The notes below the pieces were generated by a model. The model searched no databases and was not told where the DNA came from. It saw only the letters and a program-made list of their open reading frames with translations. This document shows, one piece after another, positions 1 to 64,000 of a stretch of DNA of 64,000 nucleotides; within the stretch, counting starts at the first letter, position 1; every line of letters starts with the position of its first letter. The DNA comes from an uncultured Cryomorphaceae bacterium (lineage in GTDB: Bacteria > Bacteroidota > Bacteroidia > Flavobacteriales > Schleiferiaceae): positions 1,752,068 through 1,816,067 of the forward strand of contig CAKZJV010000007.1 of NCBI GenBank assembly GCA_937120475.1. The letters run 5' to 3'. The translations under genes were made by a program, and so were the position numbers.

Positions 1-763
1 GTGATTTTAAGATATCCGAGTACGTGGTGAAAAGGTCGCCATAAACCCGGTTGAGGCCAAACAAAAGGTAACATACGTAGCCCGGGTTGGAATAAGGAGC
101 ATTCGACAGCAAGGTTTCCGATTGGGTACCGCTTAGGTTGTAAGGGCCTGACGCAGGACCAGCCGCTACAATGTTGAACTCCGAACCCAGGTTGTTATCC
201 TGTATGTATTTTGCCGTGGCCATGGCCGCGTGCCCCCCCTGGGAATAACCGGTAATAAATACTTCACCGTTCAAGGTAATAGTGAGGGAATCGTTTATAA
301 ACTCCCGGGCCGCCCTTATCAGGTCCAGCGTGGCCGTTGCTTCACTTTCAGCGTGCAAATAAGGATGTAAACCCGGATTATCACCAAGGCCTAAATAATC
401 GGGACATACAGCCACCTTTCCTACGGAGGCCATTAACTTGGGAATCAGGGCTTCCCCGTTATCCCTGGACGGAACATCTTCCCTCATTAGAACAGTGCCA
501 TGATTGTATGAAACCAGCGGAAACTGGTCACAGGTAGTATTAACAGGTATCATTAAGGCTCCGCTTGCAATGGTAGGTGAGCCATCAATGTCGGTAGTAT
601 TGTAAACAATCTTATACGCATCTACATCGTAATCAGCCGCTGGTGTTAAAAACCGTAGTTGTGCCTTGGTGACATTACTCAGGAATTGAGCAGAAACCAG
701 CTGTTGGGAAAAGGCCTGAAGGCTAAACGCCAGGACCAGGGAAAGAGAGTATAAGTACCGCAT
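1..763 (-). CDS. Secreted alpha/beta hydrolase (lipase/esterase-like), 3' end cut by window edge
   Basis: Reading the minus strand from ATG at 763 gives an open frame of 254 codons that runs off the left edge, so the C-terminus is missing. The product starts with a signal peptide (MRYLYSLSLVLAFSLQAFSQ). It carries the nucleophile elbow G-Y-S-Q-G-G-H with catalytic Ser at about residue 174, and an upstream YNHGT segment that could form an oxyanion-hole loop. The fold and spacing suggest an exported alpha/beta hydrolase of the secretory-lipase/peptidase S9-like type. The catalytic Asp and His would be in the missing part. Substrate unknown. A T9SS tail may lie outside the window. Confidence 0.8.
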   Translation of the reverse strand, partial: MRYLYSLSLVLAFSLQAFSQQLVSAQFLSNVTKAQLRFLTPAADYDVDAYKIVYNTTDIDGSPTIASGALMIPVNTTCDQFPLVSYNHGTVLMREDVPSRDNGEALIPKLMASVGKVAVCPDYLGLGDNPGLHPYLHAESEATATLDLIRAAREFINDSLTITLNGEVFITGYSQGGHAAMATAKYIQDNNLGSEFNIVAAGPASGPYNLSGTQSETLLSNAPYSNPGYVCYLLFGLNRVYGDLFTTYSDILKS

Positions 764-796
764 AATTTTACTTTGCCACTAAGGTAATCAAATCCC

Positions 797-1318
797 TTAT
801 TTTTCAGGTTTTAGCCAGCCCGAATACATAACGTAGTTATGGGCAATCCGCTCAATTTCACCGGAAATCAATTCAGCCGTGATATCCTTCACCTTTTTGG
901 CGGGAACCCCGGCATAAATAGACCCGGATTCCACATGGGTACCTTCCAAAACTACCGCACCGGCCGCTACTATGGAGTTGGTTTCTATCACACAACCATC
1001 CATCACTATCGCCCCCATACCTATCAAAACGTTATCGTGAACCGTGCAACCGTGTACTATGGCATTATGCCCTATGGATACATTATTGCCGATGTTGAGA
1101 GGGTGTTTTTGGTAGGTGCAATGCAGGGTGGCATTATCCTGAACGTTTACGCGATCGCCCATTTTAACATAATGAACATCACCGCGAATTACCGCTCCAA
1201 ACCAAACACTGCACTCCCGGCCCATGCTCACATCACCAATAATGGTGCAATTCTCGGCTGTAAAACAGTTCTCACCGAGTTGGGGGGATTTCCCTTTAAT
1301 TGATTTTATAAGTGCCAT
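797..1318 (-). CDS. Gamma-carbonic anhydrase family hexapeptide-repeat protein
   Basis: 173 aa, full family length. Repeated hexapeptide turns (such as IGDVSM, IGNNVS, IGHNAI, IGMGAI) predict a left-handed beta-helix trimer. The gamma-CA metal ligands are visible as His66 (in ATLHCT), His84 (SIGHNA) and His89 (IVHGC), with the conserved RGDVHYVKMGDRVNVQDN region before them. This is the YrdA/PaaY/CaiE-like branch, and whether it has carbonic anhydrase activity is unknown. It is divergent from the Nfu-type gene at 1406 and has a well-formed Bacteroidota promoter upstream. Confidence 0.92.
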   Translation of the reverse strand: MALIKSIKGKSPQLGENCFTAENCTIIGDVSMGRECSVWFGAVIRGDVHYVKMGDRVNVQDNATLHCTYQKHPLNIGNNVSIGHNAIVHGCTVHDNVLIGMGAIVMDGCVIETNSIVAAGAVVLEGTHVESGSIYAGVPAKKVKDITAELISGEIERIAHNYVMYSGWLKPEK

Positions 1319-1342
1319 TGAATTGATTTATTTGAGTACTGA

Positions 1343-1372
1343 CAAAAGTAATAAGCTTCTTCACGGTGCAAA
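1343..1372 (-). promoter_or_regulatory. Bacteroidota housekeeping promoter for the gamma-CA gene
   Basis: On the minus strand, TTTG (1372-1369), an 18-nt spacer, then TACTTTTG (1350-1343) match the Bacteroidota consensus TTTG-N17-23-TAnnTTTG. The start codon lies 25 nt further down. Confidence 0.65.
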
Positions 1373-1381
1373 GGAGAGCCT

Positions 1382-1389
1382 TATCTTTG
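1382..1389 (+). promoter_or_regulatory. Putative -7 box (TATCTTTG) of the Nfu-type gene
   Basis: TATCTTTG fits TAnnTTTG and lies 16 nt before the ATG at 1406, implying a very short leader. I see no convincing TTTG -33 element at the right distance. Confidence 0.4.
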
Positions 1390-1405
1390 CCGAAATTTTA
1401 TTGTG

Positions 1406-2044
1406 ATGGAAGGTAGTACCAAAGTTCCGGTAAGTGTTTACGCAGAAATGACCCCAAACCCGGCTGTATTGAAATTTGTGGCCAACAAACGCCTTATTGA
1501 TGCGGATAGTTACGAATTCAAAAATATTGAGGAGGCACAGCCTTCCCCTTTGGCTACCCGCCTGTTTCACTATCCTTTTGTAAAGGAAGTATTTGTAAGT
1601 GGAAATTACCTGGCCCTAACCAAATACGATATAGTAGAGTGGGATGATGTTACCCTGGAAGTGCGGGAAGTAATCAGGGATTTTATTGCCTCTGGCCAAA
1701 CGGTGGTAAACGAGGCGGCCCTGGCAACACCCCAAACAACGGAAGAAGGTGATTCCGTAAAACCGGCCGCTACTCTACATCCGGAAGAAAAGGCCCCGGA
1801 AAACTACCTGGAAATTGAAAAGCGAATTGCGGACTTGTTGGAAGAGTATGTTAAGCCGGCCGTTGAACAAGACGGTGGCAACATTAAATTCCTACAATAC
1901 GATGAGGGAACGGTAAAAGTCTTACTTCAGGGAGCTTGTTCAGGTTGCCCTTCGTCCACCATGACCTTGAAACAGGGTATCCAAAATCTTTTAAACCAAA
2001 TGCTTCCCGGGCAAATCGATCAGGTAGTGGCTGTTAACGGTTGA
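1406..2044 (+). CDS. NifU family Fe-S cluster scaffold/carrier (NifU-N plus Nfu domains)
   Basis: 212 aa from the ATG at 1406; a GTG lies one codon earlier at 1403. The N-terminal part (about residues 5-95, EMTPNPAVLKFVANK...) is the Nfu N-terminal domain. The C-terminal part (about 130-205) is the NifU/Nfu domain with the Cys178-x2-Cys181 pair in GACSGCPSS that holds a bridging [4Fe-4S] cluster between subunits. Role by family: handing Fe-S clusters to apoproteins in the cytoplasm. The last 25 nt overlap the converging desaturase gene. A second, single-domain Nfu protein is encoded at 49206-49466. Confidence 0.92.
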   Translation: MEGSTKVPVSVYAEMTPNPAVLKFVANKRLIDADSYEFKNIEEAQPSPLATRLFHYPFVKEVFVSGNYLALTKYDIVEWDDVTLEVREVIRDFIASGQTVVNEAALATPQTTEEGDSVKPAATLHPEEKAPENYLEIEKRIADLLEEYVKPAVEQDGGNIKFLQYDEGTVKVLLQGACSGCPSSTMTLKQGIQNLLNQMLPGQIDQVVAVNG

Positions 2045-3135
2045 ACCGGCCGCTCACCCATCCTTAACAGGTAATCAGTATGTGCTTTCAGAGCTTCTGA
2101 AAACTTCCGGTATTCGCGGTACGGCAAGTTAAATTCAGTGGCCGTGTTTTTTACAATTTTGGCAATGGCCGGGTAGTGAATATGACAAATATTCGGGAAA
2201 AGATGGTGCTCTACCTGAAAGTTCAGCCCACCTACAAACCAACTGATCAGTTTGTTTTTGCGGGCAAAGTTAGCCGTGGTCATTAGCTGATGCTCCATCC
2301 ACTCCTCTTCTACTTTTCCATCATCAGGCATCGGCATATTCTCAACTCCTTCTACCATGTGCGCCAACTGGAACACATAGCTGAGCACCACACTGGCCGT
2401 AAAATGCATCAGCGTAAAACCGAGCAATATCCAGTACCAGGCTACCGATGTAAAAAGCAGGGGCAGCACTATAAACAAGGCATAATACACTGCTTTGGTT
2501 ACAATCAGTATGATCCACTCATTGCGGATTTTCCTTAGATTGTTACCACCGCCCCGCTTATAATACTTCACCAACTGCTTAAAATCTTTGGCCACCACCC
2601 AGTTGAGGGTTAAAAGGCCGTACACGAAGGGAGCATACCATTTTTGGTAGCGGTGCATCGGTTTCCATTCTTGTGACGGATGCAAACGGATAAGGCCGGC
2701 CGTTTCCATATCCTCATCCAGGCCTTCAATATTGGTAAAAGTGTGGTGCAAAATGTTGTGCTGTATCCTCCAGGTAGCCGCATTTCCGCTAATCAGGTAA
2801 ATCGTTGAACCAATAATTTGGTTCACTACCGGGTTTTTGTGGTAAGCTCCATGAATAGCATCGTGCATCACACCCATTCCTATGCCCGACATACCTATGC
2901 CCATTAAAAAATAACAGCCCAGCACCAGCCCAGCACCACCGTTCAGGCTCAGCATTAAAGCAAAAGGCACAAAGTAAAGAGCCAGCATACCGATGGTTTT
3001 CAGGAACATCCGGAAGTTTGCCTTGTTGGAAATATTATTGTCAGTGAAATAAGCCCTTACCCTTTGGGTGAGGATATTTTGAAAGGAGTCTTTTTCAGGT
3101 CGTGCAAAACGCACTTGTTGTCCGTCTCTGATCAT
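2020..3135 (-). CDS. Membrane fatty acid desaturase (linoleoyl-CoA/delta-6 type)
   Basis: 371 aa integral membrane di-iron desaturase. All three histidine boxes are present: HDAIH (His91, His95), HNILHH (His126, His130, His131), and the C-terminal QVEHH box in which Gln replaces the first His, as in front-end desaturases. Hydrophobic segments lie near residues 45-90 and 210-255. There is no N-terminal cytochrome b5 domain, so an external electron donor such as ferredoxin is expected. Likely role: unsaturation of membrane acyl chains. It converges on the Nfu-type gene with a 25-nt tail overlap. Confidence 0.9.
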   Translation of the reverse strand: MIRDGQQVRFARPEKDSFQNILTQRVRAYFTDNNISNKANFRMFLKTIGMLALYFVPFALMLSLNGGAGLVLGCYFLMGIGMSGIGMGVMHDAIHGAYHKNPVVNQIIGSTIYLISGNAATWRIQHNILHHTFTNIEGLDEDMETAGLIRLHPSQEWKPMHRYQKWYAPFVYGLLTLNWVVAKDFKQLVKYYKRGGGNNLRKIRNEWIILIVTKAVYYALFIVLPLLFTSVAWYWILLGFTLMHFTASVVLSYVFQLAHMVEGVENMPMPDDGKVEEEWMEHQLMTTANFARKNKLISWFVGGLNFQVEHHLFPNICHIHYPAIAKIVKNTATEFNLPYREYRKFSEALKAHTDYLLRMGERPVQPLTATT

Positions 3136-3188
3136 TTATCTTTCTGTTACTAGAGTTTGCAAATAACGAAACTTCTGACTTCAAAATC

Positions 3189-3196
3189 TATTTTTG
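3189..3196 (+). promoter_or_regulatory. Putative -7 box (TATTTTTG) before pgi
   Basis: TATTTTTG fits TAnnTTTG and lies 17 nt before the chosen pgi ATG at 3214. The nearest TTTG (3156-3159) is 29 nt upstream, longer than the usual spacer, so the -33 element is doubtful. Confidence 0.35.
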
Positions 3197-3213
3197 TCAA
3201 AAGTGTAATGCCT

Positions 3214-4854
3214 ATGCTACCAAAAATCGACCCAACTTCCACCTCCTCCTGGCAACAATTGATCGAACATCAAAAGGAAATTTCCAGTGAGCACATGCGG
3301 GAATGGTTTATTAACGACCCGTTGCGATTCAAAAAGTTTTCGCTGGAGTTCCAGAATATTCTGTTCGACTTTTCAAAAAACCGCATCCAAAAGAAAACAC
3401 TTACCCTTTTGGAATCGCTTTTTGAGGAGTGCAAAGTTCGGGAAAGTATTGAAGCCCTCTACCAGGGTGATCGCATTAATGAAACCGAAGACCGCGCAGT
3501 ATTGCACACCGCCCTCCGGAATGTATCAGGAGAACCGGTTTACGTGGATGGTAAGGACGTAATGCCGGAAGTAAAACAGGTGTTGGAGCAAATGAAAAAA
3601 TTTTCCAACCAACTCATTTCCGGCCAGTGGAAAGGGTTTACCGGTAAGGCCATTACCGATGTGGTAAATATTGGTATTGGCGGTTCTGACCTGGGCCCTG
3701 ATATGGTTTACCAGGCTCTCCGCCCCTACCACCAATCCCATATTTGTTGCCACTTTGTTTCCAACGTGGACGGAGCACATATTACGGAAACCCTTAAAGC
3801 GTTGCAGCCGGAAACCACCCTGTTTATTATTGCTTCCAAAACCTTCACCACCCAGGAAACCATGACCAATGCCGAAACAGCGCGTAATTGGTTCCTGAGA
3901 TCAGGAGAAGAAAAAGATATTTCCTTCCATTTTGTGGCCGTTTCCACCAACCGGGAGAAAGTGGAAAGCTTCGGAATAAATCCCGCTAACATGTTTGTTT
4001 TTTGGGACTGGGTAGGTGGGCGCTATTCGCTGTGGTCATCTATTGGCCTCTCCTTGTGCTGTGGACTGGGGTACGCTAATTTTCATGCACTGTTAGAAGG
4101 TGCACATTTAATAGATGAGCATTTTCGGCAAAAGCCTTTTAAAGAAAACATACCCATGCTTATGGCGGCCATTGGTATTTGGTACACTAATTTTTGGGGA
4201 ACCTCTTCTGAAGCCATATTACCTTACGATCAAAACCTGAAACGCTTTGCGGCTTACTTTCAGCAAGCTAACATGGAGAGCAATGGCAAATCAGTAAACC
4301 GGAACGGAAACGCAGTGAATTATGCCACTGGTCCCGTAGTTTGGGGAGAACCCGGCACCAATGGGCAACACGCCTTTTATCAACTGATACACCAGGGAAC
4401 ACAACTTATACCTTGTGATTTTATAGGCTTTGTACAATCTCATTATTCGCTCGATCATCATGAAAAATTACTGGCTAATTTTTTCGCACAAACTGAAGCA
4501 CTAATGAAGGGTAAAACCCGGGAAGAAGTTATAGCGTATGAACCAGATTTAGAGGCCAATAAATATCCCTTCAAAGAATTTAGTGGGAATAAGCCTACAA
4601 ACACTATATTAGCATTAAAGTCAGACCCCAAAACCTTGGGAATTCTGATCGGTTGTTACGAACATAAAATTTTTGTACAGGGTGTAATCTGGAATATTTT
4701 TTCCTTTGATCAGTGGGGTGTAGAACTGGGCAAGCAACTTGCTAAACATATTTTACCGGAACTTAAAAATGCCGCGAGAGTAAGTGATCACGATAGCAGC
4801 ACCAACGGATTGATCAATTTTTACAAGAAACATATTCCGGGCCCTGGTGATTAA
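3214..4854 (+). CDS. pgi: Glucose-6-phosphate isomerase
   Basis: 546 aa from the ATG at 3214 ([13 protein letters not shown]...). The open frame reaches back to 3157, but the upstream part is unlike the family and contains the putative promoter. ATG 3208 is an alternative. Signature regions are present: [15 protein letters not shown] (phosphate loop), [18 protein letters not shown] (catalytic Glu/Arg region) and a C-terminal [15 protein letters not shown]. It interconverts glucose-6-P and fructose-6-P in glycolysis and gluconeogenesis. A hybrid histidine kinase begins 3 nt after its stop, so the two are probably cotranscribed. Confidence 0.96.
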
Positions 4855-4857
4855 GGG

Positions 4858-7695
4858 ATGTCACTTTTTTCAAAATACTGGAACGCCATTTCACTCTCAG
4901 GGGTGGAAAACGGGCAGTTAGACTGGGAAAGACGCAGGGTAATTCTTATTAACCAGTACATTACTCTGGCTATTTTTGGGCAATTCACCTACCTGGTGCT
5001 CAACCTTGATATGGGCTTCTACCTCCTGGCTTTTTCCGATTTAATTGGAATTTTTATCGGCCTTTGGGGAATAAGCCTGAACAAAAGAAACTCCAATTGG
5101 GCGGTTGACTTACCCTTCCTTATTATCTCCGTAAACATATTACTCGGGCATGCAGCCTACGGTGAAGCTTCCCTGACTTACGTCATAATGATCCCGCTCA
5201 CCATAGGCGTTATTATAGCCTACCAGTTGCGAAACACCGCAAAATTACTGGGGCTCCTCACCTTTCCGGTTTTCCTTTTTGTACTGGATGGTTTCGGGGT
5301 ATTTGACTTTTTAAGTTATATGCCCCTTGACGAGGGTCAGTTGAATTTTTTGAAATGGCACAGCCTCGGGTTTACCCTCTTTTGCACCGGCCTGTTTTTT
5401 ATCCTCCTCATGCACTCACACCAAACGGTAAGTAGGCTGGTTAGTGAAAAAGAGCTGGAACTTCATGAAATTATTTCCAGTACCAACGAAATTATATGGG
5501 GCATCGATCACGAGTATAAACTCACTTATTTTAACCTGGCTTTCAGCCGTATTTTTGAAAGTATCTATAAAAAAGAACCCAGGCTGGGCGATAGTATTAA
5601 GGACTTTTTTGAAAGTGTGAATGACTTCTGGCAGGACTCCTACAATAAGGCGCTTAACGGACAGGAAGTTTTTTTTGAAAAAAACATAAAAGGGCATATT
5701 TATCAAATATCCATGCACCCGGTTTTTCGCTCAGGCCAGATAAAAGGAGCGGCTTGCGTGAGTCGTGATATTTCCACCAATATTAAACTGGATAATACGC
5801 GCCAGGAACTATCGCGCGATATATCATCTCTCGTTTTTCAGAGTATAAGCTGGCCTGACCTTACCAGCGAGTTTGTTTACGTAAGTGCTCGTGTAAAGGA
5901 TATATTCGGACTAAAAGCCAGCAAAATAACCAACGGTGAATTCAGCTTCCTGAATTACGTGATTCCAGAAGATCGTGAGCGCTACCTCTACAACTATAAA
6001 AAGGCCCTTCGCAACATGGCTGTTTTTGATGAGAGCTTTAAAATAAGGGTTGAAGGGAATATTAAAACCATCAATATCAAAGCCTTTCCGCAAAAAAAGG
6101 AGGGCGATGAAAGAGTATTCTGGCATGGTGTGGTCAATGATATTACTGACAGCCTGAGCCTTACCCGTGAAAACCAGGACCTGAAGGAACTACTGTTTTC
6201 ACTCAATCGCAATTTAAGCGAATCCATATTCCGCTCGTCCGAGGAAGGTGGGCTTCTTTTTGCCAACGATGCCTACGTGGAACTATTTGGTTTTGGCAGT
6301 ATGGAAGAGGCTATGGAGCAACCTTACGCCATTCCCTATGTGGATAATGATATCCGCGTACGTTTATTGAAAAAACTGAAAACCAAAGGTTATTTTGAAA
6401 ACGAGGAGGCTAAATTTCAAAGAAAAGACGGCTCACAGTTTTACGGCCTCGTGAGCGCATACATCGCTTCCTATAAAAATAATAAGGCCATTATCGATGG
6501 TTCCATTCGCGATATCACCAAAATAAAAGAGGTGGAGGAGGAGTTACGCCAGGCAAAAATTAAGGCCGATCAGGCGAACCAGGCGAAAACTGACTTTTTG
6601 AGTACCATGAGCCATGAAATACGCACCCCGCTGAATGCCATAATCGGTGTAAGTCAACTTATGGCCGGTAAAGATCTGGACCCGGTAACTGAAGATCATG
6701 TTAGTGTTATTTACAATTCCGGCAACATTCTGCTCAACCTTATTAATGATATCCTCGACTTTTCAAAGATCGAGTCGGGACACCTCCAGCTGGAGCGCAT
6801 TGAGTTCAGCCTGAGCCAACTTATTAAAGACCTGTATAAAACCCTGGGCTTCCTTAAGGGCCAAAAGGATATTGATCTGAATTATGAGATGGACCAAAAG
6901 CTTCACGATCATTATTACGGAGACCCGGGGCGACTTAGCCAGATATTGCTGAACCTTAGTAATAACGCGGTAAAGTTTACCTCCGAGGGCGAAGTAAAGA
7001 TCAAGGCAAGCCTTATAGAGCAAGCGGAACATAAAGATTTAATGCTGTTGCAAGTTATTGATACGGGCATAGGAATTAGCGAGAGTGCCCAAAAACAAAT
7101 ATTCAACAGCTTTACCCAGGCGGAGGCCGGAACTACCCGTAAATATGGCGGCACCGGGCTGGGCCTTAGCATTGTAAAAAAACTAACTAAACTTTTTGGT
7201 GGCCGCGTTTGGGTGGAGAGCACCTTGGGTAAAGGCTCTGTTTTTAACGTTGAAATAAGCCTGGAGCACGCTGAGAAAAAGGCAAATAACCATACGATCA
7301 GCCATGAAAAAGATTTAAGCGGTTTTAAAATACTGGTTGCTGAAGACAACCAGGTAAATGGCATGGTAGTTACACAAATGCTCGCCAAATGGGGCGCTGA
7401 AGCAAAGGTGGTGGAAAACGGTAAGCTGGCCCTTGAAGAAATGACCGTAAACGATTATAATCTCGTGCTTCTGGACCTGCATATGCCGGTTATGGACGGT
7501 TTTGAAACCATAAGGGAAATACGCAGCCACAACGGTTGGCAAAATATCCCGGTTTTGGCCCTTACTGCCGATACCTTTAATCATACTCATGAAAAAGTGA
7601 TTCAAGCCGGTATGAATGGATTTATTCCCAAACCATTCCAACAAAATCAATTGTACAACCAAATCAGGGAGGTAATCGCCCGGCAATTATCATAA
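4858..7695 (+). CDS. Hybrid sensor histidine kinase (membrane, PAS repeats, HisKA, HATPase, REC)
   Basis: 945 aa. Residues about 30-195 hold several hydrophobic segments (a membrane sensor region). Two or three PAS-like domains follow (about 205-310, 325-425, 450-555), then HisKA with the H-box SHEIRTPLNAIIG (His586), an HATPase domain (NNAVKF, DTGIGIS and GGTGLGLSIV boxes), and a C-terminal receiver starting VAEDNQVN with phosphoacceptor Asp873 in LLDLHMPVMDG. There is no DNA-binding domain, so output is probably by phosphotransfer to an unlinked partner. The signal is unknown. The 3-nt distance to pgi suggests cotranscription. Confidence 0.93.
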   Translation: MSLFSKYWNAISLSGVENGQLDWERRRVILINQYITLAIFGQFTYLVLNLDMGFYLLAFSDLIGIFIGLWGISLNKRNSNWAVDLPFLIISVNILLGHAAYGEASLTYVIMIPLTIGVIIAYQLRNTAKLLGLLTFPVFLFVLDGFGVFDFLSYMPLDEGQLNFLKWHSLGFTLFCTGLFFILLMHSHQTVSRLVSEKELELHEIISSTNEIIWGIDHEYKLTYFNLAFSRIFESIYKKEPRLGDSIKDFFESVNDFWQDSYNKALNGQEVFFEKNIKGHIYQISMHPVFRSGQIKGAACVSRDISTNIKLDNTRQELSRDISSLVFQSISWPDLTSEFVYVSARVKDIFGLKASKITNGEFSFLNYVIPEDRERYLYNYKKALRNMAVFDESFKIRVEGNIKTINIKAFPQKKEGDERVFWHGVVNDITDSLSLTRENQDLKELLFSLNRNLSESIFRSSEEGGLLFANDAYVELFGFGSMEEAMEQPYAIPYVDNDIRVRLLKKLKTKGYFENEEAKFQRKDGSQFYGLVSAYIASYKNNKAIIDGSIRDITKIKEVEEELRQAKIKADQANQAKTDFLSTMSHEIRTPLNAIIGVSQLMAGKDLDPVTEDHVSVIYNSGNILLNLINDILDFSKIESGHLQLERIEFSLSQLIKDLYKTLGFLKGQKDIDLNYEMDQKLHDHYYGDPGRLSQILLNLSNNAVKFTSEGEVKIKASLIEQAEHKDLMLLQVIDTGIGISESAQKQIFNSFTQAEAGTTRKYGGTGLGLSIVKKLTKLFGGRVWVESTLGKGSVFNVEISLEHAEKKANNHTISHEKDLSGFKILVAEDNQVNGMVVTQMLAKWGAEAKVVENGKLALEEMTVNDYNLVLLDLHMPVMDGFETIREIRSHNGWQNIPVLALTADTFNHTHEKVIQAGMNGFIPKPFQQNQLYNQIREVIARQLS

Positions 7696-7879
7696 TGGTG
7701 TAGAATATTTCCACAAAGCGTATCATTATGATGCACACTTCGCGCTTCTCTAACGAATTTTTATCGCTAAAAATTTCTATAACCTTCTGTTTTTCAGAAC
7801 ACTAATCCCTTTGGTAATGATTCATTCAAAGCCGGGCATAGTTTTTCAATAATTAAATTCAAATTAAAATTCCAAAACC

Positions 7880-8749
7880 ATGAAACGAGTAATTTTTGCA
7901 TCCTTGCTTTTTCCTTTCATTATGTCCTGCAACCAGGGCGTAAAAGAGGAGAACGCTAAACTTAAAAATGAGAATGAAGAGCTGGCGATTGAAAATCGCG
8001 AGAAAGATTCATTGATCAATGCCTTTGTAGAAGATTTTTCTACTATCCAGGAAAACCTGGCTACCATCCGTGAAAAAGAGGAGTCCATTCAAACCGCAAG
8101 GGAACAAGGTCTTGAAAAATCACCTAATCTCCGTGAAGAAGTAATTCAGGACGTAGAAGCCATTAACGAGCTTCTTTCTGAAAACCGTAAAACCATTGCT
8201 AACCTGAACGACAAGGTAAAGCGTTACAGCTATGAGGTAGGAAAATTCAAGAAACTGGTGGAAAACCTGAATAATGAGATTGATACCAAAGACAACCAGG
8301 TGATTGAACTGAAGCAAAACCTGGCCACCATGAACTTCCAAATGGAGCGTTTAAACTCCCGTTTGGACACCGTAACCACCCAAAACCGGGCGCAAAGGGA
8401 GAAAATAGAAGAGCAAACCGAAGCTTTAAATACGGCTTACTATGCAGTAGGCACGTTTGACGACCTGGAAGAAAATAAAGTAGTAACCAAGGAAGGTGGA
8501 GTGATCGGCCTCGGAGCCACTAAAACAATGGCGAAGGACTTTAATAAGGACTACTTTACCAAGATAGATATTCGCAAAACGACCATCATTCCGTTGAATG
8601 TTGAAGATGAAGATGTTAAGCTGGTAAGCACCCACCCAACCGACTCCTATAAATGGAATAAGGTAGGTGATAAGGTAGGCAGCCTGGAGATCACCGACAC
8701 GGAAAAATTTTGGAAGAGTTCGAAGTATCTCGTGGTTTTGGTTGATTAA
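7880..8749 (+). CDS. Coiled-coil lipoprotein of unknown function
   Basis: 289 aa. The signal peptide ends in a lipobox with Cys17 (FPFIMSC). Residues about 22-185 are rich in E, K, L and N in heptad-like order (KLKNENEELAIENREK...) and predict a long coiled coil. The last ~95 residues form a compact domain containing GVIGLGATKTMAKDFN and a beta-rich end (SSKYLVVLVD). Likely anchored in the outer membrane or facing the periplasm. A strong terminator lies directly downstream, so it is probably monocistronic. Function not recognised. Confidence 0.8.
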   Translation: MKRVIFASLLFPFIMSCNQGVKEENAKLKNENEELAIENREKDSLINAFVEDFSTIQENLATIREKEESIQTAREQGLEKSPNLREEVIQDVEAINELLSENRKTIANLNDKVKRYSYEVGKFKKLVENLNNEIDTKDNQVIELKQNLATMNFQMERLNSRLDTVTTQNRAQREKIEEQTEALNTAYYAVGTFDDLEENKVVTKEGGVIGLGATKTMAKDFNKDYFTKIDIRKTTIIPLNVEDEDVKLVSTHPTDSYKWNKVGDKVGSLEITDTEKFWKSSKYLVVLVD

Positions 8750-8772
8750 TTTTAATTAACTCGCCAAAACAA

Positions 8773-8799
8773 CCCTCCGCGTTGCGGAGGGTTTTTTTT
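8773..8799 (+). terminator. Rho-independent terminator
   Basis: A perfect 8-bp stem CCCTCCGC/GCGGAGGG with a GTT loop is followed by eight T. It ends the coiled-coil lipoprotein transcript. Confidence 0.93.
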
Positions 8800-8908
8800 A
8801 TTTGAATTTGATATACTTCAATTTTTTGAAACTCAAATTTTCCCGTTTTAAGGAGCCGGTTTTTAAGGTAAATCCTTTAGGCCTTATTTATCGTATATCT
8901 TGGTGAAT

Positions 8909-9436
8909 ATGGCCCATCACACTATCTTTGGGCCCATTCAATTGTCAATGGCTGTAAGTAATAAAGGGTATTTCCTGTTTTTCAGAATCTTGCTGATCTT
9001 TTTGATCGCTGTAGTAATTTCGGACTTCTTGCTTTCTCAAATTCCCGGTAGTTTAAGCAGACTCTTTGAGAATCATATCCCCGCGATTGTGAGTGGGTTT
9101 TTTATTGCCCTGCTTTTTGGTATGAGGGTAAATTACTTCAGTTATGAAGACGAATATGAGATCATCCATATCCGTTCAAAATCCCTCATTTTCGGCCGTT
9201 TTGAAAGTATGGCGCAAACCCGTTACGAATTTCCTAAACGGACCGTTGAAAACGTGGAGGTACGAAAATTTCTTTTTCAAAAGAAGCTGATCATACATTT
9301 GCGCACCCAACAAGGAGAAAAGAAAATTCGCAAGTTCGATTTGAGTTTTGTTCCTCTCAGTAAACTCAATATCGTTTTCAACTCATTGCAAAACATCTGC
9401 CTTCAAAATAAAAGCTCAGCCGGTTCATCGCTATAG
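8909..9436 (+). CDS. Small two-helix membrane protein, unknown function
   Basis: 175 aa from the ATG at 8909; a TTG at 8900 would add three residues. Two hydrophobic segments (about residues 19-43 and 57-75) are followed by a soluble, basic C-terminal domain of beta character (EYEIIHIRSKSLIFGRFE, then IHLRTQQGEKKIRKF), reminiscent of bacterial PH-like membrane domains. That resemblance is tentative. It precedes another small membrane protein gene by 31 nt. No known function. Confidence 0.65.
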   Translation: MAHHTIFGPIQLSMAVSNKGYFLFFRILLIFLIAVVISDFLLSQIPGSLSRLFENHIPAIVSGFFIALLFGMRVNYFSYEDEYEIIHIRSKSLIFGRFESMAQTRYEFPKRTVENVEVRKFLFQKKLIIHLRTQQGEKKIRKFDLSFVPLSKLNIVFNSLQNICLQNKSSAGSSL

Positions 9437-9467
9437 GCCTATTGGCTACATTTGTTGTTAAATTCCG

Positions 9468-9911
9468 ATGAACATGTACAGTTTTTTGAAGTCCGTCCAC
9501 TCCTTTATACCCTACATTTTACTGTTCCTTCTCATGGTATCCATACTGGTGTTTACCATCAAGTGGGTAAGTAAAAGGAATTTTGCCAAAGGGGATAAAA
9601 TGCTGGCCCTTTTCACCCTCATTTTTTCCCATGTACAGTTCCTGGTAGGGCTGATTCTTTATTTTATCAGCCCGCTGGTAACCACTGCTTTTAAGAATTC
9701 CGACCAGATAATGTCCAATGACACTTATCGCTTTTACGCGGTGGAGCATATTTTGACGATGCTACTGGCCGTAATCATGATTACGCTCGGCTACCGAAAA
9801 TCTAAAAAAGCAGGCACCGCTACTGCCAAATTCAGAAACCTCACGCTGCTTTACCTGTTAGGTTTTATCCTGATGTTATCCAGAATTCCCTGGGAAGCCT
9901 GGTCTCAATAA
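9468..9911 (+). CDS. Four-helix integral membrane protein, unknown function
   Basis: 147 aa with four predicted membrane segments (about residues 14-32, 45-68, 89-107, 121-139). Conserved-looking polar positions within or beside helices include the HVQF and VEHIL histidines, so heme or metal binding of the cytochrome b561 sort is possible but unproven. It ends 4 nt before the hflX start, suggesting an operon. The next in-frame ATG (9474) is an alternative start. Confidence 0.7.
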   Translation: MNMYSFLKSVHSFIPYILLFLLMVSILVFTIKWVSKRNFAKGDKMLALFTLIFSHVQFLVGLILYFISPLVTTAFKNSDQIMSNDTYRFYAVEHILTMLLAVIMITLGYRKSKKAGTATAKFRNLTLLYLLGFILMLSRIPWEAWSQ

Positions 9912-9915
9912 ATTT

Positions 9916-11109
9916 ATGATCGAAGTAAAAAGGAAAAAAGATATTCGTGAAACCACGGTACTGATCGGGGTGGTTAATCAATACCAAACCGAGGAAAAGG
10001 TTGACGAATACTTGGATGAACTGGCCTTTTTGGCCGATACTGCCGGAGCAGACACGGTTAAACGATTCACCCAAAAACTGAATAAACCCAGCCCTAAAAC
10101 CTTTTTAGGGAGCGGAAAAATCAGTGAAATAGCCCTTTACATCAAAGAGCACTCGGTGGATATGGCCATTTTTGATGATGAGCTCTCCCCCTCACAGCTC
10201 AAAAACGTTGAGAAAATACTCAACTGTAAGGTGTTGGACCGAACCAACCTTATCCTCGATATTTTTGCGGCCCGCGCTCAAACCTCCTATGCCCGAACTC
10301 AGGTAGAGCTGGCCCAATACGAATACCTATTACCCCGCCTCACCAATATGTGGACCCACTTGAGCAAACAAAAAGGAGGTATTGGTATGAAGGGGCCCGG
10401 TGAAACTGAAATTGAAACCGACCGCAGGATTGTACGCGATAAGATCAGCCTTTTAAAGAGCAAGCTGGAGAAAATTGATAAACAAATGGCTATTCAGCGC
10501 GGTAACCGTGGTTCACTGGTAAGGGCGGCATTGGTAGGCTACACCAACGTGGGAAAATCCACCTTAATGAATATCCTCAGCAAGTCTGAAGTATTTGCCG
10601 AAAATAAACTTTTTGCCACCCTGGACACCACGGTACGTAAAGTGGTGGTTAAAAACCTGCCCTTCCTTTTGACCGATACGGTTGGGTTTATCCGTAAACT
10701 GCCTACCCAGTTGGTAGAATCCTTTAAATCTACCCTGGATGAAGTTCGGGAAGCAGATGTACTGATACACGTGATTGATATTTCCCACCCCAATTTTGAA
10801 GAACACATTGAAACGGTAAATCAAACCATCCGTGAAATTGACAAGCAGGAAAAGCCCACCCTGATGGTGTTTAATAAGATTGATGCCTTTTCCTATGTGG
10901 AGAGGGACGAGGACGATATAGCCCCCAAAACCCGCATCCACTATTCACTGGATGATTGGCGCAAAACTTACCTGGGCCGCAATCGCACCAATGTGGTTTT
11001 TATATCGGCCCAGAAAAAACAAAATATGGATGAACTCAGGGAGAGCCTTTACCAGATGATCGCTGAAATACACACAGAACGTTTTCCCTACAACAACTTT
11101 CTGTATTAG
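9916..11109 (+). CDS. hflX: GTPase HflX
   Basis: 397 aa. The N-terminal HflX domain (about residues 10-195, containing TFLGSGKI and the coiled ERR/GPGETEIETDRR region) precedes a GTPase domain with the P-loop GYTNVGKST (208-216), G3 DTVGF and G4 NKID. Family role: ribosome-associated GTPase that splits stalled or stressed 70S ribosomes. It is the last gene of a short plus-strand run with the preceding small membrane protein. Confidence 0.96.
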   Translation: MIEVKRKKDIRETTVLIGVVNQYQTEEKVDEYLDELAFLADTAGADTVKRFTQKLNKPSPKTFLGSGKISEIALYIKEHSVDMAIFDDELSPSQLKNVEKILNCKVLDRTNLILDIFAARAQTSYARTQVELAQYEYLLPRLTNMWTHLSKQKGGIGMKGPGETEIETDRRIVRDKISLLKSKLEKIDKQMAIQRGNRGSLVRAALVGYTNVGKSTLMNILSKSEVFAENKLFATLDTTVRKVVVKNLPFLLTDTVGFIRKLPTQLVESFKSTLDEVREADVLIHVIDISHPNFEEHIETVNQTIREIDKQEKPTLMVFNKIDAFSYVERDEDDIAPKTRIHYSLDDWRKTYLGRNRTNVVFISAQKKQNMDELRESLYQMIAEIHTERFPYNNFLY

Positions 11110-11198
11110 TACCACTCCCGGTAAGCTTCCCTTTTTTGAGCATGATCATTCCAAACACTTTATCTACCTTTCAGGTTATACTTTAAACCGCTGCCATA

Positions 11199-13475
11199 AT
11201 GCCCAAAAAATCAAAAAACCAGGATATACTGGATTACCACAGTAAAGTACGTCCCGGTAAAATTGAAGTTATTCCTACCAAACCGAGCAATAGCCAGCGT
11301 GACCTTTCCATTGCCTATTCGCCCGGAGTGGCAGAGCCCTGTAAAGAAATCCACAAAAACCCACAGGACGTTTATAAATATACTGCTAAAGGCAACCTGG
11401 TAGCTGTAATTTCAAACGGTACGGCTGTATTAGGCCTGGGTGATATAGGGCCGGAAGCCAGTAAACCAGTTATGGAAGGTAAAGGCGTGCTTTTTAAAAT
11501 ATTTGCCGATATCGATGTTTTTGACCTTGAACTGGACTGCCGCGACCCGGATCACTTCATAGAAACGGTAAAAGCCCTGGAGCCCACTTTTGGAGGTATA
11601 AACCTGGAAGACATTAAAGCCCCCGATGCCTTTTATATTGAAAGGCGCCTGAAAGAAGAAACCAATATACCGGTAATGCATGATGACCAGCACGGTACCG
11701 CTATAATTACCGGGGCGGCACTGATCAATGCCCTGGAGCTGGTTGGCAAAAATATCGGGGCGGTAAAAGTAGTTTTTAACGGTGCCGGTGCCAGTGCCGT
11801 AAGTTGCGCCAGCCTTTTTATTTCGTTGGGGGTAAAAGCGGAAAACCTTTTTATGCTTGACAGTAAAGGAGTGATTAATACCAGCCGCAATGCCGGGAAA
11901 CTTACCGAAGAAAAAAAGAGTTTTATCCGGGATACCGAAGCCTCGGAGCTAAAAGATATTATTAAGAATGCCGATGTATTTGTGGGCCTTTCTACGGGGG
12001 GCGTACTAAATAAAAAGATGGTACAGTCCATGGCGGCCAACCCCATTGTGTTTGCCCTGGCCAATCCCGATCCGGAAATAAGCTATAAGGATGCCGTGTC
12101 CGCCCGTGAAGATATCATAATGGCCACCGGGCGTTCCGATAACCCCAACCAGGTAAACAATGTACTGGGCTTCCCTTATATTTTCAGGGGAGCATTGGAT
12201 GTGAGGGCCCGCAAAATCAATGAAGAAATGAAGCTGGCCGCGGTAAAAGCCATTGCTAACCTGGCCAAGGAAACCGTACCGGAAATTGTAAATCTGGCTT
12301 ACAACCAGGCCAACCTTTCCTTTGGTAAAGATTATATTATCCCTAAACCCTTTGACCCTCGTCTCATTTACAAGGTAGCCCCAGCAGTGGCCAGGGCCGC
12401 CATGGATTCAGGGGTGGCACGTGTGCCTATCGAAGACTGGGAAGCTTACCGCGAAGAGCTGATCGACCGTTTGGGTAGAGATGACAAGTTTATACGCCTG
12501 GCCCAGGAAAAGGCCCAGCGCAATCCACAAAGGGTAATACTGGCGGAAGGTGATAACCTTAAGGTACTGAAAGCCGCACAAATAGTAATGGAAGAACGGT
12601 TGGCTATACCCATATTGCTGGGAAACCGCAAAAAGATCGAGTCGCTGGTAGAGGAACACAACCTGGAGCTGGATAATGTGCAGATTATAGACCCGTTTAT
12701 GGATCATGAAGCGGCTGACAGGTACGCCCAGGTGCTTTACCAAAAACGTATGCGCAAGGGAATTACCCTTAGCGATGCCAGCAAAAAGATGCGCGACCGC
12801 AATTACTTCGGGGCCGTTATGCTGGAAATGGGTGAAGCCGATGCCTTTATTTCCGGCAGCACTAAAAAATATACAGAGGTACTGTCACCACTCTTCGAAG
12901 TAATCGGCACCGACCCCAACGTGAGCCTGGTTTCGGGCATCTACATCATGCTTTCCAAAAGAGGGCCCATGTTTTTTGCCGACACTACCATTAATGAAGA
13001 CCCAACGGCTGAACAGCTGGTGGAAATTACGCTGCAGGTAACCAACCTCATTAAAAGGATCAACTTAAAGCCCAAAGTAGCCCTTTTATCGTACAGCAAC
13101 TTTGGCTCTTCGCGCAAGCGGGAGGCCAGTAAAATGCAAAAAGCGGTAAAAATATTACGCTCCGAACACCCGGAATTGGTGGTGGATGGCGAAATGCAAG
13201 CCAACTTCGCCCTCAATAATGAATTGTTAAAAGAAACCTTTCCGTTTAGTGAATTGGTAAAAAACCGGCCCAACGCTTTTATATTTCCCAACCTGGCCGC
13301 AGGGAATATTGCCTATAAAATGTTACAATCTTTCGAGTCGGCCGAAGCTCTAGGCCCTATTCTGGTGGGCATTAATAAGCCCGCCCACGTGCTTCAAATG
13401 GGGAGCAGCCTGCGCGAGATTGTAAATATGATTACCCTGGCTTCGGTTGATGCTCAAACTCGTAAAAAAACCTGA
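11199..13475 (+). CDS. maeB: NADP-dependent malic enzyme with phosphotransacetylase-like C-terminal domain
   Basis: 758 aa. The N-terminal ~420 residues are malic enzyme ([30 protein letters not shown] and a Rossmann segment [12 protein letters not shown]). The C-terminal ~320 residues resemble phosphate acetyl/butyryl transferase ([16 protein letters not shown], ...[12 protein letters not shown]). This is the usual MaeB fusion, where the C-terminal part is regulatory (acetyl-CoA sensing in E. coli MaeB). It decarboxylates malate to pyruvate and makes NADPH. The Usp gene starts 2 nt after the stop. Confidence 0.94.
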
Positions 13476-13477
13476 TC

Positions 13478-14278
13478 ATGAATATTTTATCACCCACTGA
13501 TTTTTCAGTAAATGCCGAGCTGGCCACCCAGTTTGCCATTGATCTGACCCGGCTTTCCGGAGGGCAATTATTTTGCTTCCACTCCTATGACCTCCCCTAC
13601 TCCGACCGGAGTATGAGTACCTCCCTGATGGATGCCATGCGCAAAAATGCGGAGGAAAACATGACTATTTTTGAAGCTAAGTTGCGTAACCAAAATGTAA
13701 AAGCGCATACTGATGTGGTTATTGGTAACCCCATTCGCATGGCTAAAGAGTTGGTAAAACGGTATAACATTAACATGGTGGTAATGGGTACCAAAGGGGC
13801 CAGCGGCCTGGAGGAGTTCCTGATTGGCTCCAATGCGGCTTCCGTAATTCAAAATGTGGATATACCGGTTTATGTAATACCTCCTCACTCCAAATTAAAA
13901 CCGGTTAAAAAGATTGTGCTCGCCTCTGACCTTGTCCTTAAAAATAAAGAGCAGCCGCTGCAAAGGTTAAAAGCCTTTGCCGACCTTTATGGTGCTAGTA
14001 TTGACATAGTTCACATAAAAAAGGACCGTGATGACAGCGAAGCTACCCAACAATTTCTGGAAGAGTGTTTTGGGAACACGCCCTACACCTTTACGGAGAT
14101 TCATGATGAGAATGTGGAAAATGCCATTTTAAATGAATGTGAAAACCGCGGGGCTGATGTGCTGGCGGCCATTACCAAACATTATGGTTTTTTTGAAGGC
14201 CTTTTTCACCAAAGCTTTACCTCTAAGCTGGCCTACCATTCTACCATACCTTTGCTGGCCCTACACGAACCCAAATAG
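13478..14278 (+). CDS. Tandem-domain universal stress protein
   Basis: 266 aa with two Usp domains (about 1-140 and 145-262). The first keeps the ATP-binding signature GTKGASGLEEFLIGSNAASVI. The second has lost most of it (ITKHYGFFEGLFHQSFTSKL), so only one nucleotide site is expected. It starts 2 nt after the malic enzyme stop, and DAHP synthase follows 14 nt later, so these three genes are probably one transcript. The link to malic enzyme suggests a role tied to energy or redox state (inference). Confidence 0.9.
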   Translation: MNILSPTDFSVNAELATQFAIDLTRLSGGQLFCFHSYDLPYSDRSMSTSLMDAMRKNAEENMTIFEAKLRNQNVKAHTDVVIGNPIRMAKELVKRYNINMVVMGTKGASGLEEFLIGSNAASVIQNVDIPVYVIPPHSKLKPVKKIVLASDLVLKNKEQPLQRLKAFADLYGASIDIVHIKKDRDDSEATQQFLEECFGNTPYTFTEIHDENVENAILNECENRGADVLAAITKHYGFFEGLFHQSFTSKLAYHSTIPLLALHEPK

Positions 14279-14292
14279 CGAATAACAGAAAT

Positions 14293-15390
14293 ATGGATGT
14301 AACTCATCCTTTAGCTAAATGGCTGAATAAAAACGTAAAACTACCCCTCATTGCGGGGCCCTGCAGCGTGGAAAGCGAGGCGCAGATGATGGAAACCGCA
14401 CGAGGAATAGCCGATACTGGTATGGCGGTAGCCCTGCGGGGCGGAGTCTGGAAACCGCGCACCAAACCCGGTTCTTTTGAGGGAATCGGTGTTCCGGCAT
14501 TGCGATGGCTTAAGCAGGCAGGTAACGAAGTAGGCCTTCCGGTTATTACCGAAGTGGCCAATGCCTACCACGTGGAAGAGGCTTTGAAAGCCGAAGTGGA
14601 CATGCTTTGGATTGGAGCGAGAACCACGGTAAATCCATTTTACGTTCAGGAAATTGCCGATGCCCTGGAGGGAGTGGATATACCGGTATGGGTTAAAAAT
14701 CCCATCCACCCTGAAGTAGGGCTTTGGCTGGGAGCCCTGGAGAGACTGCATAGCTCCGGCATCCAAAAGCTGGGAGCTATCCACCGGGGTTTCTATTCTT
14801 ACCAGAGCAACCCCTTCCGCAATGAACCCAAGTGGGAAGTTTCCTTTGAATTACGCAGGCTGGCCCCGCAGGTGCCCATTATTTGCGATCCCAGTCATAT
14901 TGCCGGTAAGCGTGAACTGATCAAGGAAGTGTGCCAAAGCGGGTTAGACCTGGGTATGGACGGTTTTATGATTGAAACCCATTGCAACCCGGATAAAGCT
15001 CTTAGTGACGCACGCCAGCAAATAACCCCGGCCCACCTGAAAGAGCTCATTCAAAGCCTGGAAACGCGTAGTGAACTAATAGACGATCAACGGTTTATTG
15101 CCCGCCTGGAAGAATTGAGAGGCCGTATTGATAAGCTGGATCATGCCCTGCTGGACATCTTACGCGAAAGGGTTTCCATAGTGGAGTCCATAAGTGAGGT
15201 TAAAGCCGAGCACCAGGTGAAAATTTTCCAGATGAAGCGTTGGTTCAAGATTCTCGAAAATCGCGAGAATTATGGCGAACACCTTCTTCTCGATCCCGAG
15301 TTTGTACACGAACTCTTCCAATTGATCCACAAGTACTCCATTGACGTTCAGATTAAAGCGCTGCAGGGCCAAAAGGACTTAAGTTCCTAA
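14293..15390 (+). CDS. Bifunctional DAHP synthase / chorismate mutase (type II)
   Basis: 365 aa. The N-terminal ~260 residues are a KdsA-like (AroG/AroA-beta) DAHP synthase with LIAGPCSVES, RGGVWKPRTKPGSFEG, WIGARTTVNPF, AIHRGFYSY and CDPSHIAGKR. The C-terminal ~90 residues (ELRGRIDKLDHALLDILRERVS...) are an AroQ chorismate mutase helix bundle. It catalyses the first shikimate step and the branch to prephenate, and fusion usually gives feedback control through the mutase domain. It is third in the presumed malic enzyme-Usp transcript. Confidence 0.94.
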   Translation: MDVTHPLAKWLNKNVKLPLIAGPCSVESEAQMMETARGIADTGMAVALRGGVWKPRTKPGSFEGIGVPALRWLKQAGNEVGLPVITEVANAYHVEEALKAEVDMLWIGARTTVNPFYVQEIADALEGVDIPVWVKNPIHPEVGLWLGALERLHSSGIQKLGAIHRGFYSYQSNPFRNEPKWEVSFELRRLAPQVPIICDPSHIAGKRELIKEVCQSGLDLGMDGFMIETHCNPDKALSDARQQITPAHLKELIQSLETRSELIDDQRFIARLEELRGRIDKLDHALLDILRERVSIVESISEVKAEHQVKIFQMKRWFKILENRENYGEHLLLDPEFVHELFQLIHKYSIDVQIKALQGQKDLSS

Positions 15391-15464
15391 AGCACCCCGG
15401 GGAAGGCAAAAGCCTTGCAAGCCGGAAATTGGCGAGCATAAGAATGGCTGGCAAAAAGAGAGTA

Positions 15465-15491
15465 TAAAAAAATCCCGCTAAACAGCGGGAT
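15465..15491 (-). terminator. Rho-independent terminator for the small secreted peptide gene
   Basis: An 8-bp stem ATCCCGCT/AGCGGGAT with a 4-nt loop. On the minus strand it is followed by a run of T (complement of 15465-15471). It lies about 30 nt after the stop of the 85-aa gene. The plus strand has only a short T run, so it may also weakly end the DAHP synthase transcript. Confidence 0.85.
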
Positions 15492-15520
15492 TTATAGAGT
15501 TAATAATTAGCACATTACAA

Positions 15521-15778
15521 TCAAGGATTGAGTCCGGGACCAACGGGACCCTCACACATATCACAGGCATCCCAGTGGATCCCATCCCTGTCCCGTACGT
15601 TTTCTGCATCGTCCACATAGTCCCAGGTGTCAGGACCCAAATAACAACGGCAATCGTCCGGATCGTAATGAACGCTGGTTTCCGGTTCGGAAGTAACTAA
15701 CATGGCACTGCAAAGTAGTCCACTAAAAAAAATGGCCAGCCCAAGTACCTTAAAAACGGAGTTCTTCATAATTTTCAT
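15521..15778 (-). CDS. Small secreted acidic Cys-motif peptide, unknown function
   Basis: 85 aa (82 if ATG 15769 is used). The N-terminal hydrophobic segment (residues 7-28) is a signal peptide or anchor; there is no good lipobox around Cys23. The mature part is very acidic (many Asp) and has two Cys pairs, Cys43-x-Cys45 and Cys72-x2-Cys75, ending in a Gly/Pro tail. It sits alone with its own terminator, which supports it being real. The pattern recalls the short exported Cys peptides common in Bacteroidota, but no NVEALA-type motif is present. Function unknown; metal binding or a disulphide fold is possible. Confidence 0.7.
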   Translation of the reverse strand: MKIMKNSVFKVLGLAIFFSGLLCSAMLVTSEPETSVHYDPDDCRCYLGPDTWDYVDDAENVRDRDGIHWDACDMCEGPVGPGLNP

Positions 15779-16173
15779 CTTGTTTAATTATTAAATTAAT
15801 AAAGGGTTTGAGCCCGTTAAAAAGTAGGAAGCCTGCGCCAGGAAAAGCCGTTTACTAGTGTTGAGAAGTTGAATTCAAAATCTCCAATGGTACCAAACAC
15901 TGCCTTTCACCGGCCGTAATACCCGAACTTTTTACCCGGATCTCATAGTAACTACCCCTAAAGCTATCCCTTAAACCCGCTTTGATGAAGCCGGAATTCA
16001 TGAACAGCCTAAAAATGAGCTTAAGTGCCCTGCTTTTGCCAAGCATGGGGTTTTTTAGATTTTAGAGCTGAGACTTTAGAAAGCTCGTGGATTGCTGCGC
16101 CCTGCCGTTGTTATGCCCATTCCACCAAAGCAAATTATCCTTACTAAATTGTGGCCCTTACTGAGTTTGATTT
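15779..16173 (+). other. 395-nt intergenic region, no gene seen
   Basis: This divergent region between the 85-aa peptide gene and recJ must hold both promoters. I see no convincing TTTG/TAnnTTTG pair, no strong hairpin and no RNA gene. A 63-codon minus-strand frame at 15855-16046 has no family-like features. Confidence 0.6.
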
Positions 16174-17895
16174 ATGGAATACCAATGGCGGCCTAACCAA
16201 AAGCCTGATCCGGTTAAGATTGATCACCTGCAAAAGGAATTGGGGATTAACACCCACTTATGCCAGCTCCTCGTACAACGCGGGATAGAACACTTTGATG
16301 AAGCCAGGGACTTTTTCCGGCCTTCTCTTCAAAAGTTACACGACCCCTTTAAAATGCGGGATATGGACCAAGCCGTATCCCGCATCAATACGGCCATACA
16401 AGCAGAGGAAAAAATATTAATCTACGGAGACTACGATGTGGATGGCACCACGGCCGTAGCACTGGTCAGCTCTTTTCTAAAAGATCACTATCCGCACCTG
16501 GAAACCTATATACCCGACCGTTACAGCGAGGGATACGGGGTTTCCATACAAGGCATCGATTACGCTCACCAAAAGGGTATTACACTCATCATAGCGCTTG
16601 ACTGCGGGGTAAAAGCCATAGAGCAGGTGAAGTACGCCCACTCTCTCGGTATAGAATTCATTATTTGCGATCACCACCTTCCGGGGGATGAGCTGCCCAA
16701 GGCAGTGGCCCTACTGGATCCTAAACGACCCGGTTGCCCCTACCCCTATAAAGAACTCAGCGGTTGCGGCATAGGCTTTAAGCTGGTGCAGGCCCTGTGC
16801 CAAAACTGGAAACTCAACGATGAGCAATGGCTGCCCTTCTTGGACCTTCTGGCGGTAAGTATCGGCTCGGACATTGTTCCCATTACCGGTGAAAACCGAA
16901 TCCTTGCCTATCATGGCCTAAAAAAAATCAATAAATCCCCCCGGCCAGGTTTTGCGCGCCTCAAGGAACTGGCCGGGAAAAAGGAAAAGGAACTCAGCAT
17001 AATGGATGTGGTGTTCATGATTGGGCCACGCATCAATGCCGCTGGCCGGATTTCACACGGCAAACTGGCCGTGAATCTTTTAACGGGCACCAATACCGAA
17101 CAGATTGAGTTGGACTCCGCCACCATTAATGAACAGAACAGTGAGCGCAAGGAGCTGGATCGCTCCGTAACGGCCGCAGCACTCGACATGATAGAAGAGA
17201 TGCAGGAGCAGGATCGCTTTACCACGGTGGTTTACCATAAAAGCTGGCACAAGGGAGTAATCGGTATAGTGGCCTCCCGCCTTATGGAAACGTATTACCG
17301 CCCAACCGTGGTTTTTACCGAAAGTAACGGTCGGCTTTCAGGTTCGGCCCGTTCGGTTCATGGTTTTGATATATACGAGGCCCTGGAACATTGTGATCAC
17401 CTCCTGGAGCAGTTCGGGGGGCACAAATACGCGGCCGGTATGACCTTGACCCCGGAAAAGTTCGGGGCTTTTAAAGATACCTTTGAAAAGGTAGTAAGAG
17501 AATCCATTTTACCGGAACACCGGAAGCCGTTTATCCCGGTGGACCTGAAACTTTCACTGGATCAAGTAAGCCGTGGTTTTTACCGCATACTGCAACAGTT
17601 CGCCCCCTTTGGCCCTGGCAATATGAACCCCGTATTTCAAACCGATTATTTGCAGGATACCGGTCATAGCCGCGTGGTGGGTAGTGACGGATTGCACCTC
17701 AAGGTGGTACTTCAGGAACCCGCCAGTGGACTAAGCATAGATGGTATTGGCTTTGGCTTAGCCGGCAAAATGAGTTTGCTGATGACGGGTAAGCCGCTCT
17801 CCGTTGTTTATCACCTGGATGAAAACGAATTCAACGGGCAAAAAAACCTGCAACTGAGGGTAAAGGATATAAAATTGACAGAAGAAGTGGGTTAG
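16174..17895 (+). CDS. recJ: Single-stranded-DNA-specific exonuclease RecJ
   Basis: 573 aa, usual length. The DHH phosphoesterase motifs are in order: IYGDYDVDGTTA, ALDCGVKA, CDHHLPG and SIGSDIVP, then the DHHA1 part (GRISHGKLA, SGSARSVHGFDIYEAL, FGGHKYAAGMTL), then a C-terminal OB-like domain. It is a 5'-3' ssDNA exonuclease for recombination and mismatch/base-excision repair. The last 4 nt overlap the converging M23 peptidase gene. Confidence 0.97.
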   Translation: MEYQWRPNQKPDPVKIDHLQKELGINTHLCQLLVQRGIEHFDEARDFFRPSLQKLHDPFKMRDMDQAVSRINTAIQAEEKILIYGDYDVDGTTAVALVSSFLKDHYPHLETYIPDRYSEGYGVSIQGIDYAHQKGITLIIALDCGVKAIEQVKYAHSLGIEFIICDHHLPGDELPKAVALLDPKRPGCPYPYKELSGCGIGFKLVQALCQNWKLNDEQWLPFLDLLAVSIGSDIVPITGENRILAYHGLKKINKSPRPGFARLKELAGKKEKELSIMDVVFMIGPRINAAGRISHGKLAVNLLTGTNTEQIELDSATINEQNSERKELDRSVTAAALDMIEEMQEQDRFTTVVYHKSWHKGVIGIVASRLMETYYRPTVVFTESNGRLSGSARSVHGFDIYEALEHCDHLLEQFGGHKYAAGMTLTPEKFGAFKDTFEKVVRESILPEHRKPFIPVDLKLSLDQVSRGFYRILQQFAPFGPGNMNPVFQTDYLQDTGHSRVVGSDGLHLKVVLQEPASGLSIDGIGFGLAGKMSLLMTGKPLSVVYHLDENEFNGQKNLQLRVKDIKLTEEVG

Positions 17896-19193
17896 GCTCC
17901 TGCGGAAGCCATCAGCACATCATCATTCTCGGCCTCGATGATCGGCATGGCGTCCAAAAGTTTTTTCCAACGCTCCATAGCCGCGGTATATTCCTCCTGG
18001 TATTCCTCCTTAATGGGTTCGGCTTCTGGCAGATCCTGCTTGTATGGGTCCACCTGAACACCATTTTTCCAGAAGCGATAACAAACGTGCGGTCCGGTGG
18101 CCAAACCGGTGCTACCCACGTAACCGATTACATCCCCTTGTTTCACCACCTTTCCCTTACGCATACCTTTGGCAAACTTGCTCATGTGTAAGTACTGGGT
18201 GGTGTACGTGGAATTATGACGGATTTTTACGTAGTTACCATTGCCCCGCGTGTAGGAAGCGGCAATCACCTGACCATCGGAAGTAGCCATAATGGGCGTA
18301 CCGTGGGGAGCTGCGTAATCGGTTCCGAGGTGTGACTTCCAACGTTTTAATACCGGGTGAAACCGTTTGGGCGAATAACGGCTGGAAATACGGGAAAACT
18401 GCAAAGGTGCCTTTAAAAACGCCTTGCGCAAAGTATTCCCCTCCTCGTCAAAATAGTCCTTGTAATCCTCCTTCTCAAAATAAAACGAGTAGAAAGAACG
18501 GCCACCGTGGTTAAAATCAGCAGCCAGTATCCGGCCGGTACCTACGCTAACGGTATCGTCAATAAATTTTTCTTCGTAAACCAGCTTGAAGTAGTCTCCC
18601 TTTTGGATACGGAAAAAGTCGATTGACCAGGCATAAATATCCGACAAGCTCATGATCAAAGCCGGGGAGGCTCCTTTGGTACGCAGAGCTTCGTACAATG
18701 AAGATTCAATTACCCCGCTCACCTCTTTTTGCCGTACCGTAACCTCTTTCTGACCCTCGTAAACTTTCACGGAATCCTTAAGGTCAAATACATAATAGCT
18801 CACCGGGCTGGATTCATAAACCAGGTATCGCGCTATCCGGGCCGTGTCATTATTTTCACAAAATACCGAGTAGGATTTCCCAATCCGGAGTTTACGAACG
18901 TCAAAAATATCCTGGAAATCGGTAGCGATTTTATTAATAACCGGATAACCAATGCCGTAACCCATCAGGATGTTCCCAAAGCTTTCACCGCTTTGGACCA
19001 CCTTGCTCTCTACTTCAAATGAATCAATGGGAATACCGAACAGTTTTCGAACTGGCGCAGGCTCCGCTTCTACCGTATTTTCCGTATCGGGGGCAGGTGC
19101 AGTAGTATGGTTGGAACGGTAAAGGTATTGGGCAATTAGTAGTGTAAAACAAATGGTGCTGAAAATGGAAATCAGCTTAACTCTTTTCCTCAT
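17892..19193 (-). CDS. M23 family metallopeptidase (cell-wall endopeptidase, MepM/Csd3-like) with HxC variant
   Basis: 433 aa. One N-terminal membrane helix (about residues 6-24), a beta-rich periplasmic region (about 50-255) similar in layout to MepM/Csd3, then a LytM domain (about 275-385). Zinc ligands His288 and Asp292 are seen in HLGTD, and the catalytic His region is QYLHMS. In the final HxH motif the second His, normally a zinc ligand, is Cys371 (GPHVCYRFW). It probably cuts peptidoglycan cross-bridges. The gene is the last of a long minus-strand series. Confidence 0.9.
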   Translation of the reverse strand: MRKRVKLISIFSTICFTLLIAQYLYRSNHTTAPAPDTENTVEAEPAPVRKLFGIPIDSFEVESKVVQSGESFGNILMGYGIGYPVINKIATDFQDIFDVRKLRIGKSYSVFCENNDTARIARYLVYESSPVSYYVFDLKDSVKVYEGQKEVTVRQKEVSGVIESSLYEALRTKGASPALIMSLSDIYAWSIDFFRIQKGDYFKLVYEEKFIDDTVSVGTGRILAADFNHGGRSFYSFYFEKEDYKDYFDEEGNTLRKAFLKAPLQFSRISSRYSPKRFHPVLKRWKSHLGTDYAAPHGTPIMATSDGQVIAASYTRGNGNYVKIRHNSTYTTQYLHMSKFAKGMRKGKVVKQGDVIGYVGSTGLATGPHVCYRFWKNGVQVDPYKQDLPEAEPIKEEYQEEYTAAMERWKKLLDAMPIIEAENDDVLMASAGA

Positions 19194-19229
19194 TAAAATT
19201 CCTTCTGTGTTAACAAATGTTTAAGCGAG

Positions 19230-19248
19230 TTCAAATATATGATTTGAA
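19230..19248. promoter_or_regulatory. Palindrome overlapping a -7-like box before the M23 gene
   Basis: TTCAAAT/ATTTGAA, a perfect 7-bp inverted repeat around a 5-nt centre, lies 37-55 nt upstream of the M23 start. The minus strand of 19239-19232 reads TATATTTG (TAnnTTTG), so a repressor bound here would cover the promoter. The candidate -33 element is not clear. Confidence 0.4.
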
Positions 19249-19293
19249 GTGAATTATGTTGAAGGAATAGTCTGAAATTACCATTTTTTTAAC

Positions 19294-19315
19294 AAAAAAA
19301 GCTCCGTTTGAGCCT
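19294..19315 (-). terminator. Rho-independent terminator of the tryptophan 2,3-dioxygenase gene
   Basis: On the minus strand AGGCTC, a 5-nt loop, GAGCTT (one G-T pair) is followed by a T run. It begins inside the dioxygenase stop codon, which separates this gene from the M23 gene downstream. Confidence 0.65.
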
Positions 19316-20285
19316 ATTTACCGGGCCCAACCTCTTCTAAAACAGATTTTACCCAGCCCTTGCCCCATTCTTCTACTTCCTTCTCACTCCACAATTCAGG
19401 GTAAAATATACGTTTTTGGAAGCGAGGCGGAAGATATTTTTGCCAGTTGGTACCACCGGTGGCGGCAATATCACTTGGCCTGCGGGCCAGATATACCACT
19501 GAAGTGCGGTAATGCTGTAAGGGCCAGTTTACGTTCACGTTCAAATCCAGGGCCCGGAAAGCATCAATAAGTCCCTGGTCCTTCTGATCTTTTGCCGGTA
19601 GCTTCAGGTATAATTGCCAAAGGTTACAAGTCTCGAATTTTGAGGCCATACGGATTAGCTCCTCGGAATACTTCTTCTCAAACTGGCGCAGGGTCAAGGT
19701 TTTTTCACCTGTTTTCTCCATAGTCGCACCCTTTTTCCAGTAAATCCACTGGTACATCTCCTCGATGGTAGGCTTAGCGGAGCGCATTTCTTCCCGCTTG
19801 TTTTTATCCACCAGGTTTATAAAATCAGTAGCCCCGATTTCCACCATGCGGTATTGAGCGGATTGGAAACCACTGGCCGGGATCAATGACATGCGGAAGT
19901 TCAGGAATTGCTCACGATCCATCCCCTTTTCCATTACCCCGAAAGAGTGGGTAAGGGCACTGAAGTAACGGTTCATCCGGCCCATCTTTGTTTTCAGGGT
20001 TTCCAGGTCCACTTCCTCCATGTCGGCCATTTGACGGATTTCGTGCAACGTAAGTTTAAAGTACAACTCGGTTATCTGGTGGTACATGATGAAGATCTCT
20101 TCATCCGGGATGCTGGTTTTGGGGGTTTGCAGGCTCAGAAGCGTATCAAGGTGGATGTAATCCCAGTACGTATTGTAATCTGCGTAGAGGAGACCGTCCA
20201 GGTAGGCAATTAATTCCTGCCCGCTGGCGTGGTACTTTTTGGCTAATTTCTGAATACGATCATTCAGTTCGGAAGACATTTCCAT
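19314..20285 (-). CDS. kynA: Tryptophan 2,3-dioxygenase
   Basis: 323 aa; an ATG two codons in (20279) may be the true start. Family motifs are present: YADYNTYWDYIHLDTLLSLQ, DEEIFIMYHQITELYFKL (distal pocket), FRMSLIPASGFQSAQYR, the proximal heme ligand His258 in WPLQHYR, and ATGGTNWQKYLPP. It opens the indole ring of L-tryptophan to N-formylkynurenine using heme and O2. It is somewhat longer than many bacterial homologues because of the C-terminal tail. A cyclase-family hydrolase, a possible formamidase for the next step, lies 31 kb away. Confidence 0.93.
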   Translation of the reverse strand: MEMSSELNDRIQKLAKKYHASGQELIAYLDGLLYADYNTYWDYIHLDTLLSLQTPKTSIPDEEIFIMYHQITELYFKLTLHEIRQMADMEEVDLETLKTKMGRMNRYFSALTHSFGVMEKGMDREQFLNFRMSLIPASGFQSAQYRMVEIGATDFINLVDKNKREEMRSAKPTIEEMYQWIYWKKGATMEKTGEKTLTLRQFEKKYSEELIRMASKFETCNLWQLYLKLPAKDQKDQGLIDAFRALDLNVNVNWPLQHYRTSVVYLARRPSDIAATGGTNWQKYLPPRFQKRIFYPELWSEKEVEEWGKGWVKSVLEEVGPGK

Positions 20286-20307
20286 GAACTTGGCATATTT
20301 TAAACGC

Positions 20308-20315
20308 CAAATTTA
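20308..20315 (-). promoter_or_regulatory. Putative -7 box (TAAATTTG) for kynA
   Basis: The minus strand reads TAAATTTG, 22 nt before the kynA start codon. No clear TTTG at the expected upstream distance. Confidence 0.35.
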
Positions 20316-20325
20316 CCAAATCTTA

Positions 20326-21132
20326 TTACCTGAAGTTGATCGGGCGGATCAGGTTCTTATAGTCCATGATATCCACCTTAATACTTCCCACCGCCAATTC
20401 GCTTTGTAAACGGATGGGAACCTTATTGGCATCATCACTTACCCATAGTGTCATCCCTTCTTTCTCTTTAAAAACACGGCCCGATTGCACCAAGGGCTGA
20501 AACTTGAGGCACCGCACCTCCCCAAACTTGGAATCCAGTATTTCCTTGCCCAGGTATTTAAAACGGAAGGGGTACATCTCGTGGTCCAGAAACATATCCA
20601 CCGGGACCTCCTGACCCAACACCAAAGTATCGGTATCAATACAGCGTGCGTAGTAAAAGGTACTCAGCAAATCCTGGGCATAATCATCAATCTTATAGGT
20701 CTGACTATTGGCTTTAAGGTCCACTGCACTGTGGTTGTATTGATTGAATACAATGTGCCTTTTTATTTCATAACCCCCTTCATTTACATCACGAATAAAC
20801 TCCCAGGGAATAATGGCTTCCGTATCCACGTAGGTTTCATAACGGTCACGGGTTTTGAAAAACCACTCTGCCATACCGGTGGTACGCCCAATCCCCACCA
20901 TGTGATAAACGGGGCGATTTTGACGGGTTGTCTTTTTTTCTACGGTAAGTTCTGCAATTCCGGCATTGATAATGCCATAATGGATACGGTACTTGAGGTA
21001 TTCGCCCACTTTAAAAGCGTTGTTTTTAACCTTTCTCAGTTGAGGTTCGGTTTCCGAAGGCCCGGCATTATGAGACAGGGTGATCCCAACCGGAAGAAAA
21101 ATCAGGGCCAACAGGGCGAAGTACTTTTTCAT
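20326..21132 (-). CDS. DUF3108 family exported protein
   Basis: 268 aa with a signal peptide (MKKYFALLALIFLPVGITLS). The body matches the DUF3108 pattern in order: GEYLKYRIHYGIINAGIAEL near residue 45, TRDRYETYVD, YAQDLLSTFYYARCID, and the end SVKVDIMDY-like IKVDIMDYKNL. Periplasmic or outer-membrane-associated beta protein with no established activity. A 7-bp inverted repeat lies just upstream. Confidence 0.85.
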   Translation of the reverse strand: MKKYFALLALIFLPVGITLSHNAGPSETEPQLRKVKNNAFKVGEYLKYRIHYGIINAGIAELTVEKKTTRQNRPVYHMVGIGRTTGMAEWFFKTRDRYETYVDTEAIIPWEFIRDVNEGGYEIKRHIVFNQYNHSAVDLKANSQTYKIDDYAQDLLSTFYYARCIDTDTLVLGQEVPVDMFLDHEMYPFRFKYLGKEILDSKFGEVRCLKFQPLVQSGRVFKEKEGMTLWVSDDANKVPIRLQSELAVGSIKVDIMDYKNLIRPINFR

Positions 21133-21134
21133 GA

Positions 21135-21161
21135 TGTAAAACCTTTAATGTGAATTTTACA
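21135..21161. promoter_or_regulatory. Inverted repeat TGTAAAA/TTTTACA before the DUF3108 gene
   Basis: Perfect 7-bp arms separated by 13 nt, starting 3 nt upstream of the DUF3108 start codon on the minus strand. Could be an operator or an RNA hairpin that covers the start; this is inferred from position only. Confidence 0.3.
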
Positions 21162-21188
21162 AAATGAGTGCCAAAAGGGTTCGCAGGA

Positions 21189-21461
21189 TTACTTAAAAAA
21201 CTCGGAAATACTCCCTTTTACAGCACCGTAAGCATCGTCAACCGCACTGTTGTAACCGGGGATAAGGTCGATGTTGTAGTATTGCTTTACCTCGAGGATG
21301 GTCAACAGGAATATGAAACACCACACGAGCAGGCCCGAAGATTTGAAAATGATGCTGATATTTTCCAGGAACAGAGACCACCAAAGCCGGGCGGAGTCGG
21401 TAGCCTCGGCCGCGCTAATGAGATTTTCCTTCTTTCTTGTAGCTATTTCCACTATCTGCAT
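21189..21461 (-). CDS. Small single-span membrane protein, unknown function
   Basis: 90 aa. A charged N-terminus (MQIVEIATRKKENLISAAEA), an amphipathic stretch (SARLWWSLFLENISIIFKSS) and one membrane helix (about residues 42-58) followed by a short tail. It lies between leuS and the DUF3108 gene on the same strand. I prefer it over the longer frame on the opposite strand because it has a coherent membrane-protein layout and the neighbours are all minus strand. A CATCTTTG near-consensus -7 box lies upstream. No function recognised. Confidence 0.6.
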   Translation of the reverse strand: MQIVEIATRKKENLISAAEATDSARLWWSLFLENISIIFKSSGLLVWCFIFLLTILEVKQYYNIDLIPGYNSAVDDAYGAVKGSISEFFK

Positions 21462-21623
21462 GTAATACTAATACTACAGCAAAGATGTGAAGCAAGTTTT
21501 GAAAAACCAAATTAATTTGTAATATTCCTCTTACTGAATTAGTGAACGAACGTGTGAAATCAACCTAAAAACCGTTTTTTCAGACAGTTAATCGAATGTG
21601 ATGCTGAAAAATTCAGATATGCC

Positions 21624-24416
21624 TTACAGGACTATATTTACAATTTTACCGGGTACTACGATCACTTTTCGGACGGGTTTGCCTTCCAGGTAGTGTTCAG
21701 TTTTTTCCAAATTCAAGATGTGCTTCTCAATTTCCTCCTTGTTCAACGACAGGGGCAGCTTTTCCTTAAATCGCATTTTTCCGTTAAAGGCCACCGGGTA
21801 TTCAAAGCTATCTTCCACCAGGTACTTTTCATTGGCCTCCGGAAAAGCCACCGTGGCAATACTGCCGGTACCCGGACGAAGAAATGACCACAACTCTTCC
21901 GCCACATGAGGAGCGTAGGGCGATAAAAGAACCGCCAATGGCTCCAGCACCGTGCGTTTGTTACACTTGAGAGTGCCGAGTTCATTCACACAAATCATAA
22001 AGGCGCTTACGGAAGTATTGAAACTGAACTGCTCAATATCCTCGTTTACCTTTTTAATGAGGGTATGTAAAACCTTTAACTCCTCCTTAGAGGCCTCATC
22101 ATCCGTTACAGCAAACTGCCCGGGCAGGTGGTACAATCGCCAAAGTTTTTTAAGGAAGTTGTGCACCCCGCTGATACCGGCCGTATTCCAGGGTTTGGAT
22201 TGCTCCAACGGCCCCAGGAACATCTCGTACATCCGCAAGGTATCCGCCCCATATTCTTCGCAGATATCGTCAGGGTTTACTACGTTGTACCAACGTTTGG
22301 ACATTTTCTCCACTTCACGGCTTACCGTAAACCGATCGCCTCCCAAAATGAATTCAGCGTTCTCGAGATCATCACGCCAAAGTTTAAAACGCTCTATATC
22401 CAATTCATCAGAAGCATTAACCAGGCTTACATCTACATGTATGGTATCCGTGGCATATTGCGAAGCTTCCCCCGAGGAAACAAAAACATTCTTTCCTTTT
22501 AAGCGATGTACCAAAGCAGAAGTTCCCAAAATCATTCCCTGGTTGATCAGTTTTTGGAAAGGCTCGCGGGTACTTACCCAGCCCCGGTCAAACATAAACT
22601 TGTGCCAAAAACGGGAATACAGGAGGTGCCCGGTAGCGTGTTCACTACCACCGATGTAGAGATCTACATTTTGCCAGTATTGCTCCGCTTTTTCGCTCAC
22701 CAATTTCCGGTCGTTTTGGGGGTCCATATAACGAAGGTAGTACCAGCTACTACCCGCCCAACCGGGCATGGTGGTAGTTTCCAACGGCCAGCCATCGCCT
22801 TTTTTGACCACTCCTTTTTCCGGGTGGTAATCCCAATTCTGAGCCCGGGCTAATGGTGGTTCACCATCTTCGGTAGGCAGGTATTTATCTATTTGCGGCA
22901 ATTCCAGTGGCAGGTGTTCCTCTTTAACGGTTTGCGGAATATCTCCCTGGTAATAAATAGGTATGGGCTCACCCCAGTAGCGTTGGCGACCAAAGACGGC
23001 ATCCCGTAAACGAAAGTTCACCTGACCCCGGCCAACCCCCTTTTTTTCAATCTCTTCAATGGCTTGGGCAATAGCATCCTGAACATCCAGCCCGTTCAAA
23101 AAACCGGAATTTACCAGTTTCCCCTCTTTGCCTTCATAGGACTCGATCTCCACATTTCCACCTGAAACCACTTCAGGAATGGCCAAACCAAAATGCCTGG
23201 CAAAAGCCCAATCGCGGCTATCATGGGCCGGAACGGACATTACCGCACCGGTTCCATAAGAGGCCAGTACATAATCACCGATCCACACCGGAATTTGCTG
23301 ACCGGTGAAAGGGTGAAGCACGTAGGCACCGGTAAACTGTCCGCTCACGGTTTTCACATCGGCCATACGATCGCGTTCACTTTTGCGCCCGGCCTGTTCT
23401 TTATAGTTTTTTACCGAGTCCTTATAAACCTCGGTGGTAATCTCATCCACCAACTCATGCTCCGGAGCCAATACCATAAAGCTCACCCCAAAAATAGTAT
23501 CGGGACGGGTGGTAAAAACTTCAATTTCCTTTTCGGAATCCTTTAGCTTGAAAAACACGCTCGCTCCCTCGGAACGGCCAATCCAATTGCGCTGACTTTC
23601 CTTCAGAGGCTCCGGCCAATCGATGGTTTCCAAACCGCTGAGCAGCCTTTGGGCATAAGCGGTAATGCGCATACTCCACTGCATCATTTTTTTCTGGATA
23701 ACGGGGTAGCCCCCTCTTTCACTACGACCGTCCTTCACCTCATCGTTGGCCAGTACAGTGCCCAGTTCAGGGCACCAGTTTACGGTAGATTCGGCCCGGT
23801 AGGCCAAGCGGTAATTTTGCAATACCTCTTCCCTGCGGGCATCGTTAAAACCGGCCCACTCTTCAGGGGTAAAGCTCATTTCCTCACCGCAGACGGCATC
23901 AGTGCCTTCGGTACCGTGGTTGTTAAAGCGGGTAATGAGGTCGGCCAGTGGTAAAGCCTTATCGGTTTCACGGTCGTACCAACTATTAAAAAGTTCCAGG
24001 AATACCCATTGGGTCCAGCGGTAAAAATCGGGGTTGGAGGTACGTACTTCCCTCGACCAGTCATAGGAAAAACCGATCTTATCCATTTGCTCCCGGTAAC
24101 GGGCAATGTTTTCCTTAGTGGTAACGGCCGGGTGCTGGCCGGTTTGGATAGCGTACTGCTCAGCCGGTAAACCAAATGAATCATAGCCCATAGGGTGCAG
24201 CACATTGTATCCCTTATGGCGCTTAAAGCGGGAAACAATATCCGAAGCTATATATCCCAGGGGATGGCCAACGTGTAAACCTGCCCCGGATGGGTAAGGA
24301 AACATGTCCAGCACATAGTATTTGGGTTTTTCCGAATCATTTTCCGCCTTGAAAACCTCTTTTTCAGACCAGTATTGCTGCCATTTTTTTTCAATAGCCC
24401 TGAAGTTGTAATCCAT
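21624..24416 (-). CDS. leuS: Leucyl-tRNA synthetase
   Basis: 930 aa. Class I motifs are intact: HIGH as HVGH (PSGAGLHVGHPLG) and KMSKS as KMSKR (VEKMSKRWYN). The CP1 editing domain is present (TRPDTIFGVSFM, GTGAVMSVPAHDSRD), and so is the C-terminal anticodon-binding and appended domain. The length exceeds the typical ~860 aa because of insertions, for example around residues 640-690 (LVHRLKGKNVFV...), as in other Bacteroidota LeuRS. Essential for translation. Confidence 0.97.
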   Translation of the reverse strand: MDYNFRAIEKKWQQYWSEKEVFKAENDSEKPKYYVLDMFPYPSGAGLHVGHPLGYIASDIVSRFKRHKGYNVLHPMGYDSFGLPAEQYAIQTGQHPAVTTKENIARYREQMDKIGFSYDWSREVRTSNPDFYRWTQWVFLELFNSWYDRETDKALPLADLITRFNNHGTEGTDAVCGEEMSFTPEEWAGFNDARREEVLQNYRLAYRAESTVNWCPELGTVLANDEVKDGRSERGGYPVIQKKMMQWSMRITAYAQRLLSGLETIDWPEPLKESQRNWIGRSEGASVFFKLKDSEKEIEVFTTRPDTIFGVSFMVLAPEHELVDEITTEVYKDSVKNYKEQAGRKSERDRMADVKTVSGQFTGAYVLHPFTGQQIPVWIGDYVLASYGTGAVMSVPAHDSRDWAFARHFGLAIPEVVSGGNVEIESYEGKEGKLVNSGFLNGLDVQDAIAQAIEEIEKKGVGRGQVNFRLRDAVFGRQRYWGEPIPIYYQGDIPQTVKEEHLPLELPQIDKYLPTEDGEPPLARAQNWDYHPEKGVVKKGDGWPLETTTMPGWAGSSWYYLRYMDPQNDRKLVSEKAEQYWQNVDLYIGGSEHATGHLLYSRFWHKFMFDRGWVSTREPFQKLINQGMILGTSALVHRLKGKNVFVSSGEASQYATDTIHVDVSLVNASDELDIERFKLWRDDLENAEFILGGDRFTVSREVEKMSKRWYNVVNPDDICEEYGADTLRMYEMFLGPLEQSKPWNTAGISGVHNFLKKLWRLYHLPGQFAVTDDEASKEELKVLHTLIKKVNEDIEQFSFNTSVSAFMICVNELGTLKCNKRTVLEPLAVLLSPYAPHVAEELWSFLRPGTGSIATVAFPEANEKYLVEDSFEYPVAFNGKMRFKEKLPLSLNKEEIEKHILNLEKTEHYLEGKPVRKVIVVPGKIVNIVL

Positions 24417-24480
24417 TACCGTGATTTAGAGCAGGCGAAGTTAAGTAAGTCATGCTGAAGATAGAAGCCATTGGCCGGAT

Positions 24481-25800
24481 TCAACCGGTATAAACAATGC
24501 GCCACACACGCCCGCGCACGGAATCGGAAATATAGAGGGAACCATCCGGACCTACCGCCAAACCACAGGGACGGTAATCGGCATCACCCGGACTTTCCAC
24601 TTCTCCACCGGCACCGGCAAATCCCGTAGCGAAATCTTCGTAAGTACCGGTGGGTTTACCGCCTTTAAAGGGCACAAATACTACTTTATAACCCTGTTGG
24701 GGAAAGGGAGCCCGGTTCCAGCTTCCGTGGAAAGCGATAAATGCCCCTCCCCGGTAGATTGGAGGAAAGGAAGCCGCGTTATAAAAAGTAATGGCATTGG
24801 GAGCCCAATGTCCGGGAAAGGCCATAATGGGGTCTTCCTTATCCCCGCAACGCCCCGTTTTTTCCTTATCGCCACCGTACTCAGGGTTCAATAGTTTTTT
24901 ATTTTTCCTTTGATCGTAATAGCAATAGGGCCACCCAAAATCATCCCCCTCCTGTACTTCAAACATTTCTTCTGCCGGAAGCTCGGCACTTTCTTCTTCC
25001 GAGTACAATTCCGGCCAATGGGAGTGCAGTTGATCGCGGCCGTGCTGCATGGCATATAGCGTTTTGTTAGCCGTATTCCAGGTAATGCCTACCGCGTTCC
25101 GGATACCAGTAGCGTATCGCTGGCCATCTTCAAACTGCTGATCTTTGACCGTAGCATTAAAGCGCCATATCCCGGCACTATTCTCCAGAAGCGGGCAGGG
25201 GTCCTGCCCGGGCACACCGGGTTGGCGATCAGGTTTCTGGCAGGTATTGGAGGGCGCCCCTATGTTGACGTATAGATTACCCTCACCGTCCAGGGCAATG
25301 GATTTGGCCGCATGCTGGTATTGCCGGGGTAGGCTTACTATTAATTCTCCCTCAGTGCTTTCTGTGCCCTCTTCACTCTTTAAGGGCATGCGGTACACGG
25401 CCTCATCGGTGGAATAATAGAGGAAATCACGGTGAACCTGGATACCGGTACCCTTACCGTCACCAAAATATAACTTCTCATCGGCTATTCCATCACCATT
25501 TGTATCACTCAGCCGGATTAATCCTTGACCTCCCACATCGGAGGCCAGGCGTGCGTACAATACTCCGTTTTCATCTACATCGATATGCCGAACACGACCG
25601 AGTTTATCGGCTACTACAACAGCCTTGAAGCCATCGGGTAAATTGAGACCACCGTTTTCGGGATGATACGCTAATGCTGAAGAGGGTTCCCTGCCGGCTG
25701 AAGTATCGGCCTGGGTGGTGGTTCTTCCGGGCTCCGTATGGTGGCAGGCCGTTAGGACCAATGTGAGGGCTAAAGCTGCGAATTGTTTCATTTTTTTCAT
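24481..25800 (-). CDS. PQQ-dependent sugar / L-sorbosone dehydrogenase-like lipoprotein
   Basis: 439 aa. The signal peptide has lipobox Cys19 (LTLVLTAC). The rest is a six-bladed beta-propeller of the glucose/sorbosone dehydrogenase family: GFKAVVVADKLGRVRHIDVDENG, ATGIRNAVGITWN, GDDFGWPYCYYD, AFHGSWNRAP and the closing GPDGSLYISDSVRGRVWRI. Probably periplasmic-side outer-membrane oxidoreductase; whether it binds PQQ cannot be told from sequence alone. It precedes leuS by 64 nt on the same strand. Confidence 0.82.
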   Translation of the reverse strand: MKKMKQFAALALTLVLTACHHTEPGRTTTQADTSAGREPSSALAYHPENGGLNLPDGFKAVVVADKLGRVRHIDVDENGVLYARLASDVGGQGLIRLSDTNGDGIADEKLYFGDGKGTGIQVHRDFLYYSTDEAVYRMPLKSEEGTESTEGELIVSLPRQYQHAAKSIALDGEGNLYVNIGAPSNTCQKPDRQPGVPGQDPCPLLENSAGIWRFNATVKDQQFEDGQRYATGIRNAVGITWNTANKTLYAMQHGRDQLHSHWPELYSEEESAELPAEEMFEVQEGDDFGWPYCYYDQRKNKKLLNPEYGGDKEKTGRCGDKEDPIMAFPGHWAPNAITFYNAASFPPIYRGGAFIAFHGSWNRAPFPQQGYKVVFVPFKGGKPTGTYEDFATGFAGAGGEVESPGDADYRPCGLAVGPDGSLYISDSVRGRVWRIVYTG

Positions 25801-26038
25801 CCTGTTAATTTAAAAAACACTTTAAACCCCTTACAGTTTAGCACACTTCGCACCTGGAAAGAAAAAATGAGTGTATCGCCAAACATTATATAGAATGGAG
25901 AGTCGGAGCGTTCGCACTCAGAAATCCTGTTTCTTCACGAGAAACTTTTCGCTCCTCACAAATCCAGTGATACAGAAAAGCACTCTTTACCTTATATTTA
26001 CACATTAAATTACATTAATTCAAACTAAATCCTAACCA

Positions 26039-27631
26039 ATGAGAAGAAAGCTACTAGTGCTCGCTGGGTTTTTAATGATGATAGCGGGCTGCGAAGACCC
26101 CACCAAGGATATCAATTTGCATATTGCTCCCTCTTTTTACAAATACGTGGTGGAAGTGGAACTTCAGGACCTGGGAGATCCTGATGAGCTGTTTAGCGGT
26201 GACGCAAAAATCAAGGTTAGCGGCTCCGATGCCGCCAAAATTTATACGATAGATGGGAAAAGCATTCCTGCGGACGGGGTGAAGCCCAATTTTGGAAGTG
26301 TACAACTGATCACCACCCGCGCTGCTGAACCTAAGCCCGGTAGCCCTTTGCGCTTTACCGTAGAGGTAGTTTCCAATACTTACCGCTCTGAATCCATGGA
26401 AATAGAGGTGGAAGAAGAGGATTACTACGTAAGCCGCAGCCTGATGCTGCTCAATTTAAAGAACCTGCCAGCGGGAATTAACTTCCTGGAAACAACCGCC
26501 AGCCTTAATGCCAATGGTGAACTGGATCAGCCCCTGGTTTTTAATACTGATGCCACTACCGGTAATACCAGCCAGTTGGAAATGACTATCCCGGCCGGTA
26601 TTAAATTCATGGATGAAAACGGAGCGGTTCTTTCCGGAAGCAACTTGAAGGTAGAGGTGCTGAACTTCAGTGACACTACCTTTGCCGCACAATTGGCTTT
26701 GCCTAATAATACCGGAGCCTTACAAAAATTGGAAGTAAACGGACAGGAGTACAATGTGATCCTGCACCCTACGCTGAACTACGAGATAAATATGAGCATT
26801 GACGGCCAGGAAGTGCGCAGGTTTTCCGGTAACGGTATTGAACTGAACATGCCCCTTGCGGATCACATGTTTAACTACCAGGCCAACCGCGATTACCAGG
26901 TGGGAGACCAAGTAAGCCTGATAAGCTATAGTTCCGGCAATACTGCCTGGCAAGATGACGGTGCCAGCACCATAGTATCTGAAGGTGGAAAGCTAAGGGT
27001 TAAGCCATCGGTGAACCACCTTACATTGTTCAAGCTTTATGACAATATCAGTGGCGTTGATCTCGGCAAGAGCTCGAAAATAGTATTCATTAATAATACC
27101 AGCAAGGCCATTAATCAGTCACTATACCTTGGTTACGAAATCGGGAGATCAAATTTTGCCGTTAAATACGCATTGAACATGAAAGCCGGAGCTACCCAGG
27201 AATTTACCTGGGCTATAACTGGTGACTTAAAAACGGTTAAGTTTTACTATGCCGATAGATTCCCGGATCACGACATAACCTTTAGCAATGAAAAAGTAGA
27301 AACCACCTTTAAAGAGCCGGATAATTCTGTTCAGGTGGGTTACCGTTTGTTCTGTCCTTCTTCCAATGCATTCGTGATACCTCCGGCCGGAGTCAAGATT
27401 TATTACCGCAAAACTTCTGAAGGAGGTAAGTTCAATCACCTTTATACCTTTACCGGTGAAGACCTTAGTAACAAGCTTCAAAAAGTGAAACAGTTGAGTG
27501 ACGGTGAATTTTATGATCTCAAAGCGTATTACGGTGAATACGAGGTGGACACCAGTAACGTGCAGGTTGAGGACCAAAAAATCTATGAAATCAACCTGCC
27601 TAAAGCCCTGTGCAACGAAATCGGATTTTAA
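26039..27631 (+). CDS. Large lipoprotein of unknown function, partner of the downstream beta-barrel
   Basis: 530 aa. Signal peptide with lipobox Cys18 (LMMIAGC), then the D-rich start EDPTKD. The body looks all-beta, with repeated DGQEVRRF- and NGQEYNVIL-like strands, and contains few Cys. No catalytic motif seen. The gene ends 11 nt before the start of an outer-membrane beta-barrel gene, and the barrel gene is followed by a strong terminator. The pair is probably one transcription unit encoding a surface or periplasmic complex. The AT-rich upstream stretch has a TATATTTA -7-like box near 25992. Confidence 0.75.
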   Translation: MRRKLLVLAGFLMMIAGCEDPTKDINLHIAPSFYKYVVEVELQDLGDPDELFSGDAKIKVSGSDAAKIYTIDGKSIPADGVKPNFGSVQLITTRAAEPKPGSPLRFTVEVVSNTYRSESMEIEVEEEDYYVSRSLMLLNLKNLPAGINFLETTASLNANGELDQPLVFNTDATTGNTSQLEMTIPAGIKFMDENGAVLSGSNLKVEVLNFSDTTFAAQLALPNNTGALQKLEVNGQEYNVILHPTLNYEINMSIDGQEVRRFSGNGIELNMPLADHMFNYQANRDYQVGDQVSLISYSSGNTAWQDDGASTIVSEGGKLRVKPSVNHLTLFKLYDNISGVDLGKSSKIVFINNTSKAINQSLYLGYEIGRSNFAVKYALNMKAGATQEFTWAITGDLKTVKFYYADRFPDHDITFSNEKVETTFKEPDNSVQVGYRLFCPSSNAFVIPPAGVKIYYRKTSEGGKFNHLYTFTGEDLSNKLQKVKQLSDGEFYDLKAYYGEYEVDTSNVQVEDQKIYEINLPKALCNEIGF

Positions 27632-27642
27632 AACCAGCAACC

Positions 27643-28371
27643 ATGAGACAAAATATAGTATTTATCGCCCTGGCTTGCTGCCTGATTGTAGCACCACTGG
27701 CTCAGGCCCAAAACGATACTGATGAACCTTCAACGGTTACCCCGGTAACGGAGTTGGAGGATGCCACTTACCTTAAACGCAGCGCCATCGCCATTAACCT
27801 CTCTTCATTGGGAATAGGGGTAGAGTATGCGTATAATTTCAATGCCCATTTGAACGGTCGCGTGCGCCTCAATTATTTTCAGTTGAATGATTATCAACGT
27901 ACCGTAGAAATAAGCGATCAACCGGTATTGGTTACCGCTAACGCCAACCTCTTCGGGGCCGACCTGGCCCTGGAATACTTGCCTTTTAAAAGCAGTAGCT
28001 TTAAACTGGTGGGCGGTTTCGGAATGTTTTTCAACGCGGATATGACCGCTAAAGTAAACTACGAAGGAGAGATCACCTATGGTGACATTACCCTGCGGGA
28101 AGAAGAGATCGGTGATATTACCGTGGGTATGGATTATTCCGGCCTGGCTCCCTATATGGGCCTTGGCTTTGGCCGTGCCGTACCTAAAAAACGGGTGGGT
28201 TTCGGCATTGAAATTGGCACCTACTATGCCGGTTCGCCCGAGGTAAGCCTGGAGGCTACCGAGATGTTTGAGCCTACCGCTACGGAAGAAAAAGAACAGT
28301 TGGAAGAGAATCTCTCCGGTTACCAATGGCTGCCATATATGGCCCTACGGATAGCCTACCGGATTAATTAA
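27643..28371 (+). CDS. Outer-membrane beta-barrel protein
   Basis: 242 aa from the ATG at 27643. A longer frame from 27610 would place a hydrophilic tail before the signal peptide and overlap the upstream gene. Signal peptide MRQNIVFIALACCLIVAPLAQAQ is followed by alternating amphipathic beta strands (AIAINLSSLGIGVEYAYNF, LNGRVRLNYFQLN, GLAPYMGLGFG) and a terminal strand LPYMALRIAYRIN with the aromatic pattern of barrel proteins. About 8-10 strands fit. Probably works with the lipoprotein encoded just upstream. Confidence 0.82.
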   Translation: MRQNIVFIALACCLIVAPLAQAQNDTDEPSTVTPVTELEDATYLKRSAIAINLSSLGIGVEYAYNFNAHLNGRVRLNYFQLNDYQRTVEISDQPVLVTANANLFGADLALEYLPFKSSSFKLVGGFGMFFNADMTAKVNYEGEITYGDITLREEEIGDITVGMDYSGLAPYMGLGFGRAVPKKRVGFGIEIGTYYAGSPEVSLEATEMFEPTATEEKEQLEENLSGYQWLPYMALRIAYRIN

Positions 28372-28394
28372 TCCAGCGTTTGCTTAAAATACGG

Positions 28395-28424
28395 ACCCCC
28401 GCAATAGCGGGGGTTTGTTTTTTT
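28395..28424 (+). terminator. Rho-independent terminator
   Basis: Stem ACCCCCGC/GCGGGGGT with a 4-nt AATA loop, then a T-rich run (TTGTTTTTTT). It ends the lipoprotein/beta-barrel transcript. Confidence 0.93.
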
Positions 28425-28475
28425 GGGGTGCTGCCAATAGCCTAGCTTGACCGACTACCAGGGTAAATACTCATT

Positions 28476-28506
28476 TTTGCTTTTCTAAAGTAAATTCTTA
28501 CATTTA
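28476..28506 (+). promoter_or_regulatory. Promoter of the Cys-rich secreted protein gene
   Basis: TTTG (28476-28479), a 19-nt spacer, then TACATTTA (28499-28506), close to the Bacteroidota consensus with one mismatch at the last base. The ATG lies 24 nt downstream. Confidence 0.55.
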
Positions 28507-28530
28507 TCTAAATCTAAAAACCTGTTATCT

Positions 28531-28944
28531 ATGAAAAATTTAATGAAAACTTTTGCTCTCGCCCTGTTCATGGGCGTAACAACCTTTGCCTATGGCCAAC
28601 AAACAAGTTTGAAAATTTTTAATGCATCTGGTTGTGAGGTGGTAATTTCCAGGGTGTACGTAGTGGACTGTGCACACGGTACAGATCAGTTCATTTATCC
28701 TAATATCTGCATTTCCCCGGGAGGTTCAGCCACTATACCAGCGGTAAGCTCAGGTTCACATGAGTGGGGAGAAGTGGTCGTTTGTCTTTCTGACAATTGT
28801 GATGTATGCCCACAAACAACCGCTTGCATAGACCAGCCATCAAGCTTCGTAAGCTGTGCAAGCTCCGTAGGTGCTCAAACCATTACCGGATGTTGTGCGG
28901 CTACGGTGGATTTTCTTTCTCCGGATGAATTTGCTATTTATTGA
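28531..28944 (+). CDS. Secreted 10-cysteine protein, unknown function
   Basis: 137 aa. Signal peptide (cleavage near AYG-QQ, residue 22), mature part about 115 aa with ten Cys at residues 35, 47, 60, 85, 90, 93, 99, 109, 121 and 122. An even number fits five disulphides in the oxidising periplasm or outside the cell; Cys85-x4-Cys90-x2-Cys93 could also bind metal. Its own promoter and terminator make it an isolated unit. I do not recognise the family. There is no T9SS tail. Confidence 0.75.
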   Translation: MKNLMKTFALALFMGVTTFAYGQQTSLKIFNASGCEVVISRVYVVDCAHGTDQFIYPNICISPGGSATIPAVSSGSHEWGEVVVCLSDNCDVCPQTTACIDQPSSFVSCASSVGAQTITGCCAATVDFLSPDEFAIY

Positions 28945-28967
28945 CTTTAATGGTAAGGATATGAGAG

Positions 28968-28995
28968 AGGGTTGAGTAAAGGCTCAACCCTTTTT
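28968..28995 (+). terminator. Rho-independent terminator
   Basis: Nine-bp stem AGGGTTGAG/CTCAACCCT with a 6-nt loop followed by TTTTC. It ends the Cys-rich protein transcript. Confidence 0.88.
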
Positions 28996-29163
28996 CTTTA
29001 CAGTCACCTGATCAAGGAGTGTATTATGGGCCAATACCTATAACCTCTCTCTTTGGTGTGAGAATAACATCGGAAATAAGATAAGCCAAAAGATGAGTAT
29101 ATGACCCTCTCTAAACTTTTCTTAGCCACTTCAGCAGGAGCCTACCCCAAAAAAGGCGCCCAC

Positions 29164-29191
29164 AAAAAAAGCCCCGCTTTTGCGAGGCTTT
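29164..29191 (-). terminator. Rho-independent terminator of the tRNA-Gln gene
   Basis: On the minus strand GCCTCGC, AAAA loop, GCGGGGC (one T-G pair) is followed by seven T. It lies about 10 nt after the mature tRNA 3' end. Confidence 0.88.
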
Positions 29192-29198
29192 CTTCAAG

Positions 29199-29270
29199 TT
29201 GTCCCACTAGGACTCGAACCTAGACTGACTGAACCAAAATCAGCTGTCCTGCCAATTAGACGATGGGACA
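29199..29270 (-). tRNA. tRNA-Gln (anticodon TTG)
   Basis: The minus strand folds into a cloverleaf of 72 nt. The acceptor stem is TGTCCCA/TGGGACA with discriminator A. The anticodon stem GCTGA/TCAGT encloses the loop TTTTGGT, giving anticodon TTG. The T arm contains GGTTCGAGTCC. No CCA is encoded, so it must be added after transcription. Confidence 0.95.
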
Positions 29271-29360
29271 TTTTTAATTGGGGTGCAAATTTAAGCATTC
29301 CTCTGAAATCTCAAAAAACTATTTCACGTTCTTTTAAAGCTCTTTAACAACATCTTGGCA

Positions 29361-29389
29361 TTTGGCAGCCCTTTATTTTTATAAATTCG
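29361..29389 (+). promoter_or_regulatory. Putative promoter of the GT117 gene
   Basis: TTTG (29361-29364), 17-nt spacer, TAAATTCG (29382-29389), one base off the TAnnTTTG consensus. The start codon is 20 nt downstream. Confidence 0.45.
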
Positions 29390-29408
29390 CCCCCATACTA
29401 AAATTCGG

Positions 29409-32400
29409 ATGATGCAAAAGAACTACGTCAAACTCAATAACCTCATCGGCTGGATGGTGTTTGCCGTTGCGGCCGTTACCTACCTGCTTACCGTTGAACC
29501 TACCGCAAGCTTCTGGGACTGTGGCGAATACATTGCCACGGCAGTAGGTTTGCAAGTGGGCCACCCTCCCGGTGCTCCCTTCTTTCAATTAATGGGTAAT
29601 GTTTTCTCGCAATTCGCCTTTGGCGATGTTACCCAAAAGGCACTGATGGTAAACCTCGTATCGGCACTCAGCAGTGCTTTTACCATACTTTTCCTTTTCT
29701 GGACCATTACGGCCCTGGGCCGCAAATTTGCGGCTAAATACGGTGAGCTAACCGATGCCCGTATTATTTCAATACTGGCCAGTGGTGCCGTGGGTGCGTT
29801 GGCCTATACCTTTAGCGACAGCTTTTGGTTTTCGGCTGAAGAGGGCGAGGTGTACGCCATGTCATCCTTGTTCACGGCCATAGCCTTCTGGGCAATACTT
29901 AAGTGGGAGAACGAAGTAAACCACAGTGCCAAAGCCAGCCGCTGGCTCATCTTTATCGCCTATATGGTAGGGCTTTCCATCGGGGTACACATCCTCGTGT
30001 TCCTTACCATTCCGGCCATTGTAATGATTTACTTCTTTAAAAAGGACCCGGATATCAACCGCAGAAAGTTTCTTATTTATAACGTAATAGCCATAGCCGT
30101 ACTAGGTATAGTTTTCTCCCTGATCATTCCGCTTATCCTGAGCATGTTCGGCAAGCTGGAAATATTGTTCGTAAATACCTTTGGCCTGCCTTTTAACAGT
30201 GGTACCATCTTTACCCTGATTGTGCTGATCAGTGCTGCTACGTATGGTTTAATCTATACCCGCAAAAAGGTTTTACCCCTGTGGAACACTCTTTTACTTT
30301 CATTGCTCTTCATTATACTGGGGTACTCCACTTTTATTACCCTGGCTATTCGCTCCAACGCCAATACGCCTATCGATGAAAACAACCCTGAAGATGCACT
30401 GAGCCTGTTGGCGTACTACAATCGTGAGCAGTATGGTGACTGGCCGGTAATGTACGGGCAGTACTTTAACGCTCCCCTGGACCGTAACGAGCCTTACGTA
30501 GATGGCAACCCTATTTATGAAAAGAACGAGGAGCTGGGCAAATACGTTATTTCAGATGATCAGAAGAGCAGTGTTCCCAACTATGCGGACAGCCACAAGG
30601 GTTTCTTCCCACGGATGTGGAGTGCTGACCCTAACCATATTAAAAACTACGTTCAAATTGCCGGACTGAAGAGCAAGGATCAAAAACCTTCTTTTGGTGA
30701 TAACGTGCGCTTTTTCTTCAACTACCAGATCGGTCATATGTGGTGGCGTTATTTTATGTGGAATTTTGCCGGTCGCCAAAATGATGACCAGCACCACTAT
30801 GAGCTTACCCAGGGTAACTGGATGACGGGAATAAAACCCTTCGATGAAATGCGCCTCGGGCCCCAATCCAACCTACCCTACCACATGGAACACGCACCGG
30901 CCCGGAATCATTATTATATGCTTCCCTTTATACTGGGACTCATCGGCCTTTACTTCCATTTTAAGCGATCGAGTAAAGATGCCTGGGCGGTCATGTTATT
31001 CTTCCTGTTTACCGGTATCGCCATCGTGATTTATACCAATCACAAACCCTTTGAACCGCGCGAACGGGATTATGCCTTTGTGGGTTCGTTTTACGCCTAT
31101 GCCATCTGGATAGGCCTGGGGGTGCAGGCCCTGTTTGAGTTGTTTAAAGACCGCATGAAAAACAAAGGCTCCGCTCTGGCCACCGGGGTTTTATGCCTGC
31201 TATTGGTACCGGGCATTATGGCCAAGGAAAACTGGGACGACCATGACCGCAGTAACCGTTATACGGCCCGTGACATTGCCAAAGCCTACCTGGATTCATG
31301 CGCTCCTAATGCTATATTGTTTACCAATGGTGATAACGATACCTTCCCGCTGTGGTACGTTCAGGAAGTAGAGGGCTACCGCACCGATGTAAGGGTGGTA
31401 AACCTCAGCCTGCTGAATACCGACTGGTACATTGACCAAATGAAAAGGGCGGCTTACGAAGCTGCACCGGTACCTTTATCCTTTACCCACGACCAGTACA
31501 AGCAAGGTACCCGCGATGTAGTATTCTACCAGCAGGTAAAAGGTACTGGCCGCTGGATGGTGGAAGATTTCATCCGTTGGATTAAAAGCGATAATGAACG
31601 TACTAAGGTGCAAACTTCCACCGGAAAATCACTGCATTTTTATCCTACCAAAAACCTTAGGATTAACATTGACAAGAGCCAGGTTTTGGCCAATAACGTG
31701 GTTTCGGAAAAAGACCAGGATCGCGTGGTGGACTATATCGATTGGGATATTAAATCCAACAACCTTTCCAAGCGCGATCTTATGGTGGTTGACCTTATCG
31801 CCAACAACGACTGGACCCGCCCGATTTACTTTAGCGTAACGGTAGGTAACAACAGTAAGGCCTATTTCTGGCTGGATGAGTACTTTCAACTGGAAGGTTT
31901 AGCCTATCGTTTTGTACCCATTAAATACGGTACTAAAAACGGTGCGGTGGACTTTGGTGAAGTAAATACCGAAGTGATGTACGATAACCTGATGAACAAA
32001 TTTGAATTTGGGAATATGGAGGCAGAAGGAGTTTACCTGGATGAGACCAACCGCAGGTTATCCTACAACCTCAGAAACTGCTTTGGCCGACTGGGTGGTA
32101 AACTAGCCGATGAAGGACAAAATGAAAAAGCCATTAAGGCCCTGGATTTGTGCATGGAGAAAATGCCGGAAGAAAAATTCCAGTATAACTATTTCATCTT
32201 TAGCGTGATTGAGGCTTATTATAAGGCCGGTGCCCAGGAAAAGGCCAGGGCTATCGTTAACAAATTTGCCGACCGCCTGGATGAAGAGGTAGATTACTAC
32301 AGCCAGTACACGGGCAGCGAAAGACAAAACGTAGATCAGGAGATGCGAACCACGGTTCAGTATTACCAGATGCTGGCTCAACTGGTTCAGCAGTTCGAGC

Positions 32401-32489
32401 AAAAGGATGTACAGGACCTTAAAGCTTTACAGGAGGAAGAAATATTCCAGCGCTATAGTAATGCCGCTACCCAACTAGGGTTCCGCTAA
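29409..32489 (+). CDS. DUF2723 / GT117 membrane glycosyltransferase (TMEM260-like)
   Basis: 1026 aa (or 1025 from ATG 29412). About ten to twelve membrane helices fill residues 10-600. The first loop carries the family's acidic site FWDCGEYIA (Asp37, Glu40), followed by GHPPGAP. A second conserved loop is KPFEPRERDYAFVGSFYAYA. The soluble C-terminal half contains NGDNDTFPLWYVQEVEG, and near the end TPR-like helices. Family knowledge: DUF2723 proteins are GT-C enzymes (GT117), and mammalian TMEM260 is a protein O-mannosyltransferase. Inferred role: glycan transfer to exported proteins at the inner membrane. A strong terminator follows. Confidence 0.9.
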   Translation: MMQKNYVKLNNLIGWMVFAVAAVTYLLTVEPTASFWDCGEYIATAVGLQVGHPPGAPFFQLMGNVFSQFAFGDVTQKALMVNLVSALSSAFTILFLFWTITALGRKFAAKYGELTDARIISILASGAVGALAYTFSDSFWFSAEEGEVYAMSSLFTAIAFWAILKWENEVNHSAKASRWLIFIAYMVGLSIGVHILVFLTIPAIVMIYFFKKDPDINRRKFLIYNVIAIAVLGIVFSLIIPLILSMFGKLEILFVNTFGLPFNSGTIFTLIVLISAATYGLIYTRKKVLPLWNTLLLSLLFIILGYSTFITLAIRSNANTPIDENNPEDALSLLAYYNREQYGDWPVMYGQYFNAPLDRNEPYVDGNPIYEKNEELGKYVISDDQKSSVPNYADSHKGFFPRMWSADPNHIKNYVQIAGLKSKDQKPSFGDNVRFFFNYQIGHMWWRYFMWNFAGRQNDDQHHYELTQGNWMTGIKPFDEMRLGPQSNLPYHMEHAPARNHYYMLPFILGLIGLYFHFKRSSKDAWAVMLFFLFTGIAIVIYTNHKPFEPRERDYAFVGSFYAYAIWIGLGVQALFELFKDRMKNKGSALATGVLCLLLVPGIMAKENWDDHDRSNRYTARDIAKAYLDSCAPNAILFTNGDNDTFPLWYVQEVEGYRTDVRVVNLSLLNTDWYIDQMKRAAYEAAPVPLSFTHDQYKQGTRDVVFYQQVKGTGRWMVEDFIRWIKSDNERTKVQTSTGKSLHFYPTKNLRINIDKSQVLANNVVSEKDQDRVVDYIDWDIKSNNLSKRDLMVVDLIANNDWTRPIYFSVTVGNNSKAYFWLDEYFQLEGLAYRFVPIKYGTKNGAVDFGEVNTEVMYDNLMNKFEFGNMEAEGVYLDETNRRLSYNLRNCFGRLGGKLADEGQNEKAIKALDLCMEKMPEEKFQYNYFIFSVIEAYYKAGAQEKARAIVNKFADRLDEEVDYYSQYTGSERQNVDQEMRTTVQYYQMLAQLVQQFEQKDVQDLKALQEEEIFQRYSNAATQLGFR

Positions 32490-32498
32490 TCAAAACAA

Positions 32499-32525
32499 AA
32501 AGCCGGTGTATGCCGGCTTTTTTTA
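32499..32525 (+). terminator. Rho-independent terminator
   Basis: AAAGCCGG/CCGGCTTT stem with a 6-nt loop followed by TTTTTATT. It separates the GT117 gene from the polysaccharide deacetylase gene. Confidence 0.9.
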
Positions 32526-32552
32526 TTCTTTTAAGGTGCTAATTCAACAGCT

Positions 32553-33176
32553 GTGAAATACTTGGTTCATAGCCCCTGGTGGCTGCGTATGTGGTTCCCG
32601 CAATTATTGTGGAGCAAAGAGAGAACTTCACCTGTGGTTTACCTCACTTTTGATGATGGTCCGCACCCGGAAATCACCCCCTGGGTAATGGAACAACTGG
32701 CCTCTTATGATTTTAAAGCCAGCTTTTTCCTTATCGGCAACAACGCCCAAAAGTATCCTGCGGTAGTAGATCAATTAAAACAGGCGGGGCATTTAATAGG
32801 CAACCACACCTTTAATCACGTTAACGGCTGGAAAACCGATTTGTCCACTTACCTGGAAGAAGTTCGAAGGGGCCGTACTTATACCGGTGCTCATTTTTTT
32901 CGTCCGCCTTACGGGCGGATTGGCCGCCAACAGGCGAAAGCGGTAATCCAGGAAGGTTACGAAGTGGTGATGTGGGATGTGGTAACGGGTGATTTTGACC
33001 GCAACATCAGCGCGCAACGTTGCTTTAAAAATGTAATCCGCTATACACGGGCGGGCTCAATAGTAGTTTTTCATGACAGTGAAAAGGCCTGGCCCCATTT
33101 AAAAGAAGTATTGCCACAAACTCTGAAATGGTTGTCAGCGCAAGGTTTATGCTCCGAGCGGCTCGATTTTCAGTAA
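32553..33176 (+). CDS. Polysaccharide deacetylase (NodB domain)
   Basis: 207 aa from a GTG start. NodB motifs are complete: TFDDGPHPE (Asp34, Asp35), the GNHTFNH zinc box (His85, His89), RPPYGR, and the C-terminal VFHDS. No signal peptide is evident; the hydrophobic [12 protein letters not shown] start may be a membrane-binding segment. It removes N-acetyl (or O-acetyl) groups from a glycan such as peptidoglycan; substrate not predictable. The last 7 nt overlap the converging thioredoxin gene. Confidence 0.9.
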
Positions 33177-33466
33177 AAGGATTGCAGCGTTTGCAGAATT
33201 TGTGCTGCGGGAATAACTCCGCTTTGACGCCACTTCATTTCCCCGTTTTTATAAATCATAAGGGTAGGCACACCTTGTATGCCTAGCTTTTGCGCCAACT
33301 GCGGGTTTTTATCAATATCGATTTTCAGTACCCGGGCCTGGTCACCCACTTTTGATTTTACCTCTTTAATGATGGGGGCCAATGTATGGCAGGGGCCACA
33401 CCACTCAGCAAAAAAATCAATGAGCACTGGTTTTTCGGAACCGATCAATTCAGCAAATCCCGCCAT
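33170..33466 (-). CDS. trxA: Thioredoxin
   Basis: 98 aa cytoplasmic thioredoxin with the active site Cys23-Gly-Pro-Cys26 ([11 protein letters not shown]), the cis-Pro segment GVPTLM, and no signal peptide. Its ATG overlaps the stop of the upstream rhodanese lipoprotein by 1 nt (TAATG), so the two are translationally coupled. Pairing with a sulfur-handling protein suggests thiol or sulfane-sulfur chemistry, although the two products sit in different compartments. Confidence 0.95.
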
Positions 33467-33843
33467 TACTCTTCCACTTTACCATCGGCCAGCTTCCAGC
33501 CCGAAATTCCCCCTTCCAGGTTATAAACCCCGCTAAAACCCTGTTCCTTCATCAGGTGAGCCGCTTTGGCACTACGGGCACCACTATGGCAGTACACCAG
33601 GTACTTTTGGTTTTCATCCATTTCGCCCAATTGAATGGCAAAGTCCTGATCGTAATAATTAATATTGGTAGCTCCCGGCAGGTGACCTTCTGCATATTCC
33701 TCCGGTGTGCGCACATCAATAACCACTACTTCCTCTTTTTCGATCATTGCAATGGCCTGCTTAGCATCCACAGTTTTCTCTTGCTGGCCATTACAGGAAA
33801 GGGTAAAACCCAATATCAACACCAGCCACCTCATATTTTTCAT
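33466..33843 (-). CDS. Rhodanese-like lipoprotein
   Basis: 125 aa. The signal peptide has lipobox Cys17 (LGFTLSC). The single rhodanese domain has the active-site loop YCHSGARS with catalytic Cys85 and the start motif [19 protein letters not shown]. It is likely a sulfurtransferase tethered on the periplasmic face of a membrane. Stop and start codons overlap with trxA. Confidence 0.9.
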
Positions 33844-33906
33844 GAAATAGGTTTTTTAAGTTTAAAGCTACCATCAGCTTTATCAAAAATACTAAGAAGC
33901 GGGCTT

Positions 33907-35952
33907 TTACCAGATTACCACTCTTACGGAATCCGGCCTTACCATTTCATCGTTCGGGTTACACCCCCAGGCCTCCTTAAATTCCTCCATGTTGCTCATG
34001 GGTCCGTTTACCCGGTATTTAGCCGGTGAATGAGGGTCGGTTACCACTTGGTTGCGCAGATAAGCATCGGTTTGATTGGTTTGCCAAACCTGTGCCCAGC
34101 CCAGGAAAATGCGCTGTTGCCAGTTAAAACCATCAATAACCACATCTTTACGTCCTTCATCCAGCGACTTTTTATAACCGTAGTAAGCCAGGGTAACACC
34201 TCCCAGGTCGGCAATATTTTCACCCAGGGTAAGCTCACCGTTTACATGCGTTTCCAGCAGTGGCTCATAAGCATTGTATTGCCGGATCATTTTACCGGTG
34301 CGTTCCTCAAACAGCATCCGGTCCTTGTCCGTCCACCAGTTTTTGAGGTTACCGTGGGCATCGTACTGGCTTCCGTTATCATCAAAACCATGGGTAAACT
34401 CATGGCCGATAACGCCACCTATACCTCCGTAGTTAATGGCTGCTTCAGCATTGATATTGTAAAAAGGAGGTTGCAGGATACCGGCCGGAAAAACCACCTC
34501 GTTAAAGGAAGGGCTATAGTAAGCGTTTACAATGTGGGCTGGCATAAACCACTCATCTTTATCCACCGCCTCATCCAATTTTTCGAAATTCTCCTTTACG
34601 TTGTAGGCATCTAATTGTACAGCATTGGCCAGGTAACCTTCTGCCCCTATTTCAAGCCCTTCAAAATCATCCCACTTATCGGGATACCCGATTTTATATT
34701 TAAAAGCCCGCAGTTTTTCCAGGGCCTTTTCCTTGGTGGAATCACTCATCCAATCCAGTTGGCGGATGCGCTCACCGTAAACCGCACGCATATCCTCCAC
34801 CATTTTCTCAATGTCTTTTTTAGCCGATTCCGGGAAATAACGATCGGCAAAAAGGTGACCCAAAGGCTCGTCCAAACCATTTTCTATTGAAGCTAAAACC
34901 CTTTTCCAGCGGGGCTTCATTTTTTTATTACCCCTGAGTACTGTACCGTAAAAATTAAAGTCTTCCTGTACCCACTCCTGTGGAAGATAGTCCGCATAGT
35001 GGTGCAAAGTATGCCAGCGCGCATAGTCCTTCAGGGTTTCCACTTTAACCGATGGTAATTGCTCATTAAGGAATACCAGGTAGTCCGGTTGTGCCACTAC
35101 CAGTGAATCGAAGCTCACATTGAGTTCTGTAAAAAAGTTTTGAAGCTTCAATTCAGGCACCTCATTCATCCAGGCTTCAGCCCCTTTTTTATTATAGGTT
35201 TTATCGGGGTCCCAGGCATCGGCACGTGGCATGGCCTTTTCAGCCATTTTATACTCCAGCGCATAAATATCATCTGCCGCCTTTTGCGCTTTGGGTGCAT
35301 CGTAGCCCGACATCATCAGCATTTTGGCGATGTGGGCGCGGTATTCCTTTTGAGTGTATTTGGAAACGGAATCTGATTTGAGGTAGTAATCCCGGTCCGG
35401 CATTCCCAAACCGCTTTGCGTCATTTTCATAATGTGTGCGTTGGAATTTTTATCATCCACATCCACATACGTACCCCATGGCATGCGCACCCCCCTTTTT
35501 TCAAAGGAAGCGGCCAAAGCCAGGTAATCGTCAAAACTCTGAACGGCTTCAATCGCTTCCAAAAAGCTCTGCAAGGGTGTAATACCGGTTTTTTCAACTG
35601 CAATGGAATCCATGCCCGTGCGGTAAAAATCAGCCACCATTTGCTGGTAACTACCTTTCTCCAGGCCTTCCATGGTGCTGATGCTATCCAAGAGACCTCT
35701 TACCCGCGCATTGTTGGCTTCAATGAGAATATTGAAGGAGCCCCAGCGTGATTCGGTTTCGGGGATAGGATTTTTTTCAATCCAGCCACCGGCCGCATAT
35801 TGGAAAAAGTCGGTGCATGGATCAACAGTACTATCCAAACTGGATAAGTCGAAACCAAGGGCCAGATCATCTTCCACCGTTTTTTCGGTATCGTTTTTAC
35901 AGGCAGCACCTAAAAGGGCGGTTGCAATTAAAAGAGTGGTGATTTTTTTCAT
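33907..35952 (-). CDS. M13 family zinc metallopeptidase, lipoprotein (neprilysin/PepO-like)
   Basis: 681 aa, full family length. Signal peptide with lipobox Cys18 (LLGAAC). The N-terminal helical M13 domain is followed by the catalytic domain with NAYYSPSFNEVVFPAGIL, zinc site HEFTH (His517, Glu518, His521), and ENIADLGG supplying the third ligand Glu. The C-terminal region is YRVNGPMSNMEEFKEAWGCNPND. It degrades peptides up to about 40 residues in the periplasm or at the surface. It starts 4 nt after the M61 gene stops, so the two peptidases are coexpressed. Confidence 0.95.
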   Translation of the reverse strand: MKKITTLLIATALLGAACKNDTEKTVEDDLALGFDLSSLDSTVDPCTDFFQYAAGGWIEKNPIPETESRWGSFNILIEANNARVRGLLDSISTMEGLEKGSYQQMVADFYRTGMDSIAVEKTGITPLQSFLEAIEAVQSFDDYLALAASFEKRGVRMPWGTYVDVDDKNSNAHIMKMTQSGLGMPDRDYYLKSDSVSKYTQKEYRAHIAKMLMMSGYDAPKAQKAADDIYALEYKMAEKAMPRADAWDPDKTYNKKGAEAWMNEVPELKLQNFFTELNVSFDSLVVAQPDYLVFLNEQLPSVKVETLKDYARWHTLHHYADYLPQEWVQEDFNFYGTVLRGNKKMKPRWKRVLASIENGLDEPLGHLFADRYFPESAKKDIEKMVEDMRAVYGERIRQLDWMSDSTKEKALEKLRAFKYKIGYPDKWDDFEGLEIGAEGYLANAVQLDAYNVKENFEKLDEAVDKDEWFMPAHIVNAYYSPSFNEVVFPAGILQPPFYNINAEAAINYGGIGGVIGHEFTHGFDDNGSQYDAHGNLKNWWTDKDRMLFEERTGKMIRQYNAYEPLLETHVNGELTLGENIADLGGVTLAYYGYKKSLDEGRKDVVIDGFNWQQRIFLGWAQVWQTNQTDAYLRNQVVTDPHSPAKYRVNGPMSNMEEFKEAWGCNPNDEMVRPDSVRVVIW

Positions 35953-35956
35953 AGTC

Positions 35957-37813
35957 TTATTGATTTATCCAGGCCTTACGCATTTTCATTTGTTGCGGGG
36001 TAGGATTTTCCATCAGCCTTAGATCATGACTGCGGCTTACCTCACCCATTTTTGCTTCGGCTTTCAAGGTTTTTTCCTTGTAGTCATCGCCCTTCGGGCG
36101 GGCGATTTTTACTTTTACCTTATCCCCTACTTCCGTGTTGGCCGCATAATCATTCAGCACTTCGGAAATGTTGCTGAGGTTAACTTCCTGGCCGTTGAAT
36201 TCAATGAGTTCATCATCTTTCTGCAGCCCCAACTCGCGACCAAAGGCATCCATGTTTTCAGTGCTTTCCACACGAATGCGGTTGGTTTGAAAATTATAAC
36301 TGAAAGAAACATTGCCGGAGCTGATCTGCGGAATCTTCAACTCGCGGTGGTATTCAACCCCGGCTGAAGCCAACAGGTCTTCAAGGGGAAAGGGTTCGGC
36401 ACCCTCATAATGCCGCGCAAAAAACTCACGGATTTCAGGATAGGTCATTTCGGCAATAATATCGAAGAGTTTGTCGTCTCTAAAAAAGGTATCCACTCCG
36501 TAGGTTTGGCCCAATTCCAACAAGAGGTCCACCAAACCATATTCAGCATCCGAAAGCTGACGCAGGCGAAGGTCCAATGCCATTCCTGCTATAGCGCCCT
36601 TTTGATAAAAATTAAAATACTGGCCTTTAAAATAGTCGATGGTAAACTTACTGGCTACCGTGAGGGGTATTTTAGAGTCGAACTTATCGTTGGCCTTGAG
36701 CTTATCGCGGATAATATCCAAAAACTCATCGGTGCTGTAAATATCGCTGCGTATTTGCACGAGATGCGAATTGTATTCCGTTACCCCTTCGTACAACCAT
36801 ATATGGGCCGACATTTCGGGATTGATAAAATTGAAATCCGCCACGTATTCAGAGTGTATATTCAAAGGGGTTACAATGTGAAAAAACTCGTGGGAAGTAA
36901 TATCGCGAACACCTCCGTAAAAGGTTTCACCCGGAAATTCGGGCATGTACAGTACGGTGGAGGTATGGTGCTCCAGGGCACCGTAACTATTCCCGGCCTT
37001 GTCCAGCGGCACACAATAAATCAGAACAGCGTATTTATCCACGGGCAGTGAACCCCCCAGGTAAACCGCAGCCGCATCCAGAACGGGTGCTACGCGATCC
37101 ATACATTCTGCAGCAGTAATGCTTTTATTAGGGCTGAAAACCGAAACCATTACTTCGGCACCACCTACCTGGCGGGTAGCGGTATCCGGCACACAATACA
37201 GAATGGGGTTATCATGCAGGGTAAAATAATCGCGGGCGGTAAAAAAGTCGGAGCCATTATCATCCAGTGATTTAATTGGCAGGGAAGTACTTGGATAAAA
37301 GCCTTCTTCGCGCGCTATTTCAAGGTTAAAAGGGTGGTCTTTATAACCATCAACGTAGCCAATAAAACCGAAGTTGTTCAGCAGGAACACTTTTTCCTCT
37401 ACCGAGGTACCAGCCGGCTCAAAAATATCAACGTCCTCTTCGCTATCATACGTATCGTCAACCAGGTAGCTGATTTTATATAATTTTTGAGCGTTCATAA
37501 TCTGCCAGCGGTTGGTATCCAGCCGGTTCACCTTCAACTCCTTACCCATGGCATCCAAAGCCTTGAAGTTGCTCACAAAGCGCCCGAAATCCTCAATGGC
37601 ATAAGTACCGGGTACTATTTTAGGCATGTGAAACTCAGCGGTGCTTTCGGTAATTACAGGAGGAACAATCTCGACCGGCAAGCGATCATTTTCCACGGCC
37701 GTCAGGTTCATAAAAACCGAGTAGGACTCATCGTTCTGGAAAGGTTCGAACTGGGCCTGGGCCAGGCTCACGGTAGCGGTGAGCGTAATCAAGGTTATTA
37801 AGGATCGTGTCAT
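35957..37813 (-). CDS. M61 family glycyl aminopeptidase-like protein with PDZ domain
   Basis: 618 aa with a signal peptide (MTRSLITLITLTATVSLAQAQ). The N-terminal beta domain leads into the gluzincin domain with HEFFH (His308, Glu309, His312) followed by NIHSEYV and WLYEGVTEYNSHL, which holds the third ligand. A C-terminal PDZ domain (about 525-600, DELIEFNGQEVNLSNISEVL) follows. It probably works in the periplasm. It sits between an ABC permease gene (38 nt) and the M13 peptidase (4 nt). Confidence 0.93.
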   Translation of the reverse strand: MTRSLITLITLTATVSLAQAQFEPFQNDESYSVFMNLTAVENDRLPVEIVPPVITESTAEFHMPKIVPGTYAIEDFGRFVSNFKALDAMGKELKVNRLDTNRWQIMNAQKLYKISYLVDDTYDSEEDVDIFEPAGTSVEEKVFLLNNFGFIGYVDGYKDHPFNLEIAREEGFYPSTSLPIKSLDDNGSDFFTARDYFTLHDNPILYCVPDTATRQVGGAEVMVSVFSPNKSITAAECMDRVAPVLDAAAVYLGGSLPVDKYAVLIYCVPLDKAGNSYGALEHHTSTVLYMPEFPGETFYGGVRDITSHEFFHIVTPLNIHSEYVADFNFINPEMSAHIWLYEGVTEYNSHLVQIRSDIYSTDEFLDIIRDKLKANDKFDSKIPLTVASKFTIDYFKGQYFNFYQKGAIAGMALDLRLRQLSDAEYGLVDLLLELGQTYGVDTFFRDDKLFDIIAEMTYPEIREFFARHYEGAEPFPLEDLLASAGVEYHRELKIPQISSGNVSFSYNFQTNRIRVESTENMDAFGRELGLQKDDELIEFNGQEVNLSNISEVLNDYAANTEVGDKVKVKIARPKGDDYKEKTLKAEAKMGEVSRSHDLRLMENPTPQQMKMRKAWINQ

Positions 37814-37851
37814 ATCAGTATTTAAATGAGGGTAAAGTTAAAGCTGAAAAT

Positions 37852-40257
37852 TTATTCGTATTTGAGGGTATCCACGGCTTTTACCCGTGCAATTTTAATG
37901 GAGTGATAACTGATGATAATGTAGGCCAGCAAAATAGCCAGTAAACCTGAGCTCACAAAAATAAGAGGATGTAAATTAGTGGTATAGGCAAAATTGGAAA
38001 GCCAGCCACGGGTAAGTATGTAGGCCAACGGCAAGGCCAGTACTACGGAAATTATGATGAGCCATAGCATTTCACGAAACACCAACGAAACCACCTGGCG
38101 CACATCTGCCCCTAAAACCTTCCGGATTCCTATTTCCCGGGTTTTTAAATTGGTGGTAAAAGAGGCCAAACCGGTAAGCCCTAAAAAGGAAATGAAAATG
38201 GCCAGGTAGGTGAGGTATAATATCAACTGGCTTTGCCGTTGCTCTTCCTCGTAAAGCTTGAACAGATCGCGGTTGAGGAAGGAAAACTGGAAAGGCACCC
38301 CCGGTGTAAGCTTGGCAAAGGTCTTCTCCAGGTCATTCAGCGCACTTAAAAGGTTTTCACTATCCACACGAACGTGTAAATACCCGGCTGTTTCTTCCTG
38401 GTAAGTCATAATGGTAGGCTCAATATCGTCATGCAACGAATGAGCATTGAAGTCGCGCACCACCCCGATTACCTGGCCGGGGTAATTTTCGGCCTGACCC
38501 GGAGCTACAATTTCAACCTGTTGCCCGATGGGGTCCTTCCACCCCATCATACGCACCATAGCCTCGTTCACCACTACGGGATAGGTCTCCAGCTCTTCCG
38601 GCTGCCCGTTGAAACCTTGGCCTTTTACAAATTCCATTTCCATGGTTTGAAAATAATCAGCCCCCACCATCATAAAGTCCACCACCTGCTGCGAGGCCAC
38701 ACCTTCCATACCCGGAAAGTTAATCACAATACGATCTACCGATTTACCCGGAATGGTTTGCGCACTACTGCTGCTTTTTACATAGGGACTGCGCGCCAGT
38801 TTTTGACGGATATCCGATATACTGCGTGCCGTGAGCGTATCCCGTATGGGTATGAGAAGCACGTCTTCTTTATTAAAACCCAGGTCTTTTTGTTTTACGT
38901 AATCCATTTGCTGGTACATCAAGGTGGCGGTGATCACCACGGCCACCGAAGCCGTAAACTGAAAACCTACCAGCAGCTTGCGCACCCCCAGTCCCCGGTT
39001 TCGTTTCACCAGGCCTTTTTTAATGGCTGCCAGTGCCGGAACATTGCTTAGGTAAATGGCGGGAAACCAACCGCTCAGGAAGGCAATTATAGCCGCAAAT
39101 AACGGAGCCAGCCACCATAGCGATGAATAGCGGCTGAGATTCAGAGAGAGGTCTTTATTCATGATACTGTTGAGAGGGGTGAACTCCAAAACCAACTCTA
39201 CCGTAGCCAGCGCTACCAGCAAGGCTGCTGCTCCCAAAACCAGTGATTCGATAAGCACCTGATAGACGATTTCCCGCTTACCGGCACCCAGCACTTTTTG
39301 CATACCCGCCTCCTTAATCCTTCTAAGGCTTCGCACCGTGGCCATGTTTACATAATTGATGCAGGCCAGCACCAGTATTAAAAGGCCAATGCCGCTGAAT
39401 GCGTACAGGTAGCCACGGTTACCGGAAGACTGATCGTACTTTACGTGATTGTTGAAATGTACCTTATCCAGGCGGGTAAGGTTAATATCGTAACCGGCCT
39501 GTAAACCACTGCCTGACTCGGCCATGTACTTATCGTAAAAACCGGGGAACGACTCTGTCAGTTGCCCGGCTTCTGTAGGCTTATTAAGCCGTAAAAATGT
39601 GTGTGCTTCTATTTGCCAGAGGGAATTTTCCCAGCTTTCCAGCTTTTCATCCTGGTAAAAAGAGGAAATTAATGCGGAAAATATATGGTGGGTATTGGCG
39701 GGAAAGTCATCGATAATGCCAGTTACCGTGTATTCATAATTGTTGGTATTGATAACTTGCCCCAGGGGTAGTTCTTCCTCAAAATATTTTTCAGCGAAGG
39801 AGCGGGTAATTACAATGGACTGTGGTTTTGAAAGGGCGTTATCGGGATTTCCCGCTAAAAAAGGCAGCTCGAAAACCCGGAAGTAGTTGCGGTCCGCCAG
39901 GGCTACACCGGCATTTCCAGCCTGCACGCCCGGGCGTTTAAACAACACGCTTTCATTAATGTGGATCAAGCGGGTAGTGCCTTCAACGTAGGGAAACTCC
40001 CTTTCCAGCAAAGGTGCAAGGCCCACTCCGGCACCTCCGTATTCCTCCAATTGTTCATCTACCCTGAACACAGAGCTCACCCGGTATATTTCTTTATAAT
40101 TGGGAATATGCTGATCGTAGGTGATCTCGCTCCGCAGGTATAAAAAAACAATAATGCACACCCCCAGGCCAATGGCTAGCCCCATTACGTTCAGCAAGGT
40201 ATAAACCCGGCTTTTCATCAGTGATCGAATGGCAAATTTTAAGCGGAACTTATGCAT
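37852..40257 (-). CDS. ABC transporter permease, MacB/FtsX type with two MacB-PCD domains
   Basis: 801 aa from the ATG at 40257, which begins [19 protein letters not shown]. The longer frame to 40326 would lie inside the ATPase gene. Layout: a first membrane helix at about 22-42, a large periplasmic domain, three helices (about 285-420), another helix near 450, a second periplasmic domain, and three C-terminal helices. This is the duplicated FtsX/MacB form widespread in Bacteroidota. Start and upstream stop overlap (ATGCATAA), so the ATPase and permease are translationally coupled. Likely extrudes a peptide, lipid or drug, or transmits force to the envelope. Confidence 0.92.
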   Translation of the reverse strand: MHKFRLKFAIRSLMKSRVYTLLNVMGLAIGLGVCIIVFLYLRSEITYDQHIPNYKEIYRVSSVFRVDEQLEEYGGAGVGLAPLLEREFPYVEGTTRLIHINESVLFKRPGVQAGNAGVALADRNYFRVFELPFLAGNPDNALSKPQSIVITRSFAEKYFEEELPLGQVINTNNYEYTVTGIIDDFPANTHHIFSALISSFYQDEKLESWENSLWQIEAHTFLRLNKPTEAGQLTESFPGFYDKYMAESGSGLQAGYDINLTRLDKVHFNNHVKYDQSSGNRGYLYAFSGIGLLILVLACINYVNMATVRSLRRIKEAGMQKVLGAGKREIVYQVLIESLVLGAAALLVALATVELVLEFTPLNSIMNKDLSLNLSRYSSLWWLAPLFAAIIAFLSGWFPAIYLSNVPALAAIKKGLVKRNRGLGVRKLLVGFQFTASVAVVITATLMYQQMDYVKQKDLGFNKEDVLLIPIRDTLTARSISDIRQKLARSPYVKSSSSAQTIPGKSVDRIVINFPGMEGVASQQVVDFMMVGADYFQTMEMEFVKGQGFNGQPEELETYPVVVNEAMVRMMGWKDPIGQQVEIVAPGQAENYPGQVIGVVRDFNAHSLHDDIEPTIMTYQEETAGYLHVRVDSENLLSALNDLEKTFAKLTPGVPFQFSFLNRDLFKLYEEEQRQSQLILYLTYLAIFISFLGLTGLASFTTNLKTREIGIRKVLGADVRQVVSLVFREMLWLIIISVVLALPLAYILTRGWLSNFAYTTNLHPLIFVSSGLLAILLAYIIISYHSIKIARVKAVDTLKYE

Positions 40258-40933
40258 GCAACAACTGCTTTTCAGAAACAATGTGCCCATCCACCAACTT
40301 GATAATTCGGTTGGTGTAGGCGGCATCGTTCATGGAGTGGGTTACCATAATTATGGTGCTGCCCGCCTCATTCAGGTTGCTGAGCATCTCCATAATTTCG
40401 TTGCCGTGCTGCGAGTCGAGGTTACCGGTGGGTTCGTCTGCCAGAATAAGAGCCGGGTTGGTTACAATGGCTCTTCCGATGGCTACCCGCTGCTGCTGCC
40501 CCCCGGAGAGTTCGTAAGGGGAATGGGCACTGCGGTGCCCGAGCCCGATTTGTTCGAGTATGCGGTCCACCCGTTTTTTGCGTTCCCCGCTTTTTACACC
40601 GAGATATACCAATGGTAATTCGATATTCTCAAAAACACTGAGTTCGTCAAGGAGATTGAAATTCTGAAAAATGAAACCAATGTTTCCCTTGCGGAGCTTT
40701 ACTTTTTCCCGTTCGGAAAGGTTGCGCACATCGGTATCGTTAAAAATGTACAGGCCGCTGTCGTATGAATCCAACAGCCCGATAATGTTGAGCAAGGTGG
40801 TTTTTCCGCAGCCGGAAGGCCCCATTACCGAAACAAATTCGCCCCGGTCAACTTTAAGGCTAACCTCTGAAATAGCACGGGTTTCAACCGAACGTGTATT
40901 GTATGTTTTTACCAGATGATGTAAATGGATCAT
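40250..40933 (-). CDS. ABC transporter ATP-binding protein, MacB/LolD family
   Basis: 227 aa. Walker [10 protein letters not shown] (38-46), Q-loop FIFQNFNLL, signature [15 protein letters not shown], Walker [13 protein letters not shown], and His-switch MVTHS are all intact. This is the typical partner of the FtsX-like permease encoded next. The 288-nt gap upstream contains a large inverted repeat, so expression may be controlled there. Confidence 0.95.
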
Positions 40934-40959
40934 TCTGCTGCAAGATTATTAAAATAGAA

Positions 40960-41039
40960 AAAGCCCTCTGCCGGGATGTTTTGTACGTTTAACACAAAAT
41001 TACCTACAAGGTAAAAAAGAACTTGGCAAAGAGGGCTTT
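40960..41039 (-). promoter_or_regulatory. Long-range inverted repeat, possible structured leader or attenuator before the ABC operon
   Basis: Perfect 10-bp arms AAAGCCCTCT (40960-40969) and AGAGGGCTTT (41030-41039) enclose 60 nt. On the minus strand the enclosed part can form two further hairpins, ACCT/AGGT and TTTTGT/ACAAAA, which would give a three-way junction. The right-hand end runs into TTTTTC, terminator-like. Inside it, TAATTTTG (minus, 41002-40995) matches the -7 consensus with a TTTG 24 nt upstream in the outer arm. It could therefore be a leaky terminator, an attenuator, or a promoter with paired operator arms. Confidence 0.45.
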
Positions 41040-41079
41040 ATGGGTACTAACAAAGAATGATCTTAAAAAAACCCGGAGT

Positions 41080-41166
41080 GGTACAGGACGAAGTATAACC
41101 GATTAACCCTAAAATTCTGCTACTTGAACTTGAAATTAAACAACCAATTGACATCCGACCTGTACC
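41080..41166. repeat. Distant inverted repeat GGTACAGG/CCTGTACC
   Basis: Perfect 8-bp arms at 41080-41087 and 41159-41166, both next to CCGG-like bases, separated by 71 nt. They are in the same gene-free region as the 10-bp repeat. Function unknown; could be chance. Confidence 0.3.
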
Positions 41167-41221
41167 GGAAACTAATTTAATATGATGAAAGAACTAATGC
41201 TGATTCACAGCTTATCCGGGT

Positions 41222-41578
41222 TTAAAGTCGTACGTAACGGACGCTTATTTCATGAACTTTATTGGCCAGTGCCTCGTTAATGGCAATCTTTTTACCCTTG
41301 AGCATTTGGGTTACATACTGGTTTACCAGGCAATTTTCGCCTTCAACACTTACTACGGCCAAATCGCCCTCTTTATTCATTACGAATTGTAGATTTACTG
41401 AGGCATCGTCAAGGTTTAGCTTGTGCATTTCCAGGGCTTCGAGGGTTGAAACCACATTGGACTTCAGATCTTCAACCGTTTCCATCGGTTTTTCTTCAGG
41501 TGTGGCAGCGGCTCCCGTAAAGCCTATCAGAGACAGGCTTACGAGTAGGGCCATTGCTGTTGTTCGGATAGTTGACAT
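41222..41578 (-). CDS. Small exported protein, predicted sigma-54 target of the adjacent response regulator
   Basis: 118 aa with a signal peptide (cleavage near FTGAAA, residue 25). The mature part has a helical start (TVEDLKSNVVSTLEALEMHK) and a beta-alpha end, VNLQFVMNKEGDLAVVSVEGEN...YVTQMLKGKKI, that looks like the TonB C-terminal type of fold seen in small Bacteroidota periplasmic proteins. That likeness is tentative. Upstream lies a -24/-12 promoter and two palindromes. It is divergent from the NtrC-type regulator gene and precedes the ABC operon on the same strand. Confidence 0.75.
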   Translation of the reverse strand: MSTIRTTAMALLVSLSLIGFTGAAATPEEKPMETVEDLKSNVVSTLEALEMHKLNLDDASVNLQFVMNKEGDLAVVSVEGENCLVNQYVTQMLKGKKIAINEALANKVHEISVRYVRL

Positions 41579-41613
41579 TTTTTTATGTTTTAGTTTTCGT
41601 TACTTAAAGAATG

Positions 41614-41628
41614 GCAAGCCGCGTACCT
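41614..41628 (-). promoter_or_regulatory. Sigma-54 (-24/-12) promoter of the small exported protein gene
   Basis: The minus strand reads AGGTACG-CGGC-TTGC against the consensus TGGCACG-N4-TTGC. GG (41627-41626) and GC (41615-41614) are separated by exactly 10 nt, as sigma-54 RNA polymerase requires. Expected transcription start near 41602, 24 nt before the ATG. Confidence 0.7.
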
Positions 41629-41681
41629 AAAGTTTATCGTTTTGATTTTCAGTTGTTTATTTTTTTGTGTTCTCAAAAAGG

Positions 41682-41697
41682 TGTTCGCTAACGAACA
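41682..41697. promoter_or_regulatory. Palindromic activator site 1 (TGTTCG/CGAACA)
   Basis: TGTTCGCTAACGAACA has perfect 6-bp arms around CTAA. Its centre is about 88 nt upstream of the predicted sigma-54 start, the usual distance for an enhancer-binding protein site. A further TGTTC half-site lies at 41668-41672. Confidence 0.65.
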
Positions 41698-41701
41698 GTA
41701 A

Positions 41702-41733
41702 TTTGTTCGATTTTGAACAATAGAATACTTTCA
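41702..41733 (+). promoter_or_regulatory. Housekeeping promoter of the response regulator gene
   Basis: TTTG (41702-41705), a 20-nt spacer, TACTTTCA (41726-41733), a partial match to TAnnTTTG. Palindrome 2 occupies the spacer, so bound regulator would block this promoter. Confidence 0.4.
41703..41720. promoter_or_regulatory. Palindromic activator/autorepressor site 2 (TTGTTC/GAACAA)
   Basis: TTGTTCGATTTTGAACAA has perfect 6-bp arms around 6 nt. It shares the TGTTC/GAACA core with site 1, and the centres are 22 bp apart, about two helical turns, so dimers would sit on the same face of the DNA. Confidence 0.65.
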
Positions 41734-41737
41734 TCCC

Positions 41738-43099
41738 ATGGAAAGTAACTACCGTATTCTTGTTGTTGATGACGATGATGATATCCTCACTTCTGCGCGA
41801 TTGCTGCTAAAGCAGCGCTACGCCAAGGTGGTTACCATTTCTGATCCGCAGGTGCTTAACCACAATCTTTCCAAGCACCACCCGGACCTGGTTTTACTGG
41901 ATATGAACTTCCGCAGGGGAGTGAATGACGGCCGGGAGGGGATGTACTGGCTGGAACATATTATGGAGGTAAGCCCGAAAACGCAGGTGGTGCTAATGAC
42001 GGCCTACGGTGAGGTAGAGCTGGCGGTGGCCGCCATTAAAAAAGGTGCCTATGATTTTGTGCTGAAACCCTGGACCAATGAAAAGCTGATATCCACTTTG
42101 GATAATGCCCTGCGCCTGGGCCGGGAACAAAAAAAGGTGGAACAGTTGGAACAAACCAAAACTTCGCTGGAAGAGTCTTTGGGCCTTACACCCGAAGACC
42201 TGGTGAGCCGTTCATCGGCCATGCGCCAGGTTTTGGAAACCATACAAAAGGTAAGTGCAACGGATGCCAACATTTTATTGCTGGGTGAAAACGGTACGGG
42301 AAAAAGTGTTCTGGCCATGACGCTTCATCGTCTTTCCCACCGTAACCGCAATTCCTTTATTACGGTTGATTTAGGGGCATTGAATGAAAACCTTTTTGAG
42401 AGTGAGCTTTTCGGACATAAAAAAGGGGCTTTTACCGATGCCCACGCAGATAAACCGGGCCGTTTTGAGGTGGCTCATGAGGGAACCATTTTCCTGGACG
42501 AAATCGGCAACCTTCCGTTGAGCCTACAGGCCAAACTATTAACGATCATTCAAAACCGAAAGGTTACCAGGCTTGGAGAAAACCGCGAAAGGCAGGTAGA
42601 TGTGCGTTTGATTACCGCTACCAATATGCCAATCCGGCAAATGGTGAATGAGGGCAGCTTCCGGCAGGATCTTTTATACCGCATCAATACGGTTGAAATT
42701 GAAGTTCCTCCCCTACGGCAGCGGCAGGAGGATATTCCCATCCTGGCCAAGCGTTTCCTGGACCGCTTCAGCAAAAAGTACCACAAGCCCAAACTTTACT
42801 TTAGTGAAGAGGCTATTGATCGCCTGTGTGATTACCACTGGCCGGGCAACATCCGGGAACTGGAGCACGCCATAGAGCGGGCGGTTATTATGAACGAAGG
42901 GCAGGAAATTCAGAATTTTGGTTTGCAGTTGGAGGAAAACGGTAGCCTAAGGCCCGATGACCTGAACCTGGAAAGTATGGAGAAACACCTCATTGTGAAG
43001 GCCCTGGAAAAATACAAGGGAAATATTTCAAGGGCCGCATCGGAGCTGGGTATTACCAGGGCCGCACTGTACCGCAGAATGGAAAAGCATGACATTTAA
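41738..43099 (+). CDS. Sigma-54-dependent response regulator (NtrC family)
   Basis: 453 aa: receiver domain (acidic pocket DDDDD, phosphoacceptor Asp55 in LVLLDMNF), an AAA+ ATPase domain with Walker A GENGTGKS (183-190), and a C-terminal Fis-type helix-turn-helix (ISRAASELGITRAALYRRMEKH). The sigma-54-contacting loop is GAFTDA (230-235) rather than the canonical GAFTGA. It activates sigma-54 RNA polymerase when phosphorylated. The last 11 nt overlap the kinase gene, so the two form a cognate pair. Likely targets are the divergent exported-protein gene and possibly the ABC operon beyond it. Confidence 0.95.
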   Translation: MESNYRILVVDDDDDILTSARLLLKQRYAKVVTISDPQVLNHNLSKHHPDLVLLDMNFRRGVNDGREGMYWLEHIMEVSPKTQVVLMTAYGEVELAVAAIKKGAYDFVLKPWTNEKLISTLDNALRLGREQKKVEQLEQTKTSLEESLGLTPEDLVSRSSAMRQVLETIQKVSATDANILLLGENGTGKSVLAMTLHRLSHRNRNSFITVDLGALNENLFESELFGHKKGAFTDAHADKPGRFEVAHEGTIFLDEIGNLPLSLQAKLLTIIQNRKVTRLGENRERQVDVRLITATNMPIRQMVNEGSFRQDLLYRINTVEIEVPPLRQRQEDIPILAKRFLDRFSKKYHKPKLYFSEEAIDRLCDYHWPGNIRELEHAIERAVIMNEGQEIQNFGLQLEENGSLRPDDLNLESMEKHLIVKALEKYKGNISRAASELGITRAALYRRMEKHDI

Positions 43100-44435
43100 T
43101 CACTTCGGTTTTGGGTTGGCTATGCGTATCGGTTTAATTCTGTTAAACCTGATCCTGTTTGCATTGGCCATAAGCAGTGCACAATTGCTGTTCACTTTTA
43201 TTTTAATGGGCCTCATACTAATAGGCCAGGTAGCTGAACTGTGGCACTTTGTTAACCATACCAACCGCGAACTGAATAAATTCTTTCAGGCTATTCGGCA
43301 CGAAGACTATTCCGTACATTTTTCAGGGCATGGCCGTGGCAAAAGCTTTCAGCAGCTGGACCAGAACTTTAAGGAGCTGATTGAAAAACTAAAGCAGTCG
43401 CGTATGGGCCAGCAAAGCCAGGCGGAATTGCTGCAAACGGTAATGGAGAATGTGAAGGTGGGAATAATTGTGGTGGAAGAAGGTGGCAGTGTAACCTTTA
43501 TGAATCACAACGCCCGTGAACTGTTGCAGTGCCCCCACTTTCACAATTGGGAGATGTTCAGGAAAAGGAAACCTTCTTTTGCAGAGGCCCTTGGTGATTT
43601 CAACTTTGGAGGCAGGCGCTTGATACAACTGGATGACCGGGAGTTTTACCTGGACCTGGAACACCTCAGTCTCTTGGGTCAGCGATATCACCTCATCTCC
43701 TTTTCCGATCTGCTTAACGAAATCGAACAAAAGGAAATTGAGGCCTGGCATAAATTAATTCGCATACTGGCTCACGAGGTTATGAATTCCGTTACGCCCA
43801 TCAGTTCCCTTTCGGATACGGTATATAAGATGCTATCCAATGCCGAGGGAAAACCGATTGCTCCGGGAGAATTTACTGCCGACCGTATCGAGGATATCCG
43901 TGAAGCCATGGGCACCATAGTCCGCAGAAGCCGGGGGATGTTGAGCTTTGTAGAAGAGTACCGCAAGCTCACCAAATTACCGGCTCCAAACCTGGAAGTA
44001 GTTTCTTTAGCTGAGCTCTTAGAGGACGTAATTAAACTAATGAAGCCCCAAATGGCCCACGCTACGGTTCAGATTAAAATGGAGTTAGAACAGCCAAAAC
44101 TGGCGGTTAAAGCGGATCGTAAGATGATTGAACAGGTTTTGATTAACCTTATCAGCAACAGCATTTATGCCCTGGAAGGGAAGCATGACGGCCTTATTAC
44201 CTTGGCCGCCAACCGCAACGATGAACATACTTTGTTACGAGTTACCGATAACGGTAAAGGGATACCGGAAGAATTGGTGAACCAGATTTTCATTCCCTTC
44301 TTTTCTACCCGTAAAAACGGTTCCGGCATAGGCCTTACCCTCAGCAAAAATATTATGAAGCTGCATAACGGCAGCATTACCGTTCAGTCACGGGAAGGAG
44401 AGGGCACTTCTTTTTTACTGAGTTTTCTGAATTAA
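43089..44435 (+). CDS. Sensor histidine kinase, cognate partner of the NtrC-family regulator
   Basis: 448 aa. Two N-terminal membrane helices (about 12-30 and 33-52) with almost no loop between them, so the signal is probably sensed in the membrane or cytoplasm. A PAS-like domain (about 110-215) precedes the H-box LAHEVMNSVTPISS (His229), followed by HATPase boxes NLISNSIYAL, DNGKGIP and GSGIGLTLS. It overlaps the response regulator by 11 nt. The genes converge with a T9SS cargo gene. Confidence 0.94.
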   Translation: MTFNHFGFGLAMRIGLILLNLILFALAISSAQLLFTFILMGLILIGQVAELWHFVNHTNRELNKFFQAIRHEDYSVHFSGHGRGKSFQQLDQNFKELIEKLKQSRMGQQSQAELLQTVMENVKVGIIVVEEGGSVTFMNHNARELLQCPHFHNWEMFRKRKPSFAEALGDFNFGGRRLIQLDDREFYLDLEHLSLLGQRYHLISFSDLLNEIEQKEIEAWHKLIRILAHEVMNSVTPISSLSDTVYKMLSNAEGKPIAPGEFTADRIEDIREAMGTIVRRSRGMLSFVEEYRKLTKLPAPNLEVVSLAELLEDVIKLMKPQMAHATVQIKMELEQPKLAVKADRKMIEQVLINLISNSIYALEGKHDGLITLAANRNDEHTLLRVTDNGKGIPEELVNQIFIPFFSTRKNGSGIGLTLSKNIMKLHNGSITVQSREGEGTSFLLSFLN

Positions 44436-44458
44436 TCAAGTCCGGCCAATTAGGTAAC

Positions 44459-46309
44459 CTACTCGTGGTATAAAGGAAAAGCTTTGCTGCCTTTATCCCC
44501 TTGGATTTTGACCAGGTATAAACCAGACTTAAGCTTATCGAGGGGTATGGTTACCAATTCTCCGGTTTGAAACTCATCTTCTTCCAATAACCTACCAGCT
44601 CCATCAATGAGTTGGACTATTCCATTACCCATATTTACCGGGATGTTGATTTTCACAAAACCTTTGGCCGGATTGGGGTAAATCGAAATCTCTTGTTCAA
44701 ATTCTTCAAAACCAACGGTATAAATCACAATACAATCAGAGGTATCAATGCAACCATTTTCATTAGTAATAATTAAGGCATAACTCCCATTTTTTACCGG
44801 AGTGAATGAACGGCCGGTATCCGGTAAAACCATACTATTAAAACAATCATACCAACGATAGGTTGCACTATCTTCCTCCGCTGTAAAGGTGCCTCCATGG
44901 TTACTTTTGATAACGTTACTATTTACCGAGTCCGTTCCTATGAGGGTTAGGGTAACTAAAGAATCATTGGTATTATTGATAAACCTTGTGGTATAGGTGC
45001 CAAACGTGTCCAGCAAACGTCCGTTAAAATTGTAAGGTCTTCCATTACACAGAAAAGCATCTGCGGTATCAATGTAGCCAATAGGGTGCTCAAAGGGACC
45101 AATATCTACAATGCCCCCAACAATCCTTGGGTTACCTAGTAAATCCACAGGAAAATATTCATTGGTATCTCCATCTTCATCATAGTCTATCAGGTCTTTA
45201 GGGATACTATCATTAAACCCTTGATTTATGCCTCTTGAGGTGAAGTGGTAGCGAAAATCAAAATTGGCTGAATCCAGAAAAACCGGTGTGGTGTCCTGGT
45301 TTCCTCCCAGGTCAATAGCGTAATTACCGTTCCATTGCCAACTACCACTTCCACCGCTCCCCGGAAGCATGCAATGCGAAAATTTAAAATTGTCAAGCCA
45401 AGTAACCGGGTAAAGATCATTTATGAAGCTATTACTGATCTCACTATTATAGCCAATGTCACGGTAATCTCCAGTTATGTTTCCATTGCGTTCATTATCA
45501 AAACTTGATATATGGTAGCTCTTTGCATAAAACTCTTTGCTGGTATTATGCTGATGGTTATATATTGCCCCGGGGTTTAAGAAGTTGTGGTTATCATAAA
45601 CCAATAAGTTTATCATTATTGCATTACTATTGTTATTGTAAATACCTGCACCTACAAAATCTGCATAATTGTCGTGTATAATGCAATTTGCTATGAACGG
45701 TGAACTACTCCGATTAAAAATTGCTGCACCTCGTGAGGTGGTAGAGTGTTCTTTTAACACAAGATTAACCAAAGCGGGTGAAGACTTATAGTTGTATATT
45801 CCTGCTCCCCCGCTGATCGATCCTGTGGAACCACCTGAATAGTAATCAAACCCACAACATACCGTAAATCCATCAAGTCTTGCTTTCCAGTTAAGGTCAT
45901 TATCATCATTGGTTATTACATGGATGGAATTATCACCCGAGGAGTTAACCACACCCACATCTCCTGATAAAACAGTCTGATTAGCCAGCCAATTACGATT
46001 TAACCGGGAACTATCACCACTCTGAAACCCTCCAAAAACAGTTACACTATCCTTTAAAACGAAAGTGTATAAAGCGGAATGGATTGTCGAATCACCAAAT
46101 TTGTCCAAATAAGGTTTGTATGTGCCCTTAGCTACCCAAATCTCATCACCAGGTTGCGCGGTATCCAATGCCAACTGAACATGAGTGTAGGCATTTAACC
46201 AATCAGAACCATTATTTAAGCCTGAGGCGTTTAAATCAACATACAGTGTGTCTTGCGCAAAACCGGATTTTAAAATGAAAAGCAGGACGAGGATTAAGGT
46301 AGGTTTCAC
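44459..46309 (-). CDS. T9SS-secreted right-handed beta-helix protein
   Basis: 616 aa. Signal peptide (to about residue 18, KSGFAQ), then an N-terminal pattern typical of parallel beta-helix surface proteins (YVDLNASGLNNGSDWLNAYT, GDEIWVAKGTYKP, repeated N/G-rich turns GAGIYNN). An Ig-like/PKD-like segment follows, and the last ~80 residues are a type A T9SS sorting domain (ISIYPNPAKGFVKINIP ... LKSGLYLVKIQ). Exported through the type IX system and probably attached to the surface or released. The DNA looks visibly richer in A+T than the neighbours. A TAGTTTTG -7-like box lies at 46348-46341 on the minus strand. Confidence 0.9.
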   Translation of the reverse strand: MKPTLILVLLFILKSGFAQDTLYVDLNASGLNNGSDWLNAYTHVQLALDTAQPGDEIWVAKGTYKPYLDKFGDSTIHSALYTFVLKDSVTVFGGFQSGDSSRLNRNWLANQTVLSGDVGVVNSSGDNSIHVITNDDNDLNWKARLDGFTVCCGFDYYSGGSTGSISGGAGIYNYKSSPALVNLVLKEHSTTSRGAAIFNRSSSPFIANCIIHDNYADFVGAGIYNNNSNAIMINLLVYDNHNFLNPGAIYNHQHNTSKEFYAKSYHISSFDNERNGNITGDYRDIGYNSEISNSFINDLYPVTWLDNFKFSHCMLPGSGGSGSWQWNGNYAIDLGGNQDTTPVFLDSANFDFRYHFTSRGINQGFNDSIPKDLIDYDEDGDTNEYFPVDLLGNPRIVGGIVDIGPFEHPIGYIDTADAFLCNGRPYNFNGRLLDTFGTYTTRFINNTNDSLVTLTLIGTDSVNSNVIKSNHGGTFTAEEDSATYRWYDCFNSMVLPDTGRSFTPVKNGSYALIITNENGCIDTSDCIVIYTVGFEEFEQEISIYPNPAKGFVKINIPVNMGNGIVQLIDGAGRLLEEDEFQTGELVTIPLDKLKSGLYLVKIQGDKGSKAFPLYHE

Positions 46310-46355
46310 GATAAATTATTTTTTCATAAAGGGCTTCCTACAAAACTAGAGAAAT

Positions 46356-47381
46356 TTATCTACCCACCTCCCAGGTACTTTTACCCCGGATTAGCTCATC
46401 CAGATCACCTTTACCCTGCAGTTCATAAGCCTTATCCAATTGGTTTTGCATGGCCTCTTCGTAGGTAAAGCGATCTTCACTGTACAATATTCCAAATGGC
46501 CGTGGGAAGGTATCGGCTGTAGGGTCTTTTTCAAAAAAGCGACTAAGGATATGTGCTTTAGTAGCATCTTGCTCATCGTGTATCCAAAGATCTTCCTGAG
46601 AATAGCCTTCCGACAGATCCACAATCTTTGGTTTTAAACCGTCCAAACGCAATCCCTTTTTTCCGCCATCGTATATTAAGGGCTCACCTTGTTTAAGGTG
46701 TACAATATTGGCTTCCCGCTGCTTTTTATCCGTCCAGGGTTCAAAAGCCCCGTCATTAAAAACATTGCAATTCTGGTAGATTTCCACAAAAGAAGTGCCC
46801 TTGTGCTCGTGTGCTCTTTGCAGCACTTCCCTTAAGTGCATAGGATCGCGATCAGCCGTGCGGGCCACAAAAGTAGCATCCGCCCCCAGCACCAAAGCGA
46901 GGGGATTAAAGGGATGATCAATACTACCCAGTGGACTGGACTTGGTATATTTCCCTATCTCTGAAGTGGGGGAATACTGGCCCTTGGTTAAGCCATAAAT
47001 TTCGTTGTTGAAAAGCAGAATATTGATATCCAGATTTCTACGAAGTGCATGCATCAATTGATTACCTCCTATGGAAAGGCCGTCTCCATCACCCGTGATT
47101 ACCCAAACACTTAAATCGGGATTAGCAGCTTTAAGTCCCGTAGCCACGGCCGGTGCCCGTCCATGAATACTATGCATACCGTAGGTATTCATGTAATACG
47201 GAAAGCGCGAACTGCAACCGATTCCGGACACAAATACCAGATCTTTTCGGGCAATGCCCAGCTCCGGTAAAACCGTTTGCATCTGTTTTAAAATGCTGTA
47301 ATCCCCACAACCGGGGCACCATCTTACATCCTGGTCGCTACCGAAATCTTTTGCGGTATAGGCTGCTCCGTTACGTTCCAT
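46356..47381 (-). CDS. korB: 2-oxoacid:ferredoxin oxidoreductase, beta subunit
   Basis: 341 aa from the ATG at 47381. The longer frame to 47417 begins inside korA. It binds thiamine diphosphate (GDGDGLSIGGNQLMHAL...NNEIYGLTKGQ) and one [4Fe-4S] cluster through Cys22 and Cys25 (RWCPGCGDY), Cys56 (GIGCSSR) and a later Cys (YQNCNVF). With KorA it oxidises a 2-oxoacid, most likely 2-oxoglutarate, to the acyl-CoA and reduces ferredoxin. An AGGAGG lies 4 nt before the ATG, unusual here, although it also encodes KorA residues. The start overlaps the korA stop by 11 nt. Confidence 0.94.
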   Translation of the reverse strand: MERNGAAYTAKDFGSDQDVRWCPGCGDYSILKQMQTVLPELGIARKDLVFVSGIGCSSRFPYYMNTYGMHSIHGRAPAVATGLKAANPDLSVWVITGDGDGLSIGGNQLMHALRRNLDINILLFNNEIYGLTKGQYSPTSEIGKYTKSSPLGSIDHPFNPLALVLGADATFVARTADRDPMHLREVLQRAHEHKGTSFVEIYQNCNVFNDGAFEPWTDKKQREANIVHLKQGEPLIYDGGKKGLRLDGLKPKIVDLSEGYSQEDLWIHDEQDATKAHILSRFFEKDPTADTFPRPFGILYSEDRFTYEEAMQNQLDKAYELQGKGDLDELIRGKSTWEVGR

Positions 47382-49203
47382 ATACCTCCTTGATTTTATC
47401 TTCAATTTCGTGGGCACTGAACGGCCGTCCCTGTATCTTGTTCAGGGCGATCACCTCCGCCTTGAACTCCTGTTTCAGCAACTTGCTCAACTGTCCGTTG
47501 TTTAACTCCGGCACTAAAATCTTTTCATAAGAACCGATTATTTCGGGTAGGTTTTGGGCAAACGGAAAAAGGTGGCGTAAATGCACCTGACCTACTTCTT
47601 TTCCTTCGGCAATGAGGTTTCGCACCGCCACCTTGATAGAACCAAAAGTAGAACCCCAGCCCACTACCAGTACTTTACCTCTTTTGGCACCCTGTACCAG
47701 TGCCAAATCGGGGAAGCTATAGGCCACATTAGCTATTTTCTCAGCCCTTACCTTTACCATGCGTTCATGATTTTCGGGGTCGTAGCTCACGTTGCCGGTT
47801 TCCGCTTCTTTCTCAAGTCCTCCCACCCGGTGTTCCAGGCCTTCCTGACCTGGTAAAGCCCAGCTACGCACCAGTTTTTCATTACGCTGGTAGGGCAGGT
47901 ACGGTTCTTTTCCGTCAAAATAAGGTGGACGAATAGGGCTTAACGATTCTTTTTGGGGAAAACGCCAGGGCTCCGCCCCATTGGCAATGTAGCCATCTGA
48001 TAATACGATTACAGGCGTCATGTGCTCCACAGCTATTTTACAAGCCTCAAGGGCTACGTCAAAACAATCGGATGGAGAGTGAGCCGCCAAAACCGGAATG
48101 GGTGCTTCTCCATTACGACCATAAATGGCCTGGAAGAGATCGGCTTGCTCGGTTTTAGTAGGCAGGCCGGTTGAGGGACCACCCCGTTGTACATTCACAA
48201 CCACTAAGGGCAGCTCCAGCATTACCGCCAAACCCAGGGCCTCCCCCTTCAGGGCCATACCGGGACCGGAAGTAGCCGTAACGGCCAAGCTACCCCCAAA
48301 GGCAGCTCCAATAGCCGCTGTAACCGCAGCTATCTCATCTTCAGCCTGAAAAGTTTTTACCCCGAAATTCTTATGACGCGAAAGGAAGTGTAGAATATCA
48401 CTGGCAGGTGTAATAGGATACCCGGCATAAAACAGTTTGAGACCGGATTTTTCAGCTGCGGCAATTAGCCCCATACCCAGGGCCTGGTTGCCCACAATGT
48501 TGCGGTAGGTTCCCGGGGATAAGCGGGCACGCTCTACCTGGTACCTTTTGATAGCTTCAATGGTTTCACCGTAGTGATATCCTTTCTTTAGCGCACGAAT
48601 ATTGGCCTCCAGCACCAATGGTTGCGATTGAAATTTAGCGGTTAAAAATTGTAGCGTAGGGTCCAGGTTGCGATGGAAAAGCCAATAGACAAAACCAAGG
48701 GCAAACATATTGCGGGAACGATCTTTTTCCTTCAAACCTAAATCCAGGTCTTGCAGGGCTTCCCGGTTCAGTTTGGTAATGTCCACCCGGTAAAGCTGGT
48801 ATTCATTTGTGGCCAACTCATCCAGTGGGTTAATCGACTCATCCATGTGGGCCAGGCGCAGGTTGCGCTTGTCGAAGCCCGCTTCGTTGGCGATAAGAAT
48901 ACCTCCCTTTTTCAGATCCGGTAAATTCTTTTTGAAGGCGGCTGCATTCATGGCCACCAAAACATCGGGATGGCTGCCCGGAGTATTGATTTCTTCGCTT
49001 CCAAAATTGATTTGGAAACCACTCACCCCGGCCACGGTGCCAATGGGCGCACGTATTTCAGCCGGAAAATCAGGGAAGGTACTCAGGTCATTGCCTTGTA
49101 AGGCCGTGGTAAGCGTAAACTGGGAGCCCGCCAACTGAATACCGTCTCCGGAGTCACCGGCAAAATGAATGGTAACTTTTGAGCGCTTTTCCTCTTGGGT
49201 CAT
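47371..49203 (-). CDS. korA: 2-oxoacid:ferredoxin oxidoreductase, fused gamma/alpha subunit
   Basis: 610 aa from the ATG at 49203. The open frame extends to 49314, but that part overlaps the nfu gene in another frame and looks non-native. The N-terminal ~200 residues are the gamma domain (FAGDSGDGIQLAGSQF). The rest is the alpha pyrimidine-binding domain (LFYAGYPITPASDILHFL, TATSGPGMALKGEALG, VVNVQRGGPSTGLPT). The start is 2 nt after the nfu stop, and the end overlaps korB, so mrp-nfu-korA-korB form one operon. Confidence 0.94.
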   Translation of the reverse strand: MTQEEKRSKVTIHFAGDSGDGIQLAGSQFTLTTALQGNDLSTFPDFPAEIRAPIGTVAGVSGFQINFGSEEINTPGSHPDVLVAMNAAAFKKNLPDLKKGGILIANEAGFDKRNLRLAHMDESINPLDELATNEYQLYRVDITKLNREALQDLDLGLKEKDRSRNMFALGFVYWLFHRNLDPTLQFLTAKFQSQPLVLEANIRALKKGYHYGETIEAIKRYQVERARLSPGTYRNIVGNQALGMGLIAAAEKSGLKLFYAGYPITPASDILHFLSRHKNFGVKTFQAEDEIAAVTAAIGAAFGGSLAVTATSGPGMALKGEALGLAVMLELPLVVVNVQRGGPSTGLPTKTEQADLFQAIYGRNGEAPIPVLAAHSPSDCFDVALEACKIAVEHMTPVIVLSDGYIANGAEPWRFPQKESLSPIRPPYFDGKEPYLPYQRNEKLVRSWALPGQEGLEHRVGGLEKEAETGNVSYDPENHERMVKVRAEKIANVAYSFPDLALVQGAKRGKVLVVGWGSTFGSIKVAVRNLIAEGKEVGQVHLRHLFPFAQNLPEIIGSYEKILVPELNNGQLSKLLKQEFKAEVIALNKIQGRPFSAHEIEDKIKEVYGT

Positions 49204-49205
49204 GC

Positions 49206-49466
49206 TCAGGCTTGCTCCAGTTGACTGATTTCCACCACGCGCTTTACTTCGGGGGCGTGTTTTTTCACGGTCATCTCCACACCTGATTTCAGAGTCATCT
49301 GGTTTACTGAACAACCCGTACAGGCACCATGCAATTCAACCTTTACCGTACCGTCTTCATCCAGGTCTATAAAACTAATATCCCCTCCATCAGACTTCAG
49401 GAACGGGCGGATTTCGTTGAGGGCAGTATTTATGCGGTTTACGGTATCTTCTCTATTGTCCATCAT
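49206..49466 (-). CDS. Single-domain Nfu-type Fe-S carrier
   Basis: 86 aa, only the Nfu domain, with Cys49-x2-Cys52 in GACTGCSVNQMTLKSGVE. It forms a dimer around a bridging [4Fe-4S] cluster and passes it to targets. It is wedged between mrp (7 nt) and korA (2 nt), which points to Fe-S delivery to KorB or to general maturation. It is a paralogue of the larger Nfu protein encoded near 1.4-2.0 kb. Confidence 0.93.
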   Translation of the reverse strand: MMDNREDTVNRINTALNEIRPFLKSDGGDISFIDLDEDGTVKVELHGACTGCSVNQMTLKSGVEMTVKKHAPEVKRVVEISQLEQA

Positions 49467-49473
49467 AACTCCT

Positions 49474-50607
49474 TTAATTTACGGCCGAACAGCCAGCCAT
49501 GGTTGTAATACGGGTAACTTCAGTAGGGGGCATATCTTCATTTCGCTTCACCAACTCTTCCACCGTTCTTCGCGCCATATCTTCAAAAGCCTTGCTCACC
49601 GCTGTGTTTTCCTGCAGGATAGCGGGGCGGCCCACATCACCTGATTCACGGATACTTTGAACGATGGGTATCTCTCCCAAAAAGGGCACCTCCAATTCTT
49701 TTGACAAATGCTTCACCCCATCCTTTCCAAATATATAGTATTTGTTATCAGGCAGTTCATCCGGACTGAAATAGGCCATGTTCTCTACCATTCCTAAAAC
49801 AGGCACCTGGATGTTTTCTACGCGGAACATGCCTACCCCTTTACGGGCATCGGCCAAAGCCACGTGTTGCGGTGTACTCACTATAACCGAACCGGTAACG
49901 GGAACGGCTTGTACCAAACTAAGGTGGATGTCACCAGTACCGGGTGGCAGGTCAATGATCATAAAATCAAGTTCGCCCCAGTGGGCATCGCGAATAAGCT
50001 GATTCAGGGCCTTGCTGGCCATAGGGCCACGCCACACCACAGCCTGGTTGGCACCCGCAAAAAAGCCGATAGATACCAACTTTACTCCGTAGCTTTCTAC
50101 CGGCAACATTTTATCCTTGCCGTCCACGTGAATGGCTCCTGGCTTGGAGTTAGGTACATCAAACATGGTGGGTTGCGAAGGGCCATAAATATCCGCATCA
50201 ACCAACCCAACCTGGAAACCCATATTGGAGAGGGCTACCGCCAGGTTGGCTGCTACGGTAGATTTTCCCACTCCTCCTTTTCCAGAGGCAACGGCAATAA
50301 TATTTTTAACCCCGGGCAGTTCAGCGCCCCTAATCATATTGGCTTTTTGTTGGGCAGCCTCGGGCACCTCTACGTTTACTTTTATTTTGAGTTTAGGATG
50401 AACTTCCTGGTGTAAAGTTTTGAGGATATCTACTTCGAGCTTTTTTTTCACGTGAAGGGCCGGTGAAATACTAATCACATCCACTACCACCTCATCCCCA
50501 AATACCTGGATATTTTTTACATGCCCCGCTTCAACCAGGTTTTTACTGGTTTCGGTAGCCGTAACCTTTTGCAGCGCATCTTGAATTTGCGCTTTAGAGT
50601 ATGCCAT
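49474..50607 (-). CDS. mrp: Mrp/ApbC/Nbp35-type iron-sulfur carrier ATPase
   Basis: 377 aa from the ATG at 50607 (MAYSKAQIQD); the frame continues to 50631 without support. An N-terminal MIP18/DUF59 domain (about 1-85) precedes the P-loop ATPase with the deviant Walker A GKGGVGKST (109-117) and DLPPGTGD. The CxxC pair that many ApbC proteins use for the bridging cluster is absent at its usual place after VENMAYF; one conserved-looking Cys is near the C-terminus (MAGCSAVN). It is the first gene of the mrp-nfu-korAB operon. Confidence 0.94.
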   Translation of the reverse strand: MAYSKAQIQDALQKVTATETSKNLVEAGHVKNIQVFGDEVVVDVISISPALHVKKKLEVDILKTLHQEVHPKLKIKVNVEVPEAAQQKANMIRGAELPGVKNIIAVASGKGGVGKSTVAANLAVALSNMGFQVGLVDADIYGPSQPTMFDVPNSKPGAIHVDGKDKMLPVESYGVKLVSIGFFAGANQAVVWRGPMASKALNQLIRDAHWGELDFMIIDLPPGTGDIHLSLVQAVPVTGSVIVSTPQHVALADARKGVGMFRVENIQVPVLGMVENMAYFSPDELPDNKYYIFGKDGVKHLSKELEVPFLGEIPIVQSIRESGDVGRPAILQENTAVSKAFEDMARRTVEELVKRNEDMPPTEVTRITTMAGCSAVN

Positions 50608-50628
50608 GAAATTGCTTCTGTTTGCGGG

Positions 50629-50636
50629 CAAAGATA
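50629..50636 (-). promoter_or_regulatory. Putative -7 box (TATCTTTG) of the mrp-nfu-korAB operon
   Basis: The minus strand reads TATCTTTG, 21 nt before the mrp ATG, identical to the box before the other nfu-type gene (1382-1389). No clear -33 TTTG. Confidence 0.45.
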
Positions 50637-50714
50637 AGCATTACACCCTCATTCTTAGAATGATTATAAATAAAGCCAATTACCCGCTAGTTACTACCTT
50701 AAGGAAAAGCTAAC

Positions 50715-51395
50715 CTACAGGTTGAAATGCACCCCCACCCCCAGGCCCAAAGGCAGGATCATATCCCTGGTAAGCGGTTCCATACTGTTTTCTGGAGAGT
50801 CACCTTCCAGGGGGATATCCTCATCTTCGTTAAGGGCTATTTCTGCCAGCCATGAAACTTCCAGGTAAATAAACTTCACCTGGAAACGGGTTCTTAAATC
50901 GACATTAAGAAACAAATGCGTGGACTCCTTAGAACCGGAAGAATAGGTAGTACTGGTTTCGTATTCAAAAGTATTGGGATCAAACTCTTCTCGTGTAGAT
51001 TCATAAAAAGCGGAATGACGCAGGCGGGCATAATGGAATGAACTGCCCAACGAAAAGGAGACAATTTTTTGACGGTTGCTATTAAAACGCAGCCCTAAGC
51101 CGGCCCTGGCGCCCCGATACCAGTTGTAGCTGTTATTACCGTAAAGAATAAGGCCTGAAAAGGGAGTACCATAGGTTCCTGTTTCAAGGTTTTTAGCCCG
51201 GTCCATATAACCGGCTTGCAGGGTAAGCTCGATATTGGGGTGTACACCGTAACCTAGTTCCGTGGCCAAAACTCCCCTCAGGTTCATGAACATTCCTGCG
51301 GATAGCGATCCTTTAAAGGCTTCTCCGTCCTGCGCATGCATTGAATAACCGGAGAGTACAAAAAGAAGCAGTACAATTTTGTTGATAATCTTCAT
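50715..51395 (-). CDS. Outer-membrane beta-barrel protein, unknown function
   Basis: 226 aa. Signal peptide to about residue 21 (SGYSMHAQ), then alternating beta strands (SLSAGMFMNLRGVLATELGYG, NIELTLQAGYMD, ARAGLGLRFNSNRQKIVSFSLG, LRTRFQVKFIYLEVSWL) and a final strand LGVGVHFNL. It probably forms an 8-10-stranded barrel in the outer membrane. It lies between the cyclase gene (45 nt) and mrp (107 nt) on the minus strand. No family-specific motif recognised. Confidence 0.78.
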   Translation of the reverse strand: MKIINKIVLLLFVLSGYSMHAQDGEAFKGSLSAGMFMNLRGVLATELGYGVHPNIELTLQAGYMDRAKNLETGTYGTPFSGLILYGNNSYNWYRGARAGLGLRFNSNRQKIVSFSLGSSFHYARLRHSAFYESTREEFDPNTFEYETSTTYSSGSKESTHLFLNVDLRTRFQVKFIYLEVSWLAEIALNEDEDIPLEGDSPENSMEPLTRDMILPLGLGVGVHFNL

Positions 51396-51440
51396 GTTGT
51401 CAAGGTTTGATAGAGGGGTGAAAGTTAATCGATTTAGAGA

Positions 51441-52184
51441 TTAAACCTGACTTACTTCATAGATAACGGGACGCGAGGGAGCGGCATCATTCTCAAAGGG
51501 AGCCACCTGAAGGTTGAGTAAAAAGTAACCTTCCCTAAGGCCTTCCGGCACTTTTATCATTTCGGTGATGGTACAACCGTGCCTGGGCTGTTCCGGGAAA
51601 TCCCAAAAGGCTTTGTGTCCTAAAACTTTACCTCCGTCCGATTCCCGGTCAATGGAGGGCAGGTCGAGCAATAAATGACGAATGCCCATTTCACGTATAA
51701 ACTCAAGGACCTCGGTTTGCAGGTAAGGAGGGTTGGTGCCACTGAAATCATGTCCGGGAGGATAATTTCCGGTTTTTAGTATCAATGATTCAAAATTCCA
51801 TTTCAGCGTTCTGGCCTTTAATTGATCCAGACCAACCACCCTATCCTCTCCTCTGCTCCGGGGTTCCAGATTGAGGAGATAAGCCAAACTATGAAACTGT
51901 TTGAACTGTGCATTAACACTTTCCCGGGCGGGAGAAATATGGCCGTAACACTCGGTATGCGTGCCATTGCCATGAGGATTAAAGCGTATATCGTAAAAGT
52001 TGACCGGGGAACCTTTTTTCACACTGCCTACCCAGCCTTCCCCCTGCACGGGTTCAATTGAAACATCCGGAACATTCCATGCTTTTAACTCCCGGCCACG
52101 GGCACCATAGGGGGTGGATAGATCTATGCCTTTATCCAGGTCAGCCCGGTACCTGCGCCCTAAATGTTCAAAGCTTATTTGCAT
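51441..52184 (-). CDS. Cyclase family metal-dependent hydrolase (kynurenine formamidase-like)
   Basis: 247 aa. The metal motif reads HGNGTHTECYGH (His71, His76, Glu78, His82), a version of the family HxGTHxDxPxH signature with Glu for Asp and no Pro. The start DLSTPYG is also typical. Members include kynurenine formamidase (KynB) and polyketide or isatin hydrolases, so the substrate is uncertain; a role after tryptophan 2,3-dioxygenase is possible. It follows hemW by 3 nt in a kinase-hemW-cyclase operon. Confidence 0.82.
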   Translation of the reverse strand: MQISFEHLGRRYRADLDKGIDLSTPYGARGRELKAWNVPDVSIEPVQGEGWVGSVKKGSPVNFYDIRFNPHGNGTHTECYGHISPARESVNAQFKQFHSLAYLLNLEPRSRGEDRVVGLDQLKARTLKWNFESLILKTGNYPPGHDFSGTNPPYLQTEVLEFIREMGIRHLLLDLPSIDRESDGGKVLGHKAFWDFPEQPRHGCTITEMIKVPEGLREGYFLLNLQVAPFENDAAPSRPVIYEVSQV

Positions 52185-52187
52185 CGA

Positions 52188-53303
52188 TCAAATATAGAAA
52201 AGTGAGGCGGCTATACCGTCTGAATGAAAACGCCAGTGCTGCGGTATAAAAAGGTGTTCTCCGGATTGTACTAACTGACCTTTTTGAAGTGCCGGTTCCG
52301 CCTCTTTCAGAAGAAAGTCCTTTTCCGCTTCATTCAGCTCCGACAGGCTCAAACCTACTTTCGTCCTCAGGCCCGTCATTACCATTTCATTAAACCGGTC
52401 CTTATCGCTTAACTGCTCCGATTCCCGGTTCACTTTCCCCCCTTCCACAGATTTCATGTAAGCCATATTGTTGGAAACATTCCAAAAGCGCTGGTTATTG
52501 TAATAGGAATGGGCCGAAGGGCCTATACCCAGGTAGGGAGTACCTTTCCAGTAGGAGGAGTTGTGGACAGCCCGATACCCGGGTTTAGCAAAATTGGACA
52601 CCTCATAATGCTCATACCCGGCATTTTCCAGTTTTTTCCAGAGTATCTCAAACTGAACGGCCGCTTGTTCTTCCGAAGGTGCAGCTATTTCGCGCTTTTG
52701 AATTTTATGATGCAGAACTGTTTTGGGCTCTACCGTAAGAGCATAGGATGACAGGTGCGGCACCCCAAGTTCCAATAACTGGTCAATCTGTTGTTCCCAA
52801 CTGGGGTTGTCCATTCCCGGGATACCGTAAATAAGATCGGCCGTAATGTTTTCAAACCCTAATTCCATAGCCATCGCTACCGATTTCAAAGCCTGTTCCC
52901 GGTTGTGACTCCTGTTCATCATCCGCAGGTCTTCATCCCGGAAAGATTGTATTCCAATAGAAAGACGGTTGACTTTGGAGCGGGCCAGCCGGGCTATTTT
53001 TTCGGGGCTAAGATCATCGGGGTTAGCTTCGAGGGTAATTTCGGGTTGGCCCACCCATTCAAAATTTTTGGAAACAGCCCGGATGATCTCATCCAATTGC
53101 TCTACCTCCAGAACAGTGGGCGTTCCTCCCCCGAAGTAAATGCTTTCCAGAGGGCCTTGATAACTAAAATCCTTTTGCAGCTCTATTTCCTGCACCAGGG
53201 CACTCACCATGCGGTTTCGGTATTTCAATGAGGTGGAAAAATGAAAGTCGCAGTAAATGCAAGCTTGCTTGCAAAAAGGAATATGAACGTAAAGTCCAGC
53301 CAT
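52188..53303 (-). CDS. hemW: Radical SAM heme chaperone HemW
   Basis: 371 aa. The [4Fe-4S]/SAM motif is Cys11-x3-Cys15-x2-Cys18 (PFCKQACIYCDF), with IYFGGGTPTVLE and the HemW signature ANPDDLSPEKI. The C-terminal HemN_C-like region is present. It is distinguished from the oxidase HemN by the lack of that protein's N-terminal extension. It inserts heme into respiratory enzymes. Its start overlaps the stop of the upstream kinase gene by 1 nt (TGATG). Confidence 0.93.
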   Translation of the reverse strand: MAGLYVHIPFCKQACIYCDFHFSTSLKYRNRMVSALVQEIELQKDFSYQGPLESIYFGGGTPTVLEVEQLDEIIRAVSKNFEWVGQPEITLEANPDDLSPEKIARLARSKVNRLSIGIQSFRDEDLRMMNRSHNREQALKSVAMAMELGFENITADLIYGIPGMDNPSWEQQIDQLLELGVPHLSSYALTVEPKTVLHHKIQKREIAAPSEEQAAVQFEILWKKLENAGYEHYEVSNFAKPGYRAVHNSSYWKGTPYLGIGPSAHSYYNNQRFWNVSNNMAYMKSVEGGKVNRESEQLSDKDRFNEMVMTGLRTKVGLSLSELNEAEKDFLLKEAEPALQKGQLVQSGEHLFIPQHWRFHSDGIAASLFYI

Positions 53304-54454
53304 CAGGAACGTGGTTTACGCAGTTGAATGCGAAAGGTAGTGCCGGCCCCCACTTCGGAAGTGGCTACATAAATACGACCGTTGTGATACTCTTCGATAA
53401 TTCGTTTGGCAAGACTCAGGCCTAATCCCCAACCGCGGCTTTTGGTAGTGTAACCCGGCCTGAAAACCGCTTTGAATTTATTCTGTGGAATACCCTTACC
53501 GGTATCACTAACATCGATTCTTACGGAACGGCTGGTCTCCTTCAGGCTTATGGTTATTCGGCCCTGGTTGTTTTCCATAGCATCAATGGCGTTTCGGATC
53601 AGGTTTTCAATCACCCACTCAAAAAGTTCTTTATTCAATTCTACTATGATCTCCTTATCCGGCAAATCAGAAACTACCTCCACCTTTTTGGGGCTGCGGG
53701 TTTGCAGATACTCTACCGAAGAGTGTACCACCGCTACCGCATCGCGAGGCTGGATAGAGGGTTGCGATCCGATTTTGGAAAACCTTTGCGTGATGGTATT
53801 CAGGCGGTTGATATCCTTTTCCATTTCGGTGACCATGGTGCTGTTCTCTTCACGGCTCCTTAAAAGTTCCAGCCACCCCATCAAAGAAGTCAGCGGGGTG
53901 CCGATCTGGTGCGCTGTTTCTTTCGCCAGGCCGTTCCAAACCCGGTTCTGCTCCGCCTTACGGGCATTGCTAAAAGCCGTGTAGGCAATAATGATAAACA
54001 GAAATATTACCACCAAAAGCACTATGGGATAATAGCGCAGCTTGGTTAGCAAAATGGAATTTTGGTAATAGATGTAGTGTTTAACACCAAAGCCCAGGTC
54101 AGCTTCAATGGGTTCCGCTTGTTCCTTCATTTCTTCCAGCCGATTTTGGAGCCAGGCCTTATCTTTCAGGCGCTGTGTGTCAATATTTCGGCTGGTCATC
54201 ACATTTCCTTCTTCATCCACTACTATTATAGGGATGGTGGTATTGGACTCAATGATCATTTGTTCAAAAAGGATCTCACCGTCCGGATTGAGGATATTAT
54301 TCATGGCCTCACTGAACTGGTTCACTTTTTTTATTTCTTCCTTTCTGAGTTCCTCTAAAAAAGTTTCGGTGTACCACATGGTGGCCGCACCAATGAGCAC
54401 TGCAAAAACAAATAGAATAAACTTCCAGAGGTTCTTTCTTCCGTAAAAATCCAT
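53303..54454 (-). CDS. Sensor histidine kinase (no adjacent response regulator)
   Basis: 383 aa. A helix at about 10-28, a periplasmic sensor region (about 30-135), a second helix (about 138-158), then an H-box AKETAHQIGTPLTSLMGW (His182) and HATPase boxes NLIRNAIDAM, DTGKGIP and GWGLGLSLAKRI. No response regulator is adjacent. It heads a hemW-cyclase transcript with a 1-nt overlap to hemW. A TATTTTTG -7-like box lies on the minus strand at 54486-54479. Confidence 0.93.
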   Translation of the reverse strand: MDFYGRKNLWKFILFVFAVLIGAATMWYTETFLEELRKEEIKKVNQFSEAMNNILNPDGEILFEQMIIESNTTIPIIVVDEEGNVMTSRNIDTQRLKDKAWLQNRLEEMKEQAEPIEADLGFGVKHYIYYQNSILLTKLRYYPIVLLVVIFLFIIIAYTAFSNARKAEQNRVWNGLAKETAHQIGTPLTSLMGWLELLRSREENSTMVTEMEKDINRLNTITQRFSKIGSQPSIQPRDAVAVVHSSVEYLQTRSPKKVEVVSDLPDKEIIVELNKELFEWVIENLIRNAIDAMENNQGRITISLKETSRSVRIDVSDTGKGIPQNKFKAVFRPGYTTKSRGWGLGLSLAKRIIEEYHNGRIYVATSEVGAGTTFRIQLRKPRS

Positions 54455-54546
54455 GCTTAGCTATTGGAAATCATGTAACAAAAATAACAGCTAAAAATTG
54501 CCTGTGCACTCTGCAAAATAGTACGACTGTCAATAGCGTTACTAAA

Positions 54547-54580
54547 TTGCTTCATCATGCCGTTTGTTTGGTTATTTTTG
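54547..54580 (+). promoter_or_regulatory. Putative promoter of the GT2 gene
   Basis: TTG (54547-54549), 23-nt spacer, TATTTTTG (54573-54580), consistent with the Bacteroidota consensus. The TTG start codon is 29 nt downstream. Confidence 0.5.
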
Positions 54581-54608
54581 ACGATTTGGAACCTAAGCCC
54601 CGAACGAC

Positions 54609-55337
54609 TTGTCACAAGGCCTTGTAATTATACCCACCTATAACGAAAAGGAGAATATCGAAAAAATTCTGCGAACGGTTTTTTCGTTAACTGAACCTTT
54701 TCATGTTTTGGTGGTGGACGATGGTTCACCCGATGGTACGGCCGACATTGTAAAAGCCCTGCAACAAGAGTATCCCGGACAGTTATTTATGATGGAGCGA
54801 AAAGGCAAGCAAGGTTTGGGTACCGCCTACCTGCGAGGCTTTGAGTGGGGCCTTGCCAAAGACTATCAGTTCTTTTTTGAAATGGATGCCGATTTTTCGC
54901 ACAATCCTGAAGATCTGGTGCGCCTGTACCAGTGCAGTGTTAATGAAAACAAAGATGTGGTAGTGGGTTCGCGCTATATTAAAGGCGTTAACGTGGTAAA
55001 CTGGCCCATGAGTCGTGTATTGCTGAGTTATTTTGCCTCGCGCTACGTGCGGGTTATCCTGGGCATACCCGTAGAAGATACCACGGCCGGTTTTATTTGT
55101 TACCGCAGAAGGGTTTTAGAGGCGATTAATTTCAGGAAGATAAAATTTGTGGGCTATGCTTTTCAGATTGAAATGAAATACGTGGCCTACAAGCTTGGCT
55201 TCTCCATAATGGAAATCCCCGTAATTTTTACCGATCGAACCTTAGGCAAGTCCAAAATGTCTAAGAATATAATTCGTGAAGCAGTGTTCGGGGTATTGCA
55301 ACTCAAAATGAGGAACATTCTCAGGCGCTATAAATAA
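54609..55337 (+). CDS. Polyprenol-phosphate mannosyltransferase-like GT2 (Dpm1 type)
   Basis: 242 aa from a TTG start. An in-frame TAA at 54594 rules out upstream ATGs, and the next Met would remove the IIPTYNEKENI motif. GT2 features: VVDDGSPDGT (Asp37, Asp38), EMDADFSHNPEDL (Asp93, Asp95), and the Dpm1-like tail EIPVIFTDRTLGKSKM. No membrane helices, so it is a single-domain enzyme of the archaeal/bacterial Dpm1 sort. It makes a polyprenyl-phosphate sugar (Man or Glc) for GT-C transferases. pyrC follows 7 nt later. Confidence 0.9.
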   Translation: MSQGLVIIPTYNEKENIEKILRTVFSLTEPFHVLVVDDGSPDGTADIVKALQQEYPGQLFMMERKGKQGLGTAYLRGFEWGLAKDYQFFFEMDADFSHNPEDLVRLYQCSVNENKDVVVGSRYIKGVNVVNWPMSRVLLSYFASRYVRVILGIPVEDTTAGFICYRRRVLEAINFRKIKFVGYAFQIEMKYVAYKLGFSIMEIPVIFTDRTLGKSKMSKNIIREAVFGVLQLKMRNILRRYK

Positions 55338-55344
55338 GAAGGTA

Positions 55345-56688
55345 ATGATGAATAAAATCCTGATCAAAAACGCCAGGATAGTTAACGAAGGCTCAGTAAT
55401 TGAGGGTGACCTTTTTATTGAAGGTGAGCGGGTAGCGCGCATCGACAGTCATATAAGTCAAAAGGATAACAACACCCAGGTTTATGATGTTTCCGGTCGT
55501 TATGTACTTCCCGGCCTTATCGATGACCAGGTTCACTTCAGGGAACCGGGACTGACCCATAAAGCCAATATCGCCACTGAATCAAGGGCCGCAGTGGCCG
55601 GTGGCATTACCTCCTACATCGAACAACCCAATACCAACCCTCCGGCCGTAAACCTGCAACTGCTGGAAGAAAAGTACAACATAGCCGCCCAAAGCTCCGT
55701 GGCCAACTACGGCTTTAATCTGGGTGCCACCAACGATAATATAGAGGAGCTGAAAAAGGCCGACCCCCGGCTGATACCCGGCACCAAGGTTTTTATGGGC
55801 AGCAGTACCGGGAATATGCTGGTGGATGAGCAAAAAGCCCTGGAGGCCATTTTTTCAGAAAGCCCCTTACCGGTGATTACCCATTGCGAAGATGAGGCTA
55901 CCATCCGTGAGAACCTCGAACGCTACTCCGCCATATACGGTGACGATATTCCCATGAAATTCCACCCGGATATTCGCAGTCGCGAGGCTTGCCTTTTGTC
56001 TTCTTCAAGAGCAGTAGAGTTGGCTCAAAAACACAATACCCGCCTGCACATATACCACATTAGTACGGCTGAGGAAACAGAGTTATTCAGCAACAAGTTG
56101 CCACTCAAGGAAAAAAGGATTACCGCTGAAGCCTGCATCCACCACCTTTGGTTTTCCGATGAAGACTACGAAGAAAAGGGCAGCCTCATAAAGTGGAACC
56201 CGGCCGTAAAAAGCGAAAGTGACCGCGAGGCGATATTGGAGGCGGTACTGGATGACCGGATCGATGTTATAGCCACGGATCACGCCCCGCATACCTGGGA
56301 AGAAAAGCAAAATCCTTATACGAAAGCTCCTTCAGGCGGACCATTGGTGCAACATGCTTTACCAGCCCTCATGGAGTTTGTAAGGGATGAAAAAATGAGC
56401 ATCGAAACCCTGGTGCAAAAGGCCTGTCACAACCCGGCTATACTCTTTAATATTAAAGAAAGGGGCTTTTTACGTGAAGGTTATTTTGCCGATTTTGTTA
56501 TTGTGGATGCGGCTCAACCCTGGACGGTAAGCAAAGAAAATATTCTCTCCAAATGCGGATGGTCGCCCTTTGAAGGCACTACCTTCCGTTCGCGGGTTAC
56601 CCGTACTTTTGTAAACGGCCGTATGGTTTTCGACAATGGTAAGATCATTGATAATTTCCTGGGAAAACGCCTCGCCTTTGATCGCTAA
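55345..56688 (+). CDS. pyrC: Dihydroorotase
   Basis: 447 aa (or one less from ATG 55348). It belongs to the dihydroorotase/allantoinase group of amidohydrolases. Motifs: GLIDDQVHFREPGLTHK, KVFMGSSTGNM (bridging Lys), VITHCED, LHIYHIST and DVIATDHAPHT. The first metal-binding His of the usual HxH is Gln62 here (DQVH). It closes carbamoyl-aspartate to dihydroorotate in pyrimidine synthesis. The DUF4296 gene overlaps its last 11 nt. Confidence 0.92.
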   Translation: MMNKILIKNARIVNEGSVIEGDLFIEGERVARIDSHISQKDNNTQVYDVSGRYVLPGLIDDQVHFREPGLTHKANIATESRAAVAGGITSYIEQPNTNPPAVNLQLLEEKYNIAAQSSVANYGFNLGATNDNIEELKKADPRLIPGTKVFMGSSTGNMLVDEQKALEAIFSESPLPVITHCEDEATIRENLERYSAIYGDDIPMKFHPDIRSREACLLSSSRAVELAQKHNTRLHIYHISTAEETELFSNKLPLKEKRITAEACIHHLWFSDEDYEEKGSLIKWNPAVKSESDREAILEAVLDDRIDVIATDHAPHTWEEKQNPYTKAPSGGPLVQHALPALMEFVRDEKMSIETLVQKACHNPAILFNIKERGFLREGYFADFVIVDAAQPWTVSKENILSKCGWSPFEGTTFRSRVTRTFVNGRMVFDNGKIIDNFLGKRLAFDR

Positions 56689-57118
56689 AAAATTAATTTA
56701 TGGCTTCATCCTTACCGCTCTCATTGCCTGCTCGGGACGTGAAAAAATGAAGGTTCCCAAGGATGTATTGCCCCGCCAGGAAATGGTGGCCGTACTTACC
56801 GATATCCATTTGGTAGAAGGGGCAAAACTCGGGCGCAAGATTATGGGAGATACGGTACTCGTAGATGTTTACTTTGAGAAGGTTTACGAAAAACACCATC
56901 TCACCAAGGAAGATTTTGAACGTAGTTTCGATTTTTACTCTACTTATCCGGATGAAATGGATAAGATGTATGAGCAGGTGATCGAAAACCTGAATTCCAT
57001 TGAAGTAGCTTCACCGCGTTGGGAAGACCAGGTAGAAAAACAGGAAATGGAAGTGGATAGTATCGGTACCATGGAGGCACCGGACAGCACTAAGGGAACC
57101 CCACTGAAGAAGGACTAA
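56678..57118 (+). CDS. DUF4296 family lipoprotein
   Basis: 146 aa from TTG 56678, which overlaps the pyrC end. This start gives a proper SPII signal MIAKKLIYGFILTALIAC with Cys18. The longer open frame to 56636 would add an unlikely N-terminus inside pyrC. The domain (MVAVLTDIHLVEGA ... VYEKHHLTKEDFERSFDFYSTYPDEM as separate blocks) matches DUF4296, a Bacteroidota family without known function. pyrC-DUF4296 adjacency is, as far as I know, recurrent in this phylum. It converges with the epimerase gene with a 4-nt overlap. Confidence 0.82.
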   Translation: MIAKKLIYGFILTALIACSGREKMKVPKDVLPRQEMVAVLTDIHLVEGAKLGRKIMGDTVLVDVYFEKVYEKHHLTKEDFERSFDFYSTYPDEMDKMYEQVIENLNSIEVASPRWEDQVEKQEMEVDSIGTMEAPDSTKGTPLKKD

Positions 57119-58128
57119 GCCTCAGGCCATTTGCGATATTCATGGGTAATATCACGCACCGTTTCCTTTACCGGCCTGAACTCAAATTGCAGTTGCTTTT
57201 TAACTTTATCATTCTCGTAGTAATAGGTGCTTTGAGCGGTTCGTGCCGTTTCCCGGGTAACCACGGGCTTTTTTCCCGTAAAGAAGGAACGCAATTTTTC
57301 AATGCGCCAAATAATACCGCTGAGCCAGGGTTGCACTTCCTTATGGGGTGTTTTTACCCCCAGGCTATGAGCCACGTATTCGAAAAACTTTTTGTAGCTG
57401 ATATTTTCAGCGGCTACCACAAACCTTTCGCCCTTAATATCGCTTTCCATCAAGCGGATCATAATGCTGACCACATCCCGTACATCCACGTAGGCATTAG
57501 CCCCCAGGGTATAGTATTTAAAGCCCCCGGCTATAGTATGAAACAAAGCTGAACTTCCCTGGGTCCAGTGGCCGGCCCCCAGGATGATGGAAGGGTTCAC
57601 AATTACGGCATTCAAACCCTCTTGTATTCCTCTCCAAACCTCCAGCTCCGAAAGGTATTTGCTCTTGGCATATACGCTGTTCTGCTTGCCGTCCACCCAA
57701 CTGCTTTTCTCATCAATGTGGCCTGATTGAGATTTTCGCCCTAAAGCGGCAACGCTACTTACATGAACCAGTTTTTCAATCGGAAAATCCAGGGTTGCAT
57801 TCACCAGGTTGGCGGTAATAGTAGGGTTTACTTCCATGAGTTTATCCTGGTCGGAAGAATCGAAACTTACCAGGGCAGCACAGTGATATACCTGCGTAAC
57901 ACCCTCCAGGAGCTTTTCAAATACCGTTACATCCAGCAGGTCGGCCTCTTGCCATTCCAGGTTCTCCAGAATTTCGGGAGGGTCGGGTTTGTAGTATTCA
58001 AGAGCTTTTTCCAATACCGAACGGTCTGAACCTTTTCGAAAAGTGGCCCGCACCTTTTTACCTTCCCGCAATAACTGCCGGATCAAATGTGAGCCTAGTA
58101 AGCCTGTACCTCCGGTAACCAAAATCAT
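57115..58128 (-). CDS. NAD-dependent epimerase/dehydratase (extended SDR)
   Basis: 337 aa. The nucleotide-binding start is MILVTGGTGLLGSH, with HVSSVAALG and the catalytic YAKSK (Tyr-x3-Lys). The substrate-binding half resembles dihydroflavonol reductase-like and 3-beta-HSD-like SDRs, so the substrate is unclear. There is a TATATTTG -7-like box at 58153-58146 on the minus strand, divergent from tyrS. Confidence 0.88.
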   Translation of the reverse strand: MILVTGGTGLLGSHLIRQLLREGKKVRATFRKGSDRSVLEKALEYYKPDPPEILENLEWQEADLLDVTVFEKLLEGVTQVYHCAALVSFDSSDQDKLMEVNPTITANLVNATLDFPIEKLVHVSSVAALGRKSQSGHIDEKSSWVDGKQNSVYAKSKYLSELEVWRGIQEGLNAVIVNPSIILGAGHWTQGSSALFHTIAGGFKYYTLGANAYVDVRDVVSIMIRLMESDIKGERFVVAAENISYKKFFEYVAHSLGVKTPHKEVQPWLSGIIWRIEKLRSFFTGKKPVVTRETARTAQSTYYYENDKVKKQLQFEFRPVKETVRDITHEYRKWPEA

Positions 58129-58214
58129 ATCAACCGAATAAGTGCCAAATATAAATCAAGGTATCCGGATGAATTGTAGGCCGGGCTAAAGTTGTTCAAG
58201 TATTCCCTTTCTTT

Positions 58215-58236
58215 GGCAGGCTCTACCTGCCTTTTT
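58215..58236 (+). terminator. Hairpin plus T-run upstream of the tyrS promoter
   Basis: Perfect stem GGCAGG/CCTGCC with a 5-nt CTCTA loop followed by TTTTT. It points in the plus direction although no plus-strand gene ends nearby; the closest is the DUF4296 gene, 1.1 kb upstream across the antisense epimerase. It may stop read-through antisense to the epimerase, or act as an attenuator if tyrS transcription begins upstream. Confidence 0.6.
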
Positions 58237-58250
58237 CCGATTATTGATTT

Positions 58251-58258
58251 TAAATTTG
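58251..58258 (+). promoter_or_regulatory. Putative -7 box (TAAATTTG) of tyrS
   Basis: TAAATTTG fits the consensus and lies 20 nt before the chosen ATG at 58279. No clear TTTG at the right distance. Confidence 0.45.
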
Positions 58259-58278
58259 CCCCTTATAAAGCACAGGTA

Positions 58279-59556
58279 ATGAAAAACTTTGTGGACGAAC
58301 TCCGCTGGAGAGGCATGTTACATGACATTATGCCCGGAACCGAAGAACTGTTGAATAAGGAAATGGTTTCCGGTTACATTGGTTTTGACCCGACAGCCGA
58401 TTCGTTGGGTGTAGGTAATATGGTGCAGATAATGACCCTGGTACATTTTCAAAGGGCCGGGCACAAACCTTATGCCCTGGTTGGGGGAGCCACCGGAAGA
58501 GTAGGTGATCCTTCCGGAAAGTCGCAAGAACGTAATCTCCTTTCTCCCGAAGAAATAAATTACAACCTGGAGCGGCAAAAAGCCCAATTGGAGAAGTTCC
58601 TCGACTTTGGAAATCAGCCTAACTCTGCTGAAATTGTTAACAACTACGATTGGTTCAAGGATTTTTACTTCCTGGATTTTATCAGGGATACCGGAAAACA
58701 CATCAGCGTAAATTACATGATGGCCAAGGATTCGGTAAAAAACCGCCTGGAGTCCGGAATGTCTTTCACGGAATTCACCTATCAACTAATTCAGGGTTAT
58801 GATTTTTACCACTTGCACCAGGCACACCAGGTAAAACTACAGATGGGCGGTAGCGACCAATGGGGCAATATTACCACCGGCACCGAGCTGATCCGCAGGA
58901 AAGGAGCGGGTGAGGCATTTGCCCTTACCACTCCTCTTATTAAAAAGGCTGACGGCACCAAATTCGGCAAATCGGAAAAAGGGAACATTTGGCTGGACCC
59001 CGAAAAAACCAGTCCTTATGAGTTTTACCAGTTTTGGCTTAATGCGGCTGATGCGGACTGTCAAACCTATATCAAGATCTTTTCACTTAAAGATCAGAAC
59101 GAAATTGAAACACTGATTGCTGAACACCAACAGGAGCCTCATTTACGTAAATTACAAAAAGCCCTGGCTGAAGAAATTACGGAACGTGTACACGGCAAAA
59201 ATGAATTGGAAAACGCCATTGAGGCCTCCAACATACTTTTTGGTAATGCCACCGAAGAAGCTCTTCGAAAATTGAATGAGAAAACCCTTTTAGCCGTTTT
59301 TGCCGGTGTGCCCCAACATGAGGTAAACACCCAAAAGTTAAAGGAGGGAATTCCCATTGTGGAATTCCTGGCCGAGGAAACTGCTATTTTCCCATCCAAA
59401 GGAGAAGCCCGTAAAATGGTTCAGGGCAATGGCATTAGTATCAATAAAAGCAAGGTCGGTATGGATAAAGTGGTTACGGAAGAAGACCTCATCAATCGAA
59501 AATATGTACTCACCCAACGGGGCAAAAGGAATTATTTCTTAATCTTGTTCAACTGA
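58279..59556 (+). CDS. tyrS: Tyrosyl-tRNA synthetase with altered HIGH motif
   Basis: 425 aa from ATG 58279 ([14 protein letters not shown]), the family's normal start; the frame open to 58192 is not TyrRS-like. Class I features: [24 protein letters not shown] as KFGKS, a helical anticodon domain and a C-terminal S4 domain ([17 protein letters not shown]). The HIGH box reads Gly44-Val-Gly-Asn47, so both His residues are missing, whereas the preceding Thr39 is kept. No other tyrS is seen in the window. Otherwise it is a normal, full-length synthetase. Confidence 0.93.
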
Positions 59557-59636
59557 GCAAATTAAAATTCCCGGATTTTAAGCCTAAACAATTTACCGGT
59601 AGCCAGGCTTATAAGTACGAATAATGAAAATTACCA

Positions 59637-60179
59637 TTGACAAGGTTTAGTGCTAAAATAACCGAGGACAATCTCATAGAAGAGTTTAAAGCGGGCAATA
59701 AGGCTGCTTTAAACTATATCTATGATGCTTACTCGGGTGCCTTGTACGGTACAATTATCAAGATAACCGGAAATGAGGAACAAAGCCGCGATCTTTTGCA
59801 GGAAGCCTTTGTAAAGATTTGGAAAAAAGCGGAAAATTACGACCCGGATAAGGGCGCTCTATACACGTGGATGATCAATTTAACGAGAAACTTATGTATT
59901 GATTATCTGCGCTCTAAGAAATTTAAGAATACACAAAAGAACCAGTCATTGGATAATCACGTATATAGCCTTGAAAGCAACAGACGTTTTGATCCTCAAC
60001 ACATTGGTTTGAACGAGTTGCTCAAACGCCTCCCAGACGAACAGCAACAAGTGATTTACTATTCCTATTTCCAGGGTTATACCCAAAAAGAAATTTCGGA
60101 AGAGTTGGATATACCCTTGGGTACTGTAAAAAGTAGAGCTAAGGCAGCACTTGAAAAATTAAAAAAAGTGTTTAATTGA
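59637..60179 (+). CDS. ECF-type RNA polymerase sigma factor
   Basis: 180 aa. Region 2 (GALYGTIIKITGNEEQSRDLLQEAFVKIWKKA split over two helices) and region 4 (YYSYFQGYTQKEISEELDIPLGTVKSR) are clear. The start is TTG 59637, since an in-frame stop lies at 59625. An 8-codon frame (ATG 59624 to TAG 59650) overlaps this start in another frame and might couple translation. The anti-sigma gene follows after 11 nt. Probably controls envelope or oxidative stress genes, judging from the anti-sigma type. Confidence 0.92.
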   Translation: MTRFSAKITEDNLIEEFKAGNKAALNYIYDAYSGALYGTIIKITGNEEQSRDLLQEAFVKIWKKAENYDPDKGALYTWMINLTRNLCIDYLRSKKFKNTQKNQSLDNHVYSLESNRRFDPQHIGLNELLKRLPDEQQQVIYYSYFQGYTQKEISEELDIPLGTVKSRAKAALEKLKKVFN

Positions 60180-60190
60180 GTATTTGAACG

Positions 60191-61030
60191 GTGGACGTTA
60201 GAGAATACATAGAATCAGGAATTATTGAAGCCTACGCGATGGGAATGCTGGTTGGTGCGGATGCCCGGGAGGTAGAGCGCATGGCCGATGAACACCCTGA
60301 GGTGCGCACAGCCATTCGTGATGCACAATCTTCTTTGAACTCACTCACTCAGGCCTATGCTGTTAATCCTAAACCTGAATGGAAGGATGATATTTTAAAT
60401 GCCGCCTTTACCTCTAAAGGTGGTGAGCCGGTTTCCGATAACTCCGGTGATTCGAAGGTTCGTAAACTGGAAAGTTCTGAAGAAAGCCAGAAAAGCAACG
60501 GGTTCAATTGGGCCATTGCAGCATCCATTGCCTTACTCATTAGCCTGGGAATTAACGTATTCCAATACCTTTCCTTAAATGATTTCAAAAGTGAGCTGGC
60601 CGCTACAAATATGCGCCTGGCCGAGCTGGAAGAAAGTCAGCAGGTTATGGTTGCCAACTATCGTGAGGCCAATCAGCAACTGGCCGTACTTACCGATCCC
60701 AGCACGGCTAACTTTATAATGAAAGGCGTACAAGGTCGTGATCCTGAATTCAGAGCCGATGTGTTTTGGAATGCCCAAACAGAAATGGTTTATCTGAACG
60801 TAAGAAACTTACCCACTGCCCCTACCGGCAAGCAATACCAATTGTGGGCCCTTAAAGACGGTAAGCCCATTGATATGGGTGTATTTGATGGTATTGACCC
60901 CGAAAGAGCCTTACAGGAAATGGGCCGGGTGCCCGGAGCACAGGCTTTTGCCGTTACCCTGGAGCCAGAAGGCGGTTCTGTTAACCCTACCCTGGAGGAG
61001 ATGTACGTTTACGGCACTCTTAACTCCTGA
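60191..61030 (+). CDS. Membrane-bound anti-sigma factor (RskA/anti-sigma-K type)
   Basis: 279 aa from a GTG start. The cytoplasmic N-terminal part (about 1-100) includes the zinc-less sigma-binding region EYIESGIIEAYAMGML. One membrane helix spans about residues 107-127 (WAIAASIALLISLGINVFQ), followed by a periplasmic anti-sigma-K domain (TPAGKQYQLWALKDGKPID-like, then AFAVTLEPEGGSVNPT). It holds the ECF sigma factor inactive until proteolysis or ligand binding. It is directly downstream of that sigma gene. Confidence 0.92.
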   Translation: MDVREYIESGIIEAYAMGMLVGADAREVERMADEHPEVRTAIRDAQSSLNSLTQAYAVNPKPEWKDDILNAAFTSKGGEPVSDNSGDSKVRKLESSEESQKSNGFNWAIAASIALLISLGINVFQYLSLNDFKSELAATNMRLAELEESQQVMVANYREANQQLAVLTDPSTANFIMKGVQGRDPEFRADVFWNAQTEMVYLNVRNLPTAPTGKQYQLWALKDGKPIDMGVFDGIDPERALQEMGRVPGAQAFAVTLEPEGGSVNPTLEEMYVYGTLNS

Positions 61031-61043
61031 TTTCCCTTTCTAC

Positions 61044-61793
61044 CTATAAGCTCAGAAAAGTATAAAGAATGGTATTTTCCACCAGGTCCTTGGAGGATGC
61101 CGGAGGTTTATAAAGGTAGATTACGTGAAAGGGTGGCTCATCAAACTCTTCCTTAATTTTAGGTGCAGTAGCCGAGTGGTCATTGGTAATAATAGCGTAA
61201 GGGCTGGTTTCACCCCGGAACACCATAATAACCCGGAAATCCTTTTCTTCATCCGCAGTTTTATGTTGCTCGCGCATGGCATAGGCCGTTAGATCTTCAA
61301 AGGTGCGTTCCTCGAAATCATAGCGGTCAAAAAGCTCTTTAAAACCTTCAAATTGTTCGGTGCGGTTTCTTACCGCAAGCAATTCACTGATCCTTTGCTC
61401 AGGAATAGAACCTTCCTCTATTTTAGTTTTAAAAATATAGCCCTCCAGTATTACTATTACGCGCGCTTCTTTTCTAAAACCTTCTGTTATGCGCTTGTCC
61501 TTCACCTTGACTTCTTTCAGCACCTCCCCTATTTTTTCGCCCTCTTCATTTTTAAGCACCGTTCCGGGGTATAGATATTTATCGTCAGGAAGGTCTTCCT
61601 TACCTACCCATGCTTCCCTGCGCACTTTATACCATCCTTCCTCAGGCTCGTAGGAGTACAAGGCAAGGCCCGCATTAAGTTTAAACAAGGGGTCACCGTT
61701 GGGTTCCGATAAAATCCGGGTTTCTTCTTCCAGTATCTGGGCCTGAAGTAAGCCCGCAATGAAGAGACAAAGTACAGTACTGATTTTTTTCAT
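61044..61793 (-). CDS. Exported protein with SH3-like start, unknown function
   Basis: 249 aa. Signal peptide MKKISTVLCLFIAGLLQAQ. The first mature segment (TRILSEPNGDPLFKLNAGLALYSYEPEEGWYKVRREAWVG) has the spacing of a bacterial SH3 domain. A charged middle part and a C-terminal part with RVIMVFRGETSPYAIITNDHS follow. No catalytic motif recognised. It lies 12 nt downstream of the acyl-protein synthetase gene, same strand, and converges with the anti-sigma gene. Confidence 0.75.
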   Translation of the reverse strand: MKKISTVLCLFIAGLLQAQILEEETRILSEPNGDPLFKLNAGLALYSYEPEEGWYKVRREAWVGKEDLPDDKYLYPGTVLKNEEGEKIGEVLKEVKVKDKRITEGFRKEARVIVILEGYIFKTKIEEGSIPEQRISELLAVRNRTEQFEGFKELFDRYDFEERTFEDLTAYAMREQHKTADEEKDFRVIMVFRGETSPYAIITNDHSATAPKIKEEFDEPPFHVIYLYKPPASSKDLVENTILYTFLSL

Positions 61794-61805
61794 GTTTCTT
61801 TCAAT

Positions 61806-62807
61806 TTACACCACCATAAGGTTACAGCCCCGGATATCCGCATGATCAAAACGCCCCATTACCTCAAAGCGTCCATCCTTATGTTTTCTACCCAGATCCT
61901 GGGTTTCAATAAAGGCACAACTATCAACGTTAGCCAGGTCAATAATATTGATTCCCCCGGTTTTACCCAAGGGAGCGTACGTAAAGGGGTCGGCCGTTTC
62001 GCGTATCATAACCTGCATCCAGGGAGGGGTTTCAAAAAGTCCTTCCCTTTTGGCATAAGCCTGCGAAAGCAGCTCCGTCATACCATACTCGGAATGAACC
62101 TGCGGCACACCAAAGGCCTGCTGCAGTTTAGCATGTACATCGTTACGTACCATTTCTTTCCGCCTTCCTTTCATTCCCCCCGTTTCCATTACCATCAGCT
62201 CCTCCCAGGGCAATTGTTGTTCTTCAGCCAGGTCCAGCAACGCAAAAGTTACGCCCAGCAATAACACCTTTTTACCTGATTTTAGTTTTTTATCGATCAG
62301 CGGTAGCAATACGTGGTATTCATCCAGGTAAAAACCACTTTCCCGATCTCCGCTTTCCTCAATCAGTTTTTCCACCATAAAGATAAGGGACGAACCTTCA
62401 CGTTCCAGGTAAGAAGGTAGTAAACCCAGTATGCAGTAATTTTCAGGCCGCCCGTAAAATTGTTCGAAAGCTCTTTTAAAAACCTGCTGATACCAACCTA
62501 CATCTCTTACCCAATGCCGGCTGGTATTTTTACCGCTGGTGCCCGAACTGATGAATACGGTTTGGGCTTTAAAGCGAGTGGTGGTAAGCTCAAAATTCTT
62601 GAAAAATTCAATGGGTATAAACGGAATATCCGTCAACAACTGTATGGAATCAATCTTACGCCCCAGATGCTCCAGATAATTTGCATATACCGGATTGTGC
62701 TGAGCCTGGTATCGAAATAGTTCCAGGGCAAGCTGGCTAAATTCCTCCGGGGTGGCAATATCAAAAATCCTATTTTTGAAATATTGATGATCAGGCAACG
62801 TTTTCAA
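61806..62807 (-). CDS. LuxE/acyl-protein synthetase-like adenylating enzyme
   Basis: 333 aa. The AMP-forming signature FISSGTSGKNTSRHW (about residues 85-100) and later HSEYGMTELLSQAYA with GRFDHADIRGCN match the LuxE / acyl-protein synthetase group of the ANL fold. LuxE activates fatty acids as acyl-AMP and holds the acyl on a Cys. Here there are no lux genes, so it probably activates a carboxylate for another purpose. It forms a two-gene unit with the exported protein gene downstream. Confidence 0.85.
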   Translation of the reverse strand: MKTLPDHQYFKNRIFDIATPEEFSQLALELFRYQAQHNPVYANYLEHLGRKIDSIQLLTDIPFIPIEFFKNFELTTTRFKAQTVFISSGTSGKNTSRHWVRDVGWYQQVFKRAFEQFYGRPENYCILGLLPSYLEREGSSLIFMVEKLIEESGDRESGFYLDEYHVLLPLIDKKLKSGKKVLLLGVTFALLDLAEEQQLPWEELMVMETGGMKGRRKEMVRNDVHAKLQQAFGVPQVHSEYGMTELLSQAYAKREGLFETPPWMQVMIRETADPFTYAPLGKTGGINIIDLANVDSCAFIETQDLGRKHKDGRFEVMGRFDHADIRGCNLMVV

Positions 62808-62829
62808 TCCAATCAGCGTTAATACTTAT

Positions 62830-63348
62830 ATGCACGGGCAATTTTCAAAAATACTATTCTGCGGTTTGATGCTTTTACCGTTTATCGCGTGTAAAAAAAA
62901 CGCACAGTTCAGTGACAAACCTTTCCTGGAATACAAAGCCTACCGTTTTGTAAACAGTCAGGACACCACAACCAACCGCAGGAGCATTGAGTTCACTATT
63001 TATTTTACCGATGGCGATGGCGATCTGGGCTCTGATGATGAACCTAAAGACTCCTGCGACACGTCCATCAACAACTTTTTTATCCGGTATTTTGAAAAGG
63101 TAGGGACCAACTTTGTAGAGGTACAACCCCGGGATTCCTGCCTCCCCTTTGACAGTCGTATTCCGGATATCACCCCGGGAGGTTCCAACCCGGTTTTGGA
63201 GGGGGACATTATTACCTTTTTCGACTATAGTGGCTTTCCGGCCAATACTGATGTGGACTCTATCCGCTTTGAGTTTAAGGCCATCGACCGTGCCGGTAAC
63301 GAAAGCAACGTAAGCGTTACCCCTTCTATTCCTGCTCCTGGGCGTTAA
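62830..63348 (+). CDS. Small lipoprotein with Asp-rich turn, unknown function
   Basis: 172 aa. Lipobox Cys21 (LLPFIAC) followed by KKN. Beta-sandwich-like body with the acidic loop FTDGDGDLGSDDEP, likely to bind calcium, and a terminal strand DSIRFEFKAIDRAGNESN. A Bacteroidota-type conserved lipoprotein of unknown role. The last 23 nt overlap the converging Na/Pi cotransporter gene. It is divergent from the LuxE-like gene with only 22 nt between start codons. Confidence 0.8.
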   Translation: MHGQFSKILFCGLMLLPFIACKKNAQFSDKPFLEYKAYRFVNSQDTTTNRRSIEFTIYFTDGDGDLGSDDEPKDSCDTSINNFFIRYFEKVGTNFVEVQPRDSCLPFDSRIPDITPGGSNPVLEGDIITFFDYSGFPANTDVDSIRFEFKAIDRAGNESNVSVTPSIPAPGR

Positions 63349-64000
63349 TACGCTCTTCGCGGCTGAGGAATACCTGGGAAATATGAGCTACGTGATCGGC
63401 AATACGTTCCATTTCTGAAATAAGATCACTATAGTACATACCACTCTCCAGGCGGAAGCGGCCTTTTTCGATTTTCTTAATGTACTCGGCCCTCAGTTCA
63501 CGATATAGAATATTGATCTTCTCTTCTATGCGCTCTGCTTCCTGAAAATTCATTTTACCTTCATTGGCCTCGAGGTTACTGACCATTGTGTCCATAGCTT
63601 TGGCTACGAGGTTAGACAGGCGAAGAATACGATCACGGATTTCCTGGGTGAAGTAGGCTTTCTTCTTTTTACGGATCATCAGGTTGCGACTGATTTCCAG
63701 GTAAATGTCACCAATACGTTCCAGGTAATTGGCTACACTGAGCATACTACGTACCCGCGTACTGGCTTCAGAGCTCAAATCTCCTGCTGATGCCTTGGTG
63801 AGGTAGGTAGCTATTTCAATTTCCATGCGATCTGAAATATTCTCGTAGTGCTCCAGTTTCTCTACGTACAGTTTAAATTTCTTTTCCTCCATCTCCGTAA
63901 CCAACAAAGGCACATAGCGGTAGGCACTGCGCATTATACGGGCAAACTTGGCCAATTCCTTCCGTGCTTCAACTATGGACAACTCCGGTGTGGACATAAG
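63326..64000 (-). CDS. C-terminal PhoU-like part of a Na/Pi cotransporter family protein, 5' end cut by window edge
   Basis: About 225 residues are visible. The frame stays open past the edge (codon before the first Met is CTT, Leu), so the ATG at 63997 is internal. The visible part is an all-helical PhoU-type domain: ISDRMEIEIATYLTKAS, SVANYLERIGDIYLEIS, ISEMERIADHVAHIS. In Bacteroidota this domain is the cytosolic tail of NptA-type Na/Pi cotransporters, which is the most likely identity. A free-standing PhoU is less likely because of the lead-in ELSIVEARKELAKFARIM. Confidence 0.8.
   Translation of the reverse strand, partial: LMSTPELSIVEARKELAKFARIMRSAYRYVPLLVTEMEEKKFKLYVEKLEHYENISDRMEIEIATYLTKASAGDLSSEASTRVRSMLSVANYLERIGDIYLEISRNLMIRKKKKAYFTQEIRDRILRLSNLVAKAMDTMVSNLEANEGKMNFQEAERIEEKINILYRELRAEYIKKIEKGRFRLESGMYYSDLISEMERIADHVAHISQVFLSREERINAQEQE

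Follow-up and report, generated by a model that had tools for sequence, protein, structure and literature searches.

A putative sigma-54 switch with twin palindromes precedes two predicted terminator-closed RNAs, one of them antisense to a SusC leader, in marine Bacteroidota

Main finding

From the analysis of a 64-kb stretch of DNA (the window) and of its relatives, it was judged probable that an enhancer-dependent sigma-54 promoter gives rise to a small RNA (sRNA) that represses the translation of SusC, and that in some genera the promoter also yields an exported protein resembling TonB-C. The family that carries this switch consists of little-known marine bacteria. We proposed that a kinase would phosphorylate an NtrC-type regulator, which would bind twin palindromes, activate sigma-54 polymerase at 41614-41630 and hinder polymerase on its own promoter, filled by the second palindrome. 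The transcript would carry the TonB-C-like exported protein, where present, followed by two structured RNAs, RNA1 and RNA2, which in the window's genus may form one transcript. RNA2 would then pair with the mRNA leader of a SusC/RagA-type TonB-dependent transporter before the start codon and block translation, and the signal is perhaps an envelope disturbance. The features of the window are listed below in order of position, each with the evidence used.

37852-40326, minus strand: MacB/FtsX-type (ADOP-like) permease (domain matches)
40250-40933, minus strand: ABC exporter ATPase (domain matches)
40958-41039, minus strand: RNA2, a predicted second terminator-closed hairpin (arms, fold, conservation)
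40985-40998, minus strand: candidate seed of RNA2, TTTGTGTTAAACGT, 14 nt, antisense to a SusC start region elsewhere in the genome (word search, duplex energies)
41062-41228, minus strand: RNA1, a predicted structured, terminator-closed RNA (alignment, model, fold)
41222-41578, minus strand: 118-aa exported-looking protein with a TonB/TolA C-terminal-like fold (gene comparison, AlphaFold2, Foldseek)
41614-41630, minus strand: putative sigma-54 -24/-12 element (sequence, spacing in relatives, rpoN)
41682-41697, no strand: promoter-side enhancer palindrome TGTTCGCTAACGAACA (counts in window, genome and relatives)
41702-41733, plus strand: putative sigma-ABfr-type promoter of the regulator, TTTG-N20-TACTTTCA (by eye, 16 close loci)
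41704-41719, no strand: regulator-side palindrome TGTTCGATTTTGAACA, overlapping the regulator promoter (counts and promoter comparison)
41738-43099, plus strand: NtrC-type response regulator with receiver, sigma-54 AAA+ with GAFTDA and Fis-type HTH domains (Pfam, motifs)
43089-44435, plus strand: histidine kinase with PAS (domain matches)

Twin palindromes and the putative sigma-54 promoter

The palindromes, the -24/-12 element and the TTTG/TACTTTCA pair of the original prediction were all present at their claimed positions when both strands were re-read. On the minus strand, positions 41630-41614 read TTAGGTACG-CGGC-TTGC with 10 nt from GG to GC, and the predicted start at about 41602 lies 24 nt 5' of the ATG at 41578 of the 118-aa gene. 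The centres of the palindromes are 22 bp apart and stand about 88 and 110 bp from 41602. The exact TGTTC-N6-GAACA occurred twice in the 64-kb window, as these two palindromes, against an expectation of 0.05, and none of 100 shuffles contained two; the count in the window exceeds chance. A scan of the window's own genome, suggested as a check, returned three places, two of them being this pair, and one place for the reversed control. The rpoN gene, on whose presence the prediction depended, was found in the same genome. Hence all three marks of a sigma-54 promoter, GG-N10-GC, upstream activator sites and rpoN, were found here.

Further, 119 relatives were searched with the regulator, and 20 members of the window's family carried an orthologue at 60-100% identity. 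The twin-site pattern with its phase fixed at 22 bp was detected in 24 of the 119 relatives (control 0), comprising the 20 same-family genomes together with G073, G088, G084 and G095, each of which has it at the regulator locus; conservation of the palindromes in relatives was thereby confirmed. With the phase fixed, 17-20 of 20 conserved letters were matched in all 20 same-family loci. When the phase was left free, two strict sites were recorded in 11 of these 20 loci and lay 22 bp apart in every case. G089, with a regulator 55% identical, gave no match to the 22-bp-phased pattern. The distance from the start of the promoter-side palindrome to the -24 GG was 70 bp in 13 and 69 bp in one of the 16 closest loci, among which L008 and L010 failed the strict GG-N10-GC test; no GG-N10-GC match was present in the scanned range of L018-L020. 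One extra twin-site pair each was found in G010 (L092, G010:C12 near 61814) and G026 (L093, G026:C3 near 66537), both of g9, where it stands, as read by eye, before another short exported-looking protein.

Regulator, kinase and the regulator's own promoter

The assignment of the regulator to the NtrC type was upheld by Pfam matches above cut-off for the receiver, the sigma-54 AAA+ and the Fis-type HTH domains, and the histidine kinase gene is next to it. Walker A/B and arginine-finger motifs were present. The sigma-54 contact loop (residues 230-235) read G(A/S)FTDA, not GAFTGA, in all 25 orthologues read, and four paralogues had GAFTGA or GSFTGA at this loop. The GAFTDA variant speaks against the proposal; the word itself is mentioned in published work. 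The kinase is hydrophobic at residues 5-55, and its N-terminus is probably made of two helices with almost no loop.

On the plus strand, TTTG (41702-41705) is followed after 20 nt by TACTTTCA (41726-41733) and by the regulator ATG at 41738, and the second palindrome lies for the most part within the 20-nt spacer. In 16 of 16 close loci, read by eye, NTTG borders the regulator-side palindrome and is followed at 20-22 nt by TA(C/T)(T/C)TT. Therefore, both the promoter of the regulator and the filling of its spacer by the palindrome would be conserved as well. The start codon stood 4-5 nt after TA(C/T)(T/C)TT in 15 of the 16, with the start in L010 not fixed, and the regulator mRNA may be nearly leaderless. 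From the overlap of site and promoter we infer that the regulator would repress its own gene.

The small exported-looking protein

It had been proposed that the regulator both activates the small protein and represses itself. The regulatory part of this claim agrees with the NtrC-type activator, the fixed-phase sites, the promoter at a fixed distance, rpoN and the site within the regulator promoter (16/16). The small protein as the purpose of the switch was not supported, its gene being intact in 9 of the 20 same-family loci (L002, L003, L005-L009, L019 and L020). No ORF of this type was recognised by eye in L004, L010, L011-L018 and L021, and in G018 as well as in the seven genomes of g15 the promoter is followed by RNA1, the small protein being absent.

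The 118-aa protein is exported-looking as judged from its hydrophobic N-terminus. It had no Pfam or NCBIfam match at 0.001, and at E values of up to 10 only weak unrelated matches were obtained. AlphaFold2, supplied with eight sequences, predicted an alpha-beta-beta-alpha-beta arrangement with a mean pLDDT of 80. The first 13 PDB matches in Foldseek were the C-terminal domains of TonB, TolA, HasB or FusB (best E 7e-3, none at or below 0.001), which supports a TonB-C-like domain by fold only. An alternative would be that the switch exists for this protein and that the RNAs are merely the 3' end and the terminators of its transcript. The ORF behind the promoter in 9 of 20 loci and the predicted foldable TonB-C-like domain speak for it; the switch kept without the small ORF in the other 11 loci and a nearly invariant RNA1 core in all 20 speak against it, and we regard this alternative as improbable.

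RNA1

We favoured the reading in which the switch has RNA as its output. The non-coding block between the promoter and the ABC gene persists where the small gene is absent; in the window, the first stem of RNA1 overlaps the stop codon of the 118-aa gene. The 14-mer of the RNA1 core was detected in 21 of 119 genomes, namely in all 20 same-family orthologue carriers and in G028. By comparison of these sequences, RNA1 is the most conserved predicted product of the sigma-54 promoter. Sixteen members were aligned and modelled (model R1), and the model matched 16 of the 119 relatives, with one copy each, at the regulator locus. Among 395 genomes of the class, scored under strict filters with nine candidates per genome, the only match was the window's own. 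A 22-base pattern of the core matched 16 contigs in a genome contig collection and no viral contigs. Against Rfam 15, neither RNA1 nor RNA2 gave a match over the gathering score, and the three matches obtained (E 0.12-0.68) were far below it; neither RNA was assigned to a known RNA family.

The layout of RNA1 comprises an outer stem P1 leading into a U-run (a predicted terminator), a short hairpin P2, a long variable stem P3 and a near-invariant core. In P1 and in P3, the own arms outdid swapped ones in pairing (0 of 20000 permutations for each), and the fold in the window had a z of -4.8. The inner helices P4 and P5, tried by covariation, showed zero two-sided changes in a core that hardly varies and were left without support. 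In g9 (L018-L020), RNA1 is enlarged and runs on into the RNA2 part, and a single terminator closes the whole. Antisense partners of RNA1, searched for in 20 genomes with two of three 12-14-nt pieces of the core (those other than the piece around UUGGUUGUUUAA), were rejected; 9 of 28 and 3 of 17 places lay outside RNA1, which did not exceed the reversed controls. As a separate observation, a conserved 18-codon hydrophobic mini-ORF (M-I-x-x..ISKLF-stop) was noted by eye between RNA1 and the ABC gene in L011 and L013-L016.

RNA2 and its candidate seed

A terminator-closed hairpin with TTTGTGTTAAACGT was found between RNA1 and the ABC gene in eight loci (g1, g4 and g19). It was absent from the genus g15, G017 and G018, and in g9 it lies inside the fused RNA and has diverged in G026. 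Counting the identity, 4 of 40320 permutations of the RNA2 arms attained the sum of the own pairings, and the fold in the window had a z of -3.9. Two marks of an sRNA were found in the sequence, an intrinsic terminator and a conserved seed complementary to the translation start of a target. As the terminator ends RNA1 before RNA2, RNA2 may need read-through, processing or a promoter of its own.

The 14-nt word was fixed from the conservation of RNA2 before the target was known and was then searched in 119 genomes. It was recorded at 24 places in 11 of them, and the reversed control at 8 places in the 119 genomes. The places, classified by reading 13 stretches, were 10 in RNA2, 8 antisense to a SusC leader, 5 in another hairpin and 1 unplaced (G098).

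The other hairpin carries TTTGTGTTAAACGT in sense at a second locus, represented by L073 (approximately 3900-4060, reverse; G000:C7 near 2487389), L076, L078, L080 and L082, and is possibly a paralogous sRNA. In L073, L076 and L078 it lies between AI-2E-like permease and cupin-like genes, both assigned by eye. A sigma-54 promoter for it was considered and rejected, with a strict GG-N10-GC close by in one of the five loci (L073, 59 nt before the word). L076 had two GG-N10-GC matches, 184 and 414 nt away, and TGGYAY-like letters were seen by eye in all five loci. No twin palindromes were present within 520 nt at these loci.

The proposed SusC target and the strength of pairing

Of the 10 genomes whose RNA2 has the word in its exact form, 8 carry the complement of TTTGTGTTAAACGT 10-11 nt 5' of a SusC-type start codon. 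The target in the window's genome belongs to the SusC/RagA family (TIGR04056, 385 bits, cut-off 368) and has plug and barrel. The RNA2-SusC duplexes of the eight genomes were calculated at -39.9 to -50.1 kcal/mol, with shuffled-target means of -17.7 to -21.9 kcal/mol and a lowest single shuffled-target duplex of -36.7 kcal/mol. For the pair of the window, 38-40-nt pieces gave -32.6 kcal/mol, and the starts of 57 window ORFs gave a mean of -9.9 and a minimum of -19.0 kcal/mol.

Some changes were matched on both sides, namely G-C in g9 against U-A in g4 and G020 beside the seed, UAGUA for UAGGUA in G031, and three A in g9 against four in G020. In g1, a mismatch and a bulge of 2 nt interrupt the pairing. 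The advantage of own sRNA-target pairs over swapped ones was modest, with 716 of 40320 permutations as good, and the own pair of G020 was the second weakest in its row. It could also be supposed that TTTGTGTTAAACGT is the DNA site of some transcription factor common to SusC and the two hairpin loci, rather than an sRNA seed, as it is short, conserved and present at one to three places per genome. Such a site would not explain why the word at SusC is always antisense and 10-11 nt before the start codon, why at the hairpins it is always in sense and within the stem-loop, or why the RNA2-SusC match extends past the word with some matched changes, and this explanation was considered very unlikely.

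Some genomes without the antisense site count against the proposal. G001 has the exact seed, with its 11-nt core nowhere else in the genome, and G023 has the exact seed with the 11-nt core elsewhere at two unrelated places only; the best matches to the target there were 36% and 29% identical, respectively, over about 260 aa, so that neither has a close orthologue. G026, with a diverged seed, had no antisense site and a best target match of 35%; a compensating target was searched for in this genome and none was found. The SusC orthologue of g15, 70-73% identical, is without the antisense site; it is in two pieces in G056 and has an internal stop or is split in G016. In G002, G005, G020, G031 and G039, only the first 255-272 or so residues of the target gene product resemble the target of the window's genome (43-52%), with weaker matches beyond, and yet these genes retain the leader and its antisense site. 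A swap of the barrel part of the target is possible in these five genomes (L096, L106-L110).

Pairing of the RNA1 core with the SusC leader was tried as well and was rejected where RNA2 exists, as it differed from shuffles by no more than about 1.5 sd in five of six genomes; in G005 it was about 2 sd stronger. In g15, RNA1 had a 10-nt complement to codons 2-5 of SusC in six of seven genomes (5-12 of 1000 shuffles as long) and an 8-nt complement to the leader. The seventh, G037, had 8 nt only, with 122 of 1000 shuffles as long, and 19 other receptor-gene starts gave 6-9 nt with RNA1. Pairing of RNA1 with SusC in g15 may be taken as a weak lead.

For a fuller version of the proposal, our confidence was evenly balanced. 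There, a sigma-54 two-component envelope response would have a two-domain non-coding RNA as its main output; RNA2 would silence SusC, the second hairpin with the same seed would help, and RNA1, as a new structured class, would do a separate conserved job, whether on other targets, by binding protein or by attenuating the exporter.

Relation to known systems

Sigma-54 and NtrC-type regulators control sRNAs in Proteobacteria (GlmY-GlrR, CrcZ-CbrAB and NrsZ). These systems share with the present one an enhancer-binding regulator that together with sigma-54 drives a small RNA, but differ in the RNAs, the targets and the phylum, and we know of no SusC target of GlmY, CrcZ or NrsZ. The sigma-E sRNAs RybB and MicA and the paralogues OmrA and OmrB exert envelope-linked control that silences the mRNAs of outer-membrane proteins. 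The likeness lies in envelope-linked sRNAs acting on outer-membrane mRNAs, the stress signal here being a guess, and the sigma factor, the sequences and the targets differ. BceS-type kinases stand beside FtsX-type permeases. The present kinase, likened to them by its layout, also has a hydrophobic N-terminus with little loop and is near an FtsX-type ABC permease, but here the regulator is of the NtrC type and works, by prediction, with sigma-54.

The FopS sRNAs of Bacteroides thetaiotaomicron repress susC mRNAs at the translation start, and their promoters are described as canonical sigma-ABfr promoters (PMC11697453). GibS of the same species is an earlier relative of FopS (PMC7366714). FopS and GibS resemble RNA2 in belonging to the same phylum, in pairing, as is proposed for RNA2, around a susC-type start codon to stop translation and in having a seed common to paralogous RNAs. 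The FopS genes, as described there, have sigma-ABfr promoters and no linked activator, whereas here a putative sigma-54 promoter, a linked NtrC-type regulator with its kinase and a co-located exporter were found. The RNA2 seed would also differ from those of FopS and GibS.

A literature search, with subscription journals mostly outside its reach, found no report of RNA1, RNA2 or such a combination. Repression of SusC by sRNA is already known in Bacteroides; the RNAs described here look new, as does the two-component control through sigma-54. If true, the proposal would connect a membrane kinase in Bacteroidota, by an enhancer-dependent route, with the control of SusC transporters by an sRNA; the sites, the seed and the target are named closely enough to be tested directly by mutation. 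Structured RNAs without an Rfam match would be added for a phylum in which regulation by RNA has been described chiefly in Bacteroides of the gut. The case also illustrates that what a promoter conserves may be an RNA, although a small protein gene behind it catches the eye first.

The exporter operon

The small gene was correctly predicted to precede a MacB-type operon, but two predicted terminator-closed RNAs lie between them. In G088 and G084, from other families of the order, the regulator and kinase with the twin sites front an HlyD-type adaptor, an ABC ATPase and a MacB/FtsX permease, with no RNA seen at the switch. In the window's family, the small protein and/or the RNAs occupy the place of the adaptor. 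Because an adaptor-exporter stands behind the switch in G088 and G084, attenuation in cis stays the main rival, or an added role of RNA1.

In that rival, RNA1 and RNA2 would be cis attenuators, a two-stage terminator leader gating sigma-54 transcription into the ABC exporter, and the SusC match would be secondary. It would account for the constant position of RNA1 and RNA2 between the promoter and the ABC gene, for the single copy per genome found by the model, for closing stems that end in U-runs, for the mere 29 nt from terminator to ABC start in G018, and for the arrangement in G088 and G084, where the switch is followed at once by the exporter. It leaves unexplained the eight antisense sites at the same position of the same kind of gene and the same word in another hairpin, and no competing antiterminator pairing was identified. 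We regard it as unlikely, though less so than the other two alternatives, and prefer repression of SusC by RNA2.

A gene for an M61-type peptidase with PDZ follows the permease at 35957-37813 in the window and at L067:9050-10903 in G005. Similar-sized genes follow the permease in L071 and L072, and hence the M61-type peptidase gene may belong to the operon.
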